Below are positions 1 through 64,000 of a DNA stretch of 64,000 nt, piece after piece. Origin of the DNA: Pseudoalteromonas haloplanktis ATCC 14393. GTDB lineage: Bacteria; Pseudomonadota; Gammaproteobacteria; Enterobacterales; Alteromonadaceae. Within the stretch, counting starts at the first letter, position 1, and each line of letters opens with the position of its first letter. Location: the NCBI RefSeq assembly GCF_000238355.1, contig NZ_AHCA01000005.1, forward strand, positions 1 through 64,000, in the 5' to 3' direction. The position numbers and the translations under genes are program-made. Under the pieces are notes generated by a model. It had not been told where the DNA came from. It did no database searches and saw only the letters and a program-made list of their open reading frames with translations.

Positions 1-112
1 CGAAACTCGAAACTCGAAACTCGAAACTCGAAACTCGAAACTCGAAACTCGAAACTCGAAACTCGAAACTCAAAACTCAAAACTCAAAACTCGAAACTCG
101 AAACTCGAAACT
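1..112. repeat. Heptamer tandem array (CGAAACT)16
   Basis: Sixteen head-to-tail copies of CGAAACT run from the window edge. Copies 11-13 carry one shared change (CAAAACT), so a variant copy seems to have been duplicated within the array. It begins at base 1 and may extend to the left. The unit belongs to the CTNGAA-type heptamers found in other gaps of this window. No coding frame or promoter is visible in it. Confidence 0.95.
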
Positions 113-148
113 CATCCTACTGCGTAGTGTATGATGGCTCCAAATTAA

Positions 149-182
149 AGAAAGCCGCTTTATAAATGAAGCGGCTTTTTAT
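149..182. terminator. Bidirectional intrinsic terminator
   Basis: The arms AAGCCGCTT and AAGCGGCTT form a hairpin followed by a T run on the plus strand and a weaker T-rich stretch on the minus strand. It lies just past the stop codon of the minus-strand TPR gene, so it can end the TonB2 operon and any plus-strand transcript entering from the left. Confidence 0.75.
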
Positions 183-186
183 CGGT

Positions 187-1572
187 TTAACCTTCTCGTT
201 GGATCAAGCCTTCTAGAGCTCGGATATTGGTGAGTAAGTCTTGGCGTTGAGGATTGGCATTAAATGCCTTTTTTAGCTGGTTTAATGCTTGTTTGTAGTT
301 CTTACTATCAATTTCTATTTGAGCTAATCCTAACCATGCAGATAGTTGGAAATCAGGTAACGCTTGAGCTCTAACGTACATTAACCTTGCTTGTGTTAGT
401 TGGTTTTGCTGTTGATAAATAGTTGCCAGACTTAACAGCGCATCACCTAGATTTGGATCAATAGCCAACGCTTTGTTTAACCGCTTGGTAGCCTGTTTTA
501 AGTTTCCTTGTTCAATTGCTAATTGTGCACTGTAAACTGATAGTTCAGCTTGTGATTGTTTTGATAACTTATTGCTAAACGGCGTTAGTTTAGCAATAAG
601 CTGTTTTGCCTGAGCCCATTTTTGTTGGGCGATAAGCCAATTTAGGGTTTGCATGCTTACCGCAGTGGCTTCATCTAGGTGTGCTGATTCTGTATTTTCA
701 AGGGCCTTATTCAGTAGATCTACTGATCGAGAATAACTGCCTTGAGTAAGGTGTAGCTGTGCTGCAAGTAGCTGGTTATTGGCGTTAGTAGGCGCTAATT
801 TTAGCGCCACTTCAATGCTGGCTAATGCTTGCTTATTATTATTTTGCTGAAGTGCGATTTGTGCCCGTTGTAGCCAAAGCTCAGAATTCTCCGGAGACGC
901 ATTGAGCAGCTCTTTTAACAGCACTTGGGCTTGACTAAGATCACCTGCGGAGATCAATGAAAATAATAACCCTTGTTGATATTGTGTTTGCTGTGGTTCC
1001 AGCATGAGTGCTTGTCGATATGCGGCTATAGCACTCCATGGTTGCTCAGCTTGTACATGAATATAAGCAAGTTGTGCATATACTTGAGCATCCGCTTGAC
1101 CAAGTTCAATACAACGAGTTAGATGAGGTTGTGCTTGTTTATAACTACCTTGTTGCATATAAAGCAGACTTAGCCCTTGGTGTGCTTTAACTAGATCTGG
1201 GGTAGTCGATAAACTTGCCTTTAATGCCAGTTCAGCCTCTTTAAACTGCTTTAGGGTCAATAATACTTGACCACGTAACAGTTGGAGTGCGGGACTGTCA
1301 TTATTAAGCTCTCGTTGTTTGAATAAGTTTGCAACAGATTGATAATTTCCTTGCTCTAACAATGGTTTTACTTGTTGGGCGAAACTACGTTCGTTTGGCT
1401 CTATTTTTATATCTGTTGGACTCAGTAAATTATTATTAATAAGCAATTGCCAGTGCGGATCGCTGGGCTGTAATTTAACACTCAAAGGTGCAGCCTGACT
1501 GGCATTTATATAAAGTGTTAATGGCATGATTGCACAGCAAGCAAACCATTTTTTTGTCGTTAATTTTTTCAT
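187..1572 (-). CDS. TPR-repeat periplasmic protein of the TonB2 operon
   Basis: This is a 461-residue protein with an N-terminal signal peptide (about residues 1-27, ending near SQAAP). From about residue 65 to the end it is filled with tetratricopeptide repeats (alternating helices with motifs such as ALLSLATIYQQQNQ). TPR proteins of this kind close the TonB2 operon in Vibrio and Shewanella relatives. There they are thought to scaffold or stabilise the energy-transducing complex in the periplasm, though the exact role is not settled. It is the last gene of a six-gene minus-strand operon, 26 bp after tonB2. There are no catalytic motifs, so it is most likely a protein-protein interaction module. 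Confidence 0.85.
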   Translation of the reverse strand: MKKLTTKKWFACCAIMPLTLYINASQAAPLSVKLQPSDPHWQLLINNNLLSPTDIKIEPNERSFAQQVKPLLEQGNYQSVANLFKQRELNNDSPALQLLRGQVLLTLKQFKEAELALKASLSTTPDLVKAHQGLSLLYMQQGSYKQAQPHLTRCIELGQADAQVYAQLAYIHVQAEQPWSAIAAYRQALMLEPQQTQYQQGLLFSLISAGDLSQAQVLLKELLNASPENSELWLQRAQIALQQNNNKQALASIEVALKLAPTNANNQLLAAQLHLTQGSYSRSVDLLNKALENTESAHLDEATAVSMQTLNWLIAQQKWAQAKQLIAKLTPFSNKLSKQSQAELSVYSAQLAIEQGNLKQATKRLNKALAIDPNLGDALLSLATIYQQQNQLTQARLMYVRAQALPDFQLSAWLGLAQIEIDSKNYKQALNQLKKAFNANPQRQDLLTNIRALEGLIQREG

Positions 1573-1598
1573 TGTATTTTCACTTTAATACTGACTTG

Positions 1599-2255
1599 CT
1601 AAGGTTTAAATTCAATGGGCCAAATAAATCTGGCACGCACTATATCACCGTCTTTTTTAGGTGAACTAAAACGACTTTGTTTGATTATTCTATCTATTTC
1701 GGGTTTTAGTTCTGGATACGGGTTTTGCACTACATTTATTAAACTTAAGCGACCATTTTCATCGATAAATACATCGAGTTTTACTATAAAAGAGCTTACT
1801 CCTTGGCGGGTTAGCTTTTTTGGTAATATGGCCTTTACCGGAGTGAGTAGTGTCGGAAGACCGTCTAGTTGGTTTAAGCTAAACGCATCCCAGTTTACCT
1901 CAATTGATTGAAATTCAGGGGTTGCTATTGGCATGTTAGTAAGTGTTGGCTTGCTTAAAGATATTTTGCTCTCAACTTTTATATTAATAGCTTGAATTGT
2001 TGCACCCGCTCCCTCGACGACTAAGCTTTGCATTGGTTCTGCTACTGTAGACTGGGTAACTGTTGGCGGTGGGGGGGGCGGCAACGGTACTAAAGCAACT
2101 TCTCGCACGATCACTTTATCATTGATAACATGTTCGGCTATTTGCCCAAGCCATAGCAAGAGTAATGCAATGCTAAGTACGGCAAGGCTTAATATAAAAG
2201 CAAAAAATGGATGTCGCTTATTGCTTGTTGCTGATGTAAGCGTATTACTGTGCAT
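1599..2255 (-). CDS. tonB2: TonB2 energy transducer
   Basis: This 218-residue protein has one N-terminal membrane anchor (about residues 19-40), then a proline run (PLPPPPPPTV, about 57-66). The C-terminal TonB domain (about 140-218) carries the pattern YPELKPEIDRIIKQSRFSSP. TonB spans the periplasm and passes proton-motive energy from ExbB/ExbD to outer-membrane receptors through their TonB box. The proline segment is short for a TonB, as in other TonB2 proteins, which rely on TtpC. It starts one base after exbD2 stops. The proline codons create an uninterrupted tract of eight C on the coding strand (positions 2071-2078), a possible slippage site. Confidence 0.92.
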   Translation of the reverse strand: MHSNTLTSATSNKRHPFFAFILSLAVLSIALLLLWLGQIAEHVINDKVIVREVALVPLPPPPPPTVTQSTVAEPMQSLVVEGAGATIQAINIKVESKISLSKPTLTNMPIATPEFQSIEVNWDAFSLNQLDGLPTLLTPVKAILPKKLTRQGVSSFIVKLDVFIDENGRLSLINVVQNPYPELKPEIDRIIKQSRFSSPKKDGDIVRARFIWPIEFKP

Positions 2256-2256
2256 A

Positions 2257-2661
2257 TTATTGTTGGGTCGCTAAGTTAACAGTTGCAGCACCAGCGAGTT
2301 TAGCTTCGTCTATGACTTTGACTAATAACTCGGTTGGCACGGTTTTATCTGCTTGGATCACTACTGGGCGCTGTTGTTGTTTTAGCATTTGCTCAACACT
2401 GCTGCGTACACCCGCAACACCTATTTGGCTGCCATCAAAGTAAACTTGTTGGCTATCCGTTATAGCAATAAAGATCACTTGTTGCTCTAATCGGCTGGCT
2501 GAGACTGCTTGCGGTTTATCAACTTCAACACCGCTTTCGCGAACGAACACAGTGGTAACGATAAAGAATATTAATAAAATAAACACCACATCTAACAGTG
2601 GTGACATATCGATATGGTGAGCTGATTGCTGCTCTAGACGCTGTTTTAATCGTGCTTGCAT
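2257..2661 (-). CDS. exbD2: ExbD2 biopolymer transport protein
   Basis: This is a 134-residue member of the ExbD/TolR family. A short cytoplasmic N-terminus is followed by a single membrane helix (about 22-42) containing Asp24 in PLLDVVFILLIFF. That aspartate is the conserved proton-conducting residue of the family. The rest is a periplasmic domain of about 90 residues. With ExbB2 it forms the inner-membrane proton channel that powers TonB2. The gene follows exbB2 by only 3 bp, which implies co-translation. Length and motif are normal for the family. Confidence 0.93.
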   Translation of the reverse strand: MQARLKQRLEQQSAHHIDMSPLLDVVFILLIFFIVTTVFVRESGVEVDKPQAVSASRLEQQVIFIAITDSQQVYFDGSQIGVAGVRSSVEQMLKQQQRPVVIQADKTVPTELLVKVIDEAKLAGAATVNLATQQ

Positions 2662-2664
2662 TGG

Positions 2665-3036
2665 TTAGCTCACTGGTAATTTAATCGCACTGCGACGCGT
2701 AACGTACAATAAATATGCCTGCATCAGCCATGCGGGAATAGCGCAGACTAACCCTAACTGTGTTGTTAGCAAAGCATCACTGATCGCTTGGCTCATTAGC
2801 TCGTTTTGTCCTTGTGACATCACTTTAAATGTATCAAGCAAACCAATAATAGTACCGAGTAAGCCAAGTAATGGCAGGGCTGCAGTTAAAATAGAACTAA
2901 CATCATGCCAATAGCCTTGACGTTGAAGCTTATACTGCTTTATATGCAAAATATCGTGCCAAATAAGCTGATAAACATAAAGCGCTAATAAGATGATCAG
3001 CCAGCAGATAAAGTTACCAAGTAGTTGATCAAACAT
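2665..3036 (-). CDS. exbB2: ExbB2-like MotA/TolQ/ExbB proton channel protein, short form
   Basis: This 123-residue protein has three predicted membrane segments (about 8-26, 50-68, 93-115). It carries the family signature LPLLGLLGTIIGLLDTFKVM and the second block ALLTTQLGLVCAIPAWLM. The family role is to form the pentameric channel around ExbD. It is shorter than the roughly 170 residues I expect for ExbB2, because the cytoplasmic loop and the N-terminus are reduced. The start overlaps the ttpC stop by 8 bp. An internal loss rather than a wrong start is likely, since the upstream frame is occupied by ttpC. Confidence 0.88.
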   Translation of the reverse strand: MFDQLLGNFICWLIILLALYVYQLIWHDILHIKQYKLQRQGYWHDVSSILTAALPLLGLLGTIIGLLDTFKVMSQGQNELMSQAISDALLTTQLGLVCAIPAWLMQAYLLYVTRRSAIKLPVS

Positions 3037-4339
3037 CTTTTACCTCTAGCTGACTAAGTTGCAGTGCAAATGCTTCAAGTTGGCTGTAATAGGCTTTAGC
3101 TTTACGCGATAGTAGAGCATTGAGCACTAATGCAGGTATTGCGACTACTAAACCAAGCTCTGTAGTGATCAAAGCCTGAGCTATACCGCCTGATACGACC
3201 TCGGGATCACCTGAGCCAAACAATGTCATCATTTTAAATGTTTCAATCATTCCACTGACGGTGCCTAACAATCCTAATAGTGGTGCGACAGATGCAGTAA
3301 TTGCAATCGCGCCAATGTAGTTATCGAGCTTATGTTTATCATGCATCAGTTGATTAAACAGTTGATCGTCTCGTATTTGCCCTTTGTGGTTATCAATCGA
3401 TAGCTTGAAGAGCGTAGCTTGCATCCCGCTAAAGTTATGTTGCTCTGGCGCGTTAAATGTATTTTGTAATGTCAGAGCTGAGACTGATTTTATTTTGCTT
3501 AAACCAAACAATTGATACGCTTTAAATAAAGCAATCAATAAAGCAAAGCATGCAAACAGAATAATTGGAATTGCCCACAAGCCGCCCTTTTCAAGATGCT
3601 CAACAGTACCTTCTTGCTGAGCTTGGCTCGCAGCTAAGCGCGTTAAACTAGGATCAAATGTTAGTGATACGGTTGCTTTTTCCGAGTTCTTACTAAGTTG
3701 TGATAATGCTTCATCAAATGGCGTTTCACCGCTTGTTGATTGCACTAATGCAACTTTAGGTGGAGCTTGGGTTGGGTCTGTTGTAGCAAGTAATCCCATT
3801 AACTGTGGCTGGGTAACGCTAAACCAAGCAACGGGCCCCACTTGTAACGTTGTAGCTGGGGTAAGCTCACCATTTTTCAGTACAATATTTTGTTGTTTAA
3901 ATTGCGGATAGAGCGCCGCAGTTTGCTGTTTTATCACAGAGAATACGTTATTCAACAGTGTTTGTTGATCGTTATTACTTTGAGCAGCTTTAGCGTATTG
4001 GCGAGTAAAGCGGTTCAGTAAATTAAGGCGATATTGTTGCTGTTGTTGCCAAGTATCTAAGCGAGTTTGCAGTTGAGTTAAACTAAGTGTGTCTTCATCT
4101 GCAAGGCGACGGTTTATAGCTGCTTGTTCGCGTTCTTTTTTTAGTGCTTGTTGTTTATCAAATATTTTTTGTGCAAGGGCCGTTTGTTGCTTAGTAATTC
4201 GCTGTTGTGACTTATTTAATGTGCTTTGCGCACTTTTTATATCTGTTAGTAATTGCTGTTTAGCATCATTTGCTGTGGCGGCTGTAGTTAGTTGACTTAC
4301 GAATAAAAGAGCAAAACACAATAAATTGATTAATTTCAT
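3029..4339 (-). CDS. ttpC: TtpC-type MotA/TolQ/ExbB protein of the TonB2 system
   Basis: This 436-residue protein has a signal peptide (1-20), a long charged, Gln-rich coiled coil (about 25-140), a periplasmic region and a membrane segment near 255-275. The C-terminal MotA/TolQ/ExbB domain (about 325-425) repeats the signature LLGLLGTVSGMIETFKMM. In Vibrio, TtpC is an essential fourth partner of TonB2-ExbB2-ExbD2 and is thought to extend the short TonB2 across the periplasm. The domain order here fits that protein. Its start overlaps the DUF3450 stop by 4 bp and its end overlaps exbB2. Confidence 0.9.
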   Translation of the reverse strand: MKLINLLCFALLFVSQLTTAATANDAKQQLLTDIKSAQSTLNKSQQRITKQQTALAQKIFDKQQALKKEREQAAINRRLADEDTLSLTQLQTRLDTWQQQQQYRLNLLNRFTRQYAKAAQSNNDQQTLLNNVFSVIKQQTAALYPQFKQQNIVLKNGELTPATTLQVGPVAWFSVTQPQLMGLLATTDPTQAPPKVALVQSTSGETPFDEALSQLSKNSEKATVSLTFDPSLTRLAASQAQQEGTVEHLEKGGLWAIPIILFACFALLIALFKAYQLFGLSKIKSVSALTLQNTFNAPEQHNFSGMQATLFKLSIDNHKGQIRDDQLFNQLMHDKHKLDNYIGAIAITASVAPLLGLLGTVSGMIETFKMMTLFGSGDPEVVSGGIAQALITTELGLVVAIPALVLNALLSRKAKAYYSQLEAFALQLSQLEVKDV

Positions 4340-5100
4340 TGAATAGACTCCTTAGCTGCATAACTAAATACAGGTAGGGTTAACCAGTTTGCTGCTTGCT
4401 TTTTCTCTTGCACTGCAATGCCGTGTGCAATTTGTTCGCCATCAAGTTCACTGTCAAACTGCCATTGCCACCCTAGCTCAGCAGGAAAACCGATCCCCGT
4501 GTAGCTTAAATCATTACTCACAAACCATGCTTGAGCGGCACCTAAATAGAGTTGTTTGACCCAAATTTCTTTACCTTGATCGTTAGTAATTGCCATCTCA
4601 TGAATCGAAATTCGATTTTGAAAATCAGCAAGTTGACCTAACATTTTTAAAGCAATTTGGAGTTTTTCATTTGCATCCAAATTTTCATCAGTTAGATCGC
4701 CAATTTCTTGCCAGCTAGTGAATAATGGTGGCGGTAATTGTACTTGCAGTGAACGCAGTTGCTGAATGAGCTGATTTAATTGAGTGTTTAAAGCGCTTTC
4801 ATCGACTTCAAGTTGCCCTTGTTTTTGGATCAGTGCAGTGCGCTTTTCTGCAAGTTCAGAGCTGTTCTTTTGACGGTTGTGATTGAACTGTTTGAGTTGG
4901 GTTTGCTCCGCATCCAGTAGCGTGAGAGTTTGTTCCATAGTGGCTTTTTTTTCTAACCAGTGTGTTTCTAGCTCATTTGTTTGTTGTTCTATTTGTAGCC
5001 ATTGATTGACAAGGCTTTCAAGTTCGCTAACTGGATCTGCGGTACTTGAGAATGAGCTGAGTAAAATAACTGCCCCAAGAGATTTTATAAAACGTTGCAT
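4336..5100 (-). CDS. DUF3450 family periplasmic protein, first gene of TonB2 operon
   Basis: This 254-residue protein has a signal peptide (about 1-21) and a strongly helical coiled-coil half (about 25-125, rich in Q, E, K and L). It then has a globular C-terminal part with tryptophans (ELGWQWQFDSELDGEQIAHG). DUF3450 proteins are regularly encoded first in TonB2-TtpC operons. The function is not established; a periplasmic accessory role is inferred from position and from the paired coiled coils in it and TtpC. It is transcribed divergently from the TonB-dependent receptor. Confidence 0.85.
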   Translation of the reverse strand: MQRFIKSLGAVILLSSFSSTADPVSELESLVNQWLQIEQQTNELETHWLEKKATMEQTLTLLDAEQTQLKQFNHNRQKNSSELAEKRTALIQKQGQLEVDESALNTQLNQLIQQLRSLQVQLPPPLFTSWQEIGDLTDENLDANEKLQIALKMLGQLADFQNRISIHEMAITNDQGKEIWVKQLYLGAAQAWFVSNDLSYTGIGFPAELGWQWQFDSELDGEQIAHGIAVQEKKQAANWLTLPVFSYAAKESIQ

Positions 5101-5312
5101 ATGATAATTAATGCCCTAAAAGTGATGACGATATGTAGCACGGCACAGAGTTTAGGCTAGATGAAAGTCATGCCTAAAACTGTAAATTTTTAAGTGCTTT
5201 AATATTTTTTATAGCGTAATCGGTACATCTAAATTGATGTTTATTTAACAATGGTATTACGTATGTTTAAAAGTGCGAAAAATAGTACAATGCCTGACAA
5301 AATAACGCAAGT

Positions 5313-5355
5313 GATAATATTTCGCATTTACATTGCTTTTATCGAGTGCTAGGAT
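5313..5355 (+). promoter_or_regulatory. Promoter with overlapping Fur-like box for the TonB-dependent receptor
   Basis: TTTACA (5327-5332) and TAGGAT (5350-5355), separated by exactly 17 bp, form a sigma-70 type promoter. The 19 bases at 5313-5331 match the Fur consensus GATAATGATAATCATTATC at 12 of 19 positions and overlap the -35 element. Initiation near 5362 would place an in-frame GTG at 5346 outside the mRNA and supports the ATG at 5436 as start. Iron repression is inferred. The 5101-5312 stretch to the left holds no gene; it should contain the divergent promoter, which I could not place with confidence. Confidence 0.55.
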
Positions 5356-5435
5356 TTCGCCGAATTAAAATCAACGTGCTTAAACGACTTGCTACAAATA
5401 ATTATGTTAGCGAGCGACCTACATATGGAGTTAAA

Positions 5436-7619
5436 ATGGGTAAAATGTCTAGTAAACGCCGAACTTATGTAAAACCTTTGGCTGCTTTCGTAACCGCAAC
5501 TTTATCAACTTGGGTATCTGCTCAAGGAGCTGAAAATGTGCAAGAATTATCAGTAACCAAAGCTACCACACAATCGGAACAAAGCTACAAAGTTGAAAAA
5601 TCTTCATCAATCAAGAACACCCAACCACTCGTTGATACTGCAAAATCAATTACGGTTATTAACAAAGCGGTGATGAAAGATCGAAATGTAGATAGTTTGC
5701 AAGACGCTTTGCGTAATGTGTCAGGCATTTCATTAGCAGCAGGCGAAGGTGGTGCTCCTGCTGGCGATAGTTTATCTATTCGTGGCTTTAGTGCGGCGAA
5801 CGATATTTTCATTGATGGTATTCGTGATATTGCTGGGTACGATCGCGATACTTATAATGTTGAGCAAATCGAAGTGGCTAAAGGTCCAAGCTCAGCAATG
5901 ACTGGCCGTGGCTCAACCGGTGGGAGTATCAACTTAACCACTAAAACAGCAACATTAGATGAATTTAATGATGTGTCATTACGTTTAGGAACCGAAAGTG
6001 ATTATCGTGGGCAAATCGATAGTAACTTCAAAGTAGGTGAAACATCTGCATTACGCGTAAATGCTTTAGTTGATGAAGGTGATGTTGCTGGGCGTGATCA
6101 TGTTGATTACGAAAAACAAGCTGCAGCTATTTCATTTGCCTCTGGTTTGGGCACTGAAAGCCGTTTTAATCTTAATGCCGATTACCAGAACCAAGATAAT
6201 ATGTCTGATTATGGTATTCCGTGGGTTGGCTCTGCACCTGTGGTTGCTGAATTAGCTGGTAGCGAAAATGCGGCACCACCAGTGGATTTTGACAACTTTT
6301 ACGGCAATGTATACCGTGATTTTGAAGATATAGAGGCTTACTCAGCAACAGCCAAATATGAATATGACTTATCACAAACCACAATGTTACGTGCGCAAGG
6401 GCGTATCGGTAGCGTTGAGCGTAAAGATACAGTAACTGCACCGCGCTTTATTGATGTATCGACAACCACAGATATCAGAATGAGCGATGTTAAAAACCGC
6501 GATACACGCAATGAATTAGCAACATTACAGCTTGATTTGGTGGGTGAGTATGATTTTGCGGGTGTAAAACATAATGTGGTCGCTGGTGTTGAATTAACTA
6601 ACGAGACGTTTAGTCGCTGGAACGTAACTGCGCTGGTCGCTGATAATTTAAAAGATGAGCCGGCATTAAATGACTTATATAATCCGGATGCATATTTACC
6701 TTACAGCGGTCAGTATGGTCGTGATGGTACTAGTACTGAAGCGGTTGCTAAAACCCGTGCTATTTATGCTTTTGACACTATAACTTTTAATGAGTATTGG
6801 GAAGTCACTGCAGGTTTACGTTCAGAGCAGTATGACAGCGATTATCAGTATGATTACAATGATCCAAGTTTGACGATTTCAACCAGTGATACGATGACCA
6901 GTTGGAATGCGTCTGCGGTATACAAACCAAGTGAAAATAGCAGTATTTACTTTGGCGCTGGTAACTCGTATAACCCATCAGCAGAGGGGATCGCAGTTTC
7001 TACACGCGGTAATGCCAGCGAGTTAGAACCAGAGAAAAGCCAAAGTTATGAGTTGGGAACTAAGTGGAATCTCCTCGACGATAAATTGATGACTACAGCT
7101 GCTATTTTTAGAACGGTTAAGACTAATGCGCGAGTCGATGATCCAACAAGCGATGAACGTGGTGTTGAAGTGCTTGATGGCGAACAACGTGTACAGGGTT
7201 TGGAACTTTCTGCTACGGGCCTAATTACTGACGAGCTTAGTATTATCGGCTCTTACACATTCCAAGATAGTGAGGTGACGGAGTCAACTGTAGATGGTGA
7301 TGTCGGTCATGATTTAGCGCGTGCGCCTAAAAACAGTTTTAGTGTATGGGCGCGATACGACTTTAGTGATGCGCTAGCCGCAGGCTTTGGTGCACAATAT
7401 ATTGGCGAACGTTATAATGGTAATTCATCGACCAGCCGTAAAGCCGATAGCTATGTGTTATTAGATATGATGCTTTCTTACCAAGCTACTGAACAGTTAA
7501 GTATTCAGTTTAATGGTGAAAACTTAACCGATGAAGATTATGAAGATCAACTCGGTGGTGGGCATTTTATTCCAGGTCAAGGTCGTTACTTTACTCTAAC
7601 GGCTAGTTACTCTTTCTAA
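5436..7619 (+). CDS. TonB-dependent outer-membrane receptor, Fiu/catecholate-siderophore type
   Basis: The 727-residue receptor has a signal peptide (about 1-30, ending near WVSAQG) and a plug domain (about 55-170) with DSLQDALRNVSGIS, SIRGFSA and VEVAKGPSSAMTGRGSTGG-type motifs. The barrel ends in the aromatic signature TASYSF. It imports a ferric siderophore or other iron complex using TonB energy; the ligand cannot be fixed from sequence. The ATG follows GGAG by 5 bases, and upstream in-frame codons lie before the predicted transcript start. The neighbouring PiuC-like hydroxylase matches the piuA-piuC pairing of Pseudomonas. A Fur-like box precedes it. Confidence 0.9.
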   Translation: MGKMSSKRRTYVKPLAAFVTATLSTWVSAQGAENVQELSVTKATTQSEQSYKVEKSSSIKNTQPLVDTAKSITVINKAVMKDRNVDSLQDALRNVSGISLAAGEGGAPAGDSLSIRGFSAANDIFIDGIRDIAGYDRDTYNVEQIEVAKGPSSAMTGRGSTGGSINLTTKTATLDEFNDVSLRLGTESDYRGQIDSNFKVGETSALRVNALVDEGDVAGRDHVDYEKQAAAISFASGLGTESRFNLNADYQNQDNMSDYGIPWVGSAPVVAELAGSENAAPPVDFDNFYGNVYRDFEDIEAYSATAKYEYDLSQTTMLRAQGRIGSVERKDTVTAPRFIDVSTTTDIRMSDVKNRDTRNELATLQLDLVGEYDFAGVKHNVVAGVELTNETFSRWNVTALVADNLKDEPALNDLYNPDAYLPYSGQYGRDGTSTEAVAKTRAIYAFDTITFNEYWEVTAGLRSEQYDSDYQYDYNDPSLTISTSDTMTSWNASAVYKPSENSSIYFGAGNSYNPSAEGIAVSTRGNASELEPEKSQSYELGTKWNLLDDKLMTTAAIFRTVKTNARVDDPTSDERGVEVLDGEQRVQGLELSATGLITDELSIIGSYTFQDSEVTESTVDGDVGHDLARAPKNSFSVWARYDFSDALAAGFGAQYIGERYNGNSSTSRKADSYVLLDMMLSYQATEQLSIQFNGENLTDEDYEDQLGGGHFIPGQGRYFTLTASYSF

Positions 7620-7657
7620 TTACAACCAAATGTTTGTTGAATAGGTTAGAGCTTAAT

Positions 7658-7693
7658 GAAACAGGTTAATGTACATTAACCTGTTTTTGTTTT
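7658..7693 (+). terminator. Intrinsic terminator after the receptor gene
   Basis: A near-perfect palindrome, with arms AACAGGTTAATG and CATTAACCTGTT closed by a tiny loop, is followed by a T-rich run. It lies between the receptor gene and the hydroxylase gene, so the latter probably receives only read-through transcription or has its own promoter. Confidence 0.75.
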
Positions 7694-7711
7694 AAAAATT
7701 CAGGAACCTCC

Positions 7712-8392
7712 ATGTTATTAAAAATACCTGATTTACTGAGTGCTGATGAAGTTGCTTATTGCCGAAAGGTGTTATTAGCCGCGCAATGGACAGATGGCAG
7801 TGTTACCGCTGGTTATCAGTCAACTAAAACTAAAAATAATTTACAATTACCAGAGCAAAGCGTTGAAGCTAAAGAGCTTGGCGATATTGTTATGGGCGCT
7901 TTGGCGCGTAGCAATTTGTTTATGTCTGGTGCGTTGCCTGCAAAAATATTTCCGCCCTTATTCAATTGTTACCAAGGTGGGCAGTCGTTTGGTATTCATG
8001 TAGATAATGCTATTAGGCAAGTCCCTGGCACGCCAGTAAAAATTCGTACAGATTTGTCTATGACATTGTTTTTCAGTGATCCAGAAGACTACGATGGCGG
8101 TGAACTTATTATTGAAGACACATATGGATCACATTCGGTAAAACTCCCAGCAGGAAGCATGGTGTTGTATCCATCAAGTAGTTTGCATAAAGTGACACCC
8201 GTTACGCGTGGGCGCCGTTTAGCGTCATTTTTTTGGTTACAAAGTATGGTCAATAGTGATGAAAGACGTACTTTACTGTTTGAATTGGATTCATCAATTC
8301 AAAGTTTGCGTGAAAAAGTCAGTGATAGCCCAGAGATAGTGCGATTAACAGGGGTTTATCATAATCTGCTTAGGCAATGGGCACAGACTTAA
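7712..8392 (+). CDS. Fe(II)/2-oxoglutarate-dependent PKHD-type hydroxylase, PiuC/YbiX family
   Basis: This 226-residue enzyme is of the prolyl-4-hydroxylase-like fold. The metal-binding triad reads H96-x-D98 in SFGIHVDN and a distal H159 in [10 protein letters not shown]169 in the following GRRL motif suits 2-oxoglutarate binding. PiuC/YbiX proteins are regularly encoded beside siderophore receptors and respond to iron; their substrate is unknown, with modification of a siderophore or its product often proposed. Length is typical (about 225). The ATG is preceded by AGGA at 6 bases. Confidence 0.9.
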
Positions 8393-8425
8393 TCAAGCTA
8401 GACAATAATTGTCTAGCTTGATTAA
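8389..8425. terminator. Bidirectional terminator between convergent genes
   Basis: A long perfect inverted repeat (arms TTAATCAAGCTAGACAA and TTGTCTAGCTTGATTAA) starts at the hydroxylase stop codon and ends just before the galE stop. It can terminate transcription from both directions. Confidence 0.8.
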
Positions 8426-8431
8426 AACGAA

Positions 8432-9445
8432 CTATTTATAGCCGTTAGGGTTGTTACTTTGCCAGCGCCAAGTATCTTGCATCATACTATCAATCCCGCG
8501 CTCTGCTTGCCAACCAAGCTCATTAAGGGCTTTTTCTGGTGCCGCGTAACAGGCTGCGATATCGCCTGGACGGCGAGGGGATACTTGATAAGGAACATCT
8601 TTACCGCAGGCTTGGCTGAATGCGTTGAGCATTTGCAGCACTGAATAACCATTGCCTGTGCCAAGGTTGTAAACGTGGGCGCCGCTATCTTGGTTTATTT
8701 TATTAAGTGCCTTTAAATGGCCAAGTGCTAAGTCTACAACGTGGATATAATCACGAACCCCAGTACCATCGACGGTATCGTAATCATCACCAAATACACC
8801 TAACTGCTTTAACTTACCAACAGCAACTTGCGAAATGTAAGGAAGCAGGTTATTTGGAATACCATTTGGATCTTCACCAATTAAACCTGATTCATGTGCA
8901 CCTACAGGGTTAAAGTAGCGCAATATCGCAAAAGCAAAGCGCTCGTCTGATTTTGCGATATCTTGCAGCATCATTTCAACCATCAGTTTTGATGTACCAT
9001 AAGGGTTGGTAGTACCACCTACAGGGAAGTCTTCACGAATTGGCAGACTTGCCGGGTCACCATAAACGGTAGCAGATGAACTAAATACTAGCTTGAATAC
9101 ACCCGCATCACGCATAGCATCAACGAGGCTTAGCGTACCTTGTACGTTATTTTGATAGTACTCAATTGGCTTTTCGACTGACTCGCCTACCGCTTTTAGA
9201 CCTGCAAAATGAATAACACTCTCGATTTGATGTTTAGCAAACACGTGGTCTAAAAATACTTTATCGAGAATATCACCTTGATAAAAAGTCACGTCTTTTG
9301 CTGTAATGCTTTTGACTCGGTTGAGTGATTCTGGTGACGAATTACTTAGGTTATCAATAACGACAACATCCTGTCCTTGCTGTAGTAGTTCTAAAACTGT
9401 GTGTGAGCCAATATAGCCTGCACCACCGGTGACTAAAATAGTCAT
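8432..9445 (-). CDS. galE: UDP-glucose 4-epimerase
   Basis: This is a 337-residue short-chain dehydrogenase/epimerase. The N-terminal NAD-binding motif is [10 protein letters not shown] (about 6-15). The active site has SSSATVY (about 122-128) and YGTSK, the YxxxK pair near residue 150. It interconverts UDP-glucose and UDP-galactose and feeds LPS, capsule and exopolysaccharide synthesis in the cytoplasm. Length is the standard 335-340. It stands alone here, converging on the hydroxylase gene, with no other gal genes nearby. Confidence 0.97.
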
Positions 9446-9674
9446 ACTATCTCCATTTAAGTAATTTTATTCAATTAAGCTAATTTCATCACAAATAGTG
9501 ATTGATTGCCTGTTTTATCTGTCATTAATTTTTTTTAGTGTTAGTAAAACTATCTGCTTGATTACATTTTTGCTATAAATGATAACAATTAAGAAAATTA
9601 GTATTAAGCTATAGTTAAGTTGAAAGTGCTAATCTTGCACCTAACATAGGGTAACGCCTTTATTGGAGAATGTT

Positions 9675-10172
9675 ATGAATACAGTAAAAAAAATAGCAAT
9701 GGCAATGCTAGTAGCACTTCCTGTTTTTGCTCATGCTGGCGAGGCTGTAGTTAAATGGCAAGACTTTAATGATTACCGCGATACGCGACCATCCAATGAA
9801 CCTAAAGGGTCATATCATAAACATATTGCGACAAGCTTTGAAAAGCACTTCAATAAATTGGCTGAAGATTTACCAGAAGGTTATAAATTTAACGTTGAAG
9901 TGACTGAACTTGATTTAGCTGGTGATGTACGTTTTGGCGGTATGAATGATTTACGTATTATTAAACCTATTTATTTTCCACGCATCGAGTTTAAATACTC
10001 AGTGACTGATAAAGATGGCAAAGTGCTGAGTGAAAGCGATAAAGTCGAGTTAAAAGACATGGGCTTTATGGATAAAATTAAAATGGGCCGTGATGAAGAG
10101 TTTTATTACGATAAACGTTTAATTACAGATTGGTTTAATAAAGAATTAATGCCGCAAATTGTTCCTAGTTAA
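9675..10172 (+). CDS. DUF3016 family secreted protein
   Basis: This 165-residue protein has a clear signal peptide (1-22, ending FAHAG) and a compact charged domain with DFNDYRDTRPSNEPKGSY and a repeated IKMGRDEEFYYDKRL pattern. It fits the DUF3016 family of gammaproteobacterial periplasmic proteins, which has no known function. The ATG at 9675 is preferred over an in-frame TTG at 9663 because GGAGA lies 5 bases before it. It is monocistronic and ends at a strong terminator. Confidence 0.8.
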   Translation: MNTVKKIAMAMLVALPVFAHAGEAVVKWQDFNDYRDTRPSNEPKGSYHKHIATSFEKHFNKLAEDLPEGYKFNVEVTELDLAGDVRFGGMNDLRIIKPIYFPRIEFKYSVTDKDGKVLSESDKVELKDMGFMDKIKMGRDEEFYYDKRLITDWFNKELMPQIVPS

Positions 10173-10194
10173 TTACATCCTAGCTAGGATGAAG

Positions 10195-10221
10195 AAGCGC
10201 TCACACTGTGAGCGCTTTTTT
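10195..10221. terminator. Intrinsic terminator
   Basis: A perfect palindrome AAGCGCTCACA/TGTGAGCGCTT is followed by a T run on the plus strand. It closes the DUF3016 gene and also faces the convergent 96-residue gene. Confidence 0.85.
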
Positions 10222-10222
10222 G

Positions 10223-10513
10223 CTATTTAAAGGTCGCTAATAATTGCAGGATTTGTTGGAGTTTAATTACCGTAGCTTTAAGCTTTTCTTCGTCAAGGCC
10301 GTTTGTGCTTAGGCTCTCGACATCAGCGGCAACATCCAGAACATAAGGTTTAAAGCGCTTTGCTTCAAAACTAAATCCTGCATCTGCAGGAAATAATGCT
10401 TTAAATTTGCCATGGCCCTGTTGCTGAAGTTCATCTAACTTTTTATCAGCATCAAGTGATTGACGATAAACAATTTTTAAGTTGGCATTGAGTTGTTCAA
10501 TAATAGAATCCAT
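10223..10513 (-). CDS. Conserved hypothetical protein, 96 residues
   Basis: I do not recognise the family. The protein is soluble and mostly helical: an N-terminal amphipathic helix (1-30), a short middle part (GKFKALFPADAGFSFEAKRF), then helices ending KLQQILQLLATFK. There is no signal peptide, membrane segment or catalytic motif. The coding bias (AT-rich third positions) matches its neighbours, which favours a real gene. It sits between convergent DUF3016 and a divergent small gene. Confidence 0.6.
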   Translation of the reverse strand: MDSIIEQLNANLKIVYRQSLDADKKLDELQQQGHGKFKALFPADAGFSFEAKRFKPYVLDVAADVESLSTNGLDEEKLKATVIKLQQILQLLATFK

Positions 10514-10584
10514 TTTTTTCCTAAAGCTTTCGACTGCATTGCCGATATAATACGGGTAATGAACTAAAAAGTCAGGTATGAGCT

Positions 10585-10794
10585 ATGAATATATCAGGTG
10601 AAAACCTACCGGCCATGAGTGGTGCCGGACAAAGCGGTGAAGTTTACAGCGCAGCGCTGGCCAAAAAACAGCAAAAGGCTGATGGCGCAGCAGCACTGGC
10701 GTTAATTGAAGCTGCTGGCACGAGCAGTGCAGCGCAAACACCAGCAAAGTCTGTAACAGCAACGCTTGGTAATAATGTAAACGTGTACGTTTAA
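10585..10794 (+). CDS. Small Ala-rich protein, possibly YjfB-like putative motility family
   Basis: This 69-residue protein is rich in Ala, Gly and Ser, with a central helix (ALAKKQQKADGAAALALIEA). The overall plan of a short N-terminal strand, a middle AxxLxLI helix and a C-terminal NVNVYV resembles the small YjfB-type putative motility proteins, a tentative match. It has no signal peptide. The ATG is preceded by a purine-poor leader (TATGAGCT), so initiation is not strongly marked. Function unknown. Confidence 0.5.
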   Translation: MNISGENLPAMSGAGQSGEVYSAALAKKQQKADGAAALALIEAAGTSSAAQTPAKSVTATLGNNVNVYV

Positions 10795-10809
10795 TAGCGC
10801 ACAGCGCTA

Positions 10810-11823
10810 TTAAATCAGTTTGAGGTCAATAGGGGTCTTACTTTTTTGACCACCGATCTCGCGTACAAGTTTAGGCACTAAGTAACCTGGTAATGCGTGC
10901 AGCATATCAGCCATGATTTTGCGTGCCTGCGATTCATCAATATCAAAGTGACTAGCTCCTGCAACTTTATCAAGTAGGTATAAATAATAAGGCAGTACAT
11001 CAGCTGCAAATAATGCTTCACTCAGTGCAATTTGCGCTTGGCTTGAGTCATTCACTTCTTTTAATATTACTGCTTGATTTAGTAACATCACTCCAGCTTG
11101 TTTTAGCTTTTGCATCGCGGCTTTAAATTCATCGTCAATCTCATTGGCGTGATTAATATGATTAATGAATACGATTTTAAGCGGTGATTTTTCTAATCGT
11201 TGGCATAATTGCTCGGTAATACGCGCAGGGATCACCACAGGTAATCGGCTATGAATTCGCATCCGCTTAATTTGTGGTAATTGTTCCAGCTCATCCATAA
11301 ACCAACTAATAGCATCGTCTTTGGCCATTAGAGGGTCGCCACCACTTAAGATCACTTCATTGATATTATGATCCGACTTAATGTAATCGAGAGCTTCAAT
11401 GAGACTGCGTTTATTCAGTTGATTTTCTTGGTATGGAAAGTGACGACGAAAGCAATATCTGCAATTTACAGCACACCCAGTTTTAAACATCACTAAAACC
11501 CGCGACTTGTATTTATGTAATAGCCCAGGTTGCGCATTGTTTTGCTCTTGCAAAGGATCTTTATCAAATCCGGTTTTAGAGATAAACTCTTGGTGGCGTG
11601 GCATGACCTGCAACAGTAATGGGTCGTTTATATCGCCATAACGCATTTTTTTGATAAAAGGCACAGGTACACGAACCGGAAAAAGAGCCCGTGCTTTAAG
11701 GTCTTTTTCATCGGCCATGCTTGATAAACCTAGCATTTCTAGCAAGGTGCGTGGGCAAGTAACAACATTAGCTAATTCTTTTTGCCAGTTTTTATGCAAA
11801 TTTGCTTCATTTCTTTGTATCAT
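10810..11823 (-). CDS. epmB: EF-P beta-lysylation protein EpmB (lysine 2,3-aminomutase-like radical SAM enzyme)
   Basis: EpmB converts (S)-alpha-lysine to (R)-beta-lysine, which EpmA attaches to EF-P. The radical SAM cluster motif CxxxCxxC is present as GCAVNCRYCFRRHFPY (about residues 115-130), followed by ILSGGDPL. Length (about 337) is that of the EpmB/KamA-like group. The ATG at 11823 is used; a GTG two codons upstream (11829) is an equal alternative because neither has a strong ribosome-binding site. It is divergent from efp with about 40 bp between them. Confidence 0.95.
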   Translation of the reverse strand: MIQRNEANLHKNWQKELANVVTCPRTLLEMLGLSSMADEKDLKARALFPVRVPVPFIKKMRYGDINDPLLLQVMPRHQEFISKTGFDKDPLQEQNNAQPGLLHKYKSRVLVMFKTGCAVNCRYCFRRHFPYQENQLNKRSLIEALDYIKSDHNINEVILSGGDPLMAKDDAISWFMDELEQLPQIKRMRIHSRLPVVIPARITEQLCQRLEKSPLKIVFINHINHANEIDDEFKAAMQKLKQAGVMLLNQAVILKEVNDSSQAQIALSEALFAADVLPYYLYLLDKVAGASHFDIDESQARKIMADMLHALPGYLVPKLVREIGGQKSKTPIDLKLI

Positions 11824-11865
11824 TGGCACGTAGATTACTCGAAAAATTATTAGATAGAGGAAACG

Positions 11866-12432
11866 ATGGCGAATTATAGCACCAACGAGTTCAAGGGCGG
11901 CCTAAAAATTATGATGGACGGCGAGCCTTGCAGTATTTTAGAAAATGAAATGGTAAAGCCTGGTAAAGGTCAAGCATTTAACCGTGTTCGCATCCGTAAA
12001 CTGATCTCAGGAAAAGTTCTTGAGAAAACCTTTAAATCAGGTGATACAGTCGAAGGTGCTGACGTAATGGATACTGATCTTGCGTATCTATACACTGACG
12101 GTGAGTTTTGGCATTTCATGAACAACGAAACTTTTGAGCAAATTGCCGCAGATGAAAAAGCGCTAGGTGATTCAGGCAAATGGTTAGTTGAAAATGATGT
12201 ATGTACTATTACATTATGGAATGGCAGCCCAATTGCTGTAACTCCACCTAACTTTGTTGAGCTTGAGATCACTGATACCGATCCTGGCCTAAAAGGTGAT
12301 ACAGCAGGTACTGGTGGTAAACCAGCTACTTTAAGTACTGGTGCTGTAGTACGTGTACCATTATTCGTACAAATTGGCGAAGTGATCAAAGTAGATACTC
12401 GCAGTGGTGAATACGTAAGCCGTGTTAAGTAA
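11866..12432 (+). CDS. efp: Elongation factor P
   Basis: This 188-residue EF-P has the three OB-like domains expected. The modification loop reads KPGKGQAF, with Lys34 as the residue that receives beta-lysine. EF-P relieves ribosome stalling at polyproline stretches; the PPPPPP run of TonB2 in this window is one plausible client. The lysine, together with epmA and epmB beside it, shows the beta-lysylation branch rather than the rhamnosylation branch (EarP, Arg32). The AUG is preceded by GAGGAAACG. Confidence 0.98.
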
Positions 12433-12451
12433 GCAATAACATGACTTAATT

Positions 12452-12480
12452 AAATCCCAGCTTAGGCTGGGATTTTTTTT
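12452..12480 (+). terminator. Terminator/attenuator between efp and epmA
   Basis: The hairpin AATCCCAGC/GCTGGGATT is followed by eight T. It separates the highly expressed efp from epmA, which begins 10 bases later. epmA would then depend on read-through, which would explain an efp:epmA expression difference. Confidence 0.85.
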
Positions 12481-12489
12481 GGAGAAAAT

Positions 12490-13464
12490 ATGTCAGCAGA
12501 TCTTTGGATGCCTAGTGCCGAAATAGCAACCTTGCAGCAACGCGCGAGTATTGTAAGAACTATCCGTGAGTTTTTTTATGCCCGAAAGGTGATGGAAGTT
12601 GATACTCCGAGCCTAAGTGCAGCCAGTGTTACCGATGTACACTTAGTTAGTTTTAATACCTCTTTTGTTGGGCCTGGTCATGCTAAAGGCTTGCCGCTGT
12701 ACTTACAAACGTCTCCTGAGTTTGCTATGAAGCGCTTGTTAGCGGCCGGTAGTGGTGCTATTTTTCAGCTTTGTAAGGCGTTTCGTAATGAAGAAGCGGG
12801 TAGTCATCACAACCCAGAATTTACTATGTTGGAATGGTATCGTCCTGGGTTTGATGAGTTTGCCTTGATGGATGAGATAGATGAGCTAATGCAGCTAGTT
12901 TTAAATGTTCCAGCTGCGCAGCGATTAACTTATCAACAAGCATTCCAACATGCTTTAGGACTTGATCCGCTGACTGCTACCTTGGCGCAATTACAGCAAC
13001 TGGCTATTGAACACGGTTTTGCTGATATAGCCGCACAAGAGACTCACCGAGATACCTTACTGCAATTATTATTTTGTATGAAAGTAGAGCCTACAATCGG
13101 CCAAGATAAGCCCTGTTTTATTTATCACTTTCCTGCGTCACAAGCTGCTTTAGCGCGTATTTGTGAGCATGACTCACGTGTGGCGGGGCGCTTTGAACTT
13201 TATTATCAGAACATGGAGCTGGCAAATGGCTTTAATGAGCTTACCAATGCGCAGGAGCAAGCTAAACGCTTTACTGAAGATAATGTTTATCGAAAAGCTA
13301 ACAACTTAACACAGGTGCCTATGGACACGCGTTTAATCGCGGCTCTTGAGCACGGTTTACCGCAATGTGCTGGAGTCGCATTAGGTATTGATAGGTTGGT
13401 GATGTTAGCAACTAAAAAAGACACCATAAAAGAAGTGATCGCGTTTGATGTAGGTAGGGCTTAA
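12490..13464 (+). CDS. epmA: EF-P--(R)-beta-lysine ligase EpmA (GenX/PoxA)
   Basis: This 324-residue class II lysyl-tRNA synthetase paralogue lacks the N-terminal anticodon-binding domain. Motif 2 is visible as [20 protein letters not shown] (about 98-117) and motif 3 as [12 protein letters not shown] near the C-terminus. It activates beta-lysine and transfers it to Lys34 of EF-P. Length is normal for EpmA (about 325). It lies 57 bp after efp with a terminator between. Confidence 0.96.
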
Positions 13465-13465
13465 A

Positions 13466-13550
13466 AGGTTCAAGATTCAAGGGAAGGTAAAAGTAATCTA
13501 GCTTTTACCTTGGTACTTTTACCTTGGAACTTTTCCCTTGAAACTCGTTT
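13466..13550. repeat. Degenerate heptamer array with hairpin
   Basis: From 13502 the sequence reads in sevens: CTTTTAC CTTGGTA CTTTTAC CTTGGAA CTTTTCC CTTGAAA. The part before it holds inverted relatives (GGTTCAA GATTCAA). Arms AAGGTAAAAG (13484-13493) and CTTTTACCTT (13502-13511) make a strong stem, with outer arms CAAGGGAA/TTCCCTTG. It lies between the convergent epmA and TonB-receptor genes and could act as a bidirectional terminator. Confidence 0.7.
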
Positions 13551-15644
13551 TTATAACTCGTAAATAAAGGTGACACCGGCGACCATAGGTTCACCAAGCT
13601 GGGTGTAAGTATGAGTTGCATAACCATCACGAGGGTCGTTACCAAATTCAAAACCTCGAGTGGGTACTTCTTCGTCAAACACGTTACGTGCCCAAGCGCG
13701 GATTGACCATTGATCCGCTTCATAACCCGCACTAAAATTAACTAAATTAACACTGGGTGCTTGTGAATTATGGCTGTCAGAGAAGTAATAGTCGTCTTTG
13801 CCTTCAATACCCACTGTAGCATATAGCTCATCAGTAAAGTTATAACGCGCTGTAAATGCGTATTGGTATTTAGGGGCTTGTGATTGTTCACGACCATCTT
13901 GATTTAAGCCTGATTGCGCAACAAAGTCATTAATTTTGGTATCTAAATAACCGGCACTACCAGTGAAAACTAAATCGTCTGTTAACTGGTAACTCCCTTC
14001 TATTTCAAGACCGTAATTTTCACCTGAGCTGGCGTTATCAACATAACCGGTAAATTTTTGGTTTTCTACTTTCCATGCTTTTAATTGCATGTCTTCACGG
14101 TACATATAAAATGCCGCTAAGCGCAGGACAAACTTGTCATCGAGAGAGCTGCCTTTCACACCAAACTCACCGCTCCACAAATATTCTGGTGCAAAACTAA
14201 CATGATTTTGGAAAAAATCGGCATCAAGGTTCAAACCATCGTCTTTGGCTTTTGCGAGCGCTTCAGAGTTAATACCGCCGGCTTTATAACCGCGGGTTAA
14301 ACTGGTGTAGATCATAGTACGGTCAATCACTTGGTATTCAAGTGCTAGTTTACCACCGACCATGACATCGTCAGTTTCTTCGATAAAGCCGTTATTATCA
14401 GTGTAATCACCTTGGTATTGCTCAACTCGCAAGCCTGTGATTAAGGTGGTCTTATTACCAATCGGCGTTGCTAGTTGACCATAAATGGCGCTATTACTAG
14501 TTTGATAATTTGAAGCAAATGGATTCGCAAGCCACGTATATTGGCGTTCTAAATCAACTTCCCGGCCTTGGTAATAAAGCCCTGCAACCCAGTTACCGCC
14601 TTTGCCATTAAATTGCAGTTCAGCAGCCTGATCTTGGCGATCACGGAAATAAGCATCGGTTGAGCTATAACCGTCAGGGTGTAGCCCAGCTGCGCATAAT
14701 TGTGGCTGGTTAATATCGTTACATACCCAATCTTCATCAAAGCTATAGACTAGGTCACTATCTATTCCTGATAAGTTAAGGCTTACATCAAACCAATCAA
14801 AGCCGGTGTATATATTAGCAAGGCCTACGGCAATACTTTCTTGGTTATCTTGGCCTGGTTCATCAGCTACGCTATTGCGGCTGTTATCTAGAGTAAATGC
14901 ATCATAGCCGTTGTTGATATCAATATAGTGAACGCTTAATTCAGAGCGCAAGTGATCGGTAAGTTGGCTATGAAGTTTAAAGCGGCCAACCATTTCGTCT
15001 TGTTGTTGTGTTGGTTTATCAAGGTATAAATTATCTTGATAACCGTCAGATTCGCGCTGGTAAATACTGGCGCGTACTGCGGTGCTATCTGTAATACCAA
15101 TACCTGCGGCAACACCCGCTTCATAACTATTGTAGTTACCTGCGCCCAGTTGTACTTTTAAACTTGGCTCAAAGCTTGGATCGGCTGATTCCATTTGAAT
15201 CATCCCTGCCATGCCATCAGCACCAAAGCGTGTGCCTTGTGGGCCGCGGTATATTTCAACTTGGTTAACATCAAATAACAGTGAGCTGCCACCTAGGCCT
15301 GAATAATTAATGCCATCAATTACTAAACCAACAGACGGGTTGATTGGATCAACAAACTGCGAGCGTAGCCCCACTCCGCGGATTTGAATATAGCGGCCAC
15401 GCGATGCGCCAGAGGTAAAGTTTACATTGGCGGCACTGGCAAGCATTTCATCTAGAAAACTAGCACCACGCTCATTAATTTCACGATCGCTAAATAAGCT
15501 AGCGCTGGCGCTAAGGGTTTGAATACTTTCTTTTTGAAAATCCCCAGTAACGAGTATTTTTTCAAGTTCAGAATCATCAGCAAAAGTAGGGGCGCTTACT
15601 AAAGGTAAGAGCGCGGCAGTAATTAAAGACAAGCGTAGTTTCAT
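13551..15644 (-). CDS. TonB-dependent outer-membrane receptor, ligand unknown
   Basis: The receptor has about 697 residues. It has a signal peptide (1-22, ending APTFA), a short linker with EKILVTGDFQ, and a plug domain (about 45-160) with ASFLDEMLASAANVNFTSGA, IQIRGVGLRSQF and VEIYRGPQGTRFGADGMAG. The barrel ends in VTFIYEL. The absence of the catecholate-type motifs leaves the ligand open (siderophore, vitamin or oligosaccharide). ATG 15644 is chosen because the mature signal sequence MKLRLSLITAALLPL starts there; longer in-frame starts add a charged stretch. It is convergent with epmA. Confidence 0.87.
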   Translation of the reverse strand: MKLRLSLITAALLPLVSAPTFADDSELEKILVTGDFQKESIQTLSASASLFSDREINERGASFLDEMLASAANVNFTSGASRGRYIQIRGVGLRSQFVDPINPSVGLVIDGINYSGLGGSSLLFDVNQVEIYRGPQGTRFGADGMAGMIQMESADPSFEPSLKVQLGAGNYNSYEAGVAAGIGITDSTAVRASIYQRESDGYQDNLYLDKPTQQQDEMVGRFKLHSQLTDHLRSELSVHYIDINNGYDAFTLDNSRNSVADEPGQDNQESIAVGLANIYTGFDWFDVSLNLSGIDSDLVYSFDEDWVCNDINQPQLCAAGLHPDGYSSTDAYFRDRQDQAAELQFNGKGGNWVAGLYYQGREVDLERQYTWLANPFASNYQTSNSAIYGQLATPIGNKTTLITGLRVEQYQGDYTDNNGFIEETDDVMVGGKLALEYQVIDRTMIYTSLTRGYKAGGINSEALAKAKDDGLNLDADFFQNHVSFAPEYLWSGEFGVKGSSLDDKFVLRLAAFYMYREDMQLKAWKVENQKFTGYVDNASSGENYGLEIEGSYQLTDDLVFTGSAGYLDTKINDFVAQSGLNQDGREQSQAPKYQYAFTARYNFTDELYATVGIEGKDDYYFSDSHNSQAPSVNLVNFSAGYEADQWSIRAWARNVFDEEVPTRGFEFGNDPRDGYATHTYTQLGEPMVAGVTFIYEL

Positions 15645-15764
15645 TCGGTTACTTAACTCCATTTCAGGGACTCGCATGATAGCAACTATTCTTATTAAAG
15701 TCGTGATACGCGATATATTAATGTGCTATAAACGCGCACAGTATACATAATAAGGAATACAAAT

Positions 15765-16160
15765 ATGACCTTTAAAGTTGACTTTAAAGTGCGTGATTAC
15801 GAATGTGATCTGCAAGGTATTGTAAATAACAGTGTGTATTTTAACTACCTAGAACATGCGCGTCATGAATTTTTACATGCCAATGGGATTGATTTTGCAC
15901 AGCTCGCCCGTGATAAAATTAACCTTGTAGTGATGCGCAGTGAAATGGATTATAAGCAATCATTAGTGCCTGGGGATGAATTTTACGTAGTTGTAGAGCC
16001 TGAGCGTATTAGCCGCTTAAAGTTTGGTTTTCGGCAAACGGTTGTACGAAAGCATGATGAGAAAGTGATGTTAAAGGCATTAGTAATTGGTACCTCGGTG
16101 AATGAGCAAGGTCGCCCATTTTTGCCAGCGCAGGTTGATCAGCTATTTAAAGTCGAATAA
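15765..16160 (+). CDS. Acyl-CoA thioesterase, YbgC/4HBT hotdog family
   Basis: This 131-residue single hotdog domain has the family pattern VRDYECDLQGIVNNSVYFNYLEHARHE, where the Asp of the CDLQG segment corresponds to the catalytic acid of 4-hydroxybenzoyl-CoA thioesterases. It would hydrolyse an acyl-CoA in the cytoplasm; chain specificity is not deducible. Length is typical (about 130-140). The ATG is preceded by AAGGAA. It is not beside tol-pal genes, so it is not the tol-associated ybgC copy. Confidence 0.85.
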   Translation: MTFKVDFKVRDYECDLQGIVNNSVYFNYLEHARHEFLHANGIDFAQLARDKINLVVMRSEMDYKQSLVPGDEFYVVVEPERISRLKFGFRQTVVRKHDEKVMLKALVIGTSVNEQGRPFLPAQVDQLFKVE

Positions 16161-16285
16161 TTCTCGAATTTGAATGTTTTTTACTATCTTAGAACAATTT
16201 TTTACATTAAAAACATGCATTTTTAACGGTATAGATGGTTATTTGTTGTTATTATAATGTGATTGAGTTTTAGGTTAGTATTCAC

Positions 16286-16687
16286 ATGAAATTAGCAGCA
16301 ATACCGATGCTTGTTATCGGTTTATGTGTAGGCTGCTCATCGACAGGGACCGTCACTAGTGAGCAATTGAAATACACCAAGTGGCAACTATCACGGGTTG
16401 ATGGTTTAGCGATCCCAGCATCTTATTCTGCCTCATTGAGCTTTATTGAAGCTTTGCAAGTCAATGGGTTTGCTGGTTGTAATAAGTTTTTTGGCGAAGG
16501 GCAACTTGATGATAATCATCTCACGGTGAATAAATTAGGGATGACCCGGAAGTCGTGTGGTAATGAGCTGGATGAGTTTGAACAGCAGTTTTTAAATGCG
16601 TTAAAGCAAGGCGTGCCGTTGCAAATGCAAGATCAGCAGCTTGTCTTAAGCGGCGAGCAAACGTTTGCATTTATTCCAGCGGGTTAA
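16286..16687 (+). CDS. META domain (HslJ-like) lipoprotein
   Basis: This 133-residue protein has a lipoprotein signal peptide with the lipobox CVGC (Cys17). A single META domain follows: TKWQLSRVDG at the start, VNGFAGCNKFFGEGQL in the middle and GMTRKSCGNELDEFEQQFLNAL before the end. META/HslJ proteins are small envelope proteins linked to heat shock or novobiocin tolerance in E. coli; mechanism unclear. The two internal cysteines could form a disulphide in the periplasm. Confidence 0.85.
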   Translation: MKLAAIPMLVIGLCVGCSSTGTVTSEQLKYTKWQLSRVDGLAIPASYSASLSFIEALQVNGFAGCNKFFGEGQLDDNHLTVNKLGMTRKSCGNELDEFEQQFLNALKQGVPLQMQDQQLVLSGEQTFAFIPAG

Positions 16688-16748
16688 GCGCTTGCAGACG
16701 AGTTGTATCTGACGTACACTCGTCGACGAACAATATATAGAATTTTTA

Positions 16749-16842
16749 CTTGTCGGAGTGCCTTGAGTTTTAACTTAAAGGCTGAGATCGCGAAAGCGGG
16801 ATCCGTGAACCTGATCAGGCTAACACCTGCGTAGGGAACAAG
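16749..16842 (+). promoter_or_regulatory. TPP riboswitch (THI element) upstream of thiC
   Basis: Core THI-box segments are present in order: GGAGTGCC, GGCTGAGAT, GGATCCGTGAACCTGATCAG, CACCTGCGTAGGGAA. The closing stem P1 is CTTGT (16749-16753) with ACAAG (16838-16842). About 160 bases follow before the thiC start with no clear U-tract terminator, so control of translation initiation or Rho access is more likely than intrinsic termination. It should reduce expression of the whole thiamine operon when thiamine diphosphate is plentiful. Confidence 0.95.
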
Positions 16843-17002
16843 CTGCCTTAAATGGGTGCTTGTGCGCCTGTTTGGCGTATAAGTACTCTGGCTGCCAAGG
16901 TTAGGTGTACTTTTATAACACCCGCCTACGATCCATGTAGCTGTTGCTACTCTCTATTGCATAGCAATATCTGACAAGACAACCCTTTTAGCAATGAGGT
17001 AA

Positions 17003-18958
<1,956 letters not shown>

Positions 18959-18967
18959 CTAAAAGGC

Positions 18968-19054
18968 GCTAGGTTCTAGGGAAGAGACTAGGTTTTAGGA
19001 TGTTGTTAACCTAGAACCTAGAACCTAGAACCTAGAACCTAGAACCTAGAACCT
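18968..19054. repeat. Heptamer array (CTAGAAC)6 with inverted partner, inside the thi operon
   Basis: The 47 bases at 19008-19054 hold 6.7 perfect copies of CTAGAAC. Upstream at 18968-19000 are two inverted relatives (GCTAGGTTCTAGG and ACTAGGTTTTAGG) that can pair with any register of the array. The element fills the only long gap of the operon, between thiC and thiO, and ends 4 bases before the thiO ribosome-binding site, so it may tune thiO-thiF expression. Confidence 0.92.
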
Positions 19055-19065
19055 GAGGAGCTCTT

Positions 19066-20067
19066 ATGTCTTATAACATTGCGGTAATAGGCTTTGGTTT
19101 AACTGGGCGCTTAGCGGCGCTTGAACTGAGCTTAAAGCATAAGGTGACTGTTTATGAATCGGGAGATGAGCAGGCGCTTGATAGTGCGGGAAAAGTCGCT
19201 GCGGCGATGCTCGCGCCTTTAGCTGAATCGGTATTATGTGAACAAGATTTAGCTTTGCTAGGACTGGATTCGATCAGGCGCTGGCCAAGTATTTTAGCGC
19301 AGCTTGACGATGAAGTGTTTTTTCAACAGCAAGGTTCTTTAGTGGTCGCTCACCAGCAAGACAAAGGCGATTTACAGAGTTTTATACAACGCTTAAAACC
19401 TTTGGCTGGCCATCATGGACACCGGTTAACAGGAGCGCAAATCAGTGAGTTAGAGCCGGAACTTGCAGGGCGTTTTAATCAAGGTGTGTTTTTACCGTGC
19501 GAAGGGCAAATTGATAATCACGCTTTTTATCAAGCGAGTTTTAAGACTCTGAAGCAGCGGAATGTGAGCTTTAAGTTTGCACAAACAGTTGATGTAGACT
19601 CTGGAAACTTGCAGCAATCATTTGATTATATTGTTGATTGTCGAGGTCTAGGCGCTAAAAGTGCAGCGTGTAAGTTGCGTGGAGTACGTGGTGAGGTCGT
19701 GCGTTTGTTCGCCCCTGAGGTAAAGTTAACGCGTCCGGTGCGGTTAATGCATCCGCGCTATCCAATCTATATTGCCCCTAAGCCTAACGACCAGTATGTG
19801 ATTGGTGCGACAGAAATCGAGTCACAAGATCATGGCCCAGCTACGGTACGCTCAACTCTTGAGCTATTATCGGCAGCGTACACAGTACATAGTGGCTTTG
19901 CAGAAGCACGGGTGTTAAGCATTCAAACTGGCCTGCGCCCTGCGTTTAGCGATAATCGCCCGCAGGTAACTCAGCAGCAACAGCTGATCAGCATTAATGG
20001 CTTGTATCGCCATGGCTATTTGCTTGCACCGAGTTTAGTCGCTGATGCTGTGGCGCGGATCAATTAA
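19066..20067 (+). CDS. thiO: Glycine oxidase-type FAD-dependent oxidoreductase ThiO
   Basis: This 333-residue DAAO-family flavoenzyme has an N-terminal FAD motif GFGLTGRLAALEL (about 8-20) and a C-terminal GLRPAFSDNRPQV followed by NGLYRHGYLLAPSL (about 303-322). It oxidises glycine to dehydroglycine for thiazole synthesis. Its presence, with no thiH, indicates the oxygen-dependent route. The start has GGAG 5 bases upstream, directly after the heptamer array. Confidence 0.92.
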   Translation: MSYNIAVIGFGLTGRLAALELSLKHKVTVYESGDEQALDSAGKVAAAMLAPLAESVLCEQDLALLGLDSIRRWPSILAQLDDEVFFQQQGSLVVAHQQDKGDLQSFIQRLKPLAGHHGHRLTGAQISELEPELAGRFNQGVFLPCEGQIDNHAFYQASFKTLKQRNVSFKFAQTVDVDSGNLQQSFDYIVDCRGLGAKSAACKLRGVRGEVVRLFAPEVKLTRPVRLMHPRYPIYIAPKPNDQYVIGATEIESQDHGPATVRSTLELLSAAYTVHSGFAEARVLSIQTGLRPAFSDNRPQVTQQQQLISINGLYRHGYLLAPSLVADAVARIN

Positions 20068-20075
20068 GGGTTAGT

Positions 20076-20285
20076 ATGAAAATGAGTATGAAAATAACAA
20101 TTAATGGTGAAAGTTTTGAGTTGGTAAATACTGCCAATTTAACCCAAGCATTACAGCAATTTGCTGCAAAGGAGCCTTTTGCGGTTGCGATTAATGGTCA
20201 ATTTATTCCGCGTAGTCAGTGTGATACACACTTACTCAATGAAGGCGATAGCATTGAATTACTATCACCGATCCAAGGTGGTTAA
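20076..20285 (+). CDS. thiS: Sulfur carrier protein ThiS
   Basis: This 69-residue ubiquitin-like protein ends in the required Gly-Gly (SPIQGG). ThiF adenylates that C-terminus and the resulting thiocarboxylate donates sulfur to ThiG. The conserved core LTQALQQFA and the late ELLSPIQGG are visible. AAGGG lies 5 bases before the ATG, 8 bp after thiO stops. Confidence 0.95.
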
Positions 20286-20286
20286 T

Positions 20287-21105
20287 GTGAGTAGTTTAAT
20301 ATCAGATAGTTTTAGTATTTATGGTGAGCAGTTCACTAGCCGCCTATTAATTGGCTCAGCATTGTATCCGTCACCTGCGATTATGGCCGATTCCATTGTA
20401 GCCAGTGGTGCGCAGGTGGTTACTGTGTCATTACGACGTCAGCAAAGCGCCGCAGCTGGTGATGACTTTTGGCAGTTGATCAAAGACACAGGGTTAAAAG
20501 TATTACCCAATACAGCAGGGTGTCATAGTGTTAAGGAAGTTGTTACGCTTGCGCAAATGTGCCGTGAAGTGTTTGCCACCGATTGGATCAAGCTAGAATT
20601 AATAGGTGATGACTATAACCTACAACCCGATCCGTTTGCTTTACTTGAAGCCACAAAAATATTGTTAGCTGACGGTTTTAAAGTGTTACCTTATTGCACC
20701 GACGATTTAGTATTATGCCAACGTTTAGCTGAAGCTGGATGTGAAGTACTAATGCCATGGGGAGCGCCGATTGGCACAGGCAAAGGGTTATTAAATCAAT
20801 ATAATTTAAGAACTATTCGAGAGCGATTACCCGATACCACATTAATAGTCGATGCAGGCTTAGGTTTACCATCACACGCCTGCCAAGCGCTTGAATTAGG
20901 TTATGATGCAGTGTTATTAAATTCGGCTATTGCAGGCGCGGGCTGCCCTGTTACCATGAGTCATGCATTTAAAGCAGCGGTTGAGGCTGGCCGTTTTGCG
21001 TACCGAGCGAAGGCGATGCCAGAAAAAGACGTTGCTGCCCCATCTACTCCCACGATGGGTATGCCTTTTTGGCATCAAGATTTTGGTATTAAGAATAAAA
21101 ATTAG
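20287..21105 (+). CDS. thiG: Thiazole synthase ThiG
   Basis: This TIM-barrel enzyme of about 272 residues joins deoxyxylulose phosphate, ThiS thiocarboxylate and dehydroglycine. The Schiff-base lysine is Lys102 in [10 protein letters not shown], and the phosphate-binding end reads [24 protein letters not shown]-like blocks. A GTG start at 20287 is chosen: it is 1 base after the thiS stop and preceded by AAGGTGG. Longer in-frame starts would lie inside thiS and add residues unlike the family. Confidence 0.95.
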
Positions 21106-21118
21106 GAAATACGTAACT

Positions 21119-22639
21119 ATGAATCATGTTGTTTGGACAATTGCTGGCTCTGACTCTGGCGGTGGTGCAGGTATTCAAGCGGATATTAAAGCGATGCAAA
21201 GTTTTGGCGTCCATGGTTGTACGGCGATCACCGCGTTGACTGCGCAAAATAGTTTAGGCGTTGAAGCACTTAACCCAATTTCAACCGAAGTGATTGAATC
21301 ACAATTACTTGCGCTTGAAAGCGACATGAAAGCCCGAGTTATTAAAATTGGCATGTTGGCAAATGTGCAGCAAATTCAATTGATCAGTGAGCACCTTAAA
21401 CATTATAAAGCCACATGGCCTGTTACACCTTTAGTTGTTTATGATCCCGTGGCGATTGCTAGCAGTGGTGACTTACTGACAGAAGAAGATACTGTTAGTG
21501 CAATTAAAGAATGCTTAATGCCGCTGGTGGATGTGATCACCCCCAATACGCATGAAACGCAGTTACTCACAGGCGTGTATTTAATAGGCCCTAGCGCTGT
21601 AAAAGAGGCAGCAGCTAAACTACATAGTTGGGGCGCGAAAGCGGTGGTGATCAAAGGTGGTCATTGGGATTACCCAAGTGGATATTGCATTGATTACTGC
21701 AGTGAGGGGGAAAGCGAATACTGGCTTGGCAATGAAAAAGTTCAAACCCCACATAGTCATGGTACAGGGTGTAGTATGGCGTCGGTGATTGCTGCCTGTT
21801 TAGCAAAAGATTACCCACTAAAAGATGCCTTTATTTTAGCGAAAGCGTATATCAATCAAGGTTTAAAAGCGGCTACTCGCTACGGTGAGGGGATTGGTCC
21901 TGTGGCACAAACGAGCTTTCCAGAAAATCTTGCCGATTACCCACAAGTAATAGAAGCGGGCAGTTGGCTGGGGGATGAACTTGATTTTGAACAACCGAAT
22001 GAATTTACTATGGCGGCAGGCTTTGCAGAGTGTGAAAGCAAACAGCTTGGTTTGTATGCGGTGGTTGATACGCTTGACTGGCTAGAAAAGTGCTTGGCCC
22101 AAGGAGTTAAAACTGTACAGCTTAGAATGAAAAATGGCACTGATGAGGAGCTTGAACACGCAGTTGCCGCAGCTGTTACACTTGGTCAAAAGTATGATGG
22201 TAATGTGTACATCAACGATCATTGGCAATTAGCCATTAAGCATGGTGCTTATGGCGTGCACTTAGGGCAAGAAGACTTACTGGAGGCTAACCTAGTTGCC
22301 ATTAAAGAGTCCGGTATGCGATTAGGGCTGTCAACTCACGGTTTTTATGAAATGCTACGCGCTCATAATTACCGCCCGAGTTATATGGCGATTGGCGCTA
22401 TTTACCCCACCACCACCAAAGATATGACAGGGCAAATACAAGGGCTTGAAAAGTTAAAACACTTTGTGCCGTTAATGCAAGATTACCCAACCGTTGCCAT
22501 TGGTGGTATTGATTTAGCACGTGCCAGTGACGTTGCGGCAACGGGGGTTGGTAGTGTGGCGGTAGTGAGAGCGATTACCGAATCTACAGATTATCAGCAA
22601 GCTATAGCCGATTTACAAAGTATTATTGGTCATGAATAA
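21119..22639 (+). CDS. thiDE: Bifunctional HMP(-P) kinase / thiamine-phosphate synthase (ThiD-ThiE fusion)
   Basis: This 506-residue fusion has ThiD at about 1-265 (TIAGSDSGGGAGIQADIKAM at the start, GTGCSMASVIAACLA near 220) and ThiE at about 295-506 (LYAVVDTLDWLEKCL, VQLRMK, YINDHWQLA, GVHLGQED, AIGAIYPTTTK). It phosphorylates hydroxymethylpyrimidine and couples it to the thiazole, making thiamine phosphate. The linker (about 265-295) is acidic. ATG 21119 has AGGAAA upstream and starts exactly at the ThiD motif. The stop overlaps the thiF start by 1 base. Confidence 0.95.
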   Translation: MNHVVWTIAGSDSGGGAGIQADIKAMQSFGVHGCTAITALTAQNSLGVEALNPISTEVIESQLLALESDMKARVIKIGMLANVQQIQLISEHLKHYKATWPVTPLVVYDPVAIASSGDLLTEEDTVSAIKECLMPLVDVITPNTHETQLLTGVYLIGPSAVKEAAAKLHSWGAKAVVIKGGHWDYPSGYCIDYCSEGESEYWLGNEKVQTPHSHGTGCSMASVIAACLAKDYPLKDAFILAKAYINQGLKAATRYGEGIGPVAQTSFPENLADYPQVIEAGSWLGDELDFEQPNEFTMAAGFAECESKQLGLYAVVDTLDWLEKCLAQGVKTVQLRMKNGTDEELEHAVAAAVTLGQKYDGNVYINDHWQLAIKHGAYGVHLGQEDLLEANLVAIKESGMRLGLSTHGFYEMLRAHNYRPSYMAIGAIYPTTTKDMTGQIQGLEKLKHFVPLMQDYPTVAIGGIDLARASDVAATGVGSVAVVRAITESTDYQQAIADLQSIIGHE

Positions 22640-23397
22640 TGATTGAGTTATCAGACAAAGAGCAGCTGCGTTACAGCCGTCATTTAATGCTCAAAGAAGT
22701 AGGGCTGGAAGGGCAGTTAAAATTAAAAGCAGCTCATATAGTGGTTGTAGGCGCAGGTGGCCTAGGCAGTCCTGCGTTACTGTATTTAGCTGCTGCTGGT
22801 ATTGGCGAGTTAACCTTGTTAGATGACGATAAAGTTGAGCTTTCGAACTTACAGCGCCAAGTGCTCTATAAGGTAAATCACTTAGGACAAGACAAGGTCA
22901 GCGCTGCGGGTAAAGTGTTAAGTAGCTTAAATAATCAAATAAAAATTAATACAGTTAGTACTAAACTCAGTGCTGATAATGCCCCACAAGTATTCTCTGG
23001 CGCGACTTTAGTACTTGATTGCAGTGATAACTTTAGCACGCGTTATGTGGTGAATCGGCAATGCTTGGCACTAGGGATCCCGCTTGTGTCAGGGGCGGCT
23101 ATAGCGAGCGAAGGTCAGTTGATGTGTTTTGATTTTCGCCAGCCACAAAGCCCTTGTTACGGCTGTTTATTTGGAGCACAACCCCAAGAGCAAACGCTCA
23201 ATTGCAGTAATGCAGGGGTATTAAGCCCGCTATTAGGGGTAATCGGTTCAATGCAGGCACTATTAGCAGTTAATATTGTGCTTGGTCATCATCAAGGAAG
23301 TCAGTTTATTCGTTTTGATGGATTAAGTTTAGCGCAGCAGCAGTTTAAATTAAGCAAAGCGCCCCAGTGTACGGAATGTGGTGGGGAACTGGCTTGA
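22639..23397 (+). CDS. thiF: ThiS adenylyltransferase ThiF (HesA/MoeB/ThiF family)
   Basis: This 252-residue E1-like enzyme has the ATP-binding loop GAGGLGSPALLYLAAAG (about 38-54), the acidic DDDKVELSNLQRQ segment and two zinc-binding CxxC pairs (CYGC about 172-175, CTEC about 245-248). It activates the ThiS C-terminus. It lacks a rhodanese domain, as ThiF and MoeB of enterics do. It is the last gene of the operon, coupled by a 1-base overlap to thiDE. Confidence 0.93.
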   Translation: MIELSDKEQLRYSRHLMLKEVGLEGQLKLKAAHIVVVGAGGLGSPALLYLAAAGIGELTLLDDDKVELSNLQRQVLYKVNHLGQDKVSAAGKVLSSLNNQIKINTVSTKLSADNAPQVFSGATLVLDCSDNFSTRYVVNRQCLALGIPLVSGAAIASEGQLMCFDFRQPQSPCYGCLFGAQPQEQTLNCSNAGVLSPLLGVIGSMQALLAVNIVLGHHQGSQFIRFDGLSLAQQQFKLSKAPQCTECGGELA

Positions 23398-23403
23398 TAT
23401 AAT

Positions 23404-23438
23404 AAAACGCGGCATGACAGGATCAGCCGCGTTTTTAT
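23404..23438. terminator. Terminator of the thiamine operon
   Basis: Arms AAACGCGGC and GCCGCGTTT surround a 13-base loop and are followed by a T run. The A run on the left makes it usable for the convergent psd gene as well. Confidence 0.85.
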
Positions 23439-23449
23439 TGAAAAATTAA

Positions 23450-24316
23450 TTAATCATCAATCTCAGCGAAGGGTGTGCCCATACGGGTTATAGTGCCAGG
23501 TTTTTGATCATCAAAAATGTCTGCTTTATCCGCTCCCCAAGCTAAAATAACCGTTGAGCCTAATTTAAAGCGGCCCATTTCTTCACCTTTTTTCAAGGTA
23601 ATGGCGTTGTCACCTGTGGTTGGGTAGTTCCAGCTAAATACATCTTTACCTGCGGGTGGTGTCACTGTGCCAGCCCAAACAGTCTCAATGCTAGCAACAA
23701 TAGTCGCTCCTACTAATACCATAGCAAGCGGGCCAATTTCAGTATCAAATATAGCTACTACGCGTTCATTACGTGCAAATAAGTTTGGTACATTTTGTGC
23801 GGTAAGTGGGTTCACTGAGAATAAATCACCCGGTACATAAATCATTTTGCTTAATGTGCCGTCAATAGGCATATGAATACGGTGATAGTCCTTTGGGGCC
23901 AAATAAATAGTTGCAAAGTCACCTCCTAAAAATGGTGCTGTATCTTGCTCTGAGCCACCTAGTAGTGCTTGCAAGCTGTAATCATGGCCTTTAGCTTGGA
24001 TCAGTTGACCTTCAACAATCGGCCCTAGTTGGCTGATCGCCCCATCGACAGGGTGAGCAATGATATCACTCTCTGTTGCTAATGGGCGCACACCGTCTTT
24101 TAATGGGCGAGTAAAAAATTCATTAAAGGTTTTATAGTGAGCAGGATCGCTATATTGCGCTTCGCTCATATCAATTTTGTATTGTTTAATAAATAGCTTG
24201 ATCAAGGTAGTGGTAAGTGCGCCAGCTTTCGCTGCGGCTAATTTACCCACCATGCGCGATACAAAGTGTTTTGGCATTGCATATTGCATTGCTATTTTGA
24301 ACTTATCTAAACTCAC
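23450..24316 (-). CDS. psd: Phosphatidylserine decarboxylase proenzyme
   Basis: This 288-residue inner-membrane enzyme makes phosphatidylethanolamine. The self-cleavage motif LGST is present near residue 253 ([12 protein letters not shown]); its Ser becomes the pyruvoyl cofactor. Other family blocks are [21 protein letters not shown] and [11 protein letters not shown]. Length is standard (285-295). It follows rsgA by 15 bp on the same strand, an arrangement common in gammaproteobacteria. Confidence 0.97.
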
Positions 24317-24331
24317 TGATTTCTTCCTAAT

Positions 24332-25390
24332 TTATACGCGCGGAGCGCGAGCTCCGGCACGGCCATCGGCCATTGTTTCTAAAATTCTGTGGTAACTATC
24401 AAAACGTAACTGCGAAATATCACCTTCATCTACTGCTTGACGAATTATACAACCTGGATCGTTTAAATGCTTGCAGTCTCGAAAACGACAGCCACCGATG
24501 AATTCACGAAATTCTTTAAAGCACCATGTAACACGTTCTACATCTAAGTGCCATAAACCAAACTCACGAATGCCTGGCGAGTCAATTAAATTACCGCCAG
24601 AAGGGAGATGGTGTAATCGTGATACTGTCGTAGTGTGTTGACCAAGACCGCTGTTTTCAGAGACTTCTTTGGTGAGTATTTCAGCATCAGGTAAAACAGT
24701 ATTCACTAAGGTTGATTTACCTACGCCACTTTGACCAACAAAAATACTGTTTTTATCAACTAACGTTTCTTTTAGTGCGTCAATGCCATAACCACTTTTA
24801 TTACTCACTAAAAAAACTTGATAACCAAGGCCACGGTAAATATCGAGTACTTGGTTGATTTCTGCTAAGCCTTGCTCGTCAATTAAGTCTATTTTATTAA
24901 GCACTAAAATAGGCTCTATGCCCATGTCTTCACACGCGATTAAATACCGGTCGATAATACTTGGGGTAAACTCGGGTAAGACTGCTGACACCATCAATAT
25001 TTGGTCAATGTTGGCTGCTATGACTTTTACACCGTCGTAAAAATCAGGGCGAGTTAATTGCGAACGGCGTTCATGCATCGCTTCAATTACACCAGCTAAA
25101 TCACCTTCGCTGACTTTAGCACGACGAAATTGTACTTCGTCACCACAAACAATGCCTTTTACGGTGCGGCGAATATTACAGCGTAGTACATCGCCGGCAT
25201 CGGTTTCAATGTCTGCATGTTGGCCAAACCGGCTGATCACCACGGCATTTTCTGCAGGGCCTAAATTGTCCGTTTGCCATTGGTTTGATGCACCTTGGGC
25301 AGTGCCTGCATCGGCATTCGACAAGCGCTTTTGGTGATTGGCCTTGATCCGACGGGATTGGCCTTTACTTAATTTCTTCTGTTTTGCCAC
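24332..25390 (-). CDS. rsgA: Small ribosomal subunit biogenesis GTPase RsgA
   Basis: This 352-residue circularly permuted GTPase assists late 30S maturation. Motif order is permuted: G4 NKID (about 161-164) precedes G1 GQSGVGKST (about 217-225) and G3 DSPG. A C-terminal zinc site CxxxxCxxxxxxxC reads CRFRDCKHLNDPGC. The N-terminus is basic (KLSKGQSRRIKANHQKR), as in enteric RsgA. It is divergent from orn. Confidence 0.96.
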   Translation of the reverse strand: MAKQKKLSKGQSRRIKANHQKRLSNADAGTAQGASNQWQTDNLGPAENAVVISRFGQHADIETDAGDVLRCNIRRTVKGIVCGDEVQFRRAKVSEGDLAGVIEAMHERRSQLTRPDFYDGVKVIAANIDQILMVSAVLPEFTPSIIDRYLIACEDMGIEPILVLNKIDLIDEQGLAEINQVLDIYRGLGYQVFLVSNKSGYGIDALKETLVDKNSIFVGQSGVGKSTLVNTVLPDAEILTKEVSENSGLGQHTTTVSRLHHLPSGGNLIDSPGIREFGLWHLDVERVTWCFKEFREFIGGCRFRDCKHLNDPGCIIRQAVDEGDISQLRFDSYHRILETMADGRAGARAPRV

Positions 25391-25512
25391 TTTTGGCCTA
25401 TAACTTGGTTAAATGTCGTGCTTTTTGAAAAAAAAGCTTTAGGTCGACTGATGATACTAATATGATATAACTAAATGCGTTGGATCTAAAGGAAAGTACC
25501 GCTTAGGTAATT

Positions 25513-26058
25513 ATGTCTTTTCATAAATCAAATCTTATCTGGCTCGACCTTGAAATGACAGGTCTTGAACCAGCCACAGATAAAATACTCGAAATAGCCA
25601 CTGTTGTCACCGACAGTGAGTTAAACATTTTGGCTGAAGGGCCAACTATTGCTATTCATCAAAGCGATGAGTTACTTGATGGCATGGATGAATGGTGTAC
25701 CACTCAACATGGTCAATCTGGCTTAACAGCACGTTGTAAAGCAAGTACATTTACAGAGCAAGATGCTGTAGAGCAAACCTTAGCATTTTTAAAGCAATGG
25801 GTTCCTGCTGGCGCGTCACCTATGTGTGGAAACTCTATTGGTCAAGACAGACGCTTTATGAATAAGTATATGCGCGAATTGGAAGATTACTTCCATTACC
25901 GTAACTTAGACGTGAGCACCATTAAAGAGCTTGCACGACGCTGGAAACCAGAGGTGTTAGCGCAAGTGAACAAAAAAGGCTCACACCTTGCTTTGGACGA
26001 CATCAAAGATTCGATCATGGAATTAAAAGTCTACCAAGAAAAATTCTTTAATTTGTAA
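25513..26058 (+). CDS. orn: Oligoribonuclease
   Basis: This 181-residue DEDDh 3'-5' exonuclease degrades 2-5 nt RNAs and the pGpG released by c-di-GMP phosphodiesterases such as the EAL proteins in this window. Catalytic residues are visible: D and E in DLEMTGLEP (about 12-14), D in SIGQDRRF, and the H-D pair in [12 protein letters not shown] near 158-163. Length is exactly that of the family. Confidence 0.98.
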
Positions 26059-26065
26059 AAAACAC

Positions 26066-26093
26066 TTGCAAACACATTGAAATATTGTAGAAT
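26066..26093 (+). promoter_or_regulatory. Promoter of the tRNA-Gly locus
   Basis: TTGCAA (26066-26071) and TAGAAT (26088-26093), 16 bp apart, are followed by a GC-rich discriminator (CCTGCCCCGC), typical of stable-RNA promoters under stringent control. It lies 8 bp after the orn stop and about 115 bp before the first tRNA. Confidence 0.75.
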
Positions 26094-26171
26094 CCTGCCC
26101 CGCTTAAGACGATAACCCCCGCGGGGTTAGTGTGTTTGAGTGCAGGTTAAAGGAACGAAGTTTAATATTGA

Positions 26172-26200
26172 TAGAACCTAGAACCTAGAACCTAGAACCT
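26172..26200. repeat. Heptamer array (CTAGAAC)4 in the tRNA-Gly leader
   Basis: Four copies of the same heptamer as in the thiC-thiO gap (TAGAACC register) lie between the stable-RNA promoter and the first tRNA-Gly. They would be transcribed as part of the 5' leader removed by RNase P. Confidence 0.9.
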
Positions 26201-26209
26201 GAATATGAT

Positions 26210-26285
26210 GCGGCACTAGCTCAGTTGGTAGAGCGCGACCTTGCCAAGGTCGAGGTCACGAGTTCGAGCCTCGTGTGCCGCTCCA
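26210..26285 (+). tRNA. tRNA-Gly (GCC), copy 1
   Basis: A 76-nt tRNA with CCA encoded. The acceptor arms are GCGGCAC and GTGCCGC. The D arm contains AGCTCAGTTGGTAGAGC, the anticodon loop is TTGCCAA (GCC), and the T arm is CACGA-GTTCGAGCC-TCGTG. The trailer can form a hairpin in which the CCA pairs (CCAATTTCT/AGAAATTGG, 26283-26306). Confidence 0.97.
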
Positions 26286-26307
26286 ATTTCTCACCAAAGA
26301 AATTGGC

Positions 26308-26383
26308 TTAAGTTTCAAGGGGAAAGTTGAAAGCTCCAAGCTGTTCTAACTTTTAACTTGAATCTTGTAACTAGAAACTTTTT
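26308..26383. repeat. Degenerate heptamer stretch after tRNA-Gly copy 1
   Basis: The right part reads in sevens (AACTTTT AACTTGA ATCTTGT AACTAGA AACTTTT), a decayed relative of the CTNGAA arrays. The left part holds inverted relatives (GTTTCAAG, AGTTGAAAG). No coding signal is present. Confidence 0.6.
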
Positions 26384-26401
26384 ATGCGGCACTAGCTCAG
26401 T
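26384..26401 (+). pseudogene. 5' fragment of tRNA-Gly
   Basis: Eighteen bases identical to the first 18 of the intact tRNA (acceptor 5' strand and start of the D arm) break off at TTG. About 62 unrelated bases follow before the next full tRNA. There is no 3' half, so no tRNA can form. It is a remnant of a duplicated and interrupted copy. Confidence 0.9.
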
Positions 26402-26463
26402 TGCCAGAACGTTTTACCGCGACTTGTCGCGCACCAACGGACAAATTACTGGCTATTTTGAAT

Positions 26464-26539
26464 GCGGCACTAGCTCAGTTGGTAGAGCGCGACCTTGCCA
26501 AGGTCGAGGTCACGAGTTCGAGCCTCGTGTGCCGCTCCA
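26464..26539 (+). tRNA. tRNA-Gly (GCC), copy 2
   Basis: It is identical to copy 1 over all 76 nt including the CCA. The two copies are about 180 bp apart and probably share the upstream promoter. The tandem tRNA-derived units begin directly after its CCA. Confidence 0.97.
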
Positions 26540-26844
26540 ATCTTTATCTAATATCAAAAAAAACATGCCAAGGTCGAACTAAGCCATAAGCAGTTCGAGT
26601 CTCGTGTGCCGCTCCAATCTTTATCTAATATCAAAAAAAACATGCCAAGGTCGAACTAAGTCATAAGCAGTTCGAGCCTCGTGTGCCGCTCCAATCTTTA
26701 TCTAATATCAAAAAAAAACATGCCAAGGTCGAACTAAGTCATAAGCAGTTCGAGCCTCGTGTGCCGCTCCAATCTTTATCTAATATCAAAAAAACATGCC
26801 AAGGTCGAACTAAGCCATAAGCAGTTCGAGCCTCATGTGCCGCT
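26540..26844. repeat. Four tandem 77-bp units built on the tRNA-Gly 3' half
   Basis: Each unit has four parts: a spacer ATCTTTATCTAATATC plus an A run; TGCCAAGGTCGA (anticodon loop onward, identical to the tRNA); 15 novel bases; and 24 bases of the T loop, acceptor 3' strand and CCA. Units occupy 26540-26616, 26617-26693, 26694-26771 and 26772-26844; the last lacks CCA. The acceptor 5' strand and the T-stem 5' strand are missing, so they cannot be tRNAs. Instead TCGAACT pairs with AGTTCGA inside each unit. On the minus strand this 11-bp interrupted stem is followed by T7-T9, like a terminator. Confidence 0.92.
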
Positions 26845-26947
26845 GGATTCTCTTCTAAGTGAATATTCATCTTTTATTTATTAAAACCGCCACAAATAAA
26901 AGAAGTTAATAGTTTTACTTAATCAGCTGTTGGAGTAATGCTTTTCT

Positions 26948-27073
26948 GATAGCTGATAGCTGATAGCTGATAGCTGATAGCTGATAGCTGATAGCTGATA
27001 GCTGATAGCTGATAGCTGATAGCTGATAGCTGATAGCTGATAGCTGATAGCTGATAGCTGATAGCTGATAGCT
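26948..27073. repeat. Heptamer array (GATAGCT)18
   Basis: Eighteen perfect copies of GATAGCT (126 bp) end exactly at the stop codon side of the minus-strand yjbQ gene. The complete absence of variation implies recent expansion or active homogenisation. The unit differs from the CTNGAA family but has the same length. Confidence 0.97.
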
Positions 27074-27499
27074 TTATATTTGCCCTTGCAATGTCACAAC
27101 AATACGTCTTGCGCCACCATGATCACGATGCTCACCTAAATAAACTCCCTGCCAAGTGCCTAGTTGTAAGCGCCCTTGATTAATTGGAATAGTCAGTTCA
27201 CAACCTAAAACACTGGATTTAATGTGAGCAGGCATGTCGTCATCGCCTTCATAGTCATGGCGGTAATAAGGTTGGCACTCGGGAACAAATTTATTGAAGT
27301 GGCTTTCCATATCCATACGAACCGTTGGATCGGCATTTTCGTTGATAGTTAAGCTTGCTGAAGTGTGCTGAATAAAAAGATGTAATAAGCCAATTTGATA
27401 ATCAGCTATTTCAGGTAGTTGGCTAATTATTTCATTGTCAATAATATGAAAGCCTCGTGAGCGAGGCTTCAGTTGGATGGTTTTTTGTAACCAGCTCAT
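27074..27499 (-). CDS. yjbQ: YjbQ family protein (UPF0047; reported secondary thiamine-phosphate synthase)
   Basis: This 141-residue protein has family blocks [20 protein letters not shown] (about 47-66), [22 protein letters not shown] (about 79-101) and [20 protein letters not shown]. These form the metal-binding, His-rich pocket of the fold. Members were reported to have weak thiamine-phosphate synthase activity, which is interesting given the thiamine operon 4 kb away. Its start overlaps the CheX-like stop by 4 bp. It ends against the GATAGCT array. Confidence 0.88.
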
Positions 27500-27963
27500 A
27501 ATTTGTCGAAGCTAACTTCTATGTTGGCATTACCCGCATCTGAGGTAAATGGCATAAGTATTTTTGCGCCTTCACTTTTATGAGTAATGGTATGGCCCTT
27601 ACCTGACACAACAATCGGGGTTGCCATATCAAAATCATAGCCTTTTTCACCAAGTAGGTTTTTGGCACCACCTGTTACCATGTTGGTAATTTCTCCTACC
27701 ATATCGGTAACTTCTTCGTTGATTGAATCAGGGCGTTCACCTAGCATGCGTTCCATAATTGTTAGTGCAAGGTTTTCATCAAATGTGATTGAAAATGACC
27801 CTTTAGTTTGTGGTCCTACCATGCCAATTAATCCAGAAACATCGCCACAGGCAATTTCATCTTTTTTAATTTTTGGCTTTCCTGGCTTTAGCTCGGTTTG
27901 TGCCATTGTGCTGAGCACGTTCAACAAAGATGATAAAAAAGGATTGATGAACTCTACATTCAT
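27496..27963 (-). CDS. CheX-like chemotaxis phosphatase (CheC/CheX/FliY fold)
   Basis: This 155-residue protein has the CheX signature ExxxN: the segment [20 protein letters not shown] (about 83-102) supplies the Glu and Asn used to hydrolyse phosphorylated receiver domains. No CheY-type gene is adjacent, but the receiver-DUF3369-EAL protein 8 kb away is one possible partner in principle. It is translationally coupled to yjbQ by a 4-base overlap. It is a single-motif protein, which fits CheX rather than CheC. Confidence 0.85.
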
Positions 27964-28043
27964 TGTTGTTTATCCCTCGAATTGAGCAGTTTTACTGCGG
28001 TTATACATTAAAGTGTAGTGACTTATTTTAGCTCTGCACTTAA

Positions 28044-28484
28044 TTATTCTTTACATTGGCCACATTTACCATGGGCTTCAATTGTTTGCCCAGAGACGAT
28101 AAAGCCACTTTCTGCAGCAAGACTGTTAAGTTCGTGCGAAATTACACTTGAATGTAGTTCTTTGACAAAACCACAACTGTCGCAAATTAATAGTTGTACT
28201 GGGTGAATATGATCAAAATGATGACACAGCATAAATGCGTTAGTACTTTCGATTTTGTGGATAAAACCAAGTTCAGCTAAAAAGTCTAAGGCGCGGTAAA
28301 TAGTGGCTGGTTTTGCTCCAGATTCGGTCAACTTGAGTTGCTCTAATAAATCATAAGCGCCTACACCGCCTTGAGCAGTTGCTAATAGGCGAAATACTTT
28401 TTCACGGATGGGTGTAAACCGCGCGCCGCGATTATCACACACTTGCTTGGCTTTACTAACGAGTGATTCTATATTCATCTTCAT
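28044..28484 (-). CDS. zur: Zinc uptake regulator Zur (Fur family)
   Basis: This 146-residue Fur-family repressor has a winged-helix half (about 10-90, GARFTPIREKVFRLLA and KPATIYRALDFLAELGFIHKIES) and a metal/dimer half. The structural zinc site is two CxxC pairs (CDSC about 102-105, CGQC about 141-144). The sequence HHFDHIHPVQLLICDSCG and the C-terminal layout resemble Zur more than Fur. A Zur-like palindrome occurs at 58273-58285 in this window. AAGGATAAG precedes the ATG. Confidence 0.88.
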   Translation of the reverse strand: MKMNIESLVSKAKQVCDNRGARFTPIREKVFRLLATAQGGVGAYDLLEQLKLTESGAKPATIYRALDFLAELGFIHKIESTNAFMLCHHFDHIHPVQLLICDSCGFVKELHSSVISHELNSLAAESGFIVSGQTIEAHGKCGQCKE

Positions 28485-28933
28485 CTTATCCTTACGCTAC
28501 CCGCGATATACTAACATACTGTATTGTAGTTGCAGTGTTTTTATTCAACAGTTTTATTCTAGAAGTGGCTATGGTCTATTGTGGTCATTATGGCAAGTTT
28601 GAGTGTTTCACAGTGTCGCTTACTTATGGGTATTATCAATACTGTTTTGATGACTTGTAATACTAATTACACGTAGCTTAAGTATAAATCACAGCATTTA
28701 TGATAACTGTTAATTGTGGAGTTAATATCATCATCAGTTGCTACGCTATAACGCTATAAGTTAAACCTAAGCATCAGTATTTTCGTGCAAGACGTTATTG
28801 ATGAGAGGTATCCATAAAAGAGCGTAATTTAACTGATAAATGGAATTAAATATATTTCATTGATTTAATTATTGAAATATCGTTAAGTGTTATCTAGTTT
28901 TACACTATAGGTTTTTTAATTTAAGGAATAAAA
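28485..28933. other. 449-bp AT-rich intergenic region
   Basis: This gap separates the divergent zur and lipoprotein genes. Short open frames on the plus strand at 28408-28660 have no ribosome-binding site or recognisable product and overlap zur. I see no repeat array, tRNA or clear terminator. Both promoters must lie here. Confidence 0.6.
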
Positions 28934-29401
28934 ATGAAGCTTAAAAGTATTGTTTTATCTGCGTTACTTCTTTTTGGGGCTGTGGCTTGCGTAGAACCTA
29001 GTTATGATAGTGATAAAATAAGAGTTGTTGAAGTTACAGAGCATGATTTTGAGTTAAATGGGCAAAGCGCTGTAACTATATTTGTTGGTGAAAAAAACAC
29101 CCCTAAGTTTAGTTTTACAATTTTAAAAAGTGACTTGAAAAAAGGAACTTTGCTGCAGTCCACCTCTAACAGTGAACCAAATCTAGCCGTAAGTGCTAGT
29201 GTTGGCTCAGAATACTATACTCAGTCAGCGGATTTTGATACATCAGCGACTGTACAGATTGTAGAGCTAGATAAAACTAATAAAATTGCGAAAATAGCTG
29301 TCGGGGCTAAATTAGTTAATCCTAAAATTAAAAATTACACTGAGCTTGCTGTGACTGTTGTGGAAGTCAGCGGTGTGAATTACGATTATTTAGTTAAGTA
29401 A
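28934..29401 (+). CDS. Hypothetical lipoprotein
   Basis: This 155-residue protein has a lipoprotein signal peptide (lipobox AVAC, Cys19). The mature part is beta-rich, with alternating polar and hydrophobic segments (VRVVEVTEHDFEL-like start, TELAVTVVEVSGVNYDYLVK end). I do not recognise the family. TAAGGAATAAAA precedes the ATG. It stands alone before dusA. Confidence 0.7.
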   Translation: MKLKSIVLSALLLFGAVACVEPSYDSDKIRVVEVTEHDFELNGQSAVTIFVGEKNTPKFSFTILKSDLKKGTLLQSTSNSEPNLAVSASVGSEYYTQSADFDTSATVQIVELDKTNKIAKIAVGAKLVNPKIKNYTELAVTVVEVSGVNYDYLVK

Positions 29402-29562
29402 CCTCAGCCACGATAATAAATCTTAATCGAGCCATTTACAGCTATCACTCGAGGCTTGCAATTGGCTCACTGCTTATCATTGAAGCAGCCTCTCTACTTG
29501 TGTAAAATACAGCGCTTTTTACGTGGCTAATGGTAGCGACTAATTAACCTGAGGATTTTACT

Positions 29563-30522
29563 TTGAATAGACGTTTTTCCGTGGCACCTATGCTGGATTG
29601 GACTGATCGCCATTGCCGTACTTTTCATCGTAAAATGACAAAACACGCGGTGTTGTATACTGAAATGGTGACAACTGGGGCCATTTTATTTGGCCGCGGT
29701 GATTATCTACATTTTAATCATCATGAAAACCCGGTTGCTTTGCAATTAGGTGGCTCTGATCCAGACGCGTTAGCTAAGTGTGCAAAGCTTGCTGCTGAGC
29801 GCGGCTACGATGAAGTCAACCTTAATGTTGGTTGTCCATCAGATCGTGTTCAAAATGGTCGTTTTGGTGCGTGTTTAATGGCTGAGCCACAACTGGTTGC
29901 TGAGTGTGTTGCGGCCATGAAGGCAGAAGTTAATATCCCAATTACGGTAAAAACACGTATTGGTATTGATGAGCAAGATTCGTATGAATTTTTATGTGCA
30001 TTGATAGAAGCTAGCCATAACGTTGGCTGTGACGATTTTATTATTCATGCTCGTAAGGCATGGCTAAGTGGTTTGAGCCCGAAAGAAAATCGCGAAGTAC
30101 CGCCACTTGATTACCCACGAGTTTATCAATTAAAGAAAGACTATCCACAACTTGACCTGAGTTTAAATGGTGGTGTTAAAACGATCGCTGATAGCCTTGC
30201 CCATTTAGCGCATATTGATGGCGTAATGATAGGTCGTGAAGCTTATAGTAATCCGTTTATTTTAAGTGAAGTAGACGAAAAAATTTATGGTGAAAGTGCA
30301 TGCACTTTGTCTCGTCATGATGTGGTGCGTGCTATGTATGATTATATTGAAGATGAAATGCGCCAAGGCGCTAACTTTTGGCATATTGCTCGCCATATGC
30401 TGGGGATTTTTCAAGGCCAACCCGGTGCGCGAGGTTATAGACGCCACCTTTCAGAACATGGTCATGGCAAACAGGCTGATTTGTCAGTGATGGATAAAGC
30501 ACTTAGTTTTGTTCCCGAATAG
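29563..30522 (+). CDS. dusA: tRNA-dihydrouridine(20/20a) synthase DusA
   Basis: This 319-residue FMN-dependent reductase of the Dus family modifies U20/U20a in the tRNA D loop. The start reads [14 protein letters not shown], the catalytic Cys lies in [17 protein letters not shown] (about 90-106), and the FMN-binding LSLNGGVK and [13 protein letters not shown] blocks follow. A TTG start is used: GAGG lies 8 bases upstream and the next ATG would cut into the SVAPM motif. Length is typical. A terminator follows. Confidence 0.95.
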
Positions 30523-30540
30523 CAGTACCTTTTTAAATTA

Positions 30541-30569
30541 AAAAGCCACTTTTTTTAGTGGTTTTTTTG
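30541..30569 (+). terminator. dusA terminator
   Basis: The stem AAGCCACT/AGTGGTTT with a T-rich loop is followed by seven T. It separates dusA from the sigma-54-controlled psp operon. Confidence 0.8.
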
Positions 30570-30703
30570 ATCCTAAATAATGGTTAAAAAATCATTTTTT
30601 TAGTCAAATTAACTTATGTATATTCATTTCAGAGTCAGTTTAGTCTTCACTTTTTAAGTGTATCCTTTTGTTTTTTATTGTTTAAATTTTAATTTTTGTC
30701 ACT

Positions 30704-30719
30704 TGGCACAAGTCTTGGA
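30704..30719 (+). promoter_or_regulatory. Sigma-54 promoter of the psp operon
   Basis: TGGCAC-N5-TTGGA matches the -24/-12 sigma-54 consensus (TGGCAC-N5-TTGCW) at all but the final C of the -12 element. It lies about 42 bp before pspA, in an AT-rich stretch suitable for IHF binding. The psp operon of E. coli is also sigma-54 dependent with PspF as activator; no pspF gene is next to it here. Confidence 0.8.
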
Positions 30720-30760
30720 ATCTCCTTGTTGTAATCACCCATAATCAACAGGAGAAAATC

Positions 30761-31429
30761 ATGGGCTTAATCAATCGTGTTAATGATCTAATTCAATCAA
30801 ACCTCGTTGCTGTGTTAGATAAAGCAGAAGATCCAGAAAAACTACTCAACTTATTAATTCAAGAAATGCAGCAAGCATTGGATGAATGCCGTACTACTGC
30901 CGCGACAATACTCTGTGAACAAAAAGTGTTACAGCGCCAGCAAACTGATAAAAAAACGTCGATAGCACAATGGCAAGCAAAGGCTGAGTTAGCGGTCACT
31001 AAGGGGCGTGATGATTTAGCCACTGCAGCACTTAAAGAAAAGCAACGTGTTGCAACTGAGTTAGCTGCGATTGAACCAGAGCTTGTTAAATTATCAGATT
31101 CATTAGCGAAGTTACGTGATGACGCGCAGCGTTTACAAGACAAACTGAGTGCGGCTAAAGCTAAACAACGTAGCTTGGCGCAGGTTCATCATGTTCTAAA
31201 TGCTCGTGTGCGTGTTAATCAACAATTAAATAGCGATAAAGTTGCGCATGCACTTGCACGCTTTGATGTTATTGAGCAGCGTGTGGAGTCAATTGAAGCA
31301 CAAGTTGACGCCTATGATGTAACGGCAAAGCAGCATTCAACTGCAGAGCAGATAGATGCATTAGTAAAAGATGAAGCGTTAGATAAAGAGCTTGCAGTGC
31401 TTAAAGCTAAATTGCAACAAACCGCTTAG
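30761..31429 (+). CDS. pspA: Phage shock protein A (PspA/IM30 family)
   Basis: This 222-residue, almost wholly helical coiled-coil protein starts with the membrane-binding amphipathic helix MGLINRVNDLIQSNLVAVLD, followed by the family block AEDPEKLLNLLIQEMQQAL. PspA senses and repairs inner-membrane damage and restrains PspF. Length is standard (about 222-226). It is preceded by AGGAGAAAATC and a sigma-54 promoter, and is followed at 12 bp by a PspC-domain gene. Confidence 0.95.
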   Translation: MGLINRVNDLIQSNLVAVLDKAEDPEKLLNLLIQEMQQALDECRTTAATILCEQKVLQRQQTDKKTSIAQWQAKAELAVTKGRDDLATAALKEKQRVATELAAIEPELVKLSDSLAKLRDDAQRLQDKLSAAKAKQRSLAQVHHVLNARVRVNQQLNSDKVAHALARFDVIEQRVESIEAQVDAYDVTAKQHSTAEQIDALVKDEALDKELAVLKAKLQQTA

Positions 31430-31441
31430 GAGTAATAAACA

Positions 31442-31645
31442 ATGAATACATTTAATCATGCTCGTTGGAGTAAAGATCCGTTAAATAAAAAAATATCGGG
31501 TGTATGTAGTGGTTTAGCACGCAGGTTCGACTTTCCTATTTGGGCGACTAGGCTTGCTACAATCGTGCTTTTTATTCAGTTTCCTGTTTTTATAGGTGCA
31601 GGTTACTTAATTGCTCATTGTTGTTTAGATAATAAAGTGCACTAG
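31442..31645 (+). CDS. Short PspC-domain protein
   Basis: This 67-residue protein is nearly all PspC domain: DPLNKKISGVCSGLARRFDF followed by a membrane segment (about 40-62, ATIVLFIQFPVFIGAGYLIAHCC). PspC partners PspB/PspA at the inner membrane. It lacks the leucine-zipper C-terminus of the roughly 120-residue E. coli PspC, and there is no pspB gene between it and pspA. Confidence 0.85.
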   Translation: MNTFNHARWSKDPLNKKISGVCSGLARRFDFPIWATRLATIVLFIQFPVFIGAGYLIAHCCLDNKVH

Positions 31646-31654
31646 GGAAGAGCC

Positions 31655-31978
31655 ATGAAAATTATTGCATTTTGCTTATTGGTTGTGTTGTGCATAGCAT
31701 TTAACCCATTTGAAGTAGGGCGATTTGATTCATGGCAGCTACCGCTATGGATTGCAGACTTAAGCTGGGTTGGTATTGAGTTATTTGGTGCATTAGTGGC
31801 GGTGATCGTTGTAATCGCTTTGGTTGCGCTGGTGAGTGTTGGCTTGCTTGGTGCGGGTCTCATTGTAGGAGTTGGTGTGATATTAGCCTTGCTTTTTGGT
31901 TCTTTAATGATTGCTTGGCCATTATTGCTTATCGTTTGCTTGTGTTGGCTTGTTGCGGATAACCAAAAAGTGGCTTAA
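31655..31978 (+). CDS. Small membrane protein of the psp operon
   Basis: This 107-residue protein has three hydrophobic segments (about 1-17, 38-62, 63-96) with a Val/Leu/Gly-rich centre and almost no charged residues. It follows the pspC-like gene by 9 bp, so it is very likely co-induced by membrane stress. I do not recognise the family; PspG-like function is possible only by position. Confidence 0.7.
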   Translation: MKIIAFCLLVVLCIAFNPFEVGRFDSWQLPLWIADLSWVGIELFGALVAVIVVIALVALVSVGLLGAGLIVGVGVILALLFGSLMIAWPLLLIVCLCWLVADNQKVA

Positions 31979-32080
31979 TTTGGGCCACTGAAATAATCTT
32001 AAATGCTAATTTAGCTGACTATTTTTTCGTAAATATGCTAAATTTAGCACTTAAACTTGATTATCATAACAAGGATCGAA

Positions 32081-32596
32081 ATGTCTCTTAAGCCATTACT
32101 TACTTTGCTCTCATCTGCTATTTTTGCAATAAGCTTTTATTCTTCCGAGTTATTTGCTCATACAGGACACCAACATGAAACTGTAAATAAAGTGGTTGTT
32201 AGCAATGCTCAAGTGCGAAATTTTTTACCTGGAAGTAAATCCAGCGCTGGCTATTTAACACTAGTAAATCATGGTGATACAACCATTGAGCTAACAAAAG
32301 TGACTCTTGATGGCATGGGGCGTGTTGAGGTTCACGAACATCAACATGTTAATGGTATGATGAAAATGCAAAAGGTAGATATGCTACAGATCAAGGCTCA
32401 TCAACAACTCGATTTTAAGCCAGGTGGTTATCATTTAATGGTTTTTGAGCCTGAAGAGCCATTAAAAATAGGGCAAGAACTCAAACTCACGCTATATTTT
32501 AGCAATGGAGATCGTGTATTTACTCAAGCAACGGTGGTTTCATTAGAGAGCCAAATTGAAGAAGTGCCACAATCTCAGCAGCATACACATCACTAG
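32081..32596 (+). CDS. PCuAC-type periplasmic copper chaperone (DUF461)
   Basis: This protein of about 171 residues has a signal peptide (about 1-26, ending LFAHT), a His-rich N-terminus (HTGHQHE) and a C-terminal SQQHTHH tail. The PCuAC copper motif H-x10-M-x21-H-x-M is present: EVHEHQHVNGMMKM and GGYHLMVF. Such proteins deliver Cu(I) to cytochrome oxidase CuA centres or buffer periplasmic copper. No sco gene is adjacent. The ATG at 32081 follows AAGGATCGAA; an upstream in-frame start would spoil the signal peptide. Confidence 0.9.
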   Translation: MSLKPLLTLLSSAIFAISFYSSELFAHTGHQHETVNKVVVSNAQVRNFLPGSKSSAGYLTLVNHGDTTIELTKVTLDGMGRVEVHEHQHVNGMMKMQKVDMLQIKAHQQLDFKPGGYHLMVFEPEEPLKIGQELKLTLYFSNGDRVFTQATVVSLESQIEEVPQSQQHTHH

Positions 32597-32604
32597 GAGG
32601 TTAA

Positions 32605-33591
32605 ATGTCACAGCATAAAGGGAAAATCATCACTGGGCTAATAGTAGTCTTTATTATTTTTTATGTTATTTCTGTGTATTGGAGCGTTGAACCAAGTCGC
32701 GTAAATGTAATTACTCAAGCAAAGCAAGAGGCGCAGTTGCGTGGAGAGAAATTTGTTACCGGCTATACAACCACCTCAGCGTTGATTAATGTTGCGACTA
32801 CCTTATTAAATAAACCGGGCGGTTACTTATCGAATGATATGATGCCGCCAAGTGTGTTGATGGACAATATGCCGGCATGGGAATACGGTGCACTTGAAAT
32901 GACTCGCGATTTAGCACTGTCGATGCGTAAAGATTTTAGCCGCTCACAGTCACAGTCAACCGAACATGAAGCTTTAAAAAAAGCGCAACCACAATTTAAT
33001 ATCAGCTCAGAAGCCTGGGCATGGCCAAGTGCTGAAAGTGAATATCAAAAAGGTATCGATTTTTTAATTGTGTACCGAACTCAAATAGCCGATCAAAATG
33101 CTCGAGAGAGCCAGTTTTATGCACGTGCTGATAATTTACGTGGCTGGTTAAAGGAGGCTGAAAAGCGCCTCGGTAGTTTAAGCCAGCGTTTAAGTGCCAG
33201 TGTTGGTCAAGAGCGCTTAAATACCGATTTAGCCGGTGATAAAGAAGCGCATCAAGCAACTTATGCCCCATTACAAAACCAAGTGAAAACCTCTTGGTGG
33301 AAAATTGATGATGTATTTTATGAGTCACGAGGAGCTACTTGGGCTTTATTACATTTTTTGCAAGCAGTGGAATATGATTTTGCAGATGTATTAGAGAAAA
33401 AGAATGCGCGAGTAAGCTTACAGCAAATTATACGTGAACTTGAGGCAACGCAAGAAACAGTGTGGAGTCCTATTATTTTAAATGGCAATGGCTTTGGTTT
33501 TGTTGCAAATCATTCATTAGTAATGGCAAATTATATCTCAAGAGCCAATGCGGCTCTTATTGAACTTAGCGAACTTTTAGCACAAGGATAA
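32605..33591 (+). CDS. DUF2333 family membrane protein
   Basis: This 328-residue protein has one N-terminal membrane helix (about 9-27) and a soluble domain with the conserved blocks GYTTTSALINVATTLLNKPGGYLSN and MPAWEYGALEMTRDLALSMRKDFSRSQS. DUF2333 proteins are common in gammaproteobacteria and have no known function. An AGGAGG site precedes the ATG. It is 8 bp after the copper chaperone and 3 bp before a beta-barrel gene, so the three may be co-transcribed. Confidence 0.85.
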   Translation: MSQHKGKIITGLIVVFIIFYVISVYWSVEPSRVNVITQAKQEAQLRGEKFVTGYTTTSALINVATTLLNKPGGYLSNDMMPPSVLMDNMPAWEYGALEMTRDLALSMRKDFSRSQSQSTEHEALKKAQPQFNISSEAWAWPSAESEYQKGIDFLIVYRTQIADQNARESQFYARADNLRGWLKEAEKRLGSLSQRLSASVGQERLNTDLAGDKEAHQATYAPLQNQVKTSWWKIDDVFYESRGATWALLHFLQAVEYDFADVLEKKNARVSLQQIIRELEATQETVWSPIILNGNGFGFVANHSLVMANYISRANAALIELSELLAQG

Positions 33592-33594
33592 AAC

Positions 33595-34356
33595 ATGAAA
33601 AAGTACTGTTTAGCTGCCGCCCTTTCTATGGCTTGTTTAGCACCAGCGGCACACGCTGATACTTTATTAGGCTTATATGTTGGTGTTGATGGCTGGCAAT
33701 CTGATAATTCAGGTAGCTTTGCTGATCAAGGCAATATGCAAGATTTTGATTTTGAAGATGAAACTTTCACTAGCTATTATGCGGCGCTTGAACACCCAAT
33801 TCCGTTAGTACCAAACATTAAATTAAAGTATACCGAACTTGAGCTCAATGGTTCTGCACTTCTTGATGAAAGCTTTGTATTTGGTGATACAACGTTTACT
33901 ACAAATACTCAAGCCAACACCATCAGTGACTTATCACATATCGACTATATTCTTTACTATGAGATTTTCGATAATGACTTAGTGTCTATTGACTTGGGTG
34001 TGAATGCTAAGCAGTTTGATGGCGATATTATTGTTTCGGGTACTTCAAACGGCCAAGCAACAACTGAGACAGTTGATTTCTCAGGTTTTGTACCACTTGT
34101 TTATGGTCGTGCTGAAGTAGGCTTACCATTAACCGGATTAAGCGTATTTTTTGAAGGCAGTTTATTAGCGATTGATGATAGCAAAGTGCAAGATTACCAA
34201 GCGGGTATTGCGTGGGCTTTACTTGATAACCTTGCGATTGATTTAGATATCAAAGCGGGCTACCGTCAAATGACTTTAGAACTAGATGATATTGATGATC
34301 TATATACTAATATCGATGCATCAGGTCCATTTGCAGGCGTACAAATTCACTTCTAA
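33595..34356 (+). CDS. TIGR04219-type outer-membrane beta-barrel protein
   Basis: This 253-residue protein has a signal peptide (1-21, ending AAHAD) and about eight amphipathic strands, ending in FAGVQIHF with the terminal aromatic residue expected of an outer-membrane barrel. The start GLYVGVDGWQSDNSGSF and the acidic DFDFEDETF segment fit the TIGR04219 family of small barrels. Function unknown. The gene starts 3 bp after DUF2333. Confidence 0.85.
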   Translation: MKKYCLAAALSMACLAPAAHADTLLGLYVGVDGWQSDNSGSFADQGNMQDFDFEDETFTSYYAALEHPIPLVPNIKLKYTELELNGSALLDESFVFGDTTFTTNTQANTISDLSHIDYILYYEIFDNDLVSIDLGVNAKQFDGDIIVSGTSNGQATTETVDFSGFVPLVYGRAEVGLPLTGLSVFFEGSLLAIDDSKVQDYQAGIAWALLDNLAIDLDIKAGYRQMTLELDDIDDLYTNIDASGPFAGVQIHF

Positions 34357-34370
34357 TTTGTTAGCTTTTA

Positions 34371-34400
34371 CGTGGCACTGTTATTTATTTGCGTGCCACG
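34371..34400. terminator. Inverted repeat between convergent genes
   Basis: Arms CGTGGCAC and GTGCCACG flank a 14-base AT-rich loop. The right arm lies within the last codons of the minus-strand TIGR03899-like gene. It has no long T run, so its strength as a terminator is uncertain. Confidence 0.45.
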
Positions 34401-35268
34401 TTACTTCAAACTCCTCTTCAAGCGCACTGCTTAATAATTGTTTATAAGCTTTATTTATGGGCGTGTTGATTAATTTTCGTAATTCATCACCTGTCTGCGT
34501 AAATTTATAATAACTCAGTACTAAATCGTTACTTTTGGGCTTAAGTGCTATTCGCTGGGTTAAAAAGGTTAGGTTTATTTCTTGGCCTGCTTTTAGCGCC
34601 GCAGACTCAATTTCTTTACGATATATTAGGCCAATATCCATTAAGGTTAATATATCTGGAAAGCTGATCCCAGCTTTGCCTAAGTTAAAGGACACTTTAT
34701 TGCCTTTGCGCAGCAAATCAAATAATGAGGGTTTTTTGTAAAAGCCTAATAAAATTAAATGACTGTGATCTTTTTCGTTATAGCCACAAAGTGCGGTGCA
34801 CTTTTGCAGTGCATCTGCTTCGCGTTGGGTCATTTGCTTTAGTGTTTGTAAGCTTTTAATTGAAAACGTACCTGGGGATACCGTTTCTCCGGCTAAAATT
34901 TTTGCCCATAATTTTTGCATTGATTCATTAGCAGTGTCTTCACACAGTGCAATAAACCGCTCAACCCAATCACTGTCAGGTTGGCCATTACTGGTGACAT
35001 CAGGGCAAAAGTCCATTGCCATGGCCATAATAGCTTCAATATTTTGCTGTTGTTTGACTAGTAGTAATTGTTGGCGATGTTGTGCTCTGCCGAGTGTAGA
35101 GTTATCACTATTTACTTGATAGGGGAGCTTACTTTGTCCTTGTGGACCATAACTGTCGTCACTGGTGCTGGTAAGGCGAGTTGAGCTGGTTTTACGCATG
35201 GAGTAACCGAGCTTAGTTTCAATAATATGAGCGAGATTAATTTTTGCTTGGGCTGTTTGAATCGTCAT
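34381..35268 (-). CDS. TIGR03899-like (DUF2806-like) cytoplasmic protein
   Basis: This 295-residue soluble protein has the family core FCPDVTSNGQPDSDWVERFIALCEDTANESMQKLWAKILAGE (about 98-140) and PGTFSIKSLQTLKQMTQREADAL after it. This helical region is shared by the TIGR03899 and DUF2806 groups. The N-terminal 80 residues are polar and probably flexible. No function is known. Its start overlaps the upstream SRPBCC gene by 32 bp, so translation is coupled. Confidence 0.75.
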   Translation of the reverse strand: MTIQTAQAKINLAHIIETKLGYSMRKTSSTRLTSTSDDSYGPQGQSKLPYQVNSDNSTLGRAQHRQQLLLVKQQQNIEAIMAMAMDFCPDVTSNGQPDSDWVERFIALCEDTANESMQKLWAKILAGETVSPGTFSIKSLQTLKQMTQREADALQKCTALCGYNEKDHSHLILLGFYKKPSLFDLLRKGNKVSFNLGKAGISFPDILTLMDIGLIYRKEIESAALKAGQEINLTFLTQRIALKPKSNDLVLSYYKFTQTGDELRKLINTPINKAYKQLLSSALEEEFEVTWHANK

Positions 35269-35767
35269 TAGCGTTCTCTAACTCTGGTATTGTTTGTAGT
35301 TGTGCTGTCGTTTTTAGGTTATTAAGTCCAAGTCTTAAGGTGTTTTCTAAGATGTATTGGCTAAAGAGTGCTAAATAGCCTCCAAAAATTGGCGTGGTAA
35401 CTTCGCCGGATAACGTACATGTCACTAAATTGCCATTGTCTTGTGGTGAAAAAGAAACTTGTCCGGTAACAATATGCTCTTCATTAAATAAAATATTAAA
35501 ATCAATTTTAGTATGGCTTATATTGGTAATGGTCATTTCACCAAATCCCCAGCTACTTTGCCAAAATTGATGAGCCCCCACCCCTGAATTTGGTTCACCA
35601 AGAGTGAAAACAATACTTGGGTCTACTTTTTGCCAAGGTGACCAACTTGACCACTTTGTAAAGTCGCTGATCAAGGGGGCTATGTTTGTTTGCGTAGCAT
35701 GTATTGTAATGCTTTTTTGAACTTGGTATTGCTGGGGCAATAGCAGCCCAATTACTAAAAGAATCAA
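35237..35767 (-). CDS. SRPBCC (START-like) family membrane-anchored protein
   Basis: It has an N-terminal membrane helix and an SRPBCC-type lipid/ligand-binding fold (FTKWSSWSPWQKVDPSIVFTLGEPNSGVGAHQFW is the characteristic Trp-rich start). The coordinates use a TTG, but this cuts the membrane helix. The frame stays open up to 35821, where an AAGGA site sits 6 bases before an ATT codon at 35812, so an AUU start giving a basic N-terminus (KILPRVTQF) before the helix is plausible. Function unknown. It overlaps the next gene by 32 bp. Confidence 0.78.
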   Translation of the reverse strand: MILLVIGLLLPQQYQVQKSITIHATQTNIAPLISDFTKWSSWSPWQKVDPSIVFTLGEPNSGVGAHQFWQSSWGFGEMTITNISHTKIDFNILFNEEHIVTGQVSFSPQDNGNLVTCTLSGEVTTPIFGGYLALFSQYILENTLRLGLNNLKTTAQLQTIPELENANDDSNSPSKN

Positions 35768-36008
35768 AGCAATAAGAAAAATAAATTGAGTAACTCTGGG
35801 TAAAATTTTAATAGCTATTCCTTAGGTGATAAATTCCACTGTTGTACCATGAGGCATTGAATGTTGACTATAATCTGTCTATCAAGCTTCATTATTTATC
35901 AACATTAGTACTGTATCATAAGCTAAATAGTGATAACTTATTAGTCAATAGTTGGATAGTCTCAATATTAAATGATAGCGCGGGATATTTGCATTTAAAG
36001 GGTTTGGA

Positions 36009-38204
36009 ATGACGTCAGAACACAATGATTTTTTGTTTGCCAATCATGAAGAGGAACTTCATGCGGAAGTTGTGCCTGCTGGGTATTGGGATGTTTTGAT
36101 TGTTGATGATGATCCTGAAATTCACACTGTTACTGAATTAGCACTTTCAGGGGTTAAGTTCTGGGGGAAAACATTGCGTTTTCATCATGCTTACTCTGGT
36201 GTCGAAGCGGTTGAAGTATTAGCTAATACTCATAATGTGTCGGTATTGCTGTTAGATGTCGTGATGGAATCAGATGATGCGGGTTTAAAAGTCGTTAAAG
36301 AAGTACGCGATACGTTGCAAAACCATAATGTACGTATCATTTTACGTACAGGCCAACCGGGTTACGCGCCTGAAGAAAAGGTTATTCGTGAATACGATAT
36401 AAATGATTACAAAACGAAAACAGAGCTTACTCGCAGTAAATTAGTGACATCTTTAGTGACCGCTATTCGTTCGTATGAACAAGTTTGCCAACTTGAATAC
36501 CAAAGCAAAGCGTTAAATAATATTCTACTGGCCTCTAAAGCTATATTAGGTTTTACCGACATCAAAGCTTTTACGATGGCGGTGATTAAGCAACTCTCGG
36601 TCATTTTAGATTGTGCACCAAGAGGGGTTGTGTGCGGCAGTTTGGATGACAGTCATCAAGTACGAGTGTTAGGTGGCTGCGCTGAGTTTAGCGCCTTTAT
36701 TGGTCAAGGTATTGAGCAATTAGATGATGGACGAATAATTCTTCAGGTACAAAACTGTTTTGAATTTGGCGAACATCAACACACCGAGCATGACACGACA
36801 TTTTTATTGAAGAGTAAGAATCGCCAAGCGGCTATTTATTTAGAGTATGTCAGTCAGCCAAGCTTAACCCAACTACAATTTGCTGAAATTTTCTTAACCA
36901 ATGTCAGTGTAGGATTAGATAATGTTAGGCTATTTAATAAACTCAGAGATGCCGCTTATAAAGATGTACTGACAGGGCTTGCGAATAGAACGGACTTTAT
37001 TGAACAGATTGAAAAATACCATCGCTTAAATAGTAATGAATACATATTTGTTTTAATTGATGTCGCACACTTTTCAGATATCAATAATGGACTAGGCCAA
37101 GAAGTAGGTAACCACTTACTTATTGCAATTGTTGAACGGCTTAAACAAGAGTACCCACAGGCTAAATTACTGTCTCGAATTGGCGCCGATGTATTTGGCT
37201 TTTTAATTGCCCGTGATGAATTTAATTTAAATATATTGCGGGAAAACTTAAATCTTCCTTTTACTGCTGCAGAGCACTTATTACCGGTTAATTTTAAAAT
37301 TGGCTTATGTGAACAGCAAGACTTCCAAGCCACGGGTATCGAAACACTAAAACTCGCCTATATAGCACTTAACCAGTCTAAACAAGGTAAGTTAGGTAAT
37401 GCTGTTTATTATACGCCTGATATGGAAGAGCAAATGACTTGGCGACTAGGAATCATTCGCCAGCTGCGCCAAGATTTTGAAAATAGTAAACTAGAAGTAT
37501 GGTATCAGCCGCAATTGGCTTTTAGTGATTTATCCTTAATAGGCTGTGAAGCGTTACTGCGTTGGCCGTCGGGTAATGGTAATTATATCTCCCCAGCAGT
37601 TTTTGTGCCGCTGGCTGAAGATGCAGGATTAATTGTTGATATTGGTCAATGGGTGTTAGAACAGGCTTGTCAGCAACAAAAGCGTTTAGCTGCGCAAGGT
37701 GTAGAAATACGTATTGCAGTGAATGTGTCGGTGCCGCAATTTAAGGTCAAGGATTATGCCCAACAAGTCAAAGAGACGTTATTAAAATATCAGGTTAACC
37801 CCAAAAATATTGAATTAGAAGTCACTGAAAGTGTGGTGATGGATGAGCTTAGTGTGGTGATTGATACCTTAAATGAGCTTAAAGCGTTTGGTGTTGAAGT
37901 GGCCATTGATGACTTTGGTACGGGTTTTTCATCATTGAGCTATTTGCAAAAGCTGCCATTAGATCGATTGAAAATCGATCGAGCATTTATTAAAGATCTT
38001 CCTGATCAAGACGACGGCGCGATTGCTGCGTTAGTGGTTGCATTGGGTGCTAAGCTCGGTTTAAAAACCATTGCTGAAGGGGTCGAAACACAAGCACAAG
38101 CTGACTTTCTTAAGCAATTAGGCTGTGATGAAGTACAAGGTTTTATGTACGCTAAACCAATGCCAGAAGTTGAGCTTATTCAGTATATTGAAAACAAAAA
38201 GTAG
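36009..38204 (+). CDS. Response regulator with DUF3369, degenerate GGDEF and EAL domains (c-di-GMP phosphodiesterase)
   Basis: The 731-residue protein has four domains. A receiver (about 25-155) has the acidic pair VDDDPE and phospho-Asp in LLLDVVM; its switch region (RTGQPGYAPE) is of the DUF3369-associated kind. DUF3369 spans about 160-310, a GGDEF-like domain about 315-470, and EAL about 480-727. The GGDEF motif is degraded to GADVF, so cyclase activity is unlikely. The EAL domain is intact (EALLRW, NVSVPQF, ELEVTESV, DDFGTGFSS, AEGVET), so it should degrade c-di-GMP to pGpG. No histidine kinase is adjacent. Confidence 0.92.
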   Translation: MTSEHNDFLFANHEEELHAEVVPAGYWDVLIVDDDPEIHTVTELALSGVKFWGKTLRFHHAYSGVEAVEVLANTHNVSVLLLDVVMESDDAGLKVVKEVRDTLQNHNVRIILRTGQPGYAPEEKVIREYDINDYKTKTELTRSKLVTSLVTAIRSYEQVCQLEYQSKALNNILLASKAILGFTDIKAFTMAVIKQLSVILDCAPRGVVCGSLDDSHQVRVLGGCAEFSAFIGQGIEQLDDGRIILQVQNCFEFGEHQHTEHDTTFLLKSKNRQAAIYLEYVSQPSLTQLQFAEIFLTNVSVGLDNVRLFNKLRDAAYKDVLTGLANRTDFIEQIEKYHRLNSNEYIFVLIDVAHFSDINNGLGQEVGNHLLIAIVERLKQEYPQAKLLSRIGADVFGFLIARDEFNLNILRENLNLPFTAAEHLLPVNFKIGLCEQQDFQATGIETLKLAYIALNQSKQGKLGNAVYYTPDMEEQMTWRLGIIRQLRQDFENSKLEVWYQPQLAFSDLSLIGCEALLRWPSGNGNYISPAVFVPLAEDAGLIVDIGQWVLEQACQQQKRLAAQGVEIRIAVNVSVPQFKVKDYAQQVKETLLKYQVNPKNIELEVTESVVMDELSVVIDTLNELKAFGVEVAIDDFGTGFSSLSYLQKLPLDRLKIDRAFIKDLPDQDDGAIAALVVALGAKLGLKTIAEGVETQAQADFLKQLGCDEVQGFMYAKPMPEVELIQYIENKK

Positions 38205-38308
38205 CAAGATTATTGGAACTATCGGCTATCATCGTAAATAGTTAATATCGCTTGGGGATTAATTCGAGTATACTTTGCGACCTTTTTTAAAGCAATTGGT
38301 TACTTTTT

Positions 38309-40483
38309 ATGAGCGCACTTAAAGCCAAGCGAGCGTTATTCTCATATCCCAAATATTGGGCTGAGTGTTACGGCACAGCTCCATTTTTACCTACAACACG
38401 CGAAGAGATGGACGCCCTTGGCTGGGATAGCTGCGATATAATCATAATAAGTGGTGATGCGTATGTTGATCACCCAAGTTTTGGTATGGCCGTAATAGGT
38501 CGCGTGCTAGAAGCGCAAGGCTTTCGGGTTGGCATCATAGCGCAGCCTGACTGGCAGTCAAAAGATGCCTTTATGGCACTTGGTAAACCTAACTTATTCT
38601 TTGGTGTTACCGCTGGTAACATGGATTCGATGATCAACCGCTATACGGCTGAAAAGCGTATGCGCCACGATGATGCATACACGCCGGGTAACATTGGTGG
38701 TAAACGTCCTGATCGCGCGGTAATGATTTATTCGCAAAAATGTCGCGAAGCTTATAAAGGCGTACCTATTGTTATTGGTGGTATTGAAGCAAGCCTCCGC
38801 CGTATTGCCCACTATGATTATTGGCAAGAAAAAGTGCGCCGCAGTATTTTATTTGATGCCAAAGCCGATATTTTAATTTACGGCAATGCTGAACGTCCGT
38901 TGGTGGAAGTTGCGCACCGTATTGCTGCGGGCGAAACCATGGATACCATTCAAGATATTCGTGGTACAGCGGTTATCCGCAAAGAGCCATTACCTGGTTG
39001 GCGTGGTAGTGATTCAACAGCAATCGACAAAATTGGCAAAATTGATCCAATTCCTAACCCTTATGGGGCGGATGATGTAGGCTGCAGTAAAAGTGAATTT
39101 AAACAAGCGGGTATTGATTTACAAGCTGAAGCTGCAAAACCAATTACAATTCAGCCAGCACGCCCTAAGCCGTGGGAAAAAACCTATGTTAAGTTACCTG
39201 CATTTGAGCAAGTAAGCGTTAACAAGCCGTTATACGCCCACGCATCACGTATTTTACATCAAGAAACCAACCCAGGTTGTGCGCGTGCCTTATTCCAACG
39301 TCATGGCGATCGTTCAATTTGGGTAAACCCGCCAGCGTATCCACTGGAAACGCATGAGATGGATGCGGTATTTGGCCTGCCTTATCAACGTATTCCACAC
39401 CCAAGTTATGGTGATGCGAAGATCCCCGCATACGATATGATCAAAACCTCGGTTAATATTATGCGGGGCTGTTTTGGTGGTTGTTCGTTCTGCTCTATCA
39501 CAGAGCATGAAGGGCGGATCATTCAGAGCCGTTCGCAAGAATCGATTATTGATGAAATTGAACAAATTCGTGACAAAGTACCGGGCTTTACGGGGGTTAT
39601 TTCAGATCTGGGTGGCCCAACCGCCAACATGTATAAACTGCGTTGTAAGAGCAAAAAAGCAGAGAGTACCTGTCGTCGCCTATCGTGTGTTTACCCTGAT
39701 ATTTGTAAGCATATGGATACTGATCACACGCCAACAATTGAGTTATATAAGAAAGCCCGTGAAGTAAAAGGGGTGAAAAAAATTCTCATTGCTTCAGGTG
39801 TGCGTTACGACTTGGCAGTGCAAGACCCACGCTATGTAAAAGAGCTCGTTACGCATCATGTTGGCGGATATTTAAAAATAGCCCCAGAGCATACTGAAGA
39901 TGGCCCATTATCAAAAATGATGAAGCCAGGCATGGGCGCCTATGATCAGTTTAAAGAACTCTTTGATAAGTACTCAAAAGAAGCGGGTAAAAAGCAGTAC
40001 CTTATTCCTTATTTTATCTCTGCACACCCAGGGACAAAAGATGAAGATATGGTAAATATGGCGTTGTGGTTAAAAGAGAATGATTTTAAACTTGATCAAG
40101 TGCAAAACTTTTATCCATCCCCTATGGCGAATGCGACGACGATTTATCATACCGAAATGAATTCGTTACGTAATATTAAAAATAATACTGAGCAAGTTGC
40201 TGTACCTAAAGGGGCACGCCAACGCCGCTTACATAAAGCGATATTACGTTACCATGATCCAGCTGGTTGGCCGATGATCCGCGAAGCTCTTCGTAAAATG
40301 GGTAAAGCTAAACTCATTGGTAAGGGGCCTAATTGCTTAGTACCTGAAGAAACCCGCGATGAAAAATCGCTTAAAGCAGGTAAGGGAGGGCGTCCAGCAC
40401 TGAGTCGCCATACAGGTTTTAGTCAGTTTAAAAAAGCGAATACTAAGCCGAGAGTAGGCGGCAATCGCCAACGGGCAAGGTAG
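38309..40483 (+). CDS. YgiQ family radical SAM protein
   Basis: This 724-residue protein has an N-terminal B12-binding-like region ([27 protein letters not shown]), a radical SAM motif [19 protein letters not shown] (CxxxCxxC, about 388-395) and a basic C-terminal tail ([12 protein letters not shown]). YgiQ proteins (UPF0313) are widely conserved. Their reaction is not firmly established. Length is typical (about 720-740). Monocistronic, closed by a terminator. Confidence 0.93.
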
Positions 40484-40502
40484 TTTTTCGGCCGCTTAAG
40501 TT

Positions 40503-40532
40503 AAAACGCCCAGCATTTGCTGGGCGTTTTCG
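40503..40532. terminator. Bidirectional terminator between ygiQ and the S9 peptidase gene
   Basis: Arms AAAACGCCCAGCA and TGCTGGGCGTTTT form a long GC-rich stem bounded by A and T runs, usable from both strands. Confidence 0.88.
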
Positions 40533-40548
40533 TTTATGGCTTATAACC

Positions 40549-43323
40549 TTATTCTTCTATAAACGCTTCACCTTCCGTCATCCACTTAGCGGCTGGTTTG
40601 CCTTTTAAGTAGTGATCAAAGTACTGCATCATACGAATTGAAAAATCCACTTGGTTTGGAAATTTCTTTAAATGATGCGGTTCACCTTCGTATTGCAAGA
40701 ATGTAGCGTCTTTACCTGCACGGCGCAGCGCTAAATAATACTGCACACCTTCGTGCCATGGTACAGCGTCATCTTTATCTCCAAACATAATCAAGATAGG
40801 GGTATTTACTTTGTCAGCAAAAAACACCGGTGAATTTTCAATATACAGCTCAGGCGCTTCAAACAAGGTTTTACCGATGCGGCTTTGCCCTGTCTCATAT
40901 TGGAACTGACGCGCAAGGCCTGATTTTAACCGAATACCACTGTAAGCACTGGTCATGTTAGACACTGGTGCACCCGATACAACCGCTTTAAACATGTCGG
41001 TTTGAGTGATCATAAAGGCACTTTGGTAACCTGCCCATGAGTGGCCTTGTAAGCCAATTTTATCCGGATCCGCAATACCTAAATCAATCAGTTTTTGGGT
41101 CGCATTGATCATGGTTTGGGTTGATGATTTACCGGGATGACCAATTTCAAAGCGAATATCTGGTAAGAAAATCGCATAGCCGTTTGAGGTAAACATGGGG
41201 AAGTTAGGGCGGTGGTTTAACTCCATTTTAGGGAAATCATACATGCGTTGACTCATATAACGATAAAAGTACACCACTACTGGTACTTTATCGCCTTTTT
41301 TATAGCCGGCAGGTTTAATTAACACACCTTGTAAGTCTTCACCATCAAAGCCTTTATAACTAATTAGCTCTGGTTCTTGTCCCCATGCAAAGTCATTAAC
41401 TTGTGGATTTAAGTTGGTAACACGTTGTGGTTTTTTAAAGCTAAAATCAGTTTGATAAAAATCAGGGAACTGCTGATAAGTTTGCTCAGTAAATAAGTAC
41501 TTATCTGCGTGCTTGGCTTTTTTCACTACATCAAAACGTTTTTGACCGCTTAATACTTTACTTAGCGAGTTATCGGTAAGCTTAAGTTTGGCTATTTCAG
41601 TTTGTTTTTGCTGCAAATTTGTTGCGCTAAGTAGTAAAGTTTCATCTGACTTAAAGCCAACTTGGTCTTTATCAAGTTTGATAACTCGATATTGAGTATT
41701 GATTTCTTTACCATTGGTTAAGCGAGTCGCTTTAAGAGTGTTAACATCAAACGCCCAAATATCATATTTACTATATACCAATACTTGGCTGCTATCGTTA
41801 AGCCAGCCAGCAACACCATAACCTGGCTGCGCTGATGGGTAATCGTGTTGGTCATCTGCAAATGTTGCTTGAATCGCTTTTGTTAAGGTGCTGACTTTAT
41901 TCTTGTTTAAGTCTTTTAGTTGTACTTGGCTATTTTCAAAGTAAGTCGCGTATTGCCCACTGGGTGACAGGCTCGGTCTAAACGGGTAATCGTTGATAAT
42001 TGCTTTTCGCTCACCTGTTTGTACATTCACAGCGTAGTAGTCGGCAAAAAAACCACCGTACATAATGCGTTCAAGGTAAGGTAAATTCGATGAACCAAGT
42101 AATGCATCTCGACTGTTAGTATTGAGCGCCAGACTCGGCATACTTGTATCACTTAGCTGAGCAACCTGTTTGCCATTAAGGTGGTAAACAGCTTGGTAAT
42201 GGCGATTTTTATTAACCTCATTCCATTGTTGTTCTTCACGAGGTTTGATTTCGGCGTCGTTATTGTGCCAAACATTTAGGCCTTTTTGGTCGCGGATAGT
42301 ATCGTAGTCAAATAGCGAGGCTTGATCTGTGTATTTCTTTGCTGTAATTTTTTCTGCTAGCTTAGGATGGTTCTCAAAATATAAGCGCTCACCATCTTCA
42401 GACCAGCTCAATTTTGCTGTTTTGCCGATAGTCCAACTTTTCTCTGGTGAAGCTATATCTGTAAGCAGTTCGTTTTGCCACAGTTTGAGTTGATGATCGC
42501 GACGACGCATATCGTCATTCACATAATTACCCAGCGTGAAAGCGGCGATATTCTTAGTTGGGTGCCAAGTAATTTTATTTGCAACAACACCTGGTTCATC
42601 AATTAATACACTTGTTTCAAACGTACTATCTAATGAAATTAACGCTACCTGATTATCGCTTCCATCTGAGTAGCTTTGACTGACAAGTAGCTCGTTGCTT
42701 GATGCATTAATAGCGTAACTAAACACGCTATTTACAGTGTGAGTTGTTTCATCTTGTAAATTTACAACCACTAAATCAAATGTTTTGTCTTTCTTATCAG
42801 GTTTGATTTCACTAGATTTATCTGTGCTATTTACGTTATCAAGGTCTTTACTTTCATCGTCTTTATTGGTTTTTTCATCTAATCGATAGGCTAACCAGCT
42901 ACCATCATCAGAGAGCTGGTAGTCCTTTATGTTTTCAAAAGTTTGTTGCTTGCCGGTAGTTGTATTTACTAAGACCAGATTGTTTTTTAAGCTGTCTTTC
43001 TTTTTTGCGGTCTCTTTTTCAAGCAAGGTAGGTATTTGGGTAAATGCTACCCAGTTGGCGACTTTATTGATTTGAGGTTGAGTGCCACGCTCAACTTCAG
43101 CGAGTAATTTATTATTGTTTAACGTATAAACTAAGCCCGTTGCATCGCCACGATAGGGTGTTGAGCTAAAGCTGAGTACTTTACCGTCTTCTGATAGTTG
43201 GGTATTTTTGGCTGACTTGAAATCGAATACATCTTTAAATTGCAGCGCTTCTTTTGCGTTTACAGTGGCGCTACTTAGACTGGTAACCAGTGCTATGCTG
43301 AGCAGGGAAAGTTGTGCTTTCAT
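40549..43323 (-). CDS. Secreted S9 family peptidase (prolyl oligopeptidase/DPP-IV-like)
   Basis: The protein has 924 residues: a signal peptide (1-23, ending VNAKE), an N-terminal beta-propeller-like region (about 30-640) and a C-terminal alpha/beta-hydrolase domain. The catalytic triad is visible: Ser762 in GHSWAGY, Asp near 851 in FGDKDDAVPW and His near 884 in GEPHHLKK. It would cleave peptides in the periplasm or outside the cell, as expected of a protein-degrading marine bacterium. A Lys/Asp-rich insertion lies at about 150-185. Monocistronic. Confidence 0.92.
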   Translation of the reverse strand: MKAQLSLLSIALVTSLSSATVNAKEALQFKDVFDFKSAKNTQLSEDGKVLSFSSTPYRGDATGLVYTLNNNKLLAEVERGTQPQINKVANWVAFTQIPTLLEKETAKKKDSLKNNLVLVNTTTGKQQTFENIKDYQLSDDGSWLAYRLDEKTNKDDESKDLDNVNSTDKSSEIKPDKKDKTFDLVVVNLQDETTHTVNSVFSYAINASSNELLVSQSYSDGSDNQVALISLDSTFETSVLIDEPGVVANKITWHPTKNIAAFTLGNYVNDDMRRRDHQLKLWQNELLTDIASPEKSWTIGKTAKLSWSEDGERLYFENHPKLAEKITAKKYTDQASLFDYDTIRDQKGLNVWHNNDAEIKPREEQQWNEVNKNRHYQAVYHLNGKQVAQLSDTSMPSLALNTNSRDALLGSSNLPYLERIMYGGFFADYYAVNVQTGERKAIINDYPFRPSLSPSGQYATYFENSQVQLKDLNKNKVSTLTKAIQATFADDQHDYPSAQPGYGVAGWLNDSSQVLVYSKYDIWAFDVNTLKATRLTNGKEINTQYRVIKLDKDQVGFKSDETLLLSATNLQQKQTEIAKLKLTDNSLSKVLSGQKRFDVVKKAKHADKYLFTEQTYQQFPDFYQTDFSFKKPQRVTNLNPQVNDFAWGQEPELISYKGFDGEDLQGVLIKPAGYKKGDKVPVVVYFYRYMSQRMYDFPKMELNHRPNFPMFTSNGYAIFLPDIRFEIGHPGKSSTQTMINATQKLIDLGIADPDKIGLQGHSWAGYQSAFMITQTDMFKAVVSGAPVSNMTSAYSGIRLKSGLARQFQYETGQSRIGKTLFEAPELYIENSPVFFADKVNTPILIMFGDKDDAVPWHEGVQYYLALRRAGKDATFLQYEGEPHHLKKFPNQVDFSIRMMQYFDHYLKGKPAAKWMTEGEAFIEE

Positions 43324-43399
43324 TAGTAGTTCTCTTTTTGTTTCATCAACCCCATCATAACGAGTTTGTTAAACAATTCGAGTAGATACGATAAGTGCA

Positions 43400-43456
43400 C
43401 TAAAAAGGAAGTTAAAAGTAGCAAGTGGCAAGTTACAAAGTAGGAACTAAACTTTG
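43400..43456. repeat. Degenerate inverted heptamer stretch left of the decayed gene
   Basis: Reading in sevens gives GAAGTTA AAAGTAG CAAGTGG CAAGTTA CAAAGTA GGAACTA, a decayed array opposite in orientation to the intact GAACCTT array at 43743. Together the two flank the four-helix-bundle pseudogene. Confidence 0.5.
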
Positions 43457-43480
43457 TTCCTGTCTATTTTATTAAGGGTT

Positions 43481-43765
43481 ATGATTAGATTTGAACAGCT
43501 TCATGTTTGGCAGCGCTTCGCTGATTTGGCTTGTGAGGTTTATATTCACTTTAAAACAAGCAAAGAGTTTGGGCTTAAAGATCAAATTACTCGCTCAGCT
43601 CTTTCTATTTCTTCAAATATAGCTGAAGGCATGAGCGTGAAACGACTAAAGGTTATGCACGTTTTTTATCATACGCAAAAAGAAGTTGTGTGGAATTATT
43701 TCCAAAATGTTGACCGGTCTAATGAATACGGTCAACTCTTGGGAACCTTGAACCTTGAACCTTGA
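43481..43765 (+). pseudogene. Decayed four-helix-bundle (23S rRNA IVS-type) protein gene
   Basis: The first 50 residues are normal for the family: FEQLHVWQRFADLACEVY and LKDQITRSALSISSNIAEG. After NIAEG the family motif continues only in the +2 frame (ERETTK..ARFLSYAK.SC.EL), which points to loss of one base near 43628-43633. The family's C-terminal KMLTGLMN appears in the third frame directly after that, so about 70-100 bases between are also deleted. The reading frame then runs into the heptamer array. This family is often encoded within 23S rRNA insertions or as orphan genes; here it is an orphan and non-functional. Confidence 0.85.
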
Positions 43766-43804
43766 ACCTTGAACCTTGAACCTTGAACCTTGAACCTTGA
43801 ACCT
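43743..43804. repeat. Heptamer array (GAACCTT)8
   Basis: Eight full copies plus six bases of GAACCTT lie between the decayed gene and the end of slmA, ending 3 bp before the slmA stop codon side. In the CTTGAAC register it is a one-base variant of the CTAGAAC unit used elsewhere. Confidence 0.95.
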
Positions 43805-43807
43805 AAC

Positions 43808-44395
43808 TTAAAGCCAGATTTTTTGCAGCTCTAGCCATTGCTTTTCAAATTGAGCGCTAGGTTTTGCTTTAAAATCACTGCGTACGAATTGATTCATTTT
43901 GCCCTCTATATAGGCAAGTAAAAAATTGGCAATAGTTAACTCATCACTTTGGAAAGTTTTACCTTCGCGTAGTTTTCGTTCACGAAGTACTTGTTTTAGC
44001 TGAGTTTCAAGCTTTTCAAATAAGCCTTGTACACGATCACGTAAACGCTCTTGCTCACCTTGTAGTGCGTCACCCGTTAAAATACGGGTGATACCTGGGT
44101 TTTTTTCAGCGAAGGCTAATAGTAATAATAAAATGTTATAGATACGGCTTTGCGTCTCTTTTTCATTTTCAAGAATTAAGTTGATCCGTGAAAGTAGCGT
44201 GTCTTCAATAAACTCAATTAGCCCCTCAAACATCCGTGCTTTACTCGGAAAATGACGATATAACGCAGCTTCAGATACGCCCACCTCAGCAGCTAGTTTT
44301 GCTGTGGTGATACGTTGACCTGGGCTGGTTTCTAACATTTGTGCGAGTGCTTGTAGTATTTGCTCTTTGCGATTACTTCTTTTTGTCGCAGGCAT
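43808..44395 (-). CDS. slmA: Nucleoid occlusion factor SlmA (TetR family)
   Basis: SlmA binds specific chromosomal sites and blocks FtsZ ring assembly over the nucleoid. The 195-residue product shows the TetR helix-turn-helix ([31 protein letters not shown], about 30-60) and the SlmA-type C-terminus ([16 protein letters not shown]). The ATG at 44395 gives the family start [14 protein letters not shown] and has AAAGGA 6 bases upstream; longer in-frame starts are not supported. It is downstream of coaBC, as in other gammaproteobacteria. Confidence 0.96.
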
Positions 44396-44508
44396 GAACA
44401 TTCCTTTCTTTTGATAATTTATTGAGCGTAGGCCAGCGTTGACCACTCACTTTTTGAGCTAATGAGTGGGGCTATGTTAATGTTTTATTCAGTTTCTTTC
44501 CAGCCTTT

Positions 44509-45726
44509 TTACAATCGTTTAGCAAGCTCACTCATTACACTCAGTGCGAGTGCGCTTTTGGTGTCAATTGCTAATTCTTTTTGCTCATTGTGCCAGAATA
44601 ATGTCAACGCATTATGATCTGAATTAAAGCCAAGGCCACTTGTTGATACGTCATTAGCGCAGATCATATCTAAATTTTTATTCGTTAGTTTCCCTTTTGC
44701 ATAACTTGCAACATCTTGGGTTTCAGCAGCAAAGCCTACGGTATAAGGACGGCCATCAGTGAGATTGGCAACGGCTGCAATCACATCAGGGTTTTTTACT
44801 AACGTCAGCGTTAACTCGTCTCCTTGCTTTTTCATTTTTTGTTCAGCAACCTTGGCTGCACGGTAATCAGCAACGGCTGCACAACCAATAAACGCATCTG
44901 ATTTTGGAGCCAAAATAAGCGCCTGTTCAAGTAGTTGCTCTGCACTCTCTATCTTTATAAGGTTAGCGCCCGTAGGAGGAGTGAGTGTAACAGGACCTGA
45001 AATTAAATTAACTTTCGCACCCAATAGTAAGGCGGCTTGCGCCAAAGCGTAGCCCATTTTTCCTGAACTGTGATTAGAGATAAAACGCACCGGATCAAGT
45101 GGCTCACGAGTTGGTCCTGCAGTGATTGTAATGGTTTTACCGGTCAGCAGTTGCGGCTGCTCAGGTTGGGTGCAAAGTGCGACTAATTCGTGTGGCTCAA
45201 GCATACGGCCCGCGCCTACATCACCACAGGCTTGCTCACCTTTGCCAGGGCCCCAAATTGCAATGTCGCGTTGTGCTAACGTTGTTAAATTAGCTTGCGT
45301 GGCCGGGTGGGCATACATTTGTTGGTTCATTGCAGGCGCTACCGCTACTTTTGCTGGTGTTGCCAGTAATAAAGTGGTGAGTAAGTCATCCGCAATGCCT
45401 GCAGCCATTTTTGCAATGATATTGCTGGTGGCAGGGGCAACTAAAATTAAATCAGCCCATTTTGCAAATTCAATATGACCCATAGCGGCTTCAGCAGAAG
45501 GATCGAGTAAAGAATCAGATACCATTTCACCACTAACAGCTTGCATGGTAAGGGGTGTAATAAAGTGCTTGGCTGATTCGGTCATAACCACCTTTACATC
45601 ACAGCCATGCTCTTTTAAGCGTCTTACCAGTTCGGCGCATTTATAAGCGGCAATACCACCGCTGATCCCCAGTACAATTTTTCTATTGATGAGTTCTGTA
45701 GGTAAATTGGTCATTAACTTTGTCAT
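44509..45726 (-). CDS. coaBC: Bifunctional phosphopantothenoylcysteine decarboxylase / phosphopantothenate--cysteine ligase
   Basis: This 405-residue fusion performs two steps of coenzyme A synthesis. The CoaC half (about 1-190) has the flavin-binding [20 protein letters not shown] and PAMNQQMY. The CoaB half (about 195-405) starts [25 protein letters not shown] and contains [19 protein letters not shown] 45726 is used; a second ATG four codons in is equally possible. It is divergent from radC. Confidence 0.96.
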
Positions 45727-45879
45727 ACTTTGCTGAAACCTTTGTTGATATGCGCTAACGATAGCAAATCTTTGCGTTATGGACGAAGTTTTAATAGGGA
45801 ATTTTATTTTAACTTTAACAGGCGAAATTCTATTTTTGCATTACAGTTAAATAATAAAACACTTTTCAGGGACGAAATA

Positions 45880-46554
45880 ATGCAGCTTACATCTTTACCG
45901 AGCAATCAGCGACCACGTGAAAAATTATTAGCTAAAGGAGCTAAATCGCTCAGTGATGCGGAATTGCTTGCTATATTTTTACGTACGGGTTTACCTGGAA
46001 TGAATGTCGTGGAGTTAGCGCAGCATTTAATGACACAAAATCAAACCCTTCATAATTTATTTAATGCAACGATTGATGATTTTTGTGCGCAAAAAGGTTT
46101 GGGGGTCGCAAAGTTTGTGCAATTGCAGGCCGTGCTGGAGTTAAGCCGTCGTTATATGATGGAGCAATGTAAACGCGATGCAGTATTTAATTCGCCACAA
46201 TCGGTGTATGACTATTTAACGCTTGAATTACGAGGCCTACAGCAAGAAATATTCATGGTGTTGTACTTAGATAGTCAGAATCGCTTAATTAAAGAAGAAA
46301 CTCTCTTTTATGGCACTATTAACGCTGCATCAGTTTATCCGCGTGAAGTGGTAAAAGCAGCCCTTAAAAATAATGCAGCAGCATTGATTCTAGCGCACAA
46401 TCATCCATCAGGAATTGCAGAACCAAGCCAAGCAGACAAATTAATTACCACTAAATTGCAGCAAGCTTTACAATTAGTTGATATAAATATTTTAGATCAC
46501 ATCATTGTCGGTGGAGATAATTGCGTTTCGTTCGCAGAACGAGGCTTGATTTAA
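45880..46554 (+). CDS. radC: RadC family JAMM/MPN domain protein
   Basis: This 224-residue protein has an N-terminal helix-hairpin-helix region ([22 protein letters not shown], about 17-38) and a C-terminal metalloprotease-like JAMM domain with the motif HNHPSG-x7-D (about 171-185). RadC is conserved but its early assignment in DNA repair is not supported; the function is unknown. ATG 45880 is chosen because the family begins there ([16 protein letters not shown]). Divergent from coaBC and followed by rpmB, the usual gene order. Confidence 0.94.
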
Positions 46555-46704
46555 GAGCATTCAAATCACTAAGCGTGTTAAAAATGAGCGGTTTAGTACT
46601 TATTTGCAAATTAGTTTAATTTAAATGCAGTTTTTACTTTCCCTAAGGGCATTCGATCTTTATAATTAGCCGCTATCAAATTTACACATGAGCTGATTGG
46701 ATTA

Positions 46705-46743
46705 GATCAATCACTTGATCTTTGCCTGTATAAGCTGTATAAA
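46705..46743 (+). promoter_or_regulatory. Promoter of rpmB-rpmG with dyad over the -35
   Basis: TTGATC (46715-46720) and TATAAA (46738-46743), exactly 17 bp apart, precede a GC-rich discriminator (GAGCGCCC), typical of ribosomal-protein promoters. GATCAA-TCAC-TTGATC (46705-46720) makes a perfect dyad over the -35. The leader before rpmB is about 80 nt and contains CCCTGGGGC/GCCTAGGGG, which can pair with one mismatch. Confidence 0.65.
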
Positions 46744-46830
46744 GAGCGCCCTTCGATTTATCCCTGGGGCACAAAATACATAGCCTAGGGGAAAATTAAG
46801 CTCGAGCGAAGTTATTGGAGATATATAGAC

Positions 46831-47067
46831 ATGTCTAAAGTATGTCAAGTTACAGGTAAGCGTCCTGCGGTTGGTAATCACCGTTCACACGCGAGAAACG
46901 CGACTAGACGTCGTTTCCTACCTAACCTACAAACACACCGTTTTTGGGTTGAAAGTGAAAAACGTTTTGTAACATTACGCACTACTACTAAAGGTATGCG
47001 TATTATCGATAAAAAAGGCATCGACACGGTTCTTACTGAAATCCGTGCTCGCGGCGAAAAAGTTTAA
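46831..47067 (+). CDS. rpmB: 50S ribosomal protein L28
   Basis: This 78-residue basic protein has the family start [20 protein letters not shown] and the block [19 protein letters not shown]. Length is exact for L28. The zinc-ribbon CxxC pairs found in some bacteria are absent (only Cys5 remains), so this is the zinc-free form. It forms an operon with rpmG, 11 bp downstream. Confidence 0.98.
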
Positions 47068-47078
47068 GGACCTGAGTC

Positions 47079-47234
47079 ATGCGTGATAAGATCCGTTTAG
47101 TTTCTACAGCTGGTACTGGTTTTTTCTACACTACCGACAAGAACAAGCGTAACATGCCGGAAAAAATGGAAATCAAAAAGTTTGATCCAAAAATCCGTAA
47201 ACATGTTCTTTTCAAAGAAGCTAAAATCAAGTAA
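47079..47234 (+). CDS. rpmG: 50S ribosomal protein L33
   Basis: The 51-residue protein reads [20 protein letters not shown] at the start and [14 protein letters not shown] at the end, a standard gammaproteobacterial L33. It lacks the CxxC pairs, so it is the zinc-independent form. GGACCTGAGTC precedes the ATG. A strong terminator follows 20 bp after the stop. Confidence 0.97.
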
Positions 47235-47253
47235 TTTTAGTTTTCTCTGAATA

Positions 47254-47285
47254 TCAAAAACCCAGCCTAGGCTGGGTTTTTTGTT
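47254..47285 (+). terminator. rpmB-rpmG operon terminator
   Basis: Stem AAAACCCAGCC/GGCTGGGTTTT, with a TA loop core, is followed by a T run. Confidence 0.9.
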
Positions 47286-47485
47286 TTAGACTAGCCGTCA
47301 GTTAAGAGCTGCTAGGAGCGGTAAGCTGTAAGTTTTAAGCTGAACGGCGTTAAAATTGGCTACGTAGGTTGTGGTTGAGCAGCGCGAAACCCAACGAAAA
47401 ATACCATATCAGCCTGCATCAAAAAACTGCATTATCGAATGTTTTTACTCCTTCGGTTTATCTGTTTAAATGGCTTACAGCCAAC
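47286..47485. other. Intergenic stretch with heptamer-like and MITE-like motifs
   Basis: No gene is visible. At 47310-47340 the sequence reads in sevens (GGTAAGC TGTAAGT TTTAAGC TGAACGG). At 47358-47392, GTTGTGGTTGAGCAGCGCG followed by AAACCCAAC is a small dyad resembling the GTAGGTTGGG...CCCAAC repetitive elements scattered in many gammaproteobacteria. Confidence 0.5.
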
Positions 47486-47520
47486 AAAAAACCGTTGTTA
47501 TTTACATAACAACGGTTTTT
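47486..47520. terminator. Bidirectional terminator downstream of ppaC
   Basis: Arms AAAAACCGTTGTTAT and ATAACAACGGTTTTT form a perfect long stem with A and T runs on either side. It ends the minus-strand ppaC transcript 12 bp after its stop. Confidence 0.88.
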
Positions 47521-47531
47521 AGAATTACAGC

Positions 47532-48458
47532 TTACAGCTTAGAAAAAGCGTCTTGCAGTGGTGGCACTACTTGCTTTTTACGGCTTAATACACCGTCTAA
47601 CCATACTTTACCGTCTTCAGGCGTTACACCATAAGCAGCTTCCACTAATGTTGCATCGTCAGAAGCGATGAGCATTTGTGAGCCTTCTTTCATAATGTCG
47701 GTAAGTAGTAAGAATACCGAATGACGGCCGCCTTCTTCTTTAAGCTTGGCAATATCAGCTTCAAGCTCGGCTTTTATGTCATCAAATACCGCAAGATCGA
47801 TAACTTCTAACTGACCAATCCCTACAAGCTTACCGTTCATGTTGAAGTCTTTAAAATCACGCATTACTAAATCGCGCGCAGGTGTATCTTCAACAGCTGA
47901 TTTAACACGGAACATATCCATGCCTAATTCTTTAAAATCTTCAATGCCAGCAATTTCAGCTAGTGCTTCAACACATTTTATATCAGCTGTGGTGCAGGTT
48001 GGAGATTTGAAAATTACCGTGTCACTTAAAATTGCGCACATCATGATGCCTGCAATGTCTTTTGGTATTTCAACATTGTAAAAATCATACATCATTTTGA
48101 TGATGGTGTTTGAGCAACCAACTGGACGGATCCAACACTCAAGTGGTGTTGAGCTAGTTAAATCACCTAATTTATGGTGATCAACAACACCCACAACGCG
48201 TGCTTGGTCGATATCATCTGGTGCTTGGGTTTTTTCAGTGTGGTCAACGATGTAAACGTCTTCACCTGCGTAGCTTAATTTTAGCTCTGGCGCTTCAAAG
48301 CCAAACTTATCAAGAATAAATTGTGTCTCAGGTGAAACTTCACCAAGACGGGTAGGAATTGCAGGCTCTTCAATTTGGTTTTTCAAATAAGCCAGTGCAA
48401 TTGCACCACAAATAGAATCTGAATCTGGGATTTTATGACCCACTACATACATTGACAT
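47532..48458 (-). CDS. ppaC: Manganese-dependent inorganic pyrophosphatase (family II)
   Basis: This 308-residue DHH-family enzyme hydrolyses pyrophosphate. Motifs: GHKIPDSDSI (8-17, metal ligands), DHTEK, VVDHHKLGD (DHH signature) and the C-terminal SRKKQ substrate-binding sequence. The ATG at 48458 is chosen: AAGGAG lies 7 bases before it and the product then starts MSMYVVGHKIPDSD as the family does. The last codons are part of a TTACAGC repeat that also covers the stop codon. Confidence 0.96.
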   Translation of the reverse strand: MSMYVVGHKIPDSDSICGAIALAYLKNQIEEPAIPTRLGEVSPETQFILDKFGFEAPELKLSYAGEDVYIVDHTEKTQAPDDIDQARVVGVVDHHKLGDLTSSTPLECWIRPVGCSNTIIKMMYDFYNVEIPKDIAGIMMCAILSDTVIFKSPTCTTADIKCVEALAEIAGIEDFKELGMDMFRVKSAVEDTPARDLVMRDFKDFNMNGKLVGIGQLEVIDLAVFDDIKAELEADIAKLKEEGGRHSVFLLLTDIMKEGSQMLIASDDATLVEAAYGVTPEDGKVWLDGVLSRKKQVVPPLQDAFSKL

Positions 48459-48618
48459 GACGGAACTCCTTAAATTTTGCCGTATATTAGCAAAGTAATC
48501 TAACTTTGGCACATTACCACTGGTGAATTTTAGTAATATTGCATAACAAATTTCGGCTGCCATTTTTACATATTTTTGGTTACACTTTAACTAATTGAAT
48601 CTTTTAGGAAGAACTCAA

Positions 48619-49146
48619 ATGCAGTTAGGCCGCAAGGGCTGGAACAATGTTGTTATTTTTTCCATGCTGTTAATGATTTTCTTTTTTAATGGATTACACA
48701 CTAAACTCAACAGTGGCCCAGAAGAAGCTAGGGTACAGAGCGTGCTGCCTGACCAGAGTTTTATTTTAGCGCTTGAATTCCCAGATCAAAAAATAGAGCG
48801 GATCGGTACGTCTTGGCGTGCTATAGCATTAATTGACAATGCCCCACCGAGTCAATGGCAAGCAACCACAGTTAATCTTGTCGAATTAATTAATCAATGG
48901 CAAAACATGCAGTTGTCGGTTGCAGAAGAACAGCCTACATTTCACAATACCACCGCGCTAACAGTTGCTACTGTGTGGTTGGCAGGTGAGCAGTTACCTT
49001 GGTTATATCAATTATACCGTGCCCCACAGGGCTATTATTTACTTGATAAGAGTAACCAGCGTGTATTGTTGCTTGATCAACAGACTGCGCAGCGGTTATT
49101 TCCAAGTTTTAATTTTATACACAGCGAGCCTAAGTCGAATGCCTGA
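48619..49146 (+). CDS. Hypothetical membrane-anchored protein upstream of mutM
   Basis: It has about 175 residues: a short basic N-terminus, one membrane helix (about 8-26, [19 protein letters not shown]) and an extracytoplasmic domain with several Trp ([18 protein letters not shown]). I do not recognise the family. AGGAAGAACTCAA precedes the ATG. Its last 8 bases overlap mutM, so the two are translated together. Confidence 0.75.
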
Positions 49147-49948
49147 ATTACCAGAGGTTGAAGTTAGCCGAATGGGGATCACCCCACATATTTTGCAACA
49201 ACGTGTCACTAAGGTGAATATTCATAACCCTAATATGCGTTGGCCAGTGCCTGATGAGGTTTATCAAATCACTAATTTAGTTGTGTTAGATGTACAGCGC
49301 CGAGCTAAGTATTTACTGCTGAAATGTGAATTGGGTAGTGTTATTTTACATTTGGGAATGTCGGGTAATTTACGGGTTGTTGATAAAGACGAACCATTAA
49401 AAAAGCATGATCATATTGAATTCATATTTGCTAATAACAAAGCACTGAGACTCAATGATCCTCGCCGATTTGGTTGTTGCTTGTGGCAACAGCCTGACCA
49501 GTGCCATAGCTTATTAAGTAAGCTTGGTCCTGAACCGCTTACTGATGAATTTACCGCTAAACGGGTATATGAGCAGTCACGTAATAAAAAAGTGCCAGTT
49601 AAACAGTTTATCATGGATAACGCCGTGGTTGTTGGGGTAGGTAATATTTATGCTAATGAATCCCTTTTTAAAGCTGGTATTCACCCAAAACGCGAGGCAG
49701 GTAAAGTATCACTGGCGCGTTATCAGCAATTAGTGCCTATTATTAAAGATACACTCGCTGCGGCGATCACCCAAGGCGGCACAACGTTAAAAGATTTTGC
49801 GCAAAGTGACGGTAAACCAGGCTACTTTGCTCAGCAGCTGCTAGTGTACGGTCGTAAAGGTGAGCCGTGCATGATGTGTAAAAAAGCATTAACAGAAATT
49901 CGGTTAGGTCAGCGCAGCACTGTATTTTGTAGTCAGTGTCAGCGTTAA
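49139..49948 (+). CDS. mutM: Formamidopyrimidine-DNA glycosylase MutM (Fpg)
   Basis: This 269-residue glycosylase/AP lyase removes 8-oxoguanine. The catalytic Pro2 and Glu3 are in the N-terminal [11 protein letters not shown] helix-two-turn-helix block reads [20 protein letters not shown], and the C-terminal zinc finger has CMMC and CSQC. The ATG at 49139 is fixed by the required PELPE terminus, though an open frame runs further upstream. The 8-bp overlap with the preceding gene implies coupling. Confidence 0.98.
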
Positions 49949-50004
49949 TTGACTTTTATGGCCCGTATGAGCGATATACCTAGAAAATTACAAGTGAGAA
50001 ACTA

Positions 50005-51198
50005 ATGTATTTTAGTGTCAATCGTATGTTTACGATTTTGGTTTTACTGACTGTGTTGTGTGCCTGTAGTAAGGACATTGTAGAGCAGCCAATAGAAGAA
50101 GTGGTGACGGTACAGGCTAAGAAAATGGACGTGCCAATTTATGGTAACTATGTCGCGCGTACAGATGCATCCCTAGATGTAGAAGTGCGCGCGCGGATCA
50201 CAGGTTTTGTGGAAAGCGTTGATTTTGTTGAAGGCAGCTGGGTGAATGAAGGTGACTTGCTTTATAAGATTGATGATCGCCCTTATAAAGCGAAATTAAA
50301 TCGTGTACAAGCCGCCTATGAAAAAGACAGTGCAGCATTGGCAAAAGCGAAGCGCGATGTAGTCCGGTTAAAACCTTTGTATGAACAAGATGCAGCTAGC
50401 CAGCTAGATTATGACAATGCAATATCAACTCAAGAGCAAGCTCAAGCCAGTTTAGCGGCAACACAGGCCGAGCTCGATGAAGCAAAGCTAGAACTTGCTT
50501 ATACCCGTATCACGGCGCCAATTAGTGGAATGGTGGGAAGCTCAGAAGCTGACCTAGGGGCATTAGTTGGTAGCAGCGGAATTTCTCTATTGACTACAAT
50601 TCAGCAGATTGATCCTATTTACGTTAATTTTAATATGTCGGCGTTAGATTATTTAAATGCAAAACGTCGTATGACGACCATTATTGATAAATTAGAAGCT
50701 GAGCAAAAAGGCAAAGCCCTGCAAGGTTTTGTACGCATATCATTACCTGACGGCAGTGAATACCGTTACTGGGGAGATGTAAGTTTTACTGATCCTAAAA
50801 TTAGCCCAAAAACAGGCACCTTTAAGGTGAGAGCCGTTTTACCTAACCCTGAAAGTGAACTATTACCAGGGCAATACACTAAAGCACGTATTAAGCTTGA
50901 TGAAATTAGCAATGCAGTCGTGGTGCCTGAAGAAGCAACCCAAGTTGAACAAGGCGGTATTTATGTGATGGTGGTACTTGATAACAATATCATTGAGCGG
51001 CGTTTTGTGGTGGTTGAGCATTATGGTGAAGAAGGCATTGTGATCAGTGGTGGTTTGAGTGCTGGTGAAAAAGTAGTGATCAAAGGCTTGCATCGTATTC
51101 GTCATGGACAGCATGTGATGGCGCTCAGTGAAGATGAATTTACTGCCCGTGAGCAGGAAAAAAACGCAGTTACTCTCGCTAAAAAGCAAGGAGAGTAA
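50005..51198 (+). CDS. RND efflux pump periplasmic adaptor (AcrA/MexA type) lipoprotein
   Basis: The 397-residue lipoprotein has a lipobox LCAC (Cys21), a barrel-sandwich/lipoyl domain (about 60-100 and 165-205), an alpha-hairpin between (about 100-165, with AAYEKDSAALAKAKRD) and a beta-barrel plus membrane-proximal domain after. Adaptors link the RND pump to the outer-membrane channel. It is the first gene of a three-gene pump operon, 2 bp before the pump gene. No regulator gene is adjacent; substrates are unknown. Confidence 0.93.
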   Translation: MYFSVNRMFTILVLLTVLCACSKDIVEQPIEEVVTVQAKKMDVPIYGNYVARTDASLDVEVRARITGFVESVDFVEGSWVNEGDLLYKIDDRPYKAKLNRVQAAYEKDSAALAKAKRDVVRLKPLYEQDAASQLDYDNAISTQEQAQASLAATQAELDEAKLELAYTRITAPISGMVGSSEADLGALVGSSGISLLTTIQQIDPIYVNFNMSALDYLNAKRRMTTIIDKLEAEQKGKALQGFVRISLPDGSEYRYWGDVSFTDPKISPKTGTFKVRAVLPNPESELLPGQYTKARIKLDEISNAVVVPEEATQVEQGGIYVMVVLDNNIIERRFVVVEHYGEEGIVISGGLSAGEKVVIKGLHRIRHGQHVMALSEDEFTAREQEKNAVTLAKKQGE

Positions 51199-51200
51199 GG

Positions 51201-54200
51201 GTGTTTTCTCACTTTTTTATTAATAGACCGGTGTTTGCATCGGTGATCTCTTTAGTTATTTTATTAACGGGTGTGGTGTCGTTATTTACTTTGCCAATTG
51301 ATCAATACCCAGACATCGCACCGCCATCAGTGAAAATATCAGCATCATTTCCTGGGGCTACAGCTGAAACCGCCTCTGAGTCCGTGGCAATACCATTAGA
51401 GCAAGAGCTAAACGGTACGCCCAATATGTTGTATATGGAATCAAAAGCCACAAATTCTGGTGGTGCTAATATTACGCTGACTTTTGATGTTGGCACTGAT
51501 CCCGATTTAGCATTAGTCGATGTCCAAAATACTGCGAGTCAAGCAGGGAGTAACTTACCTGTTGATGTACAAACCGAAGGGGTATCGGTTTCAAATGAAA
51601 GCTCGGTTGAATTACTTAAGTTGGCCTTAACCTCTGATGATGAGCGTTATGATGAAATATACTTAAGTAATTATGCCAGTATTAATGTAGAGGCCGCACT
51701 TAAGCGAGTGCCTGGTGTTGGTAGGGTGCGTAATACTGGCTCGCGCTCATATTCAATGCGTGTTTGGCTCAAACCGGATATTTTGGCAGGCTATGAGCTC
51801 ACAGTTAATGATGTAACTGATGCCATAAAATCACAAAACAAGGAAGCTGCTGCTGGTGAGATTGGTGCCCAACCAAGTCGTGAACATATCAAGTTAAACT
51901 TTCCTGTGCGAGCGCAAGGGCGGTTAAATAAAGTCGAAGAATTTAAGAATATTATGCTGCGAGTTAATAGCGATGGCTCGATGATCAGGTTACGCGATGT
52001 AGCGCGAGTTGAGTTAGCATCATCCGCTTATACGTTAAATTCTAAATTAAACGAGCAACCCGCTACTATCCTACAGATCTATATGCTTCCCGGCTCCAAT
52101 GCGCTGGAAGTAACGCAAAGTGTCAAAGTTGAAATGGCCCGTTTAAGTGCCGCATTCCCGCAAGGAATAAAATGGCAGCTATTTTATGATGCTTCGGAGT
52201 TTATAAAGCTTTCAATCGATGAAGTGATCAACACTTTGATCCAAGCACTAATTCTAGTTATTTTGGTGGTGTATTTATTTCTACAAAATTGGCGCACTAC
52301 GTTAATTCCTGCATTGGCGGTGCCGGTTTCTATCGTGGGCACTTTTATAGCGCTTGCAGCATTTGGTTTTACCATTAATAACGTGAGTTTATTAGCGATG
52401 GTGTTGGCGATTGGTATTGTGGTCGATGATGCCATTGTTGTAGTTGAAAATGTAGAGCGATTAATCAACGAAGAAAAAATGGATGTTGTCAGCGCGACCA
52501 AGCAAGCTATGACTGAACTTTCAGGGGCAATAGTTGCTACTTCATTGGTGCTTGCTGCGGTATTTGTGCCTGTGTCATTCTTAGCGGGCATTACCGGTAT
52601 TATGTATCGTGAATTTGCTATTGCTATTACTGTTGCGGTGTTAATTTCTACCTTAGTTGCGCTAACTTTAAGCCCTGCGATGTGTGCTTTATTTTTACGC
52701 CCAAGCGCCCCTTCAACGAATAAATTTTTTGTTAAATTTAATGCTATGTTGGCTAACTTAGGTGATAAATATACCTGGTTAGTTACAGTTACTTGTCAAA
52801 AAGCTAAGCGTAGTTATGTCGCGTTTATCATTATTGCCGGCGGGTGTTATTTTGTATTTGCGCAATTACCAAGTAGCTTTATGCCACAAGAAGATCAAGG
52901 ACGTTTTTTTGTTGATGTATCCCTACCGGATGCTGCGACTGTATCACGAACTAATGAAGTGATCAGCAAGGCGAATAAATATATTATGGCGCATGATGGT
53001 ATTGCTTATTCGTTCTCTTTGGCTGGCGAAAACCGCCGCGCCGGTGGGGCGCAATCCAATGGTCAGTTTGAAATTATCCTAAAGCCATGGGCGTATCGCG
53101 CAGATAAAAATTACACTGTTAGTAATGTAATGAATGATATTCGCCAGCAGCTTTATAGTATTCCAGAGGCATCTTTTAGTGTGTATCAGCCTTCTGCAGT
53201 TGCAGGATTAGGTTCAGGCTCTGGGGTTGAATTTGCATTACAAGAAAAAACCGGCGGGAACCTTACCAGCTTGGTTGAATCGCTCGATGTATTGCTGGCT
53301 AATTTAAATAACCGTCCTGAAATAGCCAAAGCAACGAGCTCACTAAGAGGCTCTGTCCCCCAGTTGTTTTTAGAGTTAGATCGTGAAAAAGCCATGGCGC
53401 TGGAAGTCCCTATTGCTGATGTGTATAGCACCATGAAAGTGCTGACAGGATCATCGACCATTAATGATTTTAATTTATTTGGGCGTGTTTATCGTGTGAA
53501 AGTGCAGGCTGAAGGGGAGTTCCGTGAACGCCCTGAAAATTTAAATGAATTTTATGTGCGCAGTGATAATGGCGCTATGGTGCCATCTAATGTCTTAGCT
53601 AAACTACAACTCACGACAGGGCCGTCAATCATTAATCGCTTTAATATGTTTACAAGCGCCTCGGTTAACGCCTCGCCAGCTGCGGGTTATGCATCTGGTG
53701 ATGTGATCAAAGCGATTGAGCAAGAGGTAGCAAAGCTGCCGCCTAATATTGGCTTTGAGTGGACAGGATTAACTTTTCAAGAAATACGCTCTTCAGGCCA
53801 ATTAGGGATTGCCATAAGCCTTGCAGTGGTGTTTGTATTCTTATTTTTAGCTGCACTGTATGAAAGTTGGGCATTACCGTTTGCAGTATTACTGATAAGT
53901 CCAATTGCCATGCTTGGTGCGTCATTACTGACACTAGTGAGTGGGTTGGAAAACAATTTGTTTTTCCAAGTTGCTTTTATTGCTCTGATTGGTCTTGCGG
54001 CTAAGAACTCAATATTAATTGTGGAAGTTGCTAACCAACTATATCGCGATGGAATGAGTGCCAAAGAAGCCGCGATAGAAGCTGCGCGTTCTCGATTTAG
54101 ACCTATTTTAATGACTGCGTCATCGTTTGTGCTGGGAGTATTACCGTTAGTATTAGCTACAGGACCTGGTTCTGTTGGGCGTCAATCTGTGTCTATGCCG

Positions 54201-54341
54201 ATTTTAGGTGGGATGCTGCTAGCAAGTTCTATTGGTATTATTTTGGTGCCATTATTTTTTATTACAGCTGCACGGTTTGTTAAGCAGCATGTTGTAAAAA
54301 AAGTAGAAATAGGCACTAAGCAGGAGCAAAGCCATGTATAA
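51201..54341 (+). CDS. RND multidrug efflux permease (HAE1, AcrB/MexB type)
   Basis: This 1046-residue protein has twelve membrane helices and two large periplasmic loops. The start FFINRPVFASVISLVI and the TM4 motif VVDDAIVVVENVERL, whose Asp pair relays protons, identify the HAE1 group. FMPQEDQGRFFVDVSLPDAA is another family block, in the second half. It exports hydrophobic or amphiphilic compounds in exchange for protons. Length is typical. The next gene overlaps by 8 bp. Confidence 0.96.
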   Translation: MFSHFFINRPVFASVISLVILLTGVVSLFTLPIDQYPDIAPPSVKISASFPGATAETASESVAIPLEQELNGTPNMLYMESKATNSGGANITLTFDVGTDPDLALVDVQNTASQAGSNLPVDVQTEGVSVSNESSVELLKLALTSDDERYDEIYLSNYASINVEAALKRVPGVGRVRNTGSRSYSMRVWLKPDILAGYELTVNDVTDAIKSQNKEAAAGEIGAQPSREHIKLNFPVRAQGRLNKVEEFKNIMLRVNSDGSMIRLRDVARVELASSAYTLNSKLNEQPATILQIYMLPGSNALEVTQSVKVEMARLSAAFPQGIKWQLFYDASEFIKLSIDEVINTLIQALILVILVVYLFLQNWRTTLIPALAVPVSIVGTFIALAAFGFTINNVSLLAMVLAIGIVVDDAIVVVENVERLINEEKMDVVSATKQAMTELSGAIVATSLVLAAVFVPVSFLAGITGIMYREFAIAITVAVLISTLVALTLSPAMCALFLRPSAPSTNKFFVKFNAMLANLGDKYTWLVTVTCQKAKRSYVAFIIIAGGCYFVFAQLPSSFMPQEDQGRFFVDVSLPDAATVSRTNEVISKANKYIMAHDGIAYSFSLAGENRRAGGAQSNGQFEIILKPWAYRADKNYTVSNVMNDIRQQLYSIPEASFSVYQPSAVAGLGSGSGVEFALQEKTGGNLTSLVESLDVLLANLNNRPEIAKATSSLRGSVPQLFLELDREKAMALEVPIADVYSTMKVLTGSSTINDFNLFGRVYRVKVQAEGEFRERPENLNEFYVRSDNGAMVPSNVLAKLQLTTGPSIINRFNMFTSASVNASPAAGYASGDVIKAIEQEVAKLPPNIGFEWTGLTFQEIRSSGQLGIAISLAVVFVFLFLAALYESWALPFAVLLISPIAMLGASLLTLVSGLENNLFFQVAFIALIGLAAKNSILIVEVANQLYRDGMSAKEAAIEAARSRFRPILMTASSFVLGVLPLVLATGPGSVGRQSVSMPILGGMLLASSIGIILVPLFFITAARFVKQHVVKKVEIGTKQEQSHV

Positions 54342-55731
54342 GTTATCGCTAGTGGCGACTGCATTATTGCTGGGTGGTTGTGCTGTTGGCCCTGATTTTT
54401 CCGCGCCTGAGCATGACGACATCAGCACCTTTATGACCACTGAAGCACAAGCGAGCAGTGAGGCTTTAATTGGTTGGCAACAAATATATCAAGACCCCTA
54501 TTTACAAAAGCTCATAACGCTTGCGCTGGAAAATAATCACGATATGCTCATTGCACGTTCTCGTATTATAGAGGCGCGCTTAAACAGTGATATTAGTGAT
54601 GCCGACTTGTGGCCTGATGCGAGTATCGGTTTAACCTCAGAGCGTGAAAAAGACACCAGCAGTATTGCTAACACACATGACTTAAAAGCGTATTTTAATT
54701 GGGAAGTGGATTTATTTGGAGGAAACCGTAGAGCGAGTGAAGCACTTCTTGCCCAATATTATGCAACTGAGCAAGGCCGTAACGTAATACAGCTTACTTT
54801 AATAGCAGATATTGCTCAGCAGTTTTTTGCTCTTAAAGAAATTCAAGAAGAGCTGCAAATCAGTGAAAATACCATTAAATTACGGGCGAAAGAGTTAGAG
54901 TTGGCACGTATTCGTAAAGCCGGTGGTATTATTTCAGGACTTGAGCAACGCCAAGCTGAAGTTGAGCTGGAGTCGGCCAAAGTGAATGTGCCTAAACTAC
55001 GTCACCAAGAACATATCAAGATCAATCAATTACGGTTCTTGATTGGTGATGCAACGGCAGATATTAGTGGGGGAAGTGAGCTGTCTGCGCAAGTTATGCC
55101 GCGCACACTACCTACGGGCTTACCAAGTGAGTTATTAAAGCGCCGCCCTGATGTACAGCAAGCGATGATGAGGTGGCACAGTGCCATGGCTGAGATTGGC
55201 ATTGCTAAAGCTGACTTATTCCCAAAGTTAAATTTGTATGTAGAAGTGGGCCGCGAGAACAATAGTTTGAGTGATATACTCACAGCTAACTCAGCCGTTT
55301 GGCTACTTGGTGGTGAGTTGTTAATGCCGATATTTAATATGGGTAAAAATTTAGACAGCTTATCGGCCGCCCAAGAGCGAGCGTATCAGGCCAGTGTCGA
55401 ATATGAAAAAGCAGTCTTAATAGCCTTACAAGACGTGAGTGATCAAATCTCTAGTTTTCAAAGTTCAGAACAAATTTATGATGCGCAGCACAGCTTAGTG
55501 CTCAGTAGTAAAGACTATTATCGCCTTGCGCATTTACGTTATACGAATGGGGTTGCCAGTTCTTTGGATTTGCTCGATGCACAGCGGCAGTTGTTTTCTG
55601 CTGAAATTGGTTTAGCTCAAGCCAAAAATAATCGTCTCCAGAGTATGGCTAAGCTCTACAAAGCATTAGGTGGTGGTTGGTATGAAACCAACCAGCAATC
55701 AGATATAGCTACAGAAAAAGTAACTGAATAA
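54334..55731 (+). CDS. Outer-membrane efflux channel lipoprotein (OprM/NodT family)
   Basis: This 465-residue TolC-like protein is anchored by a lipobox GGCA (Cys16). It carries the family repeats SRIIEARLNSDISDADLWPDASIGL and LLKRRPDVQQAMMRWHSAMAEIGIAKADLFPKL. It completes the RND pump. The start overlaps the permease stop by 8 bp. Confidence 0.94.
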   Translation: MYKLSLVATALLLGGCAVGPDFSAPEHDDISTFMTTEAQASSEALIGWQQIYQDPYLQKLITLALENNHDMLIARSRIIEARLNSDISDADLWPDASIGLTSEREKDTSSIANTHDLKAYFNWEVDLFGGNRRASEALLAQYYATEQGRNVIQLTLIADIAQQFFALKEIQEELQISENTIKLRAKELELARIRKAGGIISGLEQRQAEVELESAKVNVPKLRHQEHIKINQLRFLIGDATADISGGSELSAQVMPRTLPTGLPSELLKRRPDVQQAMMRWHSAMAEIGIAKADLFPKLNLYVEVGRENNSLSDILTANSAVWLLGGELLMPIFNMGKNLDSLSAAQERAYQASVEYEKAVLIALQDVSDQISSFQSSEQIYDAQHSLVLSSKDYYRLAHLRYTNGVASSLDLLDAQRQLFSAEIGLAQAKNNRLQSMAKLYKALGGGWYETNQQSDIATEKVTE

Positions 55732-55753
55732 GCACCTAGCAACTAGGTGCTAT
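55730..55753. terminator. Inverted repeat between the pump operon and the DUF3299 gene
   Basis: AGCACCTAG and CTAGGTGCT with a CAA loop start at the stop codon of the channel gene. Convergent genes end on either side. There is no long T run. Confidence 0.55.
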
Positions 55754-55756
55754 TAA

Positions 55757-56257
55757 TTACAACTCAAATGGTGCGACGCCGACGGCTGTCATTTTATAGC
55801 CCACTTGAGCTATTTCGCCACTCCAAGTTTCAGTGTTGATTACGCCGGTAACAACAATTGCATCGTAGAGGCTTTCAATTGGCACACCGCCTTTAATTGT
55901 GACGTGAACAATTTGATTTGGTGGTGGTGGTGGCACATGAATACAGGCGCCAAAATACGGCACCAGTAAAAACTCAGTGATCACTTCGCTATCACCTTCG
56001 AGCGGTACAACAAACCCGGGTAAACTGACTGATTGGCCATTAAGTTCTTTTACAACTGGGGCATCTAAGTCGGGTTGCACCCAATTTTGCTCTGTTCCTT
56101 CATGACTGGCTTGCTCTTGAGTGTCTATTTGCACGTGCCCTTTAGGGATTAAATCTTCCCAAAATATCTCTTTAGGTTCGTTGGCTAAGCTATTAAAGCT
56201 TAGAACAAAACTAAAAATAACTAAGCAAACTACAGTGAGTTTTTGAAAATACTGCAT
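55757..56257 (-). CDS. DUF3299 family periplasmic protein
   Basis: This 166-residue protein has a signal peptide (about 1-26) and a DUF3299 domain: LNGQSVSLPGFVVPLEG, then FLLVPYFGACIHVPPPPPNQIVHV with a conserved Cys-x-His. The fold resembles OB-type binding proteins and the C-x-H pair suggests a metal or redox site. It is the last gene of an ABC operon likely repressed by Zur. DUF3299 proteins occur in Zrg-type zinc loci of Vibrio, which would make it a zinc-handling accessory protein (inference). Confidence 0.85.
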   Translation of the reverse strand: MQYFQKLTVVCLVIFSFVLSFNSLANEPKEIFWEDLIPKGHVQIDTQEQASHEGTEQNWVQPDLDAPVVKELNGQSVSLPGFVVPLEGDSEVITEFLLVPYFGACIHVPPPPPNQIVHVTIKGGVPIESLYDAIVVTGVINTETWSGEIAQVGYKMTAVGVAPFEL

Positions 56258-56267
56258 GGTGTTCCTC

Positions 56268-57560
56268 TTAAATTTTAATGCTCATGCCATCTGATAATGA
56301 ATAAAAATAAGCACGGGAGGCTGGAATTAAGCCAACGATAAAACCGGCCGCCATAATAGCGCCGATCAGCATCAGTTCATAGCTCGATAGCATAGCAATG
56401 GTGATAGTGATCCCTGCGTGGCTTTGTAAGTAGCCTGAAGCGAGGGCCATGAGTAAATAAAATAATCCGCAGCCCGCTAAGCAACCTAAAAATGTGGTCA
56501 ATAAGGATTCAATGCTGATCAAGGCGAATAGGTGCCAAGGTCTTGCACCCACTGAACGCAAAATTGCTAATTCACGACGGCGTTGATTGAGGTTCGCTAA
56601 TAGCGTAGTGAGCATGCCTAATAGGCTTACTAATACTACGACTATAGAAAACAGCAGTAAGATTTTTTCAACAATGGTGAGCATTTCCCACAATTCACGT
56701 AATGTGACACCGGGCATTATGGCGAGCAATGCTTCATCTTTAAACTGGTTGATATTACGGCGTACCTGGAGAGTATAAAGTGGTGAATCAAAACCAATTA
56801 AAAATGCGGTAATTTGTTTTGGGTTGCCAATCAAATCAGTAGGCTTTTCATGTTCATGTTCATGTTCATGTTCATGTTCATGTTCATGTTCATGTTCATG
56901 TTCATGTTCATGGCTGGTATGGTTTGTACTATGAATTTGTTCAATTGCAGCTAATGGGATATGCAGCGTTTTATCAACAGGGGTGCCGGTGGCATTTAAA
57001 ACGCCGACAACCGTAAAAGGGTTGTCATCATGATGATGAAAGCTCGTGTTACCCATGCCGTGGGAAATAATAATACTATCGCCAAGCGAGTAGCCTAAGC
57101 TCTTGGCGACTTGAGCGCCGAGCACAACTTCATTTAAATGCTGAAAAGGCCGCCCTTGGCTAAAACTAAGTGGCTGCTTTTTAGCAAATTTATAATGCTG
57201 GAAATAGTCTGCAGAAGTGCCCAGTACGGCTTGACCTTTATGGCTATCGCCAAGTGATAAGGGGATACTCCATTTTACGCCGCGTTGTTGTTTTATATAT
57301 TGATAACTTTGCCAACTAACCCCGTTATTAGCGTGACCAATGCGAAAAACTGACGACAGTAACAGCTGAATATCACCCGTTCGTGCACCAACAATGAGAT
57401 CAGTACCTGAAATGGTATTACTAAAACTGCTTTTGGCATCAACACGTACGCGTTCAATACTCAGTAATAGCATTACGCTGATAGCAATAGTCAACAAGGT
57501 CAGAAACACACTTGCACGGCGGTTGTATAGGCTGCTTATAGCAAGCTTTACTAGGACCAT
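56268..57560 (-). CDS. MacB/FtsX-type ABC permease with a (His-Glu)11 tract
   Basis: The 430-residue permease has a membrane helix at the N-terminus (about 17-35), a large extracytoplasmic domain (about 40-300) and three C-terminal helices (about 300-420), the MacB/LolC-like plan. In the extracytoplasmic domain (about residues 217-238) an uninterrupted HE dipeptide is repeated eleven times, probably binding zinc or another divalent metal. It is encoded by a perfect 6-bp microsatellite, so repeat changes keep the frame. It pairs with the ATPase upstream, whose stop abuts its start. Confidence 0.88.
   Translation of the reverse strand: MVLVKLAISSLYNRRASVFLTLLTIAISVMLLLSIERVRVDAKSSFSNTISGTDLIVGARTGDIQLLLSSVFRIGHANNGVSWQSYQYIKQQRGVKWSIPLSLGDSHKGQAVLGTSADYFQHYKFAKKQPLSFSQGRPFQHLNEVVLGAQVAKSLGYSLGDSIIISHGMGNTSFHHHDDNPFTVVGVLNATGTPVDKTLHIPLAAIEQIHSTNHTSHEHEHEHEHEHEHEHEHEHEHEKPTDLIGNPKQITAFLIGFDSPLYTLQVRRNINQFKDEALLAIMPGVTLRELWEMLTIVEKILLLFSIVVVLVSLLGMLTTLLANLNQRRRELAILRSVGARPWHLFALISIESLLTTFLGCLAGCGLFYLLMALASGYLQSHAGITITIAMLSSYELMLIGAIMAAGFIVGLIPASRAYFYSLSDGMSIKI
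56847..56912. repeat. In-frame hexamer microsatellite (TTCATG)11
   Basis: Eleven perfect copies of TTCATG (CATGAA on the coding strand) encode His-Glu repeats inside the permease. Both codons are used without synonymous variation, which shows expansion by slippage. Confidence 0.97.
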
Positions 57561-58249
57561 TAAACTTGCTCCTGTAACGCGATCAAATCAATATTACGAT
57601 TAAATAAGGGTTGTAAGCTGTCATCGTGACTGACAAAAACGAGGGTGCTGTTAGCGGCTTGAGCTTGTTCGAACAATAACTTAATGAATGCTTGACGGTT
57701 ATTGCTATCAAGTGCTGACGTTGGTTCATCAGCGATGATAAGCTCAGGGCTACCAATAAATGCCCGTGCGGCAGCGACACGTTGTTGTTGCCCGATACTT
57801 AAATTAGCAACATTTTGCTGGTGGAATTGCTCGTCCAAGCCAAGCGCATTCAATAGTCTGCTAGCTTCTTGATGCAGACTTGAGCTAGTTGTTAATGCTT
57901 TTTTTTGTCGCAGCTTTGAAAACTGACAACCTAAAGTCACATTCTCCAGCGGTGATAAGTAAGGCAGTAAATTAAAGTTTTGAAAAATATAGCCAATGTG
58001 ATCAGCACGAAAAGCATCACGCTTACTATTGCTTAGTTGGTTAAGCTCACAATCCAAAATTTTTAACGTCCCTGATGTTGGTTGATTTATCCCCGCTAGC
58101 AATGCTAGCAATGTGGATTTACCACAACCGCTTGGGCCATGTAAAAATACATGCTCACCTTTTATTACCTCCAACGATGCAATTGCTAGAGTGGGCTTAA
58201 TTTGGTGTTTTTGCCATTTAAAACTTAGCTGCTTTATATCAATCATCAT
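57560..58249 (-). CDS. ABC transporter ATP-binding protein (MacB/LolD-like)
   Basis: This 229-residue ATPase has Walker A GPSGCGKST (about 36-44), Q-loop YIFQNFNLLPYLSPLENV, signature LSIGQQQRVAAARAF, Walker B ELIIADEPTSALD and H-loop FVSHD. It drives the adjacent permease. It is first of three minus-strand genes (ATPase, permease, DUF3299). The promoter upstream is overlapped by a Zur-like palindrome, so zinc-responsive repression is expected. The set resembles ZrgB, ZrgC and ZrgD of Vibrio; the DUF2796 (ZrgA) partner is not next to it. Confidence 0.9.
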   Translation of the reverse strand: MMIDIKQLSFKWQKHQIKPTLAIASLEVIKGEHVFLHGPSGCGKSTLLALLAGINQPTSGTLKILDCELNQLSNSKRDAFRADHIGYIFQNFNLLPYLSPLENVTLGCQFSKLRQKKALTTSSSLHQEASRLLNALGLDEQFHQQNVANLSIGQQQRVAAARAFIGSPELIIADEPTSALDSNNRQAFIKLLFEQAQAANSTLVFVSHDDSLQPLFNRNIDLIALQEQV

Positions 58250-58272
58250 ACAGTTTACTGCTGGAATTTGAT

Positions 58273-58307
58273 GTTATCTTATAACGTTAATAACAAAATA
58301 CCAACTA
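58273..58307 (-). promoter_or_regulatory. Promoter of the ABC operon with an overlapping Zur-like box
   Basis: On the minus strand TTGGTA and TAAGAT are exactly 17 bp apart. The 13-bp palindrome GTTAT-N3-ATAAC (58273-58285) covers the -10 element and agrees with the gammaproteobacterial Zur core GTTATANTATAAC at 11 of 13 positions. The start codon of the ATPase gene is 24 bp downstream. Binding would block RNA polymerase. The zur gene is in the same window. Confidence 0.7.
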
Positions 58308-58430
58308 ATCTGCGTTAAATCACATTGTGCTTTAATTGTGATTTTCCCCGGTCTCGATTATTATTAGCAGCTTATAACCCCAATCCCATACTAGTGCCTG
58401 TAATAGGCTCGCCATAGATCCGGAGATAGC

Positions 58431-59537
58431 ATGACTAGCTATAAAGTTTTAGATGTAAACGATGACTTACCAATACGCACTAAGGGCCCTGTTCATAGTG
58501 GTAAAGTTCGGTCAGTTTATTGGCTAACAGACGAAGATAGTGCGCGTTTGATTAACGAAAAAGGTTATCAAGTACCTAAAGGTACTGAGCTGGCTATTAT
58601 GGTTATTTCTGATCGTATCTCTGCATTTGATTGCATTTGGCAAGGTGAAAATGGCCTAAATGGTGTGCCAGGTAAGGGGATTGCATTAAACACTGTTGCA
58701 TCGCACTGGTTTAAGCTATTTGATCAAGCGGGTCTTGCAGGAAATCATATTGTTGATATTCCACATCCATATGTTTGGATTGTTCGTAAAGCCAGTACAG
58801 TAAAAGTAGAAGCCATTGCTCGCCAGTATATTACCGGCAGTATGTGGCGTGATTACAGCAAAGGTGTTCGTCATTTTTGTGGTTTAGAATTACCAGAAGG
58901 CTTAACCGCGAATCAGAAGTTGGATGATGTTTTAATTACGCCATCAACGAAAGGTATTATTACAGGCGTTGCAGATATTCCTGCCGTGGATGATGTAAAT
59001 ATCACGCGTGACAATATCACTAATAATTTGAGTGTTTTTAATTTTAAGTCTAAAGATGATGTTGCAAAATACGAAGAGCTGCTTGTTGAAGGTTTTACTT
59101 TAATTAGTGCTGAGTTGGCTAAATTGGATCAAATTTTTGTAGATACAAAGTTTGAGTTTGGTTATGTAGAAGATATTGATGGTACAGATAAGCTGATCTA
59201 TATCGACGAAGTAGGCACACCTGACTCATCACGCATTTGGGATGGTGCAGCTTACCGTGATGGTAAAATTGTTGAGAATTCAAAAGAAGGTTTCCGTCAG
59301 TTATTAATTAGCAATGTACCTGATAGTGATGTATTACTAAATAAAGACCGTATGCCTGAGCGAGAACAGCTTGCTAAAGATTATATTTTGCCAGAATCAG
59401 TAATGTTATCGGTGTCAGAAACTTATGTTGGTATTGCTAGTAAGATAGTTGGCTATGATATCGCCATTCCAACAGATCCACGTACTGAGGTTATTACTAT
59501 TTTAGATCAGCAATATGGCTTGATCACCAAGCTTTAA
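58431..59537 (+). CDS. purC: Phosphoribosylaminoimidazole-succinocarboxamide synthase
   Basis: This is the 368-residue long form of SAICAR synthase, as in Vibrio and Alteromonadales rather than the 237-residue E. coli form. Motifs: [11 protein letters not shown] (ATP loop), [29 protein letters not shown], and [14 protein letters not shown] (catalytic and metal residues). It makes SAICAR in purine synthesis. Monocistronic, with a CCGGAGATAGC site before the ATG. A weak hairpin AAAAGCC/GGGCTTTT lies about 30-70 bp after the stop. Confidence 0.96.
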
Positions 59538-59626
59538 TCATGAGTTTTTTATTTGCTAATGTTTAAAAGCCTTAAGTTTTACTCTTATTTAGTGTAACTG
59601 GGCTTTTATTCTTGCATTTCGGGTCA

Positions 59627-59662
59627 GTCTCTAATTAACTTAACCTAAGATTAATTAGAGAC
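59627..59662. promoter_or_regulatory. 12-bp inverted repeat upstream of the cupredoxin operon
   Basis: GTCTCTAATTAA and TTAATTAGAGAC, perfect arms 12 bases apart, lie about 41 bp before the first gene of the operon. There is no T run after it, so it is more likely an operator or a leader hairpin than a terminator. Confidence 0.5.
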
Positions 59663-59702
59663 ACTCATAGGTTAGTGCTTACGCGCTACCGAGGATGACT
59701 AA

Positions 59703-60362
59703 ATGAAACTGCAAAAAATGGCAAGCAAAAGCATAGTGACTCTTTTTACAGTGGCGCTCTCATACGCAGCCTGTGCGCAGAATGTTGCACTTAATATTGT
59801 TGATCAACATGGCTTGCCACTTAAAAATACAGTTGTCGAACTGGTTGGTGAAGATACTAGTAAATCATCATCGCAGTTACCCGTACTTATCATGGATCAA
59901 GTCGACAAGCAGTTTTCACCCTCATTGTTAATTGCTCAGCAGGGACAACAGGTTAATTTTCCGAATAGCGATAATATTCGTCATCATGTGTATTCTTTCT
60001 CTCCTGCAAAACCATTTCAGTTGAAACTTTATTCAGGGCAGCCTGAAAGCCCAATTACATTTGAGAATCAAGGGGTCGTGGTGCTTGGCTGTAATATCCA
60101 TGATTCTATGTTAGGGTATATTTATGTCGCTAAAAGTTCTCATGTATATCAAAGTGATGAGCATGGAAATGTGCAGCTAAATGGCTTAACACTGCCCGTT
60201 CAGCTTAGTCTGTGGCACTCACTGCAAAAAAACGCTCTAGAAGAAAAACAATCTTTAACGTTAACTGTAAATTCACCTAATCGTGTCCAAGTTACATTGC
60301 AAACAATAGAGCCTAAGCCACGTAATACGTTTGGTAGTAAGTTTAAGGGCGGGAATGACTAA
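59703..60362 (+). CDS. Secreted cupredoxin-like protein (methylamine utilisation/plastocyanin-like)
   Basis: This 219-residue protein has a signal peptide (about 1-25, ending AACAQ). The first part is a carboxypeptidase-regulatory-like strand set (VALNIVDQHGLPLKNTVVEL). A blue-copper fold follows with likely ligands His (NIRHHVYSF), Cys and His (GCNIHDSM) and Met of the same CNIHDSM loop, the standard type-1 copper pattern. It probably binds copper in the periplasm. It is the first gene of a four-gene operon and its stop overlaps the next gene by 8 bp. Confidence 0.87.
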   Translation: MKLQKMASKSIVTLFTVALSYAACAQNVALNIVDQHGLPLKNTVVELVGEDTSKSSSQLPVLIMDQVDKQFSPSLLIAQQGQQVNFPNSDNIRHHVYSFSPAKPFQLKLYSGQPESPITFENQGVVVLGCNIHDSMLGYIYVAKSSHVYQSDEHGNVQLNGLTLPVQLSLWHSLQKNALEEKQSLTLTVNSPNRVQVTLQTIEPKPRNTFGSKFKGGND

Positions 60363-62667
60363 CAGCTTAAAAAATCGCATTACTATTTTATGTGTAGGCC
60401 TTGTACTATTGACGACTATGGTCAGCTTATTGAGTTTTTGGTGGTCGACGAGTCAATTTAATGAGAAAAAGGTCACACAAGATATTAACGTGGCCGAAAA
60501 TGTCTATAAGCAGTATCTGACCTCAAAAGAAAGTTTACTACTTACCGCTGCTAAAGTATTAACTGCTGACTTTGGTTTTAAACAAGCGGTTGCGACTCGA
60601 GATGCCAATACTATAAGTAGTGTATTGTATAATCATAGCCAACGTATCAATGCTGACTTGATGTTGTTATTAGACCTATCAGGGAAGTTAGTATCAACTA
60701 ACCGACAGCAAGATTTTGATAGTAATTTACAAGAACTGATGAATGAGTTGCTCAATAATACCGAGCAATCAAGCTTTGTTGTGCTAAATAAAGAACTATA
60801 CCAGGTTATTTTATTACCGATCAAAGCACCTCGCACCGTGGCTTATAGCCTTGTTGGGTTTAAAATTGATGACGAGGTTGCTGTTGAATTAAAAAACCTA
60901 ACCGGCATGGATGTAAGCTTTATTGCTAAAAGTGATGACTTAGTAAAAAGTTCGTTATTAGAACGGCCAACGCCCTTTATTCCAACTGAATATTTTCATA
61001 ATAAAACCACACAACGAATTTTTGGTGAACAACTCGTTTATAGCAATCGTGACGTACATTTACCCTCACTCAATAACCACCCTGTGAATGTGTTACTAAG
61101 TGCTGATTTAACGCAAAGTTACAGTGAGTTTGAGCGGCTGTTTTACACGTTAGTTATTTTAGCCACGATAACCATTTTTATTGGTGTGATTACCAGTAGC
61201 TTATTAGCAAAAAACTTAACCATGCCACTATCACAATTGGCTAGCTTAGCGCGGCAATTTGCGCGTGGTAATTACAATGTTGAGCTAATGAGTAAAAAAC
61301 AAAGCAATGAAATATCAACCTTGATCGATGCTTTTAAAAATATGGGTAATGATATTCAAGAACGTGAACAGCAAATTAGCTTTGCAGCAAAACATGACTC
61401 CTTAACAGGTTTTTATAATCGTTCAGCGATGTTAGAAGTATTGAATGAGACCCTTAACCAAAATCAAGAATATACTTTAGTCGCAATTGATATTCGTGGT
61501 CTCAGGCACATTAACGATAAGCTCGGTGCACGTATTGGTGATGATTGTTTAAAAGCCGTAGCATCACGGATTGCTGAGTTTTCAGATGACTTAGGTGGTT
61601 TACATGCCCGCATTGGAGGCGATGAGTTTTTAACTGCATTTGCGAGCAATACTGGCAGCAACCTTAAAAGTGGCATAATTGGTTTAATGGCGCAGTTGCA
61701 AGCATGTTACACGATTCAAAAGTTGAAAATTAATTTACGTTTCAGTGCAGGGGTTGTGCAATATCCCTCTCAGGGTTTGCAAGCCGATGATTTAATGCGC
61801 CGGGTGTTGATTGCTGTTGATAGTGCCGCTAGTGCGCATGAAAATATCCATTATTACCAGCAAGGTGAAGATGAAGAGCACCTTGAAAGGCTGAGAATGA
61901 TCGATGAGCTCAAACAGGCTATTAATGACGACGATGGTCAATTATTTATGACTTATCAACCCAAATTACATATCGCCACTCAAAAAATAGATAAAGTTGA
62001 GTCACTCATTCGTTGGCAACGTAAAGATGGTAGTTGGGTGTCTCCAGAGTTATTTATTGATTTAGCAGAACAATCAGGGTTAATTGTTGAGTTAACAGGC
62101 TGGGTTGTTAAAACAGTAGTTGCACAAGTGGGGCTTTGGCAACAGCAAGGTATTTATATGCAAGCAGCTATTAATGTTTCAGCCCAAGATATAGCTTACC
62201 CAGGATTTCATGCAAATTTAATACGTACGTTAAAACAGTTTTCGGTGGCTCCAGCGCTTATTACTATCGAATTAACCGAGCGCGATATGATCGAAAATGA
62301 AGAAAAAGGTATTCATGCACTGGAAAACCTTAAAGCTATTGGCGTAAAAATTTCGTTGGATGATTATGGCGTAGGGCAAACTTCCTTAGGTCGTTTAAAA
62401 ATGCTTCCTATTGATGAGCTGAAACTTGATAAGTGTTTTATTTTAAAGCTAGATCAATCAGAAAAAGATCAATTCATTGTGGAATCCACCATCACCTTAG
62501 GTCATCAACTTGGATTTTCTGTGGTTGCAGAGGGAGTCGAAACCTTAGCTTCGCTTGAATTGTTACAAAGAATGCAGTGTGATCATGTGCAAGGTTATTA
62601 CTTAAGTCGGCCGCTCAAAGCGGAGGTGTTTGAACAATGGTTGGAGCAATATAATGAACAAGCTTAA
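60355..62667 (+). CDS. Membrane-bound GGDEF-EAL protein with periplasmic sensor and HAMP
   Basis: The product has about 770 residues: TM1 (about 8-30), a periplasmic Cache-like sensor (about 30-255), TM2 (about 258-281), HAMP (about 281-330), GGDEF (about 340-495) and EAL (about 515-765). The GGDEF site is intact (RIGGDEF), with no RxxD inhibitory site just upstream. The EAL motif is ESLIRW and the later motif DDYGVGQ, but other metal ligands remain (NVSAQ, ELTERD, AEGVET), so phosphodiesterase activity is possible but uncertain. The sensor faces the copper protein of the previous gene. Confidence 0.92.
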   Translation: MTNSLKNRITILCVGLVLLTTMVSLLSFWWSTSQFNEKKVTQDINVAENVYKQYLTSKESLLLTAAKVLTADFGFKQAVATRDANTISSVLYNHSQRINADLMLLLDLSGKLVSTNRQQDFDSNLQELMNELLNNTEQSSFVVLNKELYQVILLPIKAPRTVAYSLVGFKIDDEVAVELKNLTGMDVSFIAKSDDLVKSSLLERPTPFIPTEYFHNKTTQRIFGEQLVYSNRDVHLPSLNNHPVNVLLSADLTQSYSEFERLFYTLVILATITIFIGVITSSLLAKNLTMPLSQLASLARQFARGNYNVELMSKKQSNEISTLIDAFKNMGNDIQEREQQISFAAKHDSLTGFYNRSAMLEVLNETLNQNQEYTLVAIDIRGLRHINDKLGARIGDDCLKAVASRIAEFSDDLGGLHARIGGDEFLTAFASNTGSNLKSGIIGLMAQLQACYTIQKLKINLRFSAGVVQYPSQGLQADDLMRRVLIAVDSAASAHENIHYYQQGEDEEHLERLRMIDELKQAINDDDGQLFMTYQPKLHIATQKIDKVESLIRWQRKDGSWVSPELFIDLAEQSGLIVELTGWVVKTVVAQVGLWQQQGIYMQAAINVSAQDIAYPGFHANLIRTLKQFSVAPALITIELTERDMIENEEKGIHALENLKAIGVKISLDDYGVGQTSLGRLKMLPIDELKLDKCFILKLDQSEKDQFIVESTITLGHQLGFSVVAEGVETLASLELLQRMQCDHVQGYYLSRPLKAEVFEQWLEQYNEQA

Positions 62668-63487
62668 GTTATTATTTGTTACCGTTATAACATTATCCGT
62701 TTTTGATTCTTTTGCATCACAGGGTAAGTTGTTAGCAACCCCCGGGGTATCGCAAGTAGAAGGAAGTGGCGGTGGGGGGATCGTCCCCTGGGCGCAACTT
62801 GCAGGGTATGCCAGCGAAGATGAATTTGCCATCAATGGCTTTTGTAGCCGTGCAGATGTGACAGATTACACTCTAGATGTATGTGGTACACAAATTAATT
62901 TATTTAATCGTGTTGAGCTTAGTTATGCACAGCAAAATTTTGCTGTGCCAGCACTTGATACTGAAATAGAACAAGCAATTACAGGTGTCAAAGTTAGGCT
63001 CTATGGCGATATTGTCTACAGTGATTGGCCACAGCTAACACTCGGTGCGCAGCATAAGTCTCTTGACGATGGCACTGTTGCGACACTCGTAGGCGCAAAA
63101 GAGACTTCGGGCACTGATATTTATCTTGCGGCGAGTAAGTTACATTTAGGTGCTATCGCGGGTTATAACTGGTTCTGGAATATAACTACACGCTATAGTG
63201 AAGCAAATCAGCTAGGGTTACTTGGCTATGGTGGAGCCAATGGCGGCGAAAAATTATTATTTGAAGGCAGCACTGCTATTTTCTTAAGCCGAGAAATTGC
63301 TATTGGTGTTGAATATCGACAAAAATCAAATAATCTAGGGCTCGGCGAGCAAGATTGGCACGATCTGTTTGTAGCGTGGATGCCTAATAAATATGTTAGC
63401 GTTACCGCAGCATACCTTGATTTAGGGAGTATTGCGGGAGCTGCTGAGCAAACGGGCTGGTATTTATCGGTAACAGGGTATTGGTAA
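62654..63487 (+). CDS. DUF3034 family outer-membrane barrel-like protein
   Basis: This protein of about 277 residues has a signal peptide (about 1-21) followed by the DUF3034 start LLATPGVSQVEGSGGGGIVPWAQLAGYA. Many amphipathic strands follow, ending in an aromatic residue (SVTGYW), which fits an outer-membrane beta-barrel. The function is unknown. The start overlaps the GGDEF-EAL gene by 14 bp and the stop overlaps the haemoglobin gene by 1 bp. Confidence 0.88.
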   Translation: MNKLKLLFVTVITLSVFDSFASQGKLLATPGVSQVEGSGGGGIVPWAQLAGYASEDEFAINGFCSRADVTDYTLDVCGTQINLFNRVELSYAQQNFAVPALDTEIEQAITGVKVRLYGDIVYSDWPQLTLGAQHKSLDDGTVATLVGAKETSGTDIYLAASKLHLGAIAGYNWFWNITTRYSEANQLGLLGYGGANGGEKLLFEGSTAIFLSREIAIGVEYRQKSNNLGLGEQDWHDLFVAWMPNKYVSVTAAYLDLGSIAGAAEQTGWYLSVTGYW

Positions 63488-63906
63488 TGCTTAAACTTAT
63501 TCCGGTAATAGTTTTTACAATGATACTCAGTGCTTGCTCAAATATAAGCAACTTAACTTTGTACCAACAACTCGATGGCCAAGCAGGCCTAGAAAGGTTA
63601 GTTGATAGCTTTATTAATCAAATTGGTAATGATGAGCAGGTTTTTCACTATTTTGAGCATGCCAATATTAGCCATTTTCGTGCAGGCTTCCTTAACCACC
63701 TATGCGTGTTAACGGATGGCCCTTGTAAATACACGCGCGATAGTATGGTGGAGATCCACACCGGCATGCACATCACTGAAGCGGACTTCAATCATGTTGT
63801 CGATTTACTTATTAATGCCATGAATGAACAAAATATTGATCACACAGTACAAAATAAAATACTTGCGAGAATGGCACCACTAAGATCGCAGATAATTAAG
63901 ATTTAG
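63487..63906 (+). CDS. Lipoprotein group 1 truncated haemoglobin
   Basis: This 139-residue protein has an unusual lipoprotein signal (lipobox LSAC, Cys17) before a truncated globin fold. Family landmarks are LYQQLDGQAGLERLVDSF (helix A/B start), FEHANISHFRAGFLNHLCVLTDGP and the haem-ligand His in MVEIHTGMHITEADFNHVVDLL. Globins bind O2, NO or CO; export as a lipoprotein implies a sensing or detoxifying role at the membrane. The start overlaps the DUF3034 stop by one base. It converges on a minus-strand gene, overlapping it by 11 bp. Confidence 0.88.
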   Translation: MLKLIPVIVFTMILSACSNISNLTLYQQLDGQAGLERLVDSFINQIGNDEQVFHYFEHANISHFRAGFLNHLCVLTDGPCKYTRDSMVEIHTGMHITEADFNHVVDLLINAMNEQNIDHTVQNKILARMAPLRSQIIKI

Positions 63907-64000
63907 CATGCAGAAGCCTCAAAGCTGCATTACTTATTTCCGTTGGATGAATTTCGTTAATGATGTCAGGCTCAAGTAGCTGATTGCCATTTGCAACTAA
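63896..64000 (-). CDS. C-terminal end of an unidentified minus-strand gene (partial)
   Basis: An open minus-strand frame enters from the right edge and ends at a TAA, giving 34 residues that finish EIHPTEISNAALRLLHAKS. It has no stop and looks helical and soluble. It overlaps the haemoglobin stop by 11 bp. The family cannot be named from this piece. Confidence 0.5.
   Translation of the reverse strand, partial: LVANGNQLLEPDIINEIHPTEISNAALRLLHAKS

Follow-up and report, generated by a model that had tools for sequence, protein, structure and literature searches.

In the window, the 64,000-nucleotide stretch of Pseudoalteromonas haloplanktis ATCC 14393 DNA analysed here, two tRNA-Gly(GCC) genes are accompanied by two kinds of repeat made from parts of tRNA-Gly. 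Four units carrying its 3′ end follow the second gene, and judging from sequence comparison, their 30-nt hairpin core, AAGGTCGAACTAAGTCATAAGCAGTTCGAG, has accumulated far fewer changes than neutral sites and appears to be constrained. A unit carrying its 5′ end lies upstream of the same gene and belongs to a kind of element found widely in the genus and in three other families of the order, in which compensatory changes in the stems, the mark of a structured RNA element, were observed. The window lies on contig 51 of the 5.02-Mb genome, which has a second tRNA-Gly locus on contig 53. The features of the window locus are as follows.

25513..26058, plus strand: orn-like exonuclease gene, which we take to be orn, upstream of the tRNA-Gly genes (translation; Pfam RNase_T, E 8e-38)
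26066..26093, plus strand: promoter-like site TTGCAA-16-TAGAAT, then a GC-rich stretch (pattern scan)
26210..26285, plus strand: tRNA-Gly(GCC) gene 1 (ARAGORN, Rfam)
26386..26463, plus strand: 5′ unit, tRNA-Gly nt 1-18 plus a three-step hairpin, head-to-tail with gene 2 (covariance model, 91.4 bits for a sequence of the model's own training set)
26464..26539, plus strand: tRNA-Gly(GCC) gene 2 (ARAGORN, Rfam)
26540..26616, plus strand: 3′ unit 1, CCA end, stem arms 26574-26580 and 26592-26598
26617..26693, plus strand: 3′ unit 2, CCA end, stem arms 26651-26657 and 26669-26675
26694..26771, plus strand: 3′ unit 3, 78 bp, CCA end, stem arms 26729-26735 and 26747-26753
26772..26847, plus strand: 3′ unit 4, 76 bp, GGA end, CATG for CGTG, stem arms 26805-26811 and 26823-26829
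26946-27073: heptamer array between the 3′ units and the yjbQ-like gene (TRF)
27074..27499, minus strand: yjbQ-like gene of 141 aa, presumably yjbQ, convergent with the tRNA-Gly genes (translation; Pfam UPF0047, E 5.6e-40)

The promoter-like site is weak by itself, because two sites of the TTGCAA/TAGAAT type were present in the region against 3.4 expected from shuffles. Its hexamers are identical in locus L047 and also, by eye, in L072. A GC-rich stretch after the promoter is a feature of stable-RNA promoters. Between this site and gene 1 there is a hairpin, TAACCCCCGCGGGGTTA (26113-26129), with similar sequence in L072 and L047. TRF detected five 7-bp tandem arrays in the window, at 1-113, 19008-19054, 26172-26200, 26946-27073 and 43743-43804, with the units CGAAACT, AACCTAG, TAGAACC, CTGATAG and GAACCTT. 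Several relatives also have heptamer arrays between tRNA-Gly and yjbQ, with different units. Farther from the locus, the window contains 11 perfect copies of TTCATG (56847-56912, TRF) and a TPP riboswitch (16744-16854, 73.8 bits, Rfam).

A first-pass annotation, made from the sequence alone, had described four tandem units of about 77 bp after the second tRNA-Gly, derived from that tRNA, with an encoded CCA in three of them and a hairpin across the former T loop. All of this was borne out. The annotation did not anticipate the constraint on the core, the longer hairpin of the opposite strand or the far more widespread 5′ counterpart, which are described below. TRF reported a period of 77, 4.3 copies, 96% matches and a score of 616 over 26515-26844. 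Each unit carries TGCCAAGGTCGA, found also in the tRNA anticodon arm, 14 new bases, ACTAAGYCATAAGC, in place of GGTCACG, and then AGTTCGAG from the T loop to the acceptor end; units 1 to 3 end in CCA and unit 4 in GGA. The array is a tandem repeat of the tRNA-Gly 3′ end and a spacer that includes an anticodon-arm piece. The motif ATGCCAAGGTCGAACTAA, with up to three mismatches allowed, occurred four times, each time exactly, compared with 0.09 occurrences expected from shuffles. ARAGORN and Rfam detected only the two full tRNA-Gly genes and none of the 3′ units as tRNA genes. A BLAST search of the strain's own genome found no unit copies elsewhere; its other matches were tRNA-Gly 3′ ends and three matches of 14-15 nt, whose centres lie inside long open frames.

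The arms TCGAACT and AGTTCGA pair perfectly in all four window copies. The first-pass annotation had noted that the new segment supplies ACT after TCGA, and its account of the stem calls for a correction. The TCGA found in each of the tRNA-derived segments is self-complementary, and AGT likewise stems from the tRNA; therefore only ACT is new, and the tRNA sequence by itself already provides four of the seven pairs. A perfect match of three letters is expected by chance about once in 64 trials. The seven-pair stem is less remarkable than its appearance suggests.

Each window unit also contains a short open frame, ATG CCA AGG TCG AAC TAA (MPRSN; 26565-26582 in unit 1 and the same place in the others), which we considered and set aside as a probable chance occurrence. 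P. ostreae and P. rhizosphaerae retain the frame from ATG to TAA, as does the first P. prydzensis unit; genome G091 and the other P. prydzensis unit have lost its start. The changes across copies are non-synonymous, and no ribosome site was seen for it in the 3′ units.

A search with spacer and core found 3′ units in five of 108 Pseudoalteromonas genomes. The window genome has four copies, P. prydzensis (MAG HyVt-346, G092) and P. ostreae hOe-66 (G083) two each, and P. rhizosphaerae RA15 (G019) and G091 one each. Matches at E ≤0.01 were obtained in 13 genomes; the eight non-carriers among these showed matches of 19-29 nt, of which seven were judged by coordinates and one, the 19-nt match of locus L051 (G123), was read directly and lies inside an open frame. 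The five carriers form one clade (support 0.845) in a midpoint-rooted yjbQ tree of 31 loci, these being 31 of 67 loci with a yjbQ match, many of which repeat one genome; a single origin is therefore simplest. When the unit spacers were compared with the trailers of non-carriers (26 trailers by four spacers), locus L017 gave an alignment at P 0.01, uncorrected, and five A-rich trailers matched the P. prydzensis unit spacer, probably through composition.

Among the five carrier species, parsimony assigned two changes to the 14 new bases; this count used the best window copy, left a C/T difference between window copies uncounted and took the one-base deletion in G091 as a change. The fourfold sites of yjbQ in the same five species had 49 changes at 38 sites. 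At that rate about 18 changes would be expected in the 14 bases (Poisson P 2.6e-6), a comparison limited by the short length, the choice of the best copy and yjbQ as the yardstick, but with a large gap: the 14 bases change about nine times less than fourfold sites. Between pairs of species, yjbQ differs at 0.30-0.56 of fourfold sites, while their best copies show 0-2 differences in the 14 new bases and 0-4 in the 30 bases of the core. For the spacers, comparison of the four species aligned over the whole spacer gave differences at 2-14 of 29 columns; the P. rhizosphaerae row is without the upstream spacer, so that its distances (17-23 of 32) are inflated and were left out of this range. Conversion by the tRNA cannot keep the 14 new bases, because the tRNA does not contain them. 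As for a donor outside the array, BLAST against the strain's own genome found no full second copy and only 14-15 nt matches in two open frames. The hairpin core thus probably has some function.

The reading we favour, tentatively and with rather less than even confidence, is that the hairpin marks transcript ends between the tRNA-Gly genes and yjbQ in a terminator-like manner. The spacer piece would be the remnant of a broken tRNA-Gly copy, and the copy number and intact CCA ends would be side effects of unequal recombination and of conversion involving the tRNA gene. Selection would act on the hairpin. Read on the yjbQ strand, the core forms 13 pairs and leads into a U-rich tract; there it may act like a terminator and stop yjbQ transcripts from running into the tRNA genes. 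On the tRNA strand the same core would form a hairpin in the 3′ trailer. An example of the yjbQ-strand structure is found in unit 2.

26633..26686, minus strand: hairpin and U-tract on the yjbQ strand (folding, terminator scan)

On this strand the core reads CGAGGcUCGAACUG-loop-UAGUUCGACCUUG, with 13 pairs in window units 2, 3 and 4 and in the first P. prydzensis unit. The stem is followed by GCAUG, or five similar bases, and then, about 5 nt past its end, by the U-rich tract; in P. ostreae and P. rhizosphaerae this tract is short or has interruptions. The hairpin was predicted at -16.4 kcal/mol (z -2.64) in window unit 2 and at -15.3 (z -3.46) in P. prydzensis; it was ordinary in window unit 1 (-13.2, z -1.43) and P. 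ostreae (-13.3, z -0.60). Among terminator-like sites of the yjbQ strand, the unit hairpin ranks first in each of the five carriers, at -6.4 to -13.7, and is better than the site of most of the 21 non-carriers, which range from none to -9.5. The Mann-Whitney test gave P 0.002 (26 of the 31 tree loci), with intergenic length and kinship ignored and an absent site set to 0. In the four carriers other than the window, the site was matched by 0, 4, 6 and, in G091, 40 of 60 shuffles; by this measure one carrier has a clear site, two have marginal ones and G091 has none. A scan requiring a U-tract within 2 nt and a loop of 3-8 flagged none of the window or P. ostreae units. Strong sites are lacking in the 21 relatives that have no units, so none seems to be needed. 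The heptamer array farther downstream, read on the tRNA strand, reaches -18.8 in both the window and G091, a better score than any unit hairpin has on the yjbQ strand.

Pairing was also compared between the strands. Paired cells numbered 123 of 130 on the yjbQ strand and 104 of 130 on the tRNA strand, with a pair list that came from the yjbQ-strand fold and favours it; the higher value is largely due to two G-U pairs there that are A-C on the tRNA strand. By our own reading, two substitution events in the stem break pairing on the tRNA strand only and two on the yjbQ strand only, and the substitutions would thus favour neither strand. On the tRNA strand, the fold of unit 1 gave z -0.61, -1.65 and -1.87 for 52, 61 and 64 nt.

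Somewhat unlikely, in our judgement, is a nearly neutral array, in which a partial tRNA-Gly duplication was multiplied by slippage and by unequal crossing-over of repeated tRNA 3′ ends, with no further function. The head-to-tail tandem arrangement, the variation in copy number from one to four and the restriction to one clade are what such a history would produce. The state of the stem fits it as well. All 10 known copies, nine of them distinct, are in the alignments. On the tRNA strand, pairing in the seven-pair stem comes to 95.2% and five pairs are invariant, but compensatory change, taken as the mark of a structured RNA, was seen at none of the seven pairs in the nine distinct rows. Two pairs are broken in three of these: the C-G pair in P. 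prydzensis unit 2 and G091, and the A-U pair in P. rhizosphaerae. The first-pass annotation had named decay without compensation, together with a lack of transcripts past the second tRNA, as what would refute its reading. Decay of this kind did occur in these three copies, but the 14 new bases appear constrained all the same. Unit ends resembling the adjacent tRNA, and the decay in G091 and P. prydzensis unit 2, are likewise in keeping with neutrality. Against neutrality stands the roughly ninefold deficit of changes in 14 bases for which BLAST found no full donor copy outside the array.

An unlikely alternative is that the tRNA strand yields a 3′ external transcribed spacer RNA. Here an RNase would free the hairpin from the tRNA precursor, its conserved loop would titrate a small RNA or protein, much as is reported of a tRNA-transcript 3′ spacer in E. 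coli, and additional copies would raise the dose. The units do lie in the trailer of the last tRNA-Gly, behind an A/T-rich stretch, and the loop is conserved as well as the stem. As for a partner, the four inspected matches of 14-19 nt to the unit all lie in open frames and look like chance.

The products proposed in the first-pass annotation, tRNA-like 3′ fragments that end in CCA and compete for RNases, the CCA enzyme or T-loop enzymes, are very improbable, even though the CCA and the T-loop motif are present in three window units. What decays is the very part of the unit that would make such a product tRNA-like: window unit 4, P. prydzensis unit 2 and the G091 unit have lost the acceptor/CCA end and kept the hairpin core. 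The 5′ strand of the T-stem is absent altogether. The likeness of the ends to a tRNA has another explanation. P. ostreae and P. rhizosphaerae have a changed acceptor pair, GCGGTAC..GTACCGC, only in the tRNA adjoining the units, and their units share GTACCGC with it. The tRNA-like ends match the adjacent, changed tRNA and are therefore best explained by recombination or conversion within the locus; they provide no evidence of selection on a tRNA-like product. The possibility that 5′ fragments and 3′ units pair via the acceptor strand found no support in the same two species, since the units match the adjacent tRNA (GTACCGC) and not the 5′ fragments. A footprint of an integrative element using tRNA-Gly as its attachment site is scarcely credible: copied tRNA 3′ ends are typical scars of element attachment, but no plasmid match was found, which also led us to reject a plasmid origin, the period is a regular 77 bp with no genes between units, and new sequence separates the anticodon-arm and T-loop pieces. 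We therefore place the terminator-like reading before the nearly neutral array and the trailer RNA.

The unit upstream of gene 2 begins with nt 1-18 of tRNA-Gly. BLAST (E 0.001) found relatives in 41 of 108 genus genomes. A covariance model, R1, was built from 53 representatives after one of 54 was dropped at a contig edge, and found the unit in 89 of 108 genomes at E 1e-5, counted by eye. R1 scores true tRNA-Gly at about E 1e-3, and a tally of 101 of 108 was therefore cut to this number, the other 12 genomes lying above E 1e-5. Ten of 118 candidate units were excluded as chance matches, incomplete, N-filled or real tRNAs. In 107 of the 108 distinct units, the next unit or a full tRNA-Gly begins 75-86 nt from the start; the last lies at a contig edge. 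Outside the genus, a search of 148 genomes of the order found 5′ units in seven genomes of three other families, whose loci were read. The units precede tRNA-Gly in all seven loci, in tandem in five and singly in two, one of the latter belonging to the only genome of its family. Loci L103 (Clostridium) and L104 (Enterococcus) were left out as chance pattern matches. Positions of the 5′ unit elsewhere are listed here.

Window genome, contig 53: more copies, at the second tRNA-Gly locus
Loci L041, L042 and L135-L141: further 5′ units

Folding predicted a three-step hairpin, P1-P2-P3, in many units of all four families. In P1, part of the tRNA-derived start pairs with the unit's own 3′ part; the start strand is the D-stem strand in Pseudoalteromonas and one other family, and nt 4-9 in the other two. 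P3 resembles an anticodon stem, and P2 lies between P1 and P3. In 73% of the 108 Pseudoalteromonas copies, which are related to one another, the D-stem strand pairs into the 3′ part, compared with 25% of shuffles that keep the first 18 nt. In an alignment made from sequence only, P2 and P3 together had 92.8% paired cells, a share that dropped to 51.8% or less on sliding. Two-sided changes were seen in 18 cells compared with 4.9 in shuffles (reached in 0 of 500), and the covariation score was 0.233 compared with 0.150 (0 of 500). The number of pairs with two-sided changes (3 of 10) was not unusual (311 of 500 shuffles), nor were the pair types (63 of 500). A model-fitted alignment, which is biased towards the structure and used 150 of 178 model matches, 28 being left out, agrees on the pairing of P2 and P3. 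P1 was 98.9% paired in another family, with C-G replaced by U-A in two of 13 sequences and a score reached by 22 of 500 shuffles. On contig 53, one unit has P1 arms TCAGT/ACTGA where its neighbours have TTAGT/ACTAA. A single unit folds mildly better than shuffles (mean z -1.53; -0.29 to -3.77 in another set). RNAalifold recovered the structure only in part from the raw alignment, in our opinion because P1 and P2 shift between subfamilies.

These results suggest, at a confidence that falls only a little short of even, that the tRNA-Gly loci of the order carry an undescribed family of tRNA-derived hairpin RNAs that includes the 5′ kind and the 3′ units. The 5′ kind retains about 14-18 nt from the start of the tRNA, and the window's 3′ units would be its young counterpart, confined to one clade. 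Both could serve to tie up partial tRNA copies in hairpins of their own, which would prevent misfolding with the genuine tRNA of the same precursor; alternatively, both could steer the processing of the tRNA precursor. At position 1250 on the minus strand of locus L019 (G026), within a tRNA-Gly array, there is a tRNA-Gly copy with bases missing in the anticodon loop. It is possibly an early step toward units of partial tRNA.

Repeats derived from tRNA and lying beside tRNA genes are readily dismissed as pseudogene debris. In this case, one segment of a repeat shows more conservation than would be expected of neutral debris, and a sister repeat from the other end of the tRNA retains its hairpin through compensatory changes. 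If our reading is true, bacterial tRNA operons can make new RNA structures out of broken tRNA copies, and those of tRNA-Gly contain a structured spacer element absent from the Rfam library searched. In that library, the tRNA-Gly locus of the window gave only the two tRNAs and a snoRNA match at 17.9 bits (threshold 45) up to E 1, and at the loci of six relatives, at gathering scores, neither the 3′ nor the 5′ unit matched a non-tRNA family.

Several known systems resemble these repeats in part. In E. coli tyrT, tandem repeats that carry the tRNA 3′ end lie downstream of the tRNA gene. The 3′ units share the tandem arrangement, the downstream position and the tRNA 3′ end with these rtT repeats, but they come from another tRNA, have a 77-bp period and contain an anticodon-arm piece and a new hairpin. 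The first-pass annotation was right to separate them from rtT, as no RtT match was obtained with Rfam up to E 1. RtT is described as an RNA that is released from tRNA operons and connected to the stringent response (PMC4986893).

A 3′ external transcribed spacer of E. coli reportedly acts as a sponge (Lalaouna et al. 2015, as cited in PMC12559287). Like that spacer, the 3′ unit is a conserved piece of RNA in the trailer of a tRNA operon; unlike it, the window repeats derive from the tRNA itself and the locus lies next to orn. The sponge spacer reportedly belongs to the glyW-cysT-leuZ transcript of E. coli, and the position next to orn is presumably the place of glyVXY there. Intrinsic terminators have, as the 3′ unit does on the yjbQ strand, a hairpin followed by a U-rich tract, but the unit has about 5 nt between stem and U-tract, is derived from a tRNA and occurs in tandem copies.

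Among the titles of the matches listed in a literature search that covered subscription journals thinly, none concerned tRNA-Gly repeats of these kinds. The 3′ array belongs with the tRNA-derived repeats of tRNA trailers, already a known type. The 5′ and 3′ units are alike in being partial tRNA-Gly copies refolded into new hairpins and arrayed beside tRNA-Gly. They differ in that the 5′ unit comes from the 5′ end of the tRNA, lies upstream, covaries, and is spread through the genus and into other families. The 5′ unit may deserve a higher standing in novelty than the 3′ array.
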